From contig JAADIZ010000192.1 in NCBI GenBank assembly GCA_013151055.1, positions 1 through 36,119 of the forward strand: a DNA stretch of 36,119 nucleotides, in the 5' to 3' direction. Shown here one piece after another: positions 1 through 36,119 of the stretch. The DNA is from Campylobacterota bacterium (lineage in GTDB: Bacteria; Campylobacterota; Campylobacteria; Campylobacterales; Sulfurospirillaceae). The position numbers were made by a program, and so were the translations under genes. Position 1 is the first letter of the stretch; the number at the start of each line of letters is the position of its first letter. Under the pieces are notes generated by a model, which searched no databases, was not told where the DNA came from, and saw only the letters and a list, made by a program, of their open reading frames with translations.

Positions 1-26
1 TTTCAAAGCTAATCCAAATTTATAAG

Positions 27-114
27 TGGTGCCCGGAGCCGGACTTGAACCGGCACGCTCGCAATGAGCGAGGGATTTTAAGTCCCTTGCGTCTACCAAT
101 TCCGCCATCCGGGC
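27..114 (-). tRNA. tRNA-Leu (anticodon UAA)
   Basis: Read on the minus strand the segment folds as a class II tRNA. The 7-bp acceptor stem is GCCCGGA paired with TCCGGGC. The anticodon stem AGGGA/TCCCT encloses the loop CTTAAAA with anticodon TAA. A long variable arm follows (CTCGC...GCGAG), then a T arm with GTTCAAGTC. The 3' CCA is encoded in the chromosome at 29-27. The long variable arm and the UAA anticodon make this leucine, decoding UUA and UUG. It lies 35 nt downstream of tRNA-Gly and is probably cotranscribed with it; the operon may continue beyond the left edge. Confidence 0.97.
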
Positions 115-149
115 AAACGCATTATATTTAACTCTCTTTTCAAATTTAA

Positions 150-224
<75 letters not shown>

Positions 225-242
225 ATTCGAAAATGAGACGAA

Positions 243-271
243 ATTATATCAATTATTTGCGAAAATGTAAA
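243..271 (-). promoter_or_regulatory. sigma70 promoter of the tRNA-Gly/tRNA-Leu operon
   Basis: On the minus strand TTTACA (271-266) is followed after exactly 17 nt by TATAAT (248-243). This is a near-perfect housekeeping promoter ending 18 nt before the 5' end of tRNA-Gly at 224. Most other promoters here show only a -10, so the full -35/-10 pair fits a strongly expressed stable-RNA operon. Confidence 0.8.
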
Positions 272-301
272 GGGTTAAAATAGTATAAAGCACTAAAATC
301 A

Positions 302-307
302 TATAAT
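302..307 (+). promoter_or_regulatory. -10 box upstream of ilvD
   Basis: TATAAT stands 25 nt before the ilvD start codon at 332, with a purine-rich ribosome binding site (AAAGGA, 321-326) between them. No convincing -35 is visible, which is usual for Campylobacterota vegetative promoters. The region 225-331 holds only this and the divergent tRNA promoter. Confidence 0.55.
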
Positions 308-331
308 TCCAAAAAGAATTAAAGGAAAAAC

Positions 332-2029
332 ATGAGAAGTGATCAAGTAAAAAAAGGTTAAAAAAAGGTTACGACAGAGCTCCGCATAGGAGTTTGTTTC
401 GTGCAACAGGTGTTAAAGAAGAGGATTTTGATAAGCCATTTATTGGTGTGGCAAACTCTTTTATAGAGATAATTCCAGGACATTTTTTCTTAAATAAATA
501 TGGTGAAATTATCAAAGATGAGATAAGAAAAAATGGATGTATCCCATTTGAGTTCAATACGATTGGTGTAGATGATGGAATTGCTATGGGTCATGATGGC
601 ATGCTCTACTCTCTTCCTAGTCGCGAACTTATTGCAAACTCAATAGAGACTATGATGAATGCACATAAGCTAGATGCTATGATTTGTATCCCAAATTGTG
701 ACAAGATAATCCCTGGTATGATTAGGAGCTCTTAGAGTAAATGTTCCTACTGTTTTTGTAAGTGGGGGACCCATGAAAAAAGGTTATATTAAAGATGGTG
801 AACCTATAGATTTGGCGACTGCTTTTGAAGCTGTTGGTAAGTTTGAAAAAGGTGACATCACAGAAGATGAGCTCACAGAGATAGAGTGCAATGCATGTCC
901 TAGCGGTGGAAGTTGTGCAGGAATGTTTACAGCAAATAGCATGAACACTTTGATGGAAGCTATGGGTATAGCACTCCCTGGCAATGGAACTATCCCAGCT
1001 CTTACGCCTGAACGAGAAGTGTTGATAAGAAAAGCGGCTAAGAGAATTTGCGAAATAGCACTTGATGAGAAATTTAATTTTAGAAATATTTTAAATGAAA
1101 ATGCTGTTCGAAATGCTTTTGCGATAGATATGGCGATGGGTGGAAGTACAAATACAGTTCTTCACATGTTAGCAATCGCTAGAGAAGCAGGAGTTAATTT
1201 TAACATAGCAGATATCAATGACATAAGTAAAAAAGTTTCTCATATAACTAAAATTTCTCCATCATTGCCAAATGTTCACATGGAAGATGTTGATAGAGCA
1301 GGTGGAGTAAATGCCGTGATGAGTGAGATAAGTAAAATGAACACAGGTGCTTTACATACAGATAGTTTAACCGTAACGGGTGAAACTATCGGCGAAAGAA
1401 TTAAAGACTCTAGTATAAAAGATGATGAAGTGATACACCACTTGAAAAATTCATACTCTAAAACAGGAGGGTTGGCTATTTTATTTGGTAACTTGGCTGA
1501 GGAAGGGTGTGTTATAAAAACCGCTGGTATCATCGGTGAGAGAAGCTATAGAGGAAAGGCAGTTTGCTTTGAACAACAAGAGGCTATAGCTGGAATTGTT
1601 GGTGGAAAGTTAAAAAAAGGTGATGTTGCAGTCATAAGATATGAGGGACCAAGGGGCGGCCCCGGTATGCAAGAAATGCTAAGCCCAACTAGCTTAGTGG
1701 TGGGCATGGGTCTAGGAGCTGATGTGGCACTTATCACGGACGGAAGATTTAGTGGAGCTACAAGAGGACTTAGTATCGGTCATGTGTCTCCTGAGGCTGC
1801 TGAAGGCGGTATGATAGGGCTTCTTCAAGATGGCGATATCATACACATAGATGCAGATAAATATATACTCGAAGTTGAACTAAGTGATGAAGAGATAGCA
1901 AAAAGAAAAGCTAACTTCAAACCGAAAGTAAAAGATATAAAAGGAAGTTGGCTTAAACAATATAGGCAACTCGTAACAAATGCTAGTAATGGAGCAGTTT
2001 TGAAAACGGATTTTGATGACGATGACTAA
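332..2029 (+). pseudogene. ilvD: dihydroxy-acid dehydratase, disrupted by two frameshifts
   Basis: IlvD dehydrates 2,3-dihydroxy-3-methylvalerate and 2,3-dihydroxyisovalerate to the 2-oxo acids of isoleucine and valine synthesis, using a cluster bound by cysteines. Those cysteines are recognisable in [10 protein letters not shown] and [13 protein letters not shown]. The start ATG at 332 has a good ribosome binding site, but its frame stops after nine codons (TAA, 359-361), because AAAAAAAGGTT at 349-359 is repeated exactly at 360-370. The coding then continues in another frame to 735. At 724/725 two bases are missing from the conserved PGM-I-M-GALRVN stretch, and the rest runs uninterrupted in the original frame to 2029. 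Repairing both lesions gives about 562 residues, the normal family length. The gene overlaps marC downstream. The remaining coding looks undecayed, so this is either a very recent pseudogene or an assembly or consensus error. Confidence 0.9.
349..370 (+). repeat. 11-bp exact tandem duplication inside ilvD
   Basis: AAAAAAAGGTT occurs at 349-359 and again, directly abutting, at 360-370. Removing one copy restores the conserved IlvD N-terminus reading [12 protein letters not shown]. The unit is short and A-rich, as expected for slipped-strand replication or a consensus error. Confidence 0.95.
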
Positions 2030-2660
2030 TTTTTTTGATTTATTGCTTCAAGATACGATAACTATGATGGCGATAATGGACCCTTTGGGTGTTAGTGCCA
2101 TCATGATCTCTTTTTTGAGTGATGGAACAACAAAGAAAGATGTTTCTAAGATAGCACTAAAAACAACAACAACGATAATAATAGCTTTTTTTGTGGTTCT
2201 TGTAAGCGGAAACTTTTTACTAAAACTTTTTGGCATAGAGATAGACTCTTTAAAAGTTATGGGTGGAATTATTTTGCTTTTGATGGCTATAAAAATGGTA
2301 AATGGTATGGCAGAATCAAAAAATCAAACCAAACAAGAGAGGATGGAGGCAGAAAATCACGAAGAATTTTCTATAATTCCTCTTGCTATTCCTATAATCT
2401 TTGGCCCAGGAATTTTCGCTACTATCGTGATACTAAGAAATCAGAGCGAAGAATTTTCTTCTTTGATAGCTTTTATCGGAGCTTATCTTATAGTTGCTTT
2501 TAGTATCTATCTAGCACTTAGAAATAGTGTGCATATACAAAAATACTTAGGAATAACAGGTTCAAAAATCATAAGTAGGCTCATGGGATTGATAGTTGGT
2601 GCCATAGCGGTTCAATTTATAGTTTCAGGATTAAGTGTTCTCATAAAAGAGTATATGTGA
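2016..2660 (+). CDS. MarC/UPF0056 family inner-membrane protein
   Basis: About 214 residues with six hydrophobic segments and the MarC-family signature near the N-terminus ([17 protein letters not shown]), plus the conserved mid-protein stretch [20 protein letters not shown]. The family comprises multi-pass inner-membrane proteins of unknown substrate; the old link to antibiotic resistance has not held up. The coding overlaps the end of ilvD by 14 nt. ATG codons exist at 2016 and 2022 and a TTG at 2013. I chose 2016 because GGA (2008-2010) lies five bases upstream. The stop overlaps the GTG start of the next gene, so the three genes are probably one transcript. Confidence 0.88.
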
Positions 2661-2863
2661 ATCAAGGTGGTTGGAGTTGTCCTCATGATACAGAAGGAGC
2701 TTGTGATATCATAAAAAAAGAGTGTGACCCAGGTGACAGGGGGTGTGTTTTATATAGAAAGGTAAAATTTTCAGATGTTAATTTACCATCAAATGAAGCT
2801 TTTGAGCAAAGAATGAAAAGAAAAATGAAAAAACTGCAAGAAGAGTTATGTAGAGATAAATAA
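2657..2863 (+). CDS. small Cys-rich conserved-looking protein, function unknown
   Basis: A 68-residue ORF starting with GTG that overlaps the marC stop (ATGTGA), implying translational coupling. The N-terminal half holds four cysteines and a histidine in the order CPH...C...C...C (SCPHDTEGACDIIKKEC, then GDRGCVLYR). This could bind a metal or form disulfides. The C-terminal half is a highly charged lysine/arginine-rich helix (FEQRMKRKMKKLQEEL). No signal peptide or membrane segment is present. I do not recognise the family. The strict overlap with marC and the ordered cysteines argue that it is a real gene. Confidence 0.72.
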   Translation: MNQGGWSCPHDTEGACDIIKKECDPGDRGCVLYRKVKFSDVNLPSNEAFEQRMKRKMKKLQEELCRDK

Positions 2864-2875
2864 TTATCTCTACAT
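2848..2875 (+). terminator. perfect 12-bp hairpin at the end of the ilvD-marC transcript
   Basis: ATGTAGAGATAA (2848-2859) pairs perfectly with TTATCTCTACAT (2864-2875) across the loop ATAA. The hairpin straddles the stop codon of the 68-aa protein (2861-2863). No clear T run follows on either strand, so it may act as an RNA-stabilising 3' hairpin or a Rho-assisted stop rather than a classical intrinsic terminator. Confidence 0.5.
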
Positions 2876-2901
2876 CAAAGGAGATTGTTTTTGAAATTTT
2901 T

Positions 2902-2949
2902 TCAAACCCAAATGAAAAATTACCTTGATAACTCTTGATTTGGGTTTGA
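2902..2949. terminator. 12-bp inverted repeat between convergent genes
   Basis: TCAAACCCAAAT (2902-2913) and ATTTGGGTTTGA (2938-2949) are perfect inverted copies separated by 24 nt. The repeat lies between the plus-strand small gene ending at 2863 and the minus-strand microprotein ending at 2967. That is the position of a bidirectional terminator, but neither side has a clean T tract. Confidence 0.45.
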
Positions 2950-2966
2950 TTTACGCAATATACATA

Positions 2967-3062
2967 CTACGCAATAACTGCATAAGCAAACGCAGCAAGG
3001 CTGATTACAGCAACAAAATCGAAAATACCTAATACTTGAAGAGGGTTTAATTTTGAGAACAT
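2967..3062 (-). CDS. 31-aa membrane microprotein
   Basis: On the minus strand ATG (3062-3060) opens a 31-codon frame ending in TAG at 2967. A near-perfect Shine-Dalgarno AAAGGAG lies at 3074-3068, five bases from the start. The peptide begins with a short polar stretch (MFSKLNPLQ) and then forms one continuous hydrophobic helix of about 20 residues (VLGIFDFVAVISLAAFAY), typical of a single-pass inner-membrane microprotein. A TATAAT lies just upstream. I know no family for it. Small subunits of membrane complexes look like this, but nothing nearby identifies a partner. Confidence 0.7.
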   Translation of the reverse strand: MFSKLNPLQVLGIFDFVAVISLAAFAYAVIA

Positions 3063-3088
3063 CTTAGCTCCTTTAAAATAATTTCGGA

Positions 3089-3094
3089 ATTATA
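3089..3094 (-). promoter_or_regulatory. -10 box of the 31-aa microprotein gene
   Basis: TATAAT reads on the minus strand at 3094-3089, 26 nt before the microprotein ATG at 3062, leaving a leader of about 20 nt that contains the ribosome binding site. This supports an independent monocistronic transcript. Confidence 0.55.
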
Positions 3095-3127
3095 TATAAA
3101 GATAGCTTAAAATATAATAAAATATAG

Positions 3128-3156
3128 CACTATATAAAAACTTATTTTATATAGTG
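3128..3156 (-). terminator. 12-bp hairpin downstream of the UPF0597 gene
   Basis: CACTATATAAAA (3128-3139) and TTTTATATAGTG (3145-3156) are perfect inverted repeats with a 5-nt loop. The hairpin begins 43 nt after the stop of the minus-strand gene at 3199. On that strand it is followed by a T-rich stretch (CTATATTTTATTATATTTTA), so an intrinsic terminator for the DUF4139/UPF0597 transcript is likely. It also lies upstream of the microprotein promoter and could be an operator instead. Confidence 0.5.
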
Positions 3157-3198
3157 TAACAAATTTACACTATTAATTTAATAAAAAATAAAGAAATG

Positions 3199-4479
3199 TT
3201 AATTTTTTTCCATTATTCCAAGAATTATATTGTCGGTTTCTTTCATTCCTGCTTTTGCGAGTATTCCTATGTTGCTTATAGTGTCTTCTATGTCATGACC
3301 AATGATACCATCCCCACTGTTGAGTGCTCTTTTGGATAGTGCTAACATAGAAGAATCAAATGCAGTATAAACTCCCGTTGCAATTTTCATGGCACACGAC
3401 GCCTTAGCTCCATCGCAAATGACTCCCGAGATATTTCCTAGAGAGTTGGTAATCGCCATAGAGACGCTATCATAATCCCCATCTTCAACAAAAGCCAAAG
3501 CACCACTAACGGCACTTGTAGCACAGATAACACCACAAAATGCAGAGAGTCTTCCTATGCTTGATTTCAGATGTATAGTAGTTAGGTGCGAAAAAAAAAG
3601 TGTTCTTATGAGTGTTTCATGGGATTTTTTTTGATCTTTACAATACCTTATGATAGGAAGTGAGGCTGCCATGCCTTGATTTCCACTTCCGCTTGTAGTC
3701 ATCACGGGCAGTGAGCAACCACTCATTCTAGCATCTCCACCAGCTGAAGCAAAACTAGCACATCTATTTCTTTGGTCATCACCATACAAGCCTTTTTGTA
3801 TATTTTTATTTATCATGCATCCTATATTTACACCATATTCACCATTTAGTCCAGCTTGAGCGATAGTGCTATTTCTTTTTACCACTAAGCCAAATAACTC
3901 TTCAATAAGAGATATATCTATACTTTTTGCAAGTTCATAGATACCTTTTACTGTGAGCTTTTCTCTTTTTTCATACGGTGTACCAAATTGTATATCATTG
4001 CAAGCTCTATTGATTACGCTTTTGCCATTTTTTTCTACTTTAGTTATATTGGTATGTAAATGTTTTATCTCGACCAATACACTATCGCTATCACTATATA
4101 CAACTGCTTTTGCATAAAGCGGTATATCTGTTGCATCGTGTATGACTTTAATAGTTTTTTTATCAAGAAATTTTTTGACTGCTTTTAAATCTTCTTTGTT
4201 GACTTGGCTTATCACCATCAGTTCTTTTGAAGCATCACCAGCAATTGCTCCCATCGCACAAGATGCTTCTATGCCTATCATTCCATCTGAGTTCGGGATA
4301 TTTACTGATTTTACATTTTTTATCATATTTCCAGAAACATATATATCTATTTTTTGTGCTTTTTTACCTAAAATTTCTACGGCTTTTGCACAAACATAAG
4401 CAAGTGCTATGGGTTCAGTACATCCCTGTGCAGGAACAATTTCTTCTTTTAGCAGACTTAGTACACTTTGTGTCGTCAT
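3199..4479 (-). CDS. UPF0597 family, L-cysteine desulfidase-like (CyuA/YhaM-like)
   Basis: A 426-residue cytosolic protein with the hallmark N-terminus EEIVPAQGCTEPIALAY of the UPF0597/serine-dehydratase-alpha superfamily. Archaeal L-cysteine desulfidase and E. coli CyuA (YhaM) degrade cysteine to pyruvate, ammonia and sulfide using a 4Fe-4S cluster. The expected cluster cysteines can be assigned to the FCGVICATS region and to the CxxxxxxC pair in VICDGAKASCAM; the QGC cysteine near residue 19 corresponds to the proposed catalytic one. A glycine-rich TSGSGNQGMAASLP stretch is also conserved. The ATG at 4479 lies 6 nt after the stop of the DUF4139 gene, so the two form an operon. Substrate (cysteine versus serine) cannot be decided from sequence. 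Confidence 0.8.
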   Translation of the reverse strand: MTTQSVLSLLKEEIVPAQGCTEPIALAYVCAKAVEILGKKAQKIDIYVSGNMIKNVKSVNIPNSDGMIGIEASCAMGAIAGDASKELMVISQVNKEDLKAVKKFLDKKTIKVIHDATDIPLYAKAVVYSDSDSVLVEIKHLHTNITKVEKNGKSVINRACNDIQFGTPYEKREKLTVKGIYELAKSIDISLIEELFGLVVKRNSTIAQAGLNGEYGVNIGCMINKNIQKGLYGDDQRNRCASFASAGGDARMSGCSLPVMTTSGSGNQGMAASLPIIRYCKDQKKSHETLIRTLFFSHLTTIHLKSSIGRLSAFCGVICATSAVSGALAFVEDGDYDSVSMAITNSLGNISGVICDGAKASCAMKIATGVYTAFDSSMLALSKRALNSGDGIIGHDIEDTISNIGILAKAGMKETDNIILGIMEKN

Positions 4480-4485
4480 TTTATT

Positions 4486-5904
4486 TTATTCCTTTGGTCT
4501 TTTGATTTCATATCCAAATTTTATAATTTTTGTTTTATTTGGAGCTAAGGTAAAGCTCCATATTGTTTTACCAATTTTGTTGATTTTTGCATTTTTAGTA
4601 TCAAACAGAGGCTTGATTTTTATATCTTCATTTTGTGAAATTGGCAATCTTTCTATTAGGTTGATTTTTTGTAAAATTTTACCATTATTTGTGATTTTAT
4701 ATTGCCAAACTAGCGTAGTTATCTTAGTATCTCCAAAAAATTGATTTTTGCTAAATTTCTTTTGTAGTGTTTTTTTAATTTTTATATTTTGATTTTCACC
4801 AAAGTATATATCAGTTTTGCTATCTTTTTTTATGTTTGGTAATACTTTTGAGCCAACTTGATTGTTGTCTAGATATATGAATGCACGAGCTCGCTGATAA
4901 AATCTGTTGCTTGTAAATTTTACTTTTAAATATGCACGAGAACTACTATACCCATCAATATCATTTTCAAATTTTATATTTTTTGTTTCTTTGCCTAATT
5001 TTACTATCTTTTCTTGATTATTTTTTATGCTTACGCGTAGAGCTACAAATGATGATGTAGTAAGATTTTCTCTATATATAGTATTTGTTTGCCCAGCCAC
5101 TTTATCCATAGCCATTGATATAGATTTTTTCATTAAAGAATTTCTTTTTTTAATAACATTCAAATATCTAGGATAAAAGGGCGTAGGTGCCACTGCTTGA
5201 TTATATGCATTTGAGTGGGCATATATGTCTAAATTATTAAAATTTTCACCAGTTTTTTGAATTATTTTAATCTTTTTTATAAGTGTCAAAGTCATCTTGG
5301 TACTACTAGCTTTGATATCGTAAAAATGCATAATTCTAAAATTTGACTCAGGATAGGTGATTTGTACAATCTCCTTATCTTTACATGTAGCGTGAGCTTT
5401 AAATATTCTATGCTTTTGTGCTTTTTGATTTTGTAACATTTTTAATCGCTCATTTGCTTTTTTCAATTCAACTTTCAAAGCAGATAATTTCTGGGTATTT
5501 TTCATATAATTTTTACTAAAGTAATCTATCGTTTTGGATATATCTTCGCCTTTTCTATTTTTTAGCGAAATTGTTTTTAGCATATCATTCGTCTCTTGCA
5601 AAGATATCATTCGATTTTGAATATTTTCAATTTTTAAAATTAATTTTTTTGTTTCTTGATTTTCAGAATTCTTTGGATTACTTAATGTGATATCGCTAAT
5701 ATCACAGTTTTTTGCCTTTATTGTGATATTTTCTAGATTGGCTTGCGTGGGAAGTTTTAAATATATATTTTCTTGATTATTTACTTGAAAACTCTTAGTG
5801 ATAAAAGATGTATTTGCATATATATCAATTCTTACATGTAGAGGGTTTGTTTGTGCAAATAGAAACACGGCGAGGGTCAAAAATAGATAAATTTTTTTAT
5901 ACAT
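4486..5904 (-). CDS. exported DUF4139 domain protein
   Basis: A 472-residue protein beginning with a signal peptide (MYKKIYLFLTLAVFLFA). A helical, lysine/glutamate-rich segment follows at about residues 85-160, predicted coiled coil. The C-terminal half is a beta-rich DUF4139-type domain: VALRVSI, then SSRAYLKVKF, a long run ending in VWQYKITNNGK, IERLPIS and IWSFTLAPNKTKIIKFGYEI. Related DUF4139 proteins are exported and mostly uncharacterised. It starts 85 nt from the divergent pyrG and precedes the UPF0597 gene by 6 nt. Function unknown; localisation to periplasm or outer envelope is inferred from the signal peptide. Confidence 0.75.
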   Translation of the reverse strand: MYKKIYLFLTLAVFLFAQTNPLHVRIDIYANTSFITKSFQVNNQENIYLKLPTQANLENITIKAKNCDISDITLSNPKNSENQETKKLILKIENIQNRMISLQETNDMLKTISLKNRKGEDISKTIDYFSKNYMKNTQKLSALKVELKKANERLKMLQNQKAQKHRIFKAHATCKDKEIVQITYPESNFRIMHFYDIKASSTKMTLTLIKKIKIIQKTGENFNNLDIYAHSNAYNQAVAPTPFYPRYLNVIKKRNSLMKKSISMAMDKVAGQTNTIYRENLTTSSFVALRVSIKNNQEKIVKLGKETKNIKFENDIDGYSSSRAYLKVKFTSNRFYQRARAFIYLDNNQVGSKVLPNIKKDSKTDIYFGENQNIKIKKTLQKKFSKNQFFGDTKITTLVWQYKITNNGKILQKINLIERLPISQNEDIKIKPLFDTKNAKINKIGKTIWSFTLAPNKTKIIKFGYEIKRPKE

Positions 5905-5927
5905 TTTACGCTCCGTAGTTTTTTATT

Positions 5928-5933
5928 ATTATA
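5928..5933 (-). promoter_or_regulatory. -10 box of the DUF4139 operon
   Basis: TATAAT reads on the minus strand at 5933-5928, 24 nt from the ATG at 5904. It is back-to-back with the pyrG -10 at 5952-5957 in an 84-nt divergent region. Confidence 0.5.
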
Positions 5934-5951
5934 TCATAATGTAAATTCGGA

Positions 5952-5957
5952 TATAAT
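5952..5957 (+). promoter_or_regulatory. -10 box of pyrG
   Basis: TATAAT lies 32 nt before the pyrG ATG at 5989, with AAGG (5977-5980) as ribosome binding site. No -35 and no attenuator-like hairpin is visible in the leader. Confidence 0.5.
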
Positions 5958-5985
5958 CACGGTTAATTAACAGTTTAAGGCGTAA

Positions 5986-9196
<3,211 letters not shown>

Positions 9197-9856
9197 TTAG
9201 TGAGTTTTGCCATTAATAACAGGTACAAAAAGACACTCTTCTAATTCTATCATTTCTATTTTTCTATCTGTTTTAATGAAACTAGTTATGATTTGTTTAC
9301 CATTTTTTTCTATGGGTGCCACTAGAATACCGCCTATTTTTAGCTGTTCAAATATCTTTTTTGGCACTTCTTTGATAGATGCAGAAAAGAGTATACGCTC
9401 ATATGGTGCAAAATCTCTCCAGCCATTTTGTCCGTCATCAAATCTGACATTTATATTATGAATTCCAAGTTGTTTAAATTTTTCTTTTGCTTCTTTTGCC
9501 AGTCTTTCAACTCTCTCAATACTAAAAACTCTTCTGATGAGTTTGCTCAAAATCAATGCTTGATAGCCACTTCCACATCCTATTTCTAAAACGCTGTCCG
9601 CACCTTTGCATTTAAGGGCTTCAGTCATTTTTGCAACAGTCAAAGGCGAGCTGATCCACTGGTTGGCGACTAATGGCAGCGCATCTAGTTTATATGCATG
9701 GAGACCAAGACCGATTGGCACAAAAGATTCTCTCTCGCTTGTAGCGATAGCATTAAAAACTTCATCGCTTATTTGGCACTTTTGTTTTATTTCTGTTGCC
9801 ATTTTTTTTGATTTTTCTAGCTTCATCTTTGAAGCAAAATTATCTGCTCTTGACAT
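9197..9856 (-). CDS. pcm: protein-L-isoaspartate O-methyltransferase
   Basis: Pcm methylates isoaspartyl residues in damaged proteins with S-adenosylmethionine, starting their repair. The 219-residue length is typical. The SAM-binding motif I is VLEIGCGSGYQALIL, preceded by the family signature QWISSPLTVAKM and followed by RVFSIER. It ends the purB-to-pcm minus-strand gene run, 8 nt after the nitrilase-family gene. Confidence 0.93.
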   Translation of the reverse strand: MSRADNFASKMKLEKSKKMATEIKQKCQISDEVFNAIATSERESFVPIGLGLHAYKLDALPLVANQWISSPLTVAKMTEALKCKGADSVLEIGCGSGYQALILSKLIRRVFSIERVERLAKEAKEKFKQLGIHNINVRFDDGQNGWRDFAPYERILFSASIKEVPKKIFEQLKIGGILVAPIEKNGKQIITSFIKTDRKIEMIELEECLFVPVINGKTH

Positions 9857-9864
9857 TTTTCTTA

Positions 9865-10587
9865 TTACTCCGCTATATTGATATATCGCCTCATTTTTTC
9901 TATCAGGCTTTTATCGTATTTTTTACTGATAATCTCTAAATTATCATTTTGTACTATCTCTCCAAAAGGCGTGATGATGCAACTATTTGATGCCATATCT
10001 TCGTCACTACTATTTGAAACTATCACAAAACATTGGTTCATGATTGCCAAAGCAATACTGAGAGATTTTAAATGTTCTTTTCTACCTTTTCCCCAGTATG
10101 AGGGAATTAGGATGATATCTGCACCTTTTATTTTGCCCCAAAGTTTACTAAATCTAAGCTCAAAACATATTAGTAAAGCAATTTTAGTTCCCTCTATATC
10201 AACTACTTTTATATCTTTTTCACTTCCTTGAGTAAAATATTTTTCTTCATTACCTAGTTTAAAAAGTTTTGCCTTAGCTCTTGAATAAATCTCTTTTTGA
10301 TTGTGATAAATTTTTGCGATATTGAAAAAATCTTCGCCTATTTTTAATACTAGAGTTAGACATATAGTTTTCTTGTGTGAGAGTTTTATGACTGCAGGTA
10401 AAATTTTTTTTGAAAAATCAGCACTTTTTTGAAGTTCTTCATATCTATAGCCACTAAGACAGAGTTCAGGAGCAAGTACAATAGAATTTTGCGGAGTATT
10501 TTTCACTAAAAAACTAAGAGTTTCAAAGTTTTCTTTAAAACTCTTTTTGCTGTATGCGAATTGTAGAGATACTAAGTCAGAAATCAT
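9865..10587 (-). CDS. carbon-nitrogen hydrolase (nitrilase/omega-amidase family)
   Basis: A 240-residue cytosolic hydrolase with the Glu-Lys-Cys triad of the nitrilase superfamily: Glu in [11 protein letters not shown], Lys in YSRAKAKLF, Cys in [14 protein letters not shown]. Such enzymes cleave amides or carbamoyl groups; which substrate is used here cannot be told. The start overlaps the last codons of nrdB. I prefer ATG at 10587 over the TTG one codon upstream. It is followed by pcm after 8 nt. Similar short amidases in this group are mostly uncharacterised. Confidence 0.85.
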
Positions 10588-11599
10588 CAAAAGATAAGCT
10601 ACCTTTGCTATAGTTTGCTACATTTCCTTCGAAAAAGTTGGTTTTTTGGTCATTAAATTTTGAAAAATCATCTACCCATTTTATAGGATGGTTTGCATTA
10701 TACATTTTTTTAAAGCCAACTGCAATTAACCTATCATCTATGAGATAGTGGATATATTCTTCTATGATATCATCTGTAAAGCCCATGATTTGGTTTTGCG
10801 TGATATATTTACCCCATTCAATTTCCAACTCTCCTGCTCTTTTAAACATTTCTAAAACTTTTTCTTCAAGTTTGGGTGTAAAAAGATCTGGTCTCTCTTT
10901 TCTTGTTGAATTTATCATATTTTGGAAAAGCAAAAGGTGAGTTATCTCATCTCTTTGTATAAATCTTATCATTTGTGCACTTCCAAGCATTCTGCCAGCT
11001 CTTGCTAGAGCATAGATAGCTGTAAAGCCAGCATAAAAATACAAGCCCTCAAGGATTTGATTTGCAAACATCGCCAAAACTATTTTTTCGTCCGTAACAT
11101 TGCCTGCTAACTCTTCATAAACACTTGATATATAATCATTTTTCTTTCTTAAAATTTCATCGTGTTTTTCCATCTCATAAATCAAATCTGTATCATCGCA
11201 AATCGCTTCAACCATAACTGCATAAGATTTGGAGTGATTTGCTTCTTCATAAGCTTGTCTGATAAGTATGGCATTTATTTCAGGTGCTGTTATGTATGGA
11301 TTTATATTGTCAGCTAAATTGTTTGTTTGAAAGCTATCCATACTGATAAGTTGTGACCAAACTAAGTCATACATTCTTTTTTCTGCATCTGTAAGTTTTC
11401 GGTTGTAATCTACTATATCTTTAGTGGTATCGACCTCTTTTGGAAACCAAGTATTTGCTTCCATCATGTCCCAAAGTTTAAGTGCCCATTGGTATTTTGC
11501 TTGTGTAAAGTTTAAAATGCCGTGTGGGTTACCACCAAATATCCTGCGTTCACTTAAAGTTTCTTGTGATTTTGGGTTGTATATGTGTTTTCTTTGCAT
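10577..11599 (-). CDS. nrdB: class I ribonucleoside-diphosphate reductase, beta subunit
   Basis: NrdB holds the diiron-tyrosyl radical that starts dNTP synthesis by NrdA under oxic conditions. The 340-residue protein has all expected ligands: Asp in SMDSFQ, Glu/His in EEANHSKSY, Glu in EGLYFYAG, and Glu/His in RDEITH. The tyrosine four residues after the first ligand His (SKSY) is present, so this is a tyrosyl-radical type rather than a Tyr-less class Ic protein. The C-terminus ends in SLSFDDF, the usual tail that docks on NrdA. AGAGG lies before the ATG, and the gene begins 41 nt after nrdG. Its partner nrdA is about 3 kb upstream, separated by the class III genes. Confidence 0.97.
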
Positions 11600-11640
11600 T
11601 TAGTCGCCTCTTAAGTTTTTTTTATTTTACCCAAAAAGAA

Positions 11641-12375
11641 CTAAAATTCTCGAAAGGCTATATCTATTTTTTTGCTTATTTTGCTAGCGTCTAGTGTGTA
11701 TGCTTGAATAGGCATTTTCCCTATGGTGTCCTCAACATATAAGAAGTTTTGCAAGTAGTAGGTATTTTTATATCCTCTAGCAAATAAGTCGTCAATAATC
11801 AAATTTATATCATTGACATCTAATAAGTCAGTATGAATGGTTGTTCTTACCTCAAATGGGAAATTGATACTTATCAAAAAGTTTAGAGTTTCCTCAAAAT
11901 AATCAAAATTTTTATTTTGTGTTATTTCTTGAAATTTTCCCTTGCTAGCTTTATAATCAAGTGCGATATAATCTACTAATTTTTCAGAAACCAGTTCTTT
12001 TATAAGCTTTGGGTTTGTTCCGTTTGTGTCTATTTTTATCTTAAAATTTAAATTTTTAATTTCTTTGCAAAAAGCTTTGAGATTTGGATAGAGTGTACAC
12101 TCTCCACCGCTTAGAACAACACCTGTGAGCCTATTTTGTCTTGTTTTCAGAAAATCTAATGCAGTTTTTAAGTCAATACTGCCCTCCCCAAAAACTATAG
12201 GAGTATTGTAGCAGTATGGACACCTCATATTGCATTTACAAAACCAAAAAATGGACGCTAAATTTTGTGGAAAATCTAGCGTCGTAAATTTTGTGATATC
12301 ATAAAGTGGTTTATCGGAAAGAAACTCTCTCGACAAACTGAAGCCTCTCTTTGTGCTCGCCAGTTTTTCCAACAT
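11641..12375 (-). CDS. nrdG: anaerobic RNR activating radical-SAM protein
   Basis: NrdG is a radical-SAM enzyme that generates the glycyl radical on NrdD. The cluster motif CNMRCPYC (CxxxCxxC) lies near residue 50, followed by the SAM-binding VLSGGECTLYP. A region typical of NrdG (YDITKFTTLDFPQNLASIFWF) precedes the cysteines. The start is uncertain. The ATG at 12375 lacks a ribosome binding site and lies 65 nt inside the upstream glycyl-radical ORF. A TTG at 12336 has AGAGAGG seven bases upstream and would give the 231-residue length usual for the family. Either way, nrdG overlaps the preceding ORF in another frame. Confidence 0.88.
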   Translation of the reverse strand: MLEKLASTKRGFSLSREFLSDKPLYDITKFTTLDFPQNLASIFWFCKCNMRCPYCYNTPIVFGEGSIDLKTALDFLKTRQNRLTGVVLSGGECTLYPNLKAFCKEIKNLNFKIKIDTNGTNPKLIKELVSEKLVDYIALDYKASKGKFQEITQNKNFDYFEETLNFLISINFPFEVRTTIHTDLLDVNDINLIIDDLFARGYKNTYYLQNFLYVEDTIGKMPIQAYTLDASKISKKIDIAFREF

Positions 12376-12475
12376 TAAAGCTTTCAACTGGTCTATGGTA
12401 GCCCATAACTCTAGTATAAACTATACACCTTGTTCTTTTTTCTTCTAATTTATGAAGCAGTTCTTTGTTGCTCAT
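12311..12475 (-). CDS. separate glycyl-radical domain of class III RNR (54 aa)
   Basis: This 54-codon frame, missing from ordinary ORF cut-offs, carries the C-terminal glycyl-radical motif of NrdD: YTRVMGYHRPVESFN followed by GKTGEHKER. The glycine of RVMGY is the residue NrdG converts to a radical. The main NrdD protein stops at 12450 without it. The ORF starts with ATG at 12475, in the +1 frame relative to nrdD, overlapping its last 26 nt. AAGGAG lies at 12487-12482 with an ideal 6-nt spacing. A short helix with MSNKELLHKLEEKRT precedes the motif. I infer a split enzyme in which this peptide docks into NrdD, similar in principle to GrcA/YfiD replacing the radical domain of pyruvate formate-lyase. 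A frameshift error that separated a normal fused gene is the alternative. Confidence 0.85.
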   Translation of the reverse strand: MSNKELLHKLEEKRTRCIVYTRVMGYHRPVESFNVGKTGEHKERLQFVERVSFR

Positions 12476-14579
12476 CTGTTTCTCCTTCTAATTTGTATTT
12501 TTCTATCAATTCCTTGTCACATTGTGGACAAAACTCGTGTTCACCACTTATATATCCGTGTTTTTCACATACGGAAAATACTGGTGTTATGGTCAAATAT
12601 GGCATTCTATAATTTGATATAACATTTTTCACCATTTGCCTACAAGCCTCAATTGAGCTTATCCTCTCTTTCATGTAGAGATGTAAAACCGTTCCACCTG
12701 TATATCGACATTGTAAATCATCTTGCAAATCAAGTGCCTCAAAAGGATCATCGGTAAAATTTGCAGGAAGTTGAGAGGAATTTGTATAATAAATATTTTC
12801 ATTCATCCCAGCTTGAAGGATATCTGGATATCTTTTTTTGTCTTCTTTAGCAAATCTATATGTCGTACCCTCTGCTGGAGTGGCTTCTAAATTATATAAA
12901 TTTCCACTCTCTTCTTGATATTCTACCATCTTTTTGCGCATAAAATCTAATAATTTAGCAGCAAATTCCATTCCAAATTTATCTGCTATATGATGTTCGT
13001 TACTTGTAAAGTTTCTTATCATTTCATTTACGCCATTTACGCCTATAGTAGAGAAGTGATTATTAAATCCTGGTAAGTATCTAGCGGTATATGGGTATAG
13101 ACCGCGATTGTACATCTCTTGAACGAAAACTCTTTTCTTTTCCAGTGTAGATTTTGCCAAATCCATCAGATACCCTACTTTTGATAAAAGTTTTTCTTCA
13201 TCCCCTTTATGTAGATATCCAAGCCTTGCCATATTTATCGTAACTACCCCGATACTACCTGTCATTTCAGCACTTCCAAAGAGTCCACCACCTCTTTTTA
13301 GAAGCTCTCTTAAGTCTAGTTGAAGTCTACAGCACATGCTTCTTACATTACCAGGTTTATATGCTTTCGGGTTTTCTACTAAATTTCCTTTTTCATCTCT
13401 CATGTATTGGCTTCCTATAAAATTTTGGAAGTACGAAGAGCCAACTTTTGCTGTGTTTTCAAACAGTATATCGGTGTTTTCACCATACCAATCAAAATCT
13501 TCAGTGATGTTTACTGTTGGAATTGGAAAAGTAAAAGGTTGTCCTGTTTTGTCTCCTTCAGTCATCACTTCGTAGTAAGCTTTATTGATTTGGTTCATCT
13601 CTTTTTGAAAATCTTTATATGTTAAATCTTCTAATTTTTCAACACCTCTTTGTTTTGCTTCAATTTCTAGCTCATTATCTTCTAAGCCCTTAAATATGTG
13701 TATGTCTTTGCAAGTAGGAGTTTGGTCTGCTAAGTCACTAGGGACACTCCAGTCAATTGTGATGTTTGTAAATGGACTTTGCCCCCATCTTGCGGGAACA
13801 TTTAAATTATATACAAAGCTGACTATTGCTTTTTTGATTTCGCTATAAGGAAGTTTGTCTTTAAAAACATATGGTGCAAGATAGGTATCAAACGAACTAA
13901 ATGCCTGTGCTCCTGCCCATTCACTTTGGAGAATTCCTAAGAAGTTTGCCATTTGTCCGAGTGCTTCTCTGAAGTGTTTTGGTGGTTTTGATTCAACTCT
14001 GCCTCGCACACCATTGAAACCATCATTTAGAAGTGCTCTTAGACTCCATCCTGCACAATATGCCGTTAGGCAATCTAAATCATGTATATGATAATCACCA
14101 TTTCTGTGTGCAAAACCCTCTTCTTTTGAGTAAATTTTATCAAGCCAATAGTTTGCTATTATCTTTCCTGCTGTATTGTTTACAAGCCCTGCATTTGAGT
14201 AGCCAGTGTTTGAGTTTGCTTTTATACGCCAGTCGCTTTTATTTATGTACTCTTCTATGGTTTGTGATGAATTTACAAAGGTTGTATCTTCATTCAATCC
14301 AACTGTGTGCTCTCTTTGCATTTTGTGTGTATGTCTGTAAATCATGAAAGAGCGCATAACATCAAAATATCGTGTTTTATAGAGTTCAAGTTCAATCATA
14401 TCTTGAATATCTTCGACAGCTGCTACTCTTTTTTTCTCTAATTTTGATATCAGGCTAATGTAAACAGTTTCGTCGTAAGTTGTACTTTCGCTTTTAAATG
14501 CTCTTTTAACTGCATCTTGAATTTTATATGCTTTAAACTCTTGAATTGTTCCATCTCTTTTTAAGACTTTTTCTAGCAT
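12450..14579 (-). CDS. nrdD: anaerobic ribonucleoside-triphosphate reductase, main subunit without glycyl-radical tail
   Basis: NrdD makes dNTPs in the absence of oxygen using a glycyl radical. The 709-residue protein begins with an ATP-cone (VLKRDGTIQEFKAYKIQDAV), followed by the ten-stranded barrel with DYHIHDLDCLTAYCAGWSL, SPFTNITIDW, RSMCCRLQLDLREL (probable active-site cysteines) and GSIGVVTINMARLGYL. Near the end is the zinc-site-like VCEKHGYISGEHEFCPQC, with the first pair C..H rather than C..C. The family normally continues from here into the RVxGY radical motif, but this ORF stops after DEQQRTAS; the motif is in the overlapping ORF at 12311-12475. A TATAAT at 14610-14605 stands upstream, so nrdD, its tail and nrdG probably form an operon separate from nrdA. 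Confidence 0.95.
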   Translation of the reverse strand: MLEKVLKRDGTIQEFKAYKIQDAVKRAFKSESTTYDETVYISLISKLEKKRVAAVEDIQDMIELELYKTRYFDVMRSFMIYRHTHKMQREHTVGLNEDTTFVNSSQTIEEYINKSDWRIKANSNTGYSNAGLVNNTAGKIIANYWLDKIYSKEEGFAHRNGDYHIHDLDCLTAYCAGWSLRALLNDGFNGVRGRVESKPPKHFREALGQMANFLGILQSEWAGAQAFSSFDTYLAPYVFKDKLPYSEIKKAIVSFVYNLNVPARWGQSPFTNITIDWSVPSDLADQTPTCKDIHIFKGLEDNELEIEAKQRGVEKLEDLTYKDFQKEMNQINKAYYEVMTEGDKTGQPFTFPIPTVNITEDFDWYGENTDILFENTAKVGSSYFQNFIGSQYMRDEKGNLVENPKAYKPGNVRSMCCRLQLDLRELLKRGGGLFGSAEMTGSIGVVTINMARLGYLHKGDEEKLLSKVGYLMDLAKSTLEKKRVFVQEMYNRGLYPYTARYLPGFNNHFSTIGVNGVNEMIRNFTSNEHHIADKFGMEFAAKLLDFMRKKMVEYQEESGNLYNLEATPAEGTTYRFAKEDKKRYPDILQAGMNENIYYTNSSQLPANFTDDPFEALDLQDDLQCRYTGGTVLHLYMKERISSIEACRQMVKNVISNYRMPYLTITPVFSVCEKHGYISGEHEFCPQCDKELIEKYKLEGETDEQQRTAS
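12482..12487 (-). promoter_or_regulatory. internal ribosome binding site for the glycyl-radical ORF
   Basis: AAGGAG reads on the minus strand inside the last codons of nrdD, six bases before the ATG at 12475. It is the main reason to accept the 54-aa ORF as separately translated rather than as a broken tail. Confidence 0.75.
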
Positions 14580-14604
14580 TGAGACTCCACATTATTTTTA
14601 TTGG

Positions 14605-14610
14605 ATTATA
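14605..14610 (-). promoter_or_regulatory. -10 box of nrdD
   Basis: TATAAT on the minus strand, 25 nt before the nrdD ATG at 14579. No NrdR-box pair or FNR-like TTGAT-N4-ATCAA site was found around it. Confidence 0.5.
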
Positions 14611-14701
14611 GTATATAGAAATTGAGGTTAAACTTAAAAGATAAACTGCTATGAATTTGTCACGCACTAGATAAATGCTTTGCAGAGCGATAAATTAAAG
14701 T

Positions 14702-14732
14702 GGACATATTCCCTTGTTATAGGGATATATCC
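14702..14732 (-). terminator. hairpin between nrdA and nrdD
   Basis: On the minus strand GGATATATCCCT (14732-14721) pairs with AGGGAATATGTCC (14714-14702) with one mismatch and one bulge across a short loop. It lies in the 209-nt gap after the nrdA stop, so it probably ends the purB-nrdA transcript. A T-rich but interrupted stretch follows. The rest of the gap (14580-14788) has no ORF on either strand that I can support. Confidence 0.45.
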
Positions 14733-14788
14733 AAGATTATTGAACTTATATCATTATAAATAATAATTATGTCAATTATTATGATATA

Positions 14789-17155
14789 TTATTGACAGCC
14801 TTCGCATTCCATGCTTCTATCGGCAACATCTAGCTGGTTTTCTGGAGATTGACTTCTTAGATAATAGGTTGATTTTATGCCCAGTTTCCAAGCTAACATA
14901 TAGATATCATTTAAGTATTTTCCACTTGCTTTATCAAGGGTGAGAAATATATTTAAACTCTGTCCTTGGTCTATCCATTTTTGTCGTATTGCCCCAGCTT
15001 TTATAAGCAGTCTTTGGTCTAAATCATAAGCTGGTGTATAATAATTCCAAGTATCAGGGCTAAGTTTTGGAACAACTACTGGAATCATTCCCGAAAGGTT
15101 TTCTTCAAACCATTTTCTTTTATAAACTGGCTCTATTGTTTGTGTTGTTCCCACTAGTATGGAAATTGAACTTGTTGGTGCTATCGCCATTAGATAACCA
15201 TTTCGCATACCATTGTTTTTTACTTTTTGCCTTAACTCTTCCCAATCGCAAGAATATCCAAAAAGTCCGCCGCGATCTACTAATTTCTTTGCTTCTTCAT
15301 TTGCACAATCTATTGGAAAAATTCCTTTACTCCATTTGGAGCCTTCAAATTCAGGATATTTACCTTTTTCTATGGCTAGGTTTGATGAGGACTTTATAAC
15401 ATTGTAGCTAATTGTTTCCATTATCTCATCAATCTTGCTGAAATGTTCATAACTTCCCCACTCTATCGCACTTTCAGCTAGCATTTGTGCCTCACCCATA
15501 ACACCAAGTCCAATTGCTCTTGATTTTAGATTTGTATGCTTGACTTTTGCATGAGGATAAAAGTTGAGGTCTATGACATTATCTAGCATTCTAATTGCTG
15601 TTGGTATAACTCTTTGTATATCCTCTTTTGTATTTATCTTTGAAAGATTTACACTTGCAAGGTTGCAAACTGCGGTTTTGCCCTCTTTCATCTCTTTTTC
15701 AACTATAAATATCTTTTTATCATTTAGTGTATCTAATGCAGTTATTTTTTTAGCATCTTTTTCTATACTGCCATTAACAATTACTTTTTCTTGTTCTTCA
15801 AAAGATTCATGCGTTCCATCTTCGTATGTTACTTTTGTTTTGTAGTGATTAGGTTCAGTATTTTGAAATATTTCTGTACATAAGTTAGAACTTCTGATTA
15901 GTCCACTATGGTTGTTTGGATTTACTTTGTTAGCATTATCTTTAAAACATAAAAATGGACTTCCACTTTCAAAATAACTCAAAAGAATTTTTTTCCATAA
16001 TTCCTTTGCTTTTATATGCTCTTTTGAAATACTTTCATCTTTTTCGTATTTTAGGTATCTCTTTTCAAATTCTTCACCATAAAGTTCTGCTAAGTCTACC
16101 GCTTCAGCAGGATCAAAAAGAGTCCAGATGCCATCTTCTTCCACTCTTTTCATAAATATATCATTTATCCAAAGGGCAGGAAAAAGATCATGTGCCCTTC
16201 TTCTCTCTTCTCCAGAATTTTTCTTTAAATCCAAAAAATCAGATATATCCATGTGCCATGGCTCAAGATATACAGCAATTGCACCTTTTCTAGTGCCTAA
16301 TTGGTCAACTGCGATTGCTATGTCATTGGTTATCTTTAAAAATGGTATGATTCCACCAGCGGCATTTTTATGGCCGTCTATCATTCCACCCATCGAGCGA
16401 ACTAAATTCCAATCCCAGCCAATTCCTCCACCAAACTTACTTAACAGGCTCATCTCTTTGTATGAGTCAAATATGCCCTCTATATTGTCAGGTGTACTTC
16501 CTATGTAACAAGAGCTAAGTTGGTGTCTAGGAGTTCTGGCATTTGAGAGTGTTGGAGTTGCGAGCATTACTTCAAATTTTGAAATCAAATCATAAAATTT
16601 CTTTGCCCAATCTTGAGAATTAAGTTCATTTTGTGCTAAAAACATAGCAATTGCCATAAACATGTGTTGAGGGAGTTCTATCGGAATACCTTCAGAGTCT
16701 TTGATAAGGTATCTATCGTGCAGCGTTTTTACTCCAAGATATGTAAATTGCAAATCTCTTTGTGGTTTTATATATGCATCCAAATCATCCAAATCATATT
16801 TATCTTTTAATCCCAAAAGAATTCTACCTTTTTTTTCACCTCGTTCAAAATACTCTTTTAAGGTGCCATATCCAGTAAATTTATTTACTTTGTGGTAAAG
16901 GTCATACAAAAATAGTCTTGCCGCAACAAATGTCCAATCTGGTCTATCTATATCTATCTTATCTACAGCAGTTTTTATGAGAGTCTTTTGTATCTCTTCT
17001 GTTGTGATTTTGTCGCGAAACTGTATCTTTGCATCTACTTCCAATTCACTTTGGCTAACATTTTTTAAATCCTCAACTGCACAATTAGTGTATTTTTGTA
17101 TTTTTGATATATCTAGTGGTTCAATTCGACCATTTCTTTTTTCTACTGTTAACAT
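14789..17155 (-). CDS. nrdA: class I ribonucleoside-diphosphate reductase, alpha subunit
   Basis: NrdA reduces ribonucleoside diphosphates using the radical delivered by NrdB. The 788-residue protein has an N-terminal ATP-cone (VEKRNGRIEPLDISKIQKY). Catalytic residues are visible: Cys in HQLSSCYIGS, the Asn-Cys-Glu set in SSNLCTEIF, and the second redox Cys in AVCNLASVNLS. The radical-transfer tyrosine pair (STYYLRSQ) follows, and the protein ends with a CxxC tail (MECEGCQ) that shuttles electrons from thioredoxin. The segment between CTEIF and AVCNL is longer than in E. coli, as I recall for Campylobacterota NrdA. Its ATG shares bases with the purB stop (TAAATG), so purB and nrdA are cotranscribed. 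Confidence 0.97.
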   Translation of the reverse strand: MLTVEKRNGRIEPLDISKIQKYTNCAVEDLKNVSQSELEVDAKIQFRDKITTEEIQKTLIKTAVDKIDIDRPDWTFVAARLFLYDLYHKVNKFTGYGTLKEYFERGEKKGRILLGLKDKYDLDDLDAYIKPQRDLQFTYLGVKTLHDRYLIKDSEGIPIELPQHMFMAIAMFLAQNELNSQDWAKKFYDLISKFEVMLATPTLSNARTPRHQLSSCYIGSTPDNIEGIFDSYKEMSLLSKFGGGIGWDWNLVRSMGGMIDGHKNAAGGIIPFLKITNDIAIAVDQLGTRKGAIAVYLEPWHMDISDFLDLKKNSGEERRRAHDLFPALWINDIFMKRVEEDGIWTLFDPAEAVDLAELYGEEFEKRYLKYEKDESISKEHIKAKELWKKILLSYFESGSPFLCFKDNANKVNPNNHSGLIRSSNLCTEIFQNTEPNHYKTKVTYEDGTHESFEEQEKVIVNGSIEKDAKKITALDTLNDKKIFIVEKEMKEGKTAVCNLASVNLSKINTKEDIQRVIPTAIRMLDNVIDLNFYPHAKVKHTNLKSRAIGLGVMGEAQMLAESAIEWGSYEHFSKIDEIMETISYNVIKSSSNLAIEKGKYPEFEGSKWSKGIFPIDCANEEAKKLVDRGGLFGYSCDWEELRQKVKNNGMRNGYLMAIAPTSSISILVGTTQTIEPVYKRKWFEENLSGMIPVVVPKLSPDTWNYYTPAYDLDQRLLIKAGAIRQKWIDQGQSLNIFLTLDKASGKYLNDIYMLAWKLGIKSTYYLRSQSPENQLDVADRSMECEGCQ

Positions 17156-18490
17156 TTATTCTCCATTAAATACTCTAGCAAATATATTGTCTACATTTTT
17201 TGTGTAATAATCATAATTAAAACAATCTCTTATCTCTTTCTCGCTCAACTTTTCCCTTAAATCTGTATCATTTAGCAGGTTTTCCAAGAAGAGACTTTCG
17301 CCCTTATCATTTAGTGCAGCTTTTCCAACTTGTAAATCTTGCCATACTTTCATGGCGTTTCTTTGTACTATCTTATAAGCATTTTCTCTGCTGACTCCTT
17401 TTGAAGGAAGTTCAAGAAGAACTCTTTGTGAGAAAACTAATCCTCCCGTAAGATTTAGATTTTTCAGCATGTTTTCTGGATATACAAGCAATTTTTCTAT
17501 AACACCTGTTAATCTAGTAAGCATAAAGTCTGTGGTGATAAAACCATCTGTTAGAGTAAATCTCTCTACTGAGCTATGACTTATATCTCTTTCATGCCAT
17601 AAGGCTACATTTTCCATTGATGGTACAGCGTAGCTTCTTATAATTCTACAAAGTCCTGTGATGTTTTCGCTCAAAACTGGATTTCTTTTATGGGGCATTG
17701 CAGAACTTCCTTTTTGACCTTCGCTAAAATACTCTTCCGCCTCATAAACTTCAGTTCTTTGATAATGTCTAATTGCAACAGCTATTTTCTCACAACTTGA
17801 AGCCAAAAGAGCTAGAGCATTCATCAAATTTGCATATCTGTCTCTTTGGATAATTTGGTTTGACACAGGAGCTGGACTTAAGCCTAAATCTTTACAAACA
17901 AACTCTTCAAGCTCAATTGGTGAATGAGCCATATTTCCCATGGCACCACTTATTTGTCCAACACTTATAACTTTTAGGGCTTGTTTAAGATTTTCTAAAT
18001 TTCTTGCTATTTCGTCATACCAGATAGCGAGCACTAAACCAAAGGTTATAGGTTCGCCATGTATTCCATGGCTTCTGCCAACCATTAAAGTTTTTTTGTG
18101 CTCGATTGCTCTTTTTCTAATTGCTAACATTAAATTTTTTGTATCTTTAATTATAAGCTCAAGAGAATCTTTCATCTGCAAGGCAACTGCAGTATCAATG
18201 CAATCAGAGCTAGTCATTCCATAGTGAACCCATCTGCTTTCTTCTCCAAGACTTTCGGATACACTGGTTAAAAATGCAATAACATCGTGCTTTGTTTTTT
18301 TCTCTATTTCATCAATTCTATCTATATTAAAACTAGCATTTTTTAAAATCTTTTGGCACTCAGTGTCATTGACAAGTCCGAGTTTATTCCAGCCTTTTAC
18401 AACGGATTTTTCAACTTTGAGCCAAGCATCATATTTTGCTTGAATGCTCCATTTGTTTTTCATCTCATCTCTTGCGTATCTTTCAACCAT
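17156..18490 (-). CDS. purB: adenylosuccinate lyase
   Basis: PurB catalyses two fumarate-releasing steps of purine synthesis (SAICAR to AICAR, adenylosuccinate to AMP). The 444-residue protein carries the fumarase/aspartase signature SSAMPHKRNPV with the mobile catalytic serine loop, and the conserved GMTSSDCIDTA and RSHGIHGEP stretches with the catalytic histidine. AAGGA lies upstream of the ATG. It is the first gene of the minus-strand run and is fused head to tail with nrdA, linking purine and deoxynucleotide supply. Confidence 0.97.
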   Translation of the reverse strand: MVERYARDEMKNKWSIQAKYDAWLKVEKSVVKGWNKLGLVNDTECQKILKNASFNIDRIDEIEKKTKHDVIAFLTSVSESLGEESRWVHYGMTSSDCIDTAVALQMKDSLELIIKDTKNLMLAIRKRAIEHKKTLMVGRSHGIHGEPITFGLVLAIWYDEIARNLENLKQALKVISVGQISGAMGNMAHSPIELEEFVCKDLGLSPAPVSNQIIQRDRYANLMNALALLASSCEKIAVAIRHYQRTEVYEAEEYFSEGQKGSSAMPHKRNPVLSENITGLCRIIRSYAVPSMENVALWHERDISHSSVERFTLTDGFITTDFMLTRLTGVIEKLLVYPENMLKNLNLTGGLVFSQRVLLELPSKGVSRENAYKIVQRNAMKVWQDLQVGKAALNDKGESLFLENLLNDTDLREKLSEKEIRDCFNYDYYTKNVDNIFARVFNGE

Positions 18491-18584
18491 TTTTGTAAGT
18501 CCTTATGATATTATGTAGAGTTTTATAGGCCTCTTATAAAGGCATTTATTTTAGCAAAATAGAGTTGAAAAAGGGTTGAAAAAA

Positions 18585-19481
18585 GTGGCGTATGTAAGAA
18601 GAAATTTTAAGATAAAAGAAAAAATAAAAGCTTATAAATTTTTAATGCAAGAATTTAATTTAAAAATGAGTGCCGCTCAAAAATGGATAGACAGGAAACG
18701 GGTTTATCTTAATGGTGAAATTCTCCAAAAGAAAAATATAGATTTACTTGGAAATTTAGAAGTTATATTTTTTAAACCAGAGCCAAAAGGAATTAAGCCT
18801 ATATTTGAAACAGAAAACTTTGCCATCTTTGATAAGCCAAATGGAATTTTAGTTCATCCAAATAAACTAAGTGAAGAGTACAGTTTAAATGATGAGATAA
18901 AATTTCTCTATGGTATGGAGGCAAATGCAGTGCATAGGATAGATAAAGAGACAAGTGGATTAGTTCTTGTCGCAAAAAATAAAAAAAGTGAAATAGAGTT
19001 AAAAAATTTATTTGAAAAAAAAGAGATAAAAAAAGAATACTTGGCAATTGTAAAAGGCGAAATTAATAAAAACATGATAATTGATGCAAGTTTAAAATCA
19101 AATGACCCCTCTTCTATCATTCGTATAAAAGCACATGTAAGTGACATCGGACAAAAAGCTATAACAAGAGTTGAGCCTATAAAATTTGACAAAATAAAAA
19201 ATAGAACTCTAGTAATTGCTAAACCGCTTACAGGAAGAACTCATCAGATAAGAGCACACATGTTTCATGTGAAACATTCTATAGTCGGTGACCCAATATA
19301 TGGAATAGATGAAATAGAATCAGATCTATTTTTAAGTGATAAAATGAGTAAAGAAAAAAGGGAAAAAATAACAGGTGCCAAAAGATTGATGCTACATGCA
19401 AATTTCTTAAGTTTTACATATAAAAATTTAGAGTACAATATAAAAAGCATATCAAATTTTAAGGAAAAATATTTTGAATAA
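18585..19481 (+). CDS. RluA-family 23S rRNA/tRNA pseudouridine synthase
   Basis: A 298-residue cytosolic enzyme with an N-terminal S4-like RNA-binding segment (MSAAQKWIDRKRVYLNGE) and an RluA catalytic domain. The catalytic aspartate is in AVHRIDKETSGLVLVAK, followed by GRTHQIRAHM. It isomerises uridines in structured RNA; the target cannot be assigned. The frame is open from TTG at 18576, but GTG at 18585 has AAGGG nine bases upstream and is the better start. Its stop overlaps the TTG start of the next gene. Confidence 0.9.
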   Translation: MAYVRRNFKIKEKIKAYKFLMQEFNLKMSAAQKWIDRKRVYLNGEILQKKNIDLLGNLEVIFFKPEPKGIKPIFETENFAIFDKPNGILVHPNKLSEEYSLNDEIKFLYGMEANAVHRIDKETSGLVLVAKNKKSEIELKNLFEKKEIKKEYLAIVKGEINKNMIIDASLKSNDPSSIIRIKAHVSDIGQKAITRVEPIKFDKIKNRTLVIAKPLTGRTHQIRAHMFHVKHSIVGDPIYGIDEIESDLFLSDKMSKEKREKITGAKRLMLHANFLSFTYKNLEYNIKSISNFKEKYFE

Positions 19482-20085
19482 AATTCAAGAAGAAGGAGAA
19501 GAGATTATACCTAGTAAAATAGTGTGTGTCGGTAGAAACTATGTTGAGCATATAAAAGAATTAAAGAATGAAATTCCTAGTTCAATGGTAATATTCATGA
19601 AGCCAAATAGCTCAATTAGCGAAAAGTTAGATACAAAAGGAAAAGAGTTGCATTATGAGGGTGAGATATCTTTTTTGATAAAGAACTCAAAGATAAGCTC
19701 TGTTGGATTTGGCTTGGACTTAACAGATAGAAGTTTACAAGGTGAATTAAAAAGCAAGGGATTACCATGGGAGAGAGCAAAAGCATTTGATGGTGCTGGG
19801 GTTTTTAGTGAATTTGTAAAACTTGATGAAAAAGACATCAGCAGTCTAAACTTAAAATTATATATAAATGATAAATTAGCTCAATCAGGTGGAGTAGAAT
19901 TGATGATTTATAAACCAGACTTTGTCATTGGTGAAATTTCAACATTTACAACTTTGGAAGATGGTGATATAGTTATGAGCGGAACTCCAAAAGGCGTTGG
20001 AATTATAAAACAAGGGGATAGATTTAAAGCAGAGGTATTCATCGGTAATAGAAAAATTATTGAGAAATTTTGGATAGCAATTTAA
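19474..20085 (+). CDS. fumarylacetoacetate hydrolase (FAH) family protein
   Basis: A 203-residue protein with the FAH fold. Metal ligands sit in HYEGEISFLI (Glu-x-Glu) and at the Asp of GFGLDLTDR; WERAKAFDGAGVFSEF and IVMSGTPKGVG are also conserved. Relatives decarboxylate oxaloacetate or hydrolyse acylpyruvates. It lacks the extra N-terminal domain of tyrosine-degradation FAH. The substrate is unknown, though oxaloacetate tautomerase/decarboxylase or acylpyruvase activity is plausible from family knowledge. The TTG start overlaps the upstream stop and has AAGGA about ten bases before it. Confidence 0.87.
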   Translation: MNKIQEEGEEIIPSKIVCVGRNYVEHIKELKNEIPSSMVIFMKPNSSISEKLDTKGKELHYEGEISFLIKNSKISSVGFGLDLTDRSLQGELKSKGLPWERAKAFDGAGVFSEFVKLDEKDISSLNLKLYINDKLAQSGGVELMIYKPDFVIGEISTFTTLEDGDIVMSGTPKGVGIIKQGDRFKAEVFIGNRKIIEKFWIAI

Positions 20086-20099
20086 GTATTATTTACTAG

Positions 20100-20195
20100 C
20101 TATTTATCGAAAAATAAAACTTTTATCATCCCAAATATCGCACCACTTACGATAACCGCTAAAAAGATAGCTTCACCGATATCTACTATACTCAT
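20100..20195 (-). CDS. 31-aa membrane microprotein coupled to rlmN
   Basis: ATG at 20195 overlaps the rlmN stop (ATGA) and is preceded by AGGAG (20205-20201) with 5-nt spacing. The 31-codon frame ends in TAG at 20100. The peptide has an acidic N-terminus (MSIVDIGEA), a single hydrophobic helix ([20 protein letters not shown]) and a charged end (DK). A strong ribosome binding site and a stop/start overlap are good evidence of translation. I recognise no family. It ends 14 nt from the convergent FAH-family gene. Confidence 0.7.
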
Positions 20196-21259
20196 TTTTT
20201 CTCCTGTGTATCTTTTAGTTGTCCACAAGCAGCACTTATATCTAAACCTTTTGATTCTCTGATGGTACATATTACACCGTGTTTTAGAAGATAGTCTTGA
20301 AAGGCTAAAACATCTTTGACAATTGGTCTTTGATAATCGCTACCTTCATGAGGATTGAAAAATATCAAATTTACTTTTGCTTTTATGCCGTCTAAAAGTT
20401 TAACTAATTTTTTAGCACTTTTAATGTTATCGTTCAAATCTTTAATGACCAGATATTCAAACATCATTTTTTTTCTTGCATCTACTGGAAATTCTTTTAC
20501 TGCTTTTATAATCGACTCAATATTGTATGCCCTATTAATTGGCATTAATTTTTCTCTTAAAACATCATCAACTGCATGAAGTGAAATTGCAAGTAAAATT
20601 CCTAAATTCATATTTCCTAGTTTTTTTATTTGGGTACTTAAGCCGCTTGTAGATATAGTTTGTCTTCGTGGACTAATTGATAACCCAAAAGGATCAGAAA
20701 ATATTTTAACTGCTTTTTGAACATTTTCAATATTATCCAAGGGTTCACCCATACCCATAAAAACAATATTAACTCTCCTATTTTCTGCAATATCATTATC
20801 TTTTTTTATCATCAATACTTGAGAAGTTATCTCACCTGAAGTAAGATTTCTCAAAAAACCGCTCTTTCCCGTCAAGCAAAAAGAGCAACCTATTTTACAT
20901 CCAACTTGCGAGGAGATGCAAATAGTAAATCTAGTGTGGTGTATCAATTTTCCCATATCATCATAAGCTTCTTTTTTCATGGGAAGCAAAACAGATTCAA
21001 CAGTTTTTCCATCTTTTAATAAAAATAGATACTTTTTACTACCATCGCTACTTTGCTCAATCGTAGAAATTTTTAAAGGGTTCATATGATAGTTTTTTTC
21101 CAAATCATCTCTTAAATTATTTGGCAAATTTTTCATTTCGTCAAATGAATTTACGTACTTTTTGTAAATCCATTCGTAGATTTGTTTTGCTCTAAAAGAT
21201 GGTTTTATGATATAACTTAATTCTTCTTTTGTATAATCTAATATATTTATTTTACTCAT
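20192..21259 (-). CDS. rlmN: 23S rRNA A2503 / tRNA A37 C2-methyltransferase
   Basis: RlmN is a radical-SAM enzyme that methylates C2 of A2503 in 23S rRNA and A37 in some tRNAs. The 355-residue protein has the CxxxCxxC cluster motif in [12 protein letters not shown], preceded by [23 protein letters not shown] and SLHAVDD follow. A C-terminal cysteine (AACGQL) corresponds to the methyl-carrying one. The start overlaps the preceding phosphorylase-like gene by 8 nt, and the stop overlaps the microprotein ATG. Confidence 0.96.
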
Positions 21260-21812
21260 AGTTACTCACTTGTTTTCTCACATAAGCTGTTAGTTTTTCT
21301 TTTGCTTTAGCATGATTTGCTATAAAATCATCGTGTGCATGTTTGTCACAATAGTTAGTTATTATAAAAATCCCATATGCAGGAATATTGAATTTATTAG
21401 CTACCGTTAGTATAGAAAAAAACTCCATATTCTCAGCCTCAATTCCACTTTTTAAGAATTTGTTAGATACCTCTTCGTTAGTTGTAATATAATTACTAGA
21501 ATTTACTAAGACATTTTTTTCGTTAGTTGTTTCACATGAAACATTGTCAATGATAGAAGTAACTCTGTTATTTAACGGTGTGTAACAGTTATCTAAAAAA
21601 TAACCAGTTTCTATGTTTGTAGATGTTGATGAAGTGATGATTTCGAACGGTTTTAAATTGCCATAACTTCCAGCAGTTCCAATAAAAAGTATAGATTTTT
21701 GTCTATTTTTTAGGATAAGTTTAGTTAAATTTATACTACTATTTATCAATCCTATTCCGATAGAAGTTGCAAAATCAAACTGTTCTCTATCGCCCGCACA
21801 CAAAATCATCAT
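21252..21812 (-). CDS. purine-nucleoside phosphorylase/MTAN superfamily protein
   Basis: A 186-residue, short member of the PNP_UDP_1 fold. A glycine-rich phosphate/ribose loop (FIGTAGSYG) and the ribose-binding methionine-glutamate signature ([16 protein letters not shown]) are present, then [14 protein letters not shown]. It may cleave methylthioadenosine/S-adenosylhomocysteine or a related nucleoside. It is shorter than E. coli Mtn (232 residues), so the assignment is to the superfamily only. Its ATG overlaps the hisF stop (ATGA). Confidence 0.75.
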
Positions 21813-22567
21813 AGTCTTACAGGAATCCCCTCTTCTTTTAAATAACGCTTCAAATCCATTATATCTATTTCTTTATAGTGAAATATAGAAGCTGCTAATG
21901 CTGCGTCCGCACCATTTAAAAAAGCATCTTTTATATGTTCCATCGTTCCTGCTCCACCACTCGCAATTACTGGAATACTCAGCAATGAACCCATCTTTGA
22001 AGTGAGTTCTATATCATAGCCTTTTTTAACACCATCACAATCCATAGAAGTCAAGAGTATCTCGCCTGCACCTCTTTGTTCGACTTCTTTAGCCCACTGC
22101 AATGCATCAAGTCCCGTATCAATTCTTCCACCATTTATAAAAACATTCCAACTATCGCCAGTTCTCTTTGCATCAATTGCTACTACCACAGTGGATGAAC
22201 CAAATCTTTTTGATGCTTGATTGATAAATTTAGGATTTTTTATGGCATGAGAGTTTATACTTGTCTTATCACATCCAACTTTTAAGAGTTTATAAATGTC
22301 TTCGAGTGTTTTTATTCCTCCCCCAACTGTCAATGGAATGAAAACTTCTTGTGCAACTTTTTCTAAGATATCGACTATGGTATCTCTATTTTCGCAACTT
22401 GCAGTGATATCTAAAAATGTAATCTCATCAGCACCCTCTTCATTATATCTTTTAGCAACTTCTACAGGGTCACCAGCATCTTTAAGTCCTACAAAGTTAA
22501 TACCTTTTACTACTCTTCCGTTTTTAATATCAAGGCAAGGTATAATTCTTTTTGCAAAATTTTCCAT
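21809..22567 (-). CDS. hisF: imidazole glycerol phosphate synthase, cyclase subunit
   Basis: HisF with HisH closes the imidazole ring in histidine synthesis. The 252-residue TIM barrel begins [16 protein letters not shown] with the first catalytic Asp, and has the second in [22 protein letters not shown] and [12 protein letters not shown] are the phosphate-binding loops. No other his gene is in the window, so the pathway is dispersed. It lies 10 nt after ogt and is coupled to the phosphorylase-like gene. Confidence 0.97.
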
Positions 22568-22577
22568 ATAAAAACTC

Positions 22578-23090
22578 CTAAGAGATAATATCAGATTTAA
22601 GACAAATTTTGGCTGAATTTTCGAGGTTTAAGAGGTAACTCTTTGTATCAAGCCCACTTGCATAGCCAGTTAATTTTCCAGATTTACCGATAACTCTATG
22701 GCAAGGAACAATTATAGAAATAGGATTTTTGCCATTAGCTCCACCAACAGCTCTTAGAGCATACGGATTACCAATATTGTCTGCTTGCTGTGCATAACAT
22801 ATAGTTTGCCCGTAAGGAATTTTAAGCAAAGCATTCCAAACACTTTTTTGAAAAGGAGTACCCTCAAGTAGCAGAGGAATATCAAACTCTTTTCTTTTTT
22901 TAGCAAAGTATTCATCAAGCTGCAAATGTGTTAAATCAAGCAAGGGATTTGTTTTTTCTATGATATTATCAAATTTCTTTTTTGCCCTATTCCAACCAGT
23001 TACAGGAGTTACAATTCTCAAGAATTGCCCATCAGTAGCAATACAAATATCACCAATAGGAGAGTTAATTATTTGATAAAATAGAGACAT
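22578..23090 (-). CDS. ogt: methylated-DNA-protein-cysteine methyltransferase
   Basis: Ogt removes O6-alkyl groups from guanine by irreversible transfer to its own cysteine. The active site [10 protein letters not shown] lies near residue 132, preceded by the DNA-binding [12 protein letters not shown] with the arginine finger in ALRAVG. At 170 residues it is the single-domain form without an Ada regulatory domain. It heads the minus-strand ogt-hisF-rlmN operon and is divergent from rsmA. Confidence 0.94.
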
Positions 23091-23184
23091 TTTAAGACCT
23101 TTTCTGAAATTATAGCATACATAATAAACTTATAAGTAAATTAAAGATAACATGTGGCAAATTTAAAGGCAAGAGTATGATAGA

Positions 23185-24000
23185 ATGAAAAAGATTGAGG
23201 CTAAAAAGAGATTTGGTCAAAATTTTTTAAAAGATATGTCAGTCTTGAATAAAATCATCCAATCGATGCCCAAAAACAATTTCAAACTTGTAGAAATTGG
23301 GCCTGGCTTAGGTGATTTGACGCAAATACTCTTAAGAGTGAAACCCTTAAGAGCTTATGAGGTCGATAGAGACTTATGCGTTCATTTGAGAAAAAAATTT
23401 CGCAAAGAGATAGAAGAAGAAAAACTAAGACTTGAACAAACAGATGTTTTAGAGTGTTTTGACAAAGGTTCACTTGAAAACGAACCTTATGATTTAGTTG
23501 CAAACTTACCATATTATATAGCAACTAAAATCATACTAGAAGCACTAGAAGATGAAAATTGTAACTCTATGATTGTCATGCTACAAAAAGAGGTTGCACT
23601 AAAATTTTCTGCTCGTGTAAAAACAAAAGAGTTCACATCTTTAGCGATACTTTCTCAAAGTATAGCAGATGTAGAGTTGCTTTTTGATGTGCCTTCGAGT
23701 TCGTTTGAACCAGCACCAAAAGTGACTTCGTCTATTTTGAAAATTGTAAAAAGAAGAGAATTTATACTAGGTGATAAACCTTTATTTAAAACAGTCAAGA
23801 GTTTTATCGGATTTAAAAAGTATCTGAAAATTTCATATTCTAGTCCAAGAAAAACTTGGGTGAAAAATATATCCTCAATTTATGATAGAGATTTTGCTAA
23901 AAAACTGTTGGATGATATAGATATTTCAGCAAATACAAGACCTCATGAAATAAGCGTCGCAAATCATCTTAATTTATATGAAAAGATTTCCAAAAGGTAG
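23185..24000 (+). CDS. rsmA: 16S rRNA dimethyladenosine transferase
   Basis: RsmA (KsgA) dimethylates A1518 and A1519 of 16S rRNA late in small-subunit assembly. The 271-residue protein begins with KKRFGQNFLKD, has SAM motif I in LVEIGPGLGDLT and the catalytic NLPYYI. FEPAPKVTSSI is the usual C-terminal family motif. It is the first gene of the plus-strand operon running to hemY. Confidence 0.96.
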   Translation: MKKIEAKKRFGQNFLKDMSVLNKIIQSMPKNNFKLVEIGPGLGDLTQILLRVKPLRAYEVDRDLCVHLRKKFRKEIEEEKLRLEQTDVLECFDKGSLENEPYDLVANLPYYIATKIILEALEDENCNSMIVMLQKEVALKFSARVKTKEFTSLAILSQSIADVELLFDVPSSSFEPAPKVTSSILKIVKRREFILGDKPLFKTVKSFIGFKKYLKISYSSPRKTWVKNISSIYDRDFAKKLLDDIDISANTRPHEISVANHLNLYEKISKR

Positions 24001-24023
24001 TTTTTCAAAATTAAGGTAAAAAA

Positions 24024-25952
24024 ATGCAAGAAAACAAAGAAAATGCTGCTGGCAAGAAGCCGGTAAACCAAAAAGTGCAAAATAGCACTAAAAATAGCGT
24101 AACTAAACCGCAAGGACAAGCAAAAAAGCAAAATCCTAACAAACAAAACAGAAAAAGAAAAAGTGCTAAAAATCAGCCAAGCATATTGGACGGTAGTGAA
24201 AAATGGCAAAAAGATATGCAAAGTGCAATCGAAGCTAATCACAAAATACACAAAGAAAGATTGACTAAATTTAATCTTATCAATCAAAATACAAAAGCGA
24301 AACTCAAAATTACTCCACTTGGAGGACTTGGTGAAATTGGCGGAAATATTACAGTCATAGAAACAGATACAAGTGCTATCATTGTAGATGTTGGGATGAG
24401 TTTTCCAACAGATGATATGCATGGTGTTGATATATTGATTCCTGATTTTACTTACCTAAGGCAGATAAAAAAGAAGATAAAAGCTATCGTTATAACACAC
24501 GCTCATGAAGATCATATAGGAGCAGTTGCTTATCTTTTTAAAGAGATGCAATTTCCCATATATGCTACTCCATTGCCACTAGGTATGCTTTCAAATAAAT
24601 TTGAAGAGCATGGTTTAAAGCAGTACAGAAAACTCTTTAGACCAGTTCAAAAAAGAAAAGTATATGATATTGGTGATATAAAAGTAGAGTGGATGCATAT
24701 AACACACTCTATCATAGACGCTTCATCGCTAGCAATCACTACTGAAGCTGGAACTATCATCCATACGGGAGACTTTAAGATTGACCATACACCCATAGAT
24801 GGATATGTAAGCGATTTAAATAGATTTGCTGAGTATGGTGAAAAAGGAGTTTTGTGTCTGCTTAGTGATAGTACCAACTCTCACAAAGAAGGCATAACTA
24901 GAAGTGAAAGCACTGTTGGAAAAACTTTTGATTATATATTTTCAAAATCAGAAGGAAGAGTGATAATGTCAACTTTTTCTTCAAATATTCACAGAGTTTA
25001 TCAAGCAATTAACTATGGATTAAAGCACAATAGAAAAGTCTGTGTCATAGGTCGTTCGATGGAGCGAAACCTTTTTACTGCTATTGATTTAGGATATATA
25101 GATTTAGATAAAAGTATATTTATAGACCCTCATGAAGTAAACAAACATAATGACAAAGAGGTTTTAATCGTCACTACAGGAAGTCAGGGTGAAATTATGG
25201 CGGCACTTTACAGGATGGCAACTGATGAGCATAGACATATAAAAATAAAAACAAGTGACCAGATAATCATATCAGCAAAAGCCATTCCTGGAAATGAGGC
25301 AAGTGTATCAAAAGTATTAAACTTTCTGATAAAGAGTGGTGCAAGCGTGGCTTATCAAGATTTTAGCGAAATTCATGTAAGCGGACATGCCGCCCAAGAA
25401 GAGCAAAAACTAATCCTAAGATTGACAAAACCAAAATTTTTCTTGCCAGTTCATGGTGAATACAATCATACTGCAAAACATAAAGAAACTGCTATCAAAT
25501 GTGGTGTGCCACCAAAAAATATCTTGCTTATGAGTGATGGTGATCAGATAGAAGTATGTCCAAAATATATCAAAAAAGTAAAATCAGTAAAAACAGGAAA
25601 AGTATTTGTTGATAATCAGGCAAATGAGAAAATAGCAAATGATGTTGTATTAGATAGACAAAAAATGGCAGAAGCTGGGCTTGTTATGGTAGTAGCACAA
25701 GTAAATCTAAACGAGCAAAAACTTGTTAGTAAACCAAGAGTTGTAAGTTATGGATTGGTATCAGATAAAGACGATAGAAAATTTTCACAAGAGATGGAAG
25801 GTGTAATTGACCAATTTACAGTCAATGCAAAAAAAGAGCTTTTTCAAAATAAAAAAGCACTTGAAAACGAATTAAGACAGGTATTAAGAAAGCATATATA
25901 TAGAAAAATGAAAAAATACCCAACAATAGTTCCAACAATATTTATGATGTAA
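24024..25952 (+). CDS. rnj: ribonuclease J
   Basis: RNase J is a metallo-beta-lactamase/beta-CASP enzyme with 5'-3' exo- and endonuclease activity in rRNA processing and mRNA decay. The metal motif THAHEDHIGAV is near residue 155, TGDFKID holds a further ligand, and SGHAAQEE and PVHGEY are beta-CASP motifs. The 642-residue length includes a basic, low-complexity N-terminal extension of about 90 residues rich in Lys, Asn and Gln, as in Helicobacter and Campylobacter RNase J. It follows rsmA by 23 nt. Confidence 0.95.
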   Translation: MQENKENAAGKKPVNQKVQNSTKNSVTKPQGQAKKQNPNKQNRKRKSAKNQPSILDGSEKWQKDMQSAIEANHKIHKERLTKFNLINQNTKAKLKITPLGGLGEIGGNITVIETDTSAIIVDVGMSFPTDDMHGVDILIPDFTYLRQIKKKIKAIVITHAHEDHIGAVAYLFKEMQFPIYATPLPLGMLSNKFEEHGLKQYRKLFRPVQKRKVYDIGDIKVEWMHITHSIIDASSLAITTEAGTIIHTGDFKIDHTPIDGYVSDLNRFAEYGEKGVLCLLSDSTNSHKEGITRSESTVGKTFDYIFSKSEGRVIMSTFSSNIHRVYQAINYGLKHNRKVCVIGRSMERNLFTAIDLGYIDLDKSIFIDPHEVNKHNDKEVLIVTTGSQGEIMAALYRMATDEHRHIKIKTSDQIIISAKAIPGNEASVSKVLNFLIKSGASVAYQDFSEIHVSGHAAQEEQKLILRLTKPKFFLPVHGEYNHTAKHKETAIKCGVPPKNILLMSDGDQIEVCPKYIKKVKSVKTGKVFVDNQANEKIANDVVLDRQKMAEAGLVMVVAQVNLNEQKLVSKPRVVSYGLVSDKDDRKFSQEMEGVIDQFTVNAKKELFQNKKALENELRQVLRKHIYRKMKKYPTIVPTIFMM

Positions 25953-25962
25953 GGTGGAGATT

Positions 25963-26925
25963 TTGGATTTTAAAGATATAGCAAAAAATGTACTTAGGCT
26001 AGAGGCAAAAGAGTTGTTAGATGCAGCAGAATTGATTGATGATGAGATGAACAGAGCTGTAGAATTAATCGCTAGCATAAAAGGTAAGCTTATCGTAACA
26101 GGCGTTGGAAAAAGTGGATTAATCGGAGCTAAAATAGCTGCTACGATGGCTAGTACAGGAACTAGTAGTTTTTTTATACACCCAACAGAAGCACTTCACG
26201 GTGATTTAGGAATGATAGGCAAGGATGATGCAGTGTTAGCTATCAGTTACAGCGGAGAGAGTGAAGAGCTTATAAAAATACTTCCTCACATAAAGAGATT
26301 TGACATTCCACTCATAGCCATGGCTAGGAGTAAAAATTCTTCGTTAGGAAGATACGGAGATGTTTTTTTATCGATAAATGTTTCAAAAGAAGCATGTCCG
26401 CTTGATATTGCACCTACAACATCTACGACTTTGACTCTTGCTGTAGGAGATGCTTTGTCTGTTAGCTTGATGAAGAAAAAGAATTTTCAAAAAGAGGATT
26501 TTGCATCATTTCATCCAGGTGGAAGCTTGGGCAAAAAGTTATTTATTAAAGTTAAAGATTTGATGCACTCAGATAACCTTCCGATCGTGTCAAAAGAGTC
26601 AAATCTAAAAGATGCGATAGTTGTCATGAGCGAAGGTATGCTTGGAAATGTTTTGATTGAAGATGATGATAGAAAACTTTTGGCGATATTAAGCGATGGA
26701 GACTTAAGAAGGGCACTCATGAAAGATGATTTTTCTATGGATGCCAAGGCGATTGATTTTGCTACAAAAAATCCAAAAGTTTTAAATGGAGAAAATATAT
26801 TGGCTAGCGATGCACTCTCTTTTGTGGAAACTCACAAGATACAACTAATTGCAATCATAGATGAAAATCAAAAAGTTGCGGGTGTTCTGCATATCCATGA
26901 CTTAATACAAGCAGGTATAAAATAG
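25963..26925 (+). CDS. kdsD: arabinose-5-phosphate isomerase
   Basis: KdsD converts ribulose 5-phosphate to arabinose 5-phosphate, the first step to Kdo for lipopolysaccharide. The N-terminal SIS domain contains VTGVGKSGLIGAKIA and HPTEALHGDLGM. Two CBS repeats follow (about residues 205-320). The TTG at 25963 has AAGGTGGA just upstream and is preferred to the in-frame GTG at 25954, giving 320 residues, normal for the family. The gene begins 10 nt after rnj. Confidence 0.93.
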   Translation: MDFKDIAKNVLRLEAKELLDAAELIDDEMNRAVELIASIKGKLIVTGVGKSGLIGAKIAATMASTGTSSFFIHPTEALHGDLGMIGKDDAVLAISYSGESEELIKILPHIKRFDIPLIAMARSKNSSLGRYGDVFLSINVSKEACPLDIAPTTSTTLTLAVGDALSVSLMKKKNFQKEDFASFHPGGSLGKKLFIKVKDLMHSDNLPIVSKESNLKDAIVVMSEGMLGNVLIEDDDRKLLAILSDGDLRRALMKDDFSMDAKAIDFATKNPKVLNGENILASDALSFVETHKIQLIAIIDENQKVAGVLHIHDLIQAGIK

Positions 26926-27707
26926 TGGAAGCAATTCGATTAAATAAGATGATATCTCACAACACAAGGCACTCAAGAAGAGAAGCAGATAAACTCATAC
27001 AAGATGGCTTGGTTACCATAGATGGAGAAGTTGTTACGGACTTATCAACTAAGGTAACTTATGATGATAAAATTCGTATCAAAGGTAGAAGTTTATATAG
27101 AAAAACAAAATATTCTGTTATCGTTTATCACAAGCAAAAAGGTGAATTGGTTAGCAAAAAAGATGATAGGGGCAGAAAAACTATATTTGACACTCTACCA
27201 TCAAAGTATGCACACTTCATGAGTGTAGGAAGACTTGATTTTACAAGTGAAGGCTTACTTTTGCTTAGTGACGCGGCTGATATAGTTTCAGCTTTGATGC
27301 ATGGTGATTTAGAGAGAGTCTATTATGTAAAGATAAAAGGTTCTGTGACTACTCAAATGGAAGTAGCGATGAAAGAAGGGCTTTATCTCGCAGATGCCAG
27401 CAAGGGCGGACATGAGCAAAGCAGGGTAAGGTCAATGGAATTTGCACCATTTTTAAATTATAGAATTATCAAAAATTTACCGACTTACTCGACTATAAAA
27501 GTTACCATTAACGAAGGCAAAAATAGAGAACTAAGAAGGTTTTTTGGTTACTTTGATGCTGATGTCGTAGGGCTCAAAAGAGTAAGTTATGGAAAGATAG
27601 ATTTAGACATGTTAAAGCCTGGAAAACATAGATTTTTGACAAATACCGAGTATGATGCTCTTAGAGATTATCTAGCATATACAAAGAAAGAGAAAGTTAA
27701 AGATTGA
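26925..27707 (+). CDS. RsuA/RluB-type rRNA pseudouridine synthase
   Basis: A 260-residue enzyme with an N-terminal S4 RNA-binding domain (IRLNKMISHNTRHSRREADKLI) and the RsuA-type catalytic aspartate in SVGRLDFTSEGLLLLS. EGKNRELRRFFGYF is the second family motif. RluB is the most likely role (U2605 of 23S rRNA), but RsuA or RluE cannot be excluded. The GTG start shares a base with the kdsD stop (TAGTG). Confidence 0.88.
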   Translation: MEAIRLNKMISHNTRHSRREADKLIQDGLVTIDGEVVTDLSTKVTYDDKIRIKGRSLYRKTKYSVIVYHKQKGELVSKKDDRGRKTIFDTLPSKYAHFMSVGRLDFTSEGLLLLSDAADIVSALMHGDLERVYYVKIKGSVTTQMEVAMKEGLYLADASKGGHEQSRVRSMEFAPFLNYRIIKNLPTYSTIKVTINEGKNRELRRFFGYFDADVVGLKRVSYGKIDLDMLKPGKHRFLTNTEYDALRDYLAYTKKEKVKD

Positions 27708-28894
27708 TAGAAAATCTAGCTCTATACTTTAGACCTAAAAATATACAAGAGATGTGCGGACAAAAGCATTTGTGTGCAAAAAATGCTCCATTTAGGATGC
27801 TTTTGCAAAAACAAAGCATTTCTCATAGTATATTTTTTGGTCCAGCTGGAGTTGGAAAAACAACTCTTGCTAAAATCATAGCTACCCAAATGGAGTTACC
27901 ATTTTATGAGATGGATGCGACAAATATCAAAGTGGAAGAGATAAGGAAGATACTAAAAACTCATAGAAATTCACTTGCAAAACCACTTATTTTTATAGAT
28001 GAAGTCCATAGACTTTCAAAAACTCAGCAAGAGGTGCTTTTGATTCCGATGGAAAAAAGAGAGGCTATTATCATAGGGGCTAGTACAGAAAATCCTTACT
28101 TTACATTGACTAGTGGGATTAGGTCTCGATCCATGTTGTTTGAATTTTTCCCACTTGAAGATAGTGATTTGGAAGAGGTTTTAAAAAGAGCAAAAAAAGA
28201 GTTAGACTTTTCTATCGAAAAAGAGGCGAGGGAGTATCTTATAAGCTCATCTTCAGGCGATGTTCGCTCCATGTTAAATCTTTTAGAATTCACTTTGAAA
28301 ATCACTTCACATGTAGATTTGCAAACTCTAAAATCACTAAGACCAAGTGCTCTAAAAGATGGAGTTAGTTCAAGCGATACCCATTATGACCTTATAAGTG
28401 CTATGATAAAAAGTGTGCGAGGAAGTGATGTAGATGCAGGATTGTATTACTTAGCTAGGCTAATAGATGGCGGAGAGAGTGCGGATTTTATAGCTCGTCG
28501 TTTGGTGATATTAGCAAGTGAAGATATCGGAAATGCAAATCCAAATGCTCTAAATTTAGCAAATAGCTCTCTTCAAAGTGTAAGCAAAATTGGTTTTCCA
28601 GAAGCTAGAATTATACTTTCACAAACTTTGATATACCTAGCATGTAGTCCAAAATCAAATAGTGCATATATGGCTATAAATGAAGCTCAAAAATATATAA
28701 AAGAGAGCAGGGCTCTAAAAATTCCAAAATATCTCACAAAACTAGGGGCAAAAGATTATAAATATCCACACTCTTTTGGAGGTTGGGTAGAGCAAAATTA
28801 TTTAGACATTGATTTGAAATTTTATAAAAGCTCACGCATAGGCTTTGAAAAAACTTTAGATGAGTGGCTAGAAAAAATAAAATATCCAGAATAA
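27704..28894 (+). CDS. rarA: replication-associated recombination protein A (RarA/MgsA-type AAA+ ATPase)
   Basis: RarA acts at stalled replication forks and resembles clamp-loader subunits. The 396-residue protein starts at a TTG overlapping the upstream stop. It opens with LALYFRPKNIQEMCGQ, has Walker A GPAGVGKTT, Walker B FIDEVHR, sensor GASTENP and the arginine-finger region GIRSRS. The C-terminal MgsA domain includes SEDIGNANPNAL and PKSNSAYMA. Confidence 0.94.
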   Translation: MIENLALYFRPKNIQEMCGQKHLCAKNAPFRMLLQKQSISHSIFFGPAGVGKTTLAKIIATQMELPFYEMDATNIKVEEIRKILKTHRNSLAKPLIFIDEVHRLSKTQQEVLLIPMEKREAIIIGASTENPYFTLTSGIRSRSMLFEFFPLEDSDLEEVLKRAKKELDFSIEKEAREYLISSSSGDVRSMLNLLEFTLKITSHVDLQTLKSLRPSALKDGVSSSDTHYDLISAMIKSVRGSDVDAGLYYLARLIDGGESADFIARRLVILASEDIGNANPNALNLANSSLQSVSKIGFPEARIILSQTLIYLACSPKSNSAYMAINEAQKYIKESRALKIPKYLTKLGAKDYKYPHSFGGWVEQNYLDIDLKFYKSSRIGFEKTLDEWLEKIKYPE

Positions 28895-28905
28895 GGAAAT
28901 ATGAA

Positions 28906-30237
28906 ATGAAAATTGCCATCGTAGGTGGAGGAATTAGCGGTTTGACTACAGCTTTTTATATAAAGCAAGAGAAACCTGATGTAAAAATTACACTTTTTGA
29001 AAAACAGAGTTCACTTGGTGGAAAAATGATGACAAAAAATATAGATGGATTTTTGTTTGAAGAGGGTAGTAATGGCTTTTTGTCAAATAAACCCGATACT
29101 TTAGAACTTGTCAAAGAGAGCGGAAGCGAAGAGCTACTTTTGAGAAGTAGTGATAATGCAAGAGTAAGATTTATATACAAAGAAGCACTTCACCAACTTC
29201 CTGAATCTGCTAAGGCATTTCTAAAAACTCCGCTTTTATCTGTTTTTGGAAAACTAAGAGTTGCAGGCGAGATTTTTATACCCGCCAAAAAAGATGACAG
29301 CGATGAAACTCTACAATCTTTTGGATACAGAAGAGTGGGAAAAGAGATGACAGATGCATTTTTGGACCCAATGGTTGCGGGAATATTTGCTTCAACCCCT
29401 GATAAGATATCAGTCAATTCTGCTTTTCCTGCGGTTGTTAAACTTGAAAAAGAGTATGGCGGGCTCTTTAAAGGAATGATGAAAAAAAAGAAAAAAGAGG
29501 CAGGACCAGGTGGAGTTTTGATGAGTTTTAAAGGTGGAGTTAGTGCCTTTATAGCCTCTCTTGCAAATTCGATGGATATAGATATTAAAACCAATAGTGC
29601 TGTAGATACCATAGAGAAAAATGGTGCAAACTATGACATAATAATAGATGGCAAAACAGAAGAGTTTGACCGAGTTATCCTCTCAACCCCTGCATATGAA
29701 AGTGCCAAAATTTTAAGAAAAATAGACTCAAAGCTTTCAAGGATGTTAGACGATATAGAATATTCGCCTATAAGTGTTGTAGGATTGGGCTACAATGAAC
29801 TTTCTCATGATCTTAAGGGTTTTGGTCTATTGACAACAAGTTCGGCAAAAAAAGAGGTTCTAGGAGTTTTGTGGGATAGTTCTATCTTTACTGACCGTGC
29901 ACCAGACGATAAAAAAACTCTAAGAGTCATGATAGGTGGACAAAGAAGCCCAACTTTAGCACTAAAGAGTGAAGAGGAATTAAAAAATATAGCCATAAAA
30001 GGCGTGGAAGAGACAATGGGCATAAAGGAATTGCCAAATATAAGTTATGTAAAAAAATGGAAAAAAGGCATTCCTAACTATAGACTAGGGCATTTAGAGA
30101 GAATGACAAAATTGTTTGAACAACTAAAAGAGCACAAAGGATTGTACCTAAGCTCAAATGCTTATTTTGGAGTAGGGCTAAATGATTGTGTAGGAAATTC
30201 TAAAAAAGTAGCAAAAAAAGTAGTGAGCGAGATGTAA
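28906..30237 (+). CDS. hemY: oxygen-dependent protoporphyrinogen/coproporphyrinogen oxidase (HemY family)
   Basis: A 443-residue FAD protein oxidising a porphyrinogen late in haem synthesis. The dinucleotide fold is AIVGGGISGLTTAF, followed by LGGKMMTKNIDGFLFEEGSNGF, and the C-terminal FAD motif is LYLSSNAYFGVGLNDCV. The ATG at 28906 has AAGGA upstream and follows rarA by 11 nt; the upstream in-frame extension overlaps rarA and is not needed. The family includes protoporphyrinogen oxidases and coproporphyrinogen-III-to-coproporphyrin oxidases, which sequence reading cannot separate. Last gene of the operon. Confidence 0.88.
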   Translation: MKIAIVGGGISGLTTAFYIKQEKPDVKITLFEKQSSLGGKMMTKNIDGFLFEEGSNGFLSNKPDTLELVKESGSEELLLRSSDNARVRFIYKEALHQLPESAKAFLKTPLLSVFGKLRVAGEIFIPAKKDDSDETLQSFGYRRVGKEMTDAFLDPMVAGIFASTPDKISVNSAFPAVVKLEKEYGGLFKGMMKKKKKEAGPGGVLMSFKGGVSAFIASLANSMDIDIKTNSAVDTIEKNGANYDIIIDGKTEEFDRVILSTPAYESAKILRKIDSKLSRMLDDIEYSPISVVGLGYNELSHDLKGFGLLTTSSAKKEVLGVLWDSSIFTDRAPDDKKTLRVMIGGQRSPTLALKSEEELKNIAIKGVEETMGIKELPNISYVKKWKKGIPNYRLGHLERMTKLFEQLKEHKGLYLSSNAYFGVGLNDCVGNSKKVAKKVVSEM

Positions 30238-30348
30238 AAGAGATTTAAATTGTATCTCGCGAGACTGTAAACCAAACTGTGTAAACCACCTTTAACCTCA
30301 TATCCTCAACTAGTATATTTCACCGTTATGTACTTGTTAAATGTTTGA

Positions 30349-31113
30349 TTAAGTTTCTTGTTCTTCTACTTTTTTAAAAATAAATAGATGCTCATGCATT
30401 ATTAATAAAAAATTGTAGTCTTTGCTTTTATTTACCCAAAACCCAGTTGCTTTACAGTTGTGTTGATGTTTTATAATATCTTCTTTGAGTTTAAACCCAA
30501 CTTTTAAGAATCGTTCCATAACTTTAAAAGCCAAAGGTTGATACATTTTCTTTCTTCTGGTATCTCCTATTAAAATTGCACAATATTTATTTGGTTTTAA
30601 AACTCTATAAAACTCTTTTGCAATTTTTTCAATTTCATCACAAAATTCATCAAGTTCATGTATGTTTGACAAATCTTCTTTTATTGCTTTTTCTGAGTAC
30701 TTAATAATATCTACATAAGGAGGGTGGTTTAAAATTAAATCTATTGTATCGTCTTTTAATATAGATAAATTTCTAGCATCATTTAATTCTACTCTTATTT
30801 TTGGATTATGTTCGCTTTCAAAGCTTAAAGCATCTTTTGTTATTTCTATTGCATTTGGATTAATGTCTAATGCAAGTAAATTTCGATTTAATATTTTACA
30901 TTCAATTGCGGTAGTGCCTCCTCCAACCATAGGATCGAGAATATAATCGTGTTCGTTGGAGTATCTAATAAGTAGGTTTCTTACTACTTCTGGTGCCCAA
31001 TTACCACGATATTTTGACTTATGTGTTGCCCAATTACCGCGTCTTTTAAAAGACCATACAGTTGTGCATTCTTGTTCAAATTCATCAGGATGAAGTTTTT
31101 TTATTTTAGACAT
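30349..31113 (-). CDS. second DNA methyltransferase of the GATC restriction cassette
   Basis: A 254-residue SAM-dependent amino-methylase. Motif I (ILDPMVGGGTTAIE) comes first, near residue 60, and the catalytic motif IV is NHPPYVDIIKYS near residue 130, an HPPY variant of (D/N/S)PPY. The N-terminal stretch WSFKRRGNWATHKSKYRGNW is typical of a DNA-methylase group with this motif order. DpnA of the DpnII system has the reverse order, so this is not a DpnA orthologue. It overlaps the nuclease gene by 13 nt and must be cotranscribed. Whether it modifies GATC, single-stranded DNA or another site is unknown. Confidence 0.8.
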   Translation of the reverse strand: MSKIKKLHPDEFEQECTTVWSFKRRGNWATHKSKYRGNWAPEVVRNLLIRYSNEHDYILDPMVGGGTTAIECKILNRNLLALDINPNAIEITKDALSFESEHNPKIRVELNDARNLSILKDDTIDLILNHPPYVDIIKYSEKAIKEDLSNIHELDEFCDEIEKIAKEFYRVLKPNKYCAILIGDTRRKKMYQPLAFKVMERFLKVGFKLKEDIIKHQHNCKATGFWVNKSKDYNFLLIMHEHLFIFKKVEEQET

Positions 31114-32003
31114 ATTTGATTTAATATATCATTTTTAAGCATATTAATATTTATAACATACTGATTATGTTCTGTGGTTTGTTGCAAAGCATTTAGCATT
31201 TTATGCCATCCTTTACCATCAGTAATCCATATAAGCTCAATATTTTGTGTTTTTAATAAATCGTATAAGTCTTGATACTCTCTTGCAATCGAATTTGGTT
31301 TAGAACCACTACTACTGTAATAATTTACTTCAAAAATAAAAAGTTTGTTGATTTCTTTATTATAAATTACAAAATCAAACCTTCTATCATTTTTATTTGT
31401 TTTGCTTTCTAGTGTGGTTTTAACATCAATGTTAAATTGCTTTTTAATTTCTACTTTTGTTGCCTCAACTAATAAAACTAAATTATACTTATTTGCAAAA
31501 TCAGACAACACAGATTTGCATAACTTTTCCATAGTTTTTCCAGTACGATTTTTTCTTGCATTTGTATCAAATCCGACTTCTACGCCAAAGCAGTAATCAA
31601 CTAAATTTTTAATGAACTCATTTTCAAAAATATCTTTTAAACCACTTTTATTTAAGAAGATAAGTAGTTCTTTTTTAATTTCATCATTTAAACTATCATA
31701 AAAAATATAACTTTTATTATTGGCTTCTAGTGTATTGATATTTGTTATTACAGGCGTTTCTTTTAATTTAGATTTTCTTATGGCTATTAGAATTGGTAAA
31801 GCTTTTCTTATATTTGGGTATTCTTCTATTAAATTTATAAACTCTGTTTCAATATTTTTTTTGCCAATTAAATAATTTAATATGTTTAGTTCTTTTTCTA
31901 TTGATTTGACATTCTTTTTTACTTTTTCAAAATCTGTAAAATATTCCCATGTAAAAATAGATTCTTGAAAACTATCTTTTAATTTCTCAAATTTAGTTGT
32001 CAT
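31101..32003 (-). CDS. DpnII/MboI-family type II restriction endonuclease
   Basis: A 300-residue nuclease, close to DpnII in length. Family landmarks are GFDTNARKNRTGKTMEKL and RRFDFVIYNK followed by LFIFEVNYYSSSGSKPNSI, with the Asp...Glu-x-Asn catalytic core, and ELIWITDGKGWHKM. DpnII and MboI cut unmethylated GATC. The gene sits between the two methylases and overlaps both (11 and 13 nt), so all three are expressed from the promoter upstream of the Dam-like gene. No truncation is seen, so the system is probably active. Confidence 0.9.
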   Translation of the reverse strand: MTTKFEKLKDSFQESIFTWEYFTDFEKVKKNVKSIEKELNILNYLIGKKNIETEFINLIEEYPNIRKALPILIAIRKSKLKETPVITNINTLEANNKSYIFYDSLNDEIKKELLIFLNKSGLKDIFENEFIKNLVDYCFGVEVGFDTNARKNRTGKTMEKLCKSVLSDFANKYNLVLLVEATKVEIKKQFNIDVKTTLESKTNKNDRRFDFVIYNKEINKLFIFEVNYYSSSGSKPNSIAREYQDLYDLLKTQNIELIWITDGKGWHKMLNALQQTTEHNQYVININMLKNDILNQICLK

Positions 32004-32868
32004 TTTTAGCCTTTATTAAAACTTCGTTTATTTTGCCTCTGCCAGTACTTTTACTATTGATAAATCTATTTGCTTTAACTATATGGATAGTATGTTCTTT
32101 ATATAATTCTTTTATGAATTTGGTATCTGAATTACTGTGTAATATATGACAACCTGTTTGTGATAAACTATCAAAAACATTAAAAAGTTCTTTTTGTTTT
32201 TCATCTAAAAAATTATCTTTACTATATGATGTAAAATTTGCTATTTCTGTCAATGGGTAATAAGGTGGGTCAAAGTATACCAAGTCATTTTGTTTTGCAT
32301 TGTCTTTAACTTTAGAAAATGTATTATTACTAATTGTTGCATTCTCAAGAGCCATACTAGCACTAAGGATAGTGTTTCTATCAACAATATTTGGATTTTT
32401 ATAACTACCTATAGGTGTATTAAAATAACCTTTTTTATTTACTCTATATAGACCATTAAAACATGTTTTATTTAAATAAATAAACCTAGTTGCTCTATCT
32501 AATTTAGATGTACTAGAAAAATTTTCTTCTCTATCTAAAGCTCTTATTTTATAAAAAAAATCTTTAGAGTGTTGAGTTTTATATTTTTCTAAATTTTCTA
32601 TTAAATCAATTGGATTGTTTTTTACTACATTATATGTATTTATAAGTTCAGAATTTATATCTGAAAGATATACCTTTTTATCTTTTAGACAACCCAATGA
32701 ATATAATTCAAAGAAAATGGCACCACCACCTAAAAAGGGTTCGTGATAGTTTCCAAATTTTTGAGGAAAGTGTTCTCGTAATTGACTTAATAAGCCTCTT
32801 TTTCCGCCTACCCACTTTATGAATGGCTGATATTTTTGAGTATAAATATTATTTATTCTTGCAGTCAT
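31993..32868 (-). CDS. Dam-like DNA adenine methyltransferase (GATC, predicted)
   Basis: A 291-residue D12-class N6-adenine methylase. Motifs X and I appear as PFIKWVGGKRGLL and HEPFLGGGAIFFEL, and motif IV as VYFDPPYYPL. This is the DpnM/MboA/Dam family that protects GATC. A GTG at 32877 is in frame, but the ATG at 32868 with AGGG nine bases upstream is the better start. It is the first gene of the cassette, so the host is protected before the nuclease accumulates. Confidence 0.92.
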   Translation of the reverse strand: MTARINNIYTQKYQPFIKWVGGKRGLLSQLREHFPQKFGNYHEPFLGGGAIFFELYSLGCLKDKKVYLSDINSELINTYNVVKNNPIDLIENLEKYKTQHSKDFFYKIRALDREENFSSTSKLDRATRFIYLNKTCFNGLYRVNKKGYFNTPIGSYKNPNIVDRNTILSASMALENATISNNTFSKVKDNAKQNDLVYFDPPYYPLTEIANFTSYSKDNFLDEKQKELFNVFDSLSQTGCHILHSNSDTKFIKELYKEHTIHIVKANRFINSKSTGRGKINEVLIKAKNDN

Positions 32869-32890
32869 AAAACACACCCTATGTTAAGTT

Positions 32891-32906
32891 ATTGTAATTT
32901 TACAAT
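32891..32906. promoter_or_regulatory. 16-bp palindrome at the restriction-cassette start site
   Basis: ATTGTAA and TTACAAT are separated by two bases. On the minus strand the palindrome begins just downstream of the predicted -10 and so covers the likely transcription start. This position suits an operator bound by a dimeric repressor. No controller protein is encoded in the cassette, so the methylase itself or a host protein would have to bind. Confidence 0.45.
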
Positions 32907-32907
32907 A

Positions 32908-32937
32908 ATAATATGAATAGTACATTTAAAATATCAA
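32908..32937 (-). promoter_or_regulatory. promoter of the restriction-modification operon
   Basis: On the minus strand TTGATA (32937-32932) and TATTAT (32913-32908) are spaced by 18 nt, about 40 nt before the Dam-like ATG. The rest of the gap to 33069 contains no ORF I can support. Confidence 0.5.
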
Positions 32938-33069
32938 ATTGACATTTTATTTATATGATTCTTTTACACCATCTTGTAACTTCAAGTAGCAAGTGCAATT
33001 ATTTTAGCTTTTTTAAGAATAAATCTTACTGAATTGGTGTCTTAGATTTTAAGGGTATTATACTTTGAA

Positions 33070-33318
33070 TTATAGCCCTAACTCTTTTTTGATTTTTGTT
33101 TTATCGAAGCCACATATCCACCTACTTCCGATTAAGAGAACTGGGACTCCTTTACAGCCGTGTTTTTGACAATCTTTTGCAGCATTTGTGTCTTTGTTTA
33201 TGTCTATATTTTTAAATTTTATGTTATTGGTTTTTAGATACTGTTTAGCCGTGACACACCAGTGACAACCTGGAGATGTAAACAAGACTACTCTTTTTTG
33301 TTTTTTTATCTCACTCAT
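33070..33318 (-). CDS. glutaredoxin-like thiol-disulfide protein
   Basis: An 82-residue thioredoxin-fold protein with the redox motif SPGCHWCVTAK near residue 18 and the cis-proline loop GVPVLLIG. The CHWC sequence resembles NrdH/glutaredoxin relatives more than classical CPYC glutaredoxin. Two more cysteines occur (DCQKHGC) plus one in RWICGFD. It is the last gene of the purM operon, 14 nt after the PDC-sensor gene. An electron-donor role, for instance to an RNR, is possible but not shown. Confidence 0.85.
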   Translation of the reverse strand: MSEIKKQKRVVLFTSPGCHWCVTAKQYLKTNNIKFKNIDINKDTNAAKDCQKHGCKGVPVLLIGSRWICGFDKTKIKKELGL

Positions 33319-33332
33319 TTTAGTCTCCTTTG

Positions 33333-34232
33333 CTATTTTTTTACTGATACCATTTTGACATATATTGCTAGTGAAATCAAGAGTGCTGAAACCCCAAGGA
33401 TGAGATAGATGGCTGAGAGCATATTTTCTGGGTCAGTGATAGCAAACTTAAATACTAGCATGAGTGCTTCTATTGCCAATGCTATAACGATTGAGCCTAG
33501 AAACCTTACCATAGTTTTATGTATATCATGAGCTTCATCTTTTTTGTTTTTTCCTAAAACTTCTTCTTCAAAGATGGTTTTCACCAAATCAAAAATTGCT
33601 AAAGATAGGGTCAATAATATTGTTGATTTAAACATCATATCGATATCTCTAATTGCACTAAAAAAACTATGTGTCATGAGGTTTGCAATACTATTAAAAA
33701 AGAGTAAAAAAGCTATCGCTAGAAGTGCAAAAGAGAACAAACTATAAGTAATCTTTGTAAAATTACCAAAAATTGACTGCAAAGAAGAGGGTTGTGCGAT
33801 TTTCACTATGTCTTTTAGGGATATATCTATACAAACAACATATCTTAATTCGTTTTTGTCATTGTAGATAGGATATGAAGCTGTGACAGTTAATTCATTT
33901 GTTAATGCAGATGGATAAGGGTCAGTAAGCACACATCTTTTCTCCTCAACACTTCGATAAAAATATGATTTAGAGCTTCTATTTTTCTCTTTTCCGCCTT
34001 CGCGACTTTTTTTATTTGTTATATTGTTCGTTACTTGCATACCTTTGTCATCAAGTATATATAGGGCTTCAAAATCATCTACTTCATTTACGATTTTATT
34101 TAATGATTTTTTTATCTCTGCTATATTTGGATTTGGTAAATGTGAAGGGATGTTTCTGCTAAATAGATAGCACAGATATGCTCTCGCCCTTGTTCTTGAT
34201 TCTGCAAATTGTTGAACTTCTTGGATAACCAT
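33333..34232 (-). CDS. PDC (Cache-like) sensor domain membrane protein without output domain
   Basis: A 299-residue protein whose first 150 residues look like a PDC/Cache sensor: DFEALYILDDKGMQVT, then SYFYRSVEEKRCVLTDPYPS and LTVTASYPIYNDKNELRYVVCIDISL. Four hydrophobic segments follow at about residues 165-190, 203-225, 240-262 and 270-293. No membrane segment or signal peptide precedes the sensor, and no kinase, HAMP, GGDEF or methyl-accepting domain follows. It starts 1 nt after the ydcF-like stop. Function unknown. Confidence 0.75.
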   Translation of the reverse strand: MVIQEVQQFAESRTRARAYLCYLFSRNIPSHLPNPNIAEIKKSLNKIVNEVDDFEALYILDDKGMQVTNNITNKKSREGGKEKNRSSKSYFYRSVEEKRCVLTDPYPSALTNELTVTASYPIYNDKNELRYVVCIDISLKDIVKIAQPSSLQSIFGNFTKITYSLFSFALLAIAFLLFFNSIANLMTHSFFSAIRDIDMMFKSTILLTLSLAIFDLVKTIFEEEVLGKNKKDEAHDIHKTMVRFLGSIVIALAIEALMLVFKFAITDPENMLSAIYLILGVSALLISLAIYVKMVSVKK

Positions 34233-34233
34233 A

Positions 34234-35022
34234 TTAAATTCCTCTTAATTTTAGACTTAACAATCCTGCATATTCGTGAAGTGCTATGTAGCTTTTGTTA
34301 AATGCTGAGATATTGGGCAAAAAATCCCAAAAAGTTTTTGGTTTGCGGTCTATTTTAAAGTCAGTTGCAACAGGGATAACACTAAAACCAAAATACTTAT
34401 ATAGTGTAGCTGACCTTCTCATGTGATATGCAGAAGTGACTAGATAAATCATAGGTTTTTTTATGCCTAGTTTATCAAAATAATCTTTTGAAAATTTTGC
34501 ATTTTCATAGGTGCTTAAGCTCCTGTTTTCGATATTTAGAGCAAATCTACCCATAACTGTATGCGAAGACATAGGCATAGCAACTCCGAGATTTTTCTCT
34601 AACTCCTTCATACTCTCTTTAAAAGCATCAGCTTGTGTGTAATTTTTATATAAACCACCACCGCTAAAAAGAAGTGGGATATTTTGTGATTTTGCTAACA
34701 TAACTCCCCACATAGCTCTTTTATATCCATCATTTGATATGGGAATATTTGCACTTCCAACGATACTTCCACCCGATAAAACAACAACTGCTAGAGCTTT
34801 TTTACTATAATCAATCTTTTTATTATATGGAGTCTCTAGCCGAGACAACAGAGCATCGGCTACATACGAGTTACTAAGAAGATAAAAACTAAAGGCAATA
34901 AAAAGAAAGAGTTTTTTGAATTTTTTTGTATAAAATGCTATGATAAAAAAAACAATTATAAAAATTCCAGGAGGCAAAACCAAATAGGTAAAAAGTTTGG
35001 AAATTATATAGATAAAACTCAT
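34234..35022 (-). CDS. YdcF/ElyC family (DUF218) membrane protein
   Basis: A 262-residue inner-membrane protein. Two N-terminal membrane segments (LFTYLVLPPGIFIIVFFIIAF and FLFIAFSFYLLSN) precede a DUF218 domain starting AVVVLSGGS, with PLLFSGGG and YLVTSAYHMRRSATLY. E. coli ElyC, a relative, affects peptidoglycan/lipid carrier metabolism at low temperature; most homologues are uncharacterised. It follows purM by 3 nt. Confidence 0.85.
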   Translation of the reverse strand: MSFIYIISKLFTYLVLPPGIFIIVFFIIAFYTKKFKKLFLFIAFSFYLLSNSYVADALLSRLETPYNKKIDYSKKALAVVVLSGGSIVGSANIPISNDGYKRAMWGVMLAKSQNIPLLFSGGGLYKNYTQADAFKESMKELEKNLGVAMPMSSHTVMGRFALNIENRSLSTYENAKFSKDYFDKLGIKKPMIYLVTSAYHMRRSATLYKYFGFSVIPVATDFKIDRKPKTFWDFLPNISAFNKSYIALHEYAGLLSLKLRGI

Positions 35023-35025
35023 GGC

Positions 35026-36021
35026 TTATACCAGTATGGCCTCTTTTTTTCCATTTTTTAGTTCTCCAATTACATATCCATCACTATTTTGTAAAATATA
35101 ATCTACATTTTGTGGACTTACCACTAAAATCATACCAACCCCCATATTAAAAGTTCTATACATTTCAGTCTCTTCTACATGTTTGCTCATCAAATCAAAG
35201 ATAGGCAGAGTTTTTATCTTCTCTTTTTGTACGACAGCTTGAAGGTTATCTGGCAAGATTCTTGGAAGATTTTCTATGATACCGCCACCTGTTATATGAG
35301 CTAATGCATTTATCTTGTTTTTAAGTTTTTTAAAGGTTTTCACATATATCTTTGTTGGTGTTAAAAGTATATCGATAAGGGGTTTTTCATCAACTATTGT
35401 ATCAAATTTATAATCTAATTTCTCAAAGAACAGTTTTCTCACAAGTGAATAGCCATTTGAGTGGATACCAGAGCTTGGAAGGGCTATTAAAACATCTCCA
35501 GCACTTACATGTGAAAGTCTGTTCATCTCTTCTTTTTCTGCGATACCAACAGCAAATCCTGCCAAATCAAAATCTTTTGGTGCATACATGCCTGGCATCT
35601 CTGCAGTCTCTCCACCTATCAAAGAGCATTCGGATTGACGACATCCTTCAGCAATTCCACCTACAACAGCTGTAGATTCATCAATATCAAGTTTACTTGT
35701 TGCGTAGTAGTCTAAAAAAAATAGAGGTGTACCAAAGTTACAAATAAGGTCATTGGTACACATGGCAACTAAATCAATGCCCACAGTATCAAATTTTCCA
35801 GAATCAATTGCTAGTTTTAGTTTTGTACCAACTCCATCAGTTGCACCAAGAATGACGGGCTTATTGTAGCCACTAGGGAGTTCATAAGCACCTGCGAATG
35901 AGCCAATTCCGCCTATCACATTTGCATCAAATGTTGACTTCACCAATGGTTTTATATTTTCTACAAATTGTGCACCAGCATCTATGTCAACTCCAGCATC
36001 TTTATAACTTACAGTACTCAT
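35026..36021 (-). CDS. purM: phosphoribosylformylglycinamidine cyclo-ligase (AIR synthetase)
   Basis: PurM closes the imidazole ring of the purine precursor AIR using ATP. The 331-residue protein begins SYKDAGVDIDAG, has GATDGVGTKLKLA, DLVAMCTNDL and IGGETAEMPGMY, and ends with the HITGGGIIENLPR motif, all family hallmarks. It is the first gene of the purM-ydcF-PDC-grx operon and is divergent from coaE with a 69-nt gap. Confidence 0.97.
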   Translation of the reverse strand: MSTVSYKDAGVDIDAGAQFVENIKPLVKSTFDANVIGGIGSFAGAYELPSGYNKPVILGATDGVGTKLKLAIDSGKFDTVGIDLVAMCTNDLICNFGTPLFFLDYYATSKLDIDESTAVVGGIAEGCRQSECSLIGGETAEMPGMYAPKDFDLAGFAVGIAEKEEMNRLSHVSAGDVLIALPSSGIHSNGYSLVRKLFFEKLDYKFDTIVDEKPLIDILLTPTKIYVKTFKKLKNKINALAHITGGGIIENLPRILPDNLQAVVQKEKIKTLPIFDLMSKHVEETEMYRTFNMGVGMILVVSPQNVDYILQNSDGYVIGELKNGKKEAILV

Positions 36022-36090
36022 CTCTTGACCTTTTTCTATTTTTATGGGATTTTAGCAAAATATATGTTAAAATCATCATAAGGATAAAGA

Positions 36091-36119
36091 ATGATTGTAC
36101 TCACAGGTTCAATTGCAAC
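36091..36119 (+). CDS. coaE: dephospho-CoA kinase, 5' end only
   Basis: The first nine complete codons plus the opening bases of a tenth read MIVLTGSIA(T), the start of a P-loop of the CoaE type (GxxxxGKS expected just beyond the edge). AAGGA at 36080-36084 is a ribosome binding site. Only this short piece is in the window, so the call rests on the N-terminal pattern. Confidence 0.65.

Follow-up and report, generated by a model that had tools for sequence, protein, structure and literature searches.

The 96-nt small open reading frame (sORF) at 3062..2967, on the minus strand of the window (the whole 36,119-nt stretch of Campylobacterota DNA analysed here, contig JAADIZ010000192.1), is close to certain to be a real gene, judging from its sequence and that of its relatives. 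It appears to be a genuine stand-alone gene of 31 codons plus stop, shorter than routine annotation would pick up, and is predicted to encode a small single-pass inner-membrane protein (MFSKLNPLQVLGIFDFVAVISLAAFAYAVIA*). Our preferred reading, to which we give a probability of about 0.62, is that of an inducible single-pass membrane protein, expressed from its own box-regulated promoter, that acts on a larger partner in the membrane. The family of Sulfurospirillum, environmental bacteria noted for respiring organohalides (PMC7755780), gains with it a conserved gene for a small membrane protein. Literature searches on Sulfurospirillum and small proteins retrieved neither a description of the sORF, which some supplement may nevertheless mention, nor a small-protein census for this family.

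The open reading frame and its conservation

The first-pass annotation had placed a membrane microprotein at exactly 2967-3062 with no mention of strand; the strand is minus, and the plus-strand translation of this region is interrupted by stops. The ribosome site that it described five bases 5' of the ATG is present, as a Shine-Dalgarno AAAGGAG at 3074..3068 of the minus strand. The single hydrophobic helix was also recovered, with a single hydrophobic segment (best Kyte-Doolittle mean over 19 residues, 2.29) and a model in which residues 7-30 form one helix (pLDDT 91.8), the N-terminus bearing lysine and the C-terminus being uncharged. Searches of Pfam and NCBIfam with the protein returned nothing over the curated cut-off and a search of the PDB nothing up to E 10, while PHROGs gave only matches of E≥0.2 to proteins of the sORF family.

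Chance expectation was estimated from 100 randomized versions of the window, generated with an order-2 Markov model. The real sequence contains three ATG ORFs of 25-45 amino acids with AGGAG, versus a Markov mean of 1.34 per window, and two that are also hydrophobic, versus a mean of 0.06. These two are the sORF and a second 31-aa single-helix ORF on the minus strand (20195..20100), which overlaps the end of a gene that we take to be rlmN-like. This second ORF has homologues (E≤0.01) in 18 of the 60 genomes searched, including all 10 of g1. Here and below, g1 designates the genus of the window, g3 a genus that we read as Sulfurospirillum-like, and g2 and g5 two further genera.

Among 60 relatives, a protein search detected the sORF in its own genome and in seven of the nine other g1 genomes (E≤3e-10), with matches in three g2 genomes (E≤0.0055). 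A profile built from 11 sequences and searched against 398 genomes of the order matched 13 of them (E≤1.9e-13), all belonging to one family: 8/10 in g1, 3/3 in g2 and 2/6 in g5 (G013 and G019). The next match (E 0.013) was taken as chance, as were weak matches beyond this family (E values reaching 1 with this profile and 0.05 with the g3 profile presented below), which lie inside long frames, run across stops or are partial; the best of them (2.0e-4, g3 profile) is part of a 491-residue open frame. Matches of the first profile in g3 (E 0.02-0.05) were set aside too, being non-syntenic in the two loci read.

Protein-level conservation, on which the gene had been proposed to stand or fall, is thus observed, and the orthologues, checked for stops and frameshifts, keep the frame. 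The synonymous bias is pronounced, the pooled codons of eight g1 sequences giving a pS of 0.460 versus a pN of 0.070 (pN/pS 0.15), and dN/dS relative to the ORF of the window ranges from 0.04 to 0.12 in seven comparisons (L013-L015 were excluded from the alignments). Variable columns in the same eight sequences number 13, 3 and 21 of 30 at codon positions 1, 2 and 3, respectively, and none of 300 column shuffles reached the observed ratio. One reverse-strand register shows a similar but weaker bias (pS 0.377, pN 0.095), as expected where third positions overlap. Read as a codon pattern, this alignment shows strong purifying selection at the protein level.

On one flank of the sORF, the plus strand encodes a gene that we assume to be ilvD-like, marC (identified by its Pfam MarC match) and a 68-aa Cys-rich ORF; on the other flank, the minus strand carries a gene with Pfam SDH_alpha, presumably cyuA-like. 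marC and the Cys-rich ORF converge on the sORF, and no same-strand gene lies downstream of it. The sORF stands beside the ilvD-like gene and marC in all eight larger context loci read (g1, g2 and g5). The Cys/His-rich ORF itself (2657-2863, plus strand; WxCPH...CDIIKKECDPGDRGCVLYGK...) is conserved next to marC within the family and has no match in Pfam or NCBIfam. In the window and in g3 it precedes the sORF, whereas in g2 and g5 it lies on the far side. The ilvD-like gene of the window is split over two frames of the plus strand (394-735 and 773-2029), which would reflect a frameshift or an assembly error; in relatives it forms a single ORF of 559-561 amino acids.

Synteny and promoter extend the family further. 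Twenty-eight genomes without an sORF match were examined for marC, which was found in 25, and nine of these 25 loci harbor a 34-35-aa single-helix ORF (e.g., MKKLNVVKAGLTMTLINAVLFALGFVYLAQSQSL) with a strong ribosome site, which lies past marC and the Cys-rich ORF and is encoded on the other strand. A profile of these 34-aa ORFs matched 15 of 24 g3 genomes (E≤7.1e-9). Twelve of the 15 ORFs adjoin marC or lie no more than 7 kb from it, namely the nine syntenic loci and those of G033 (about 1 kb away), G015 and G028 (about 7 kb each), in a neighbor count that omits G335, G362 and G379. The g3 ORFs share with the sORF the upstream box described below, a TTTAAG-like element, a TATAAT or TATCATT-like -10 and one spacing. 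The window-type and g3 proteins align with a probability of 4.4% in hhalign, and 99 of 2000 shuffles were as good as their observed similarity, in a comparison of just five and four rows with the g3 rows brought to a length of 34 by trimming or padding. That the g1/g2/g5 and g3 proteins are homologous is argued from synteny and promoter, the protein sequences giving no proof of it. The Asp of position 15 is missing from g3. Clustering of conserved residues on one helix face, which packing against a partner would predict, is weak when computed with rows cut to 31 (post hoc p=0.017 for invariant residues, p=0.17 for the entropy-weighted moment). The protein seems to diverge faster between genera than its promoter does, so that promoter and synteny found orthologues missed by the protein search, and this combination may be a useful route to microproteins.

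With both profiles, the ORF is found in 28 of the 44 genomes of the family. It is absent from G018, and in G001 marC, the Cys-rich ORF and the cyuA-like gene are kept with about 60-70 nt between, the ORF and its promoter having been lost together. Since it was lost in some lineages, the ORF would not be essential; its absence from 16/44 genomes and its joint disappearance with the promoter in G001 suggest an accessory gene behaving as one unit.

Promoter and upstream box

The TATAAT noted earlier before the Shine-Dalgarno lies at 3094..3089 on the minus strand, ends 26 nt before the ATG and is followed by a conserved TCCGAAA. Upstream of it, TTTAAGCTAT (3102..3111, minus strand) resembles the -35 consensus of C. 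jejuni, TTTAAGTNTT, as quoted in PMC7755780. Further upstream, a palindromic box, GTGTAAATTTGTTACAC (3170..3154, assigned to no strand), occurs once in the genome. Its general form is GTGTA-N5-GTTAC, mostly the palindrome GTGTAA-N5-TTACAC in g1, GTGTARAAANGTTACY-like in g3, with g2 and g5 showing a looser, GAGTATTTTTGAAAC-like form. The idea that the microprotein has its own promoter gains from conservation of the -10, the TTTAAG element and the box, the last being loose in two of the four genera, and a sigma70-type promoter is predicted in front of the sORF.

The distance from the end of the box to the -10 is 59-62 nt in 27/27 orthologues with readable upstream DNA, the box being looser in five of the 27 (g2 and g5) and L010 and L011 being matched with patterns written by eye; L005 (G005), whose contig ends before the box, was left out of this count. 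The center of the box is about 80 bp upstream of the transcription start, estimated at 7 nt after the -10. A g1 pattern, GTGTAANNNNNTTACNC, matched the sORF locus in six of eight g1 genomes and had two one-sided matches elsewhere. Similarly, GTGTAANNNNGTTAC occurred once per genome, at the sORF, in the three g1 genomes tested, and gave 10 matches in 12 genomes, four of them at the ORF. Box and -10 combined were found in 21 of the 398 genomes of the order, with one match each, all beside the ORF (six g1 genomes and all 15 ORF-bearing g3 genomes), versus 2/398 for the reversed control. One-mismatch matches to the box elsewhere in 12 genomes were about as frequent as those of the reversed control, and hence no regulon was built. 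The conserved GTGTA-N5-GTTAC box, which is new in this analysis, looks like the putative site of a dedicated regulator, and regulation of the sORF through it is likely. Combined with the -10, it marks a single locus in each genome and offers a direct handle on both the signal and the regulator.

Between box and promoter, the window also contains a perfect 12-nt inverted repeat (3128-3156) that by eye is confined to its own genome, relatives showing no counterpart.

The 3' hairpins and the possible functions

The sORF occupies a 335-nt interval, confirmed as the distance between the flanking ORFs (2864-3198). This interval had been depicted as filled with hairpins, which holds for the 3' side, where two hairpins are kept in the genus, and fails for the 100 nt upstream, which are conserved promoter. 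Hairpin 1 (2902..2949, minus strand) lies in the 3' UTR and hairpin 2 (2848..2875, minus strand) marks the 3' border of the unit; both show compensatory changes in g1, 12 of their 33 predicted pairs being changed on both sides and kept. The linker between them (2875..2895, no strand) reads TCAAAGGAGATTGTTTTTGAA on the plus strand, and the minus-strand RNA contains CUCCUUU. These 21 nt are identical in 7 of 10 g1 genomes, although hairpin bases changed, and G009 keeps 12 nt of them (alignment A4, with eight g1 sequences). One of these seven genomes, G007, has a second copy with one mismatch beside a marC without ORF (L100), which suggests that the linker may belong to marC; apart from this copy, the linker was found at the sORF locus only. 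In hairpin 1, pairing is restricted to the minus-strand RNA for 20 G-U cells and to the plus-strand RNA for four cells, and the plus-strand fold of the same alignment favors the plus strand, so that no strand is claimed for hairpin function. Reading the plus-strand linker as coding (AAAGGAG, TTG) was rejected, as the frame is not kept by eye, and the one Rfam match, to a microRNA family and far below the gathering score, was dismissed.

By analogy with known systems such as CioY (PMC11955535), the sORF product would most likely modulate the activity of some larger protein of the membrane. A regulator devoted to this gene, or to a few targets, would bind the box and, depending on conditions, switch the sORF on or off. 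Once made, the product would insert as a single helix with its N-terminus in, as suggested by the terminal charges, and may pack against its larger partner, a membrane protein or complex, which it would tune or stabilize. Another reading attaches a second function to the RNA. A transcript of about 235 nt would encode the peptide and base-pair through the CUCCUUU of the linker, thereby blocking ribosome sites on other mRNAs or the AAAGGAG of the transcript itself, to which CUCCUUU is complementary. The covarying hairpins that flank an identical linker in seven genomes, and the excess of G-U cells in favor of the minus-strand RNA, are what such an RNA could look like, but there is some circularity in the strand bias, the hairpins and linker occur in g1 only (g3 loci having, by eye, a plainer hairpin region), the linker did not follow in G003 and G009, where the ribosome site is AAGGAT, and the copy in G007 has no ORF beside it. 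We consider this dual role unlikely, and quite unlikely the variant in which a private single-target regulator drives a short RNA encoding the microprotein and carrying, in g1, the CUCCUUU linker as a silencer of mRNAs or of its own ribosome site. SgrS/SgrT is a dual-function RNA with which the predicted short transcript shares a small ORF and a conserved structured segment. The same likeness extends to VcdRP, which encodes the 29-aa VcdP (PMC8672173); unlike in both, the structured segment here is limited to one genus and is known from sequence.

Length, hydrophobicity, own promoter and structured RNA also recall a hydrophobic type I toxin with its antisense RNA, such as AapA/IsoA of Helicobacter pylori, where AapA1 is a 30-aa hydrophobic inner-membrane peptide whose translation is blocked by folding of the full-length mRNA (PMC8322730). 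The sORF likewise would yield a small hydrophobic peptide, with a predicted membrane helix, from a structured mRNA. Unlike AapA1, it is present as a single copy at a fixed chromosomal place across several genera, with a regulator-like box and purifying selection (dN/dS about 0.1); no antisense unit was recognized in a consensus scan, and the promoter-like match on the plus strand at 3053-3082 is directed away from the ORF. A toxin is therefore very unlikely. CydX is a single helix, and size and helix of the sORF product would fit a small subunit of a terminal oxidase, either cytochrome bd/Cio (CydX, CioY) or another such as cbb3. CydX, with 37 amino acids, is a small membrane protein of E. coli cytochrome bd (PMC4325964), and CioY, known in the same phylum and similar to the sORF product in its length of about 31-34 amino acids and its mostly single membrane helix, is a small oxidase subunit encoded downstream of cydAB/cioAB that keeps Trp, Pro and Tyr (PMC11955535). 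In contrast to CioY, the sORF family has no Trp in any of 23 aligned rows. The sORF is not located beside cydAB/cioAB, nor in a shared operon as for CydX, its neighbors being marC and the ilvD-like and cyuA-like genes. It does not track cydA either, which is absent from 14 of 28 ORF-bearing genomes and present in 11 of 16 ORF-less ones (Fisher p 0.34, n=44), and was not found in the window's own genome (93% complete). The different neighbors, the missing Trp and the lack of association with cydA all argue against CydX or CioY, and an oxidase subunit appears highly improbable. Finally, a short ORF followed by hairpins could be a leader peptide or a chance ORF in an intergenic RNA. A leader requires a downstream gene, and here marC and the Cys-rich ORF converge on the sORF from the other strand; chance is at odds with selection on the amino acids and with a box and -10 pattern unique to the ORF. 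Both options are scarcely credible.

Candidate regulators and related sites

For the regulated membrane protein that we favor, a parallel exists in Sulfurospirillum, where, according to PMC7755780, one promoter responds to an OmpR-family regulator whose site, of another motif, lies 85 bp ahead of the start, a distance comparable to that of the sORF box. PceP of Sulfurospirillum was rejected as a candidate, as the motif given for it, CTATW-N17-CTATW, is unlike the box. PhosR/PhoB was set aside as well, the box not matching what we take to be the pho box sequence. Upstream regions of pstS (11 loci in eight genomes) were scanned with scripted repeat patterns, the box included, none of which matched. 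By eye, seven of these regions (L173-L178 and L181) contain direct GTAAC/GTTAC-type (GTWAY) repeats, distinct from the inverted box, which are perhaps a family-specific pho box. In g3, GTGTAAAAATGTAACT...ATGTTACAC is found near position 1500 of L143 and L150, upstream of a gene for a protein with a twin-arginine signal (named by eye), and these related half-sites may possibly be bound by the same regulator as the sORF box. A further site, in L145, lies upstream of a gene that is porin-like by eye.
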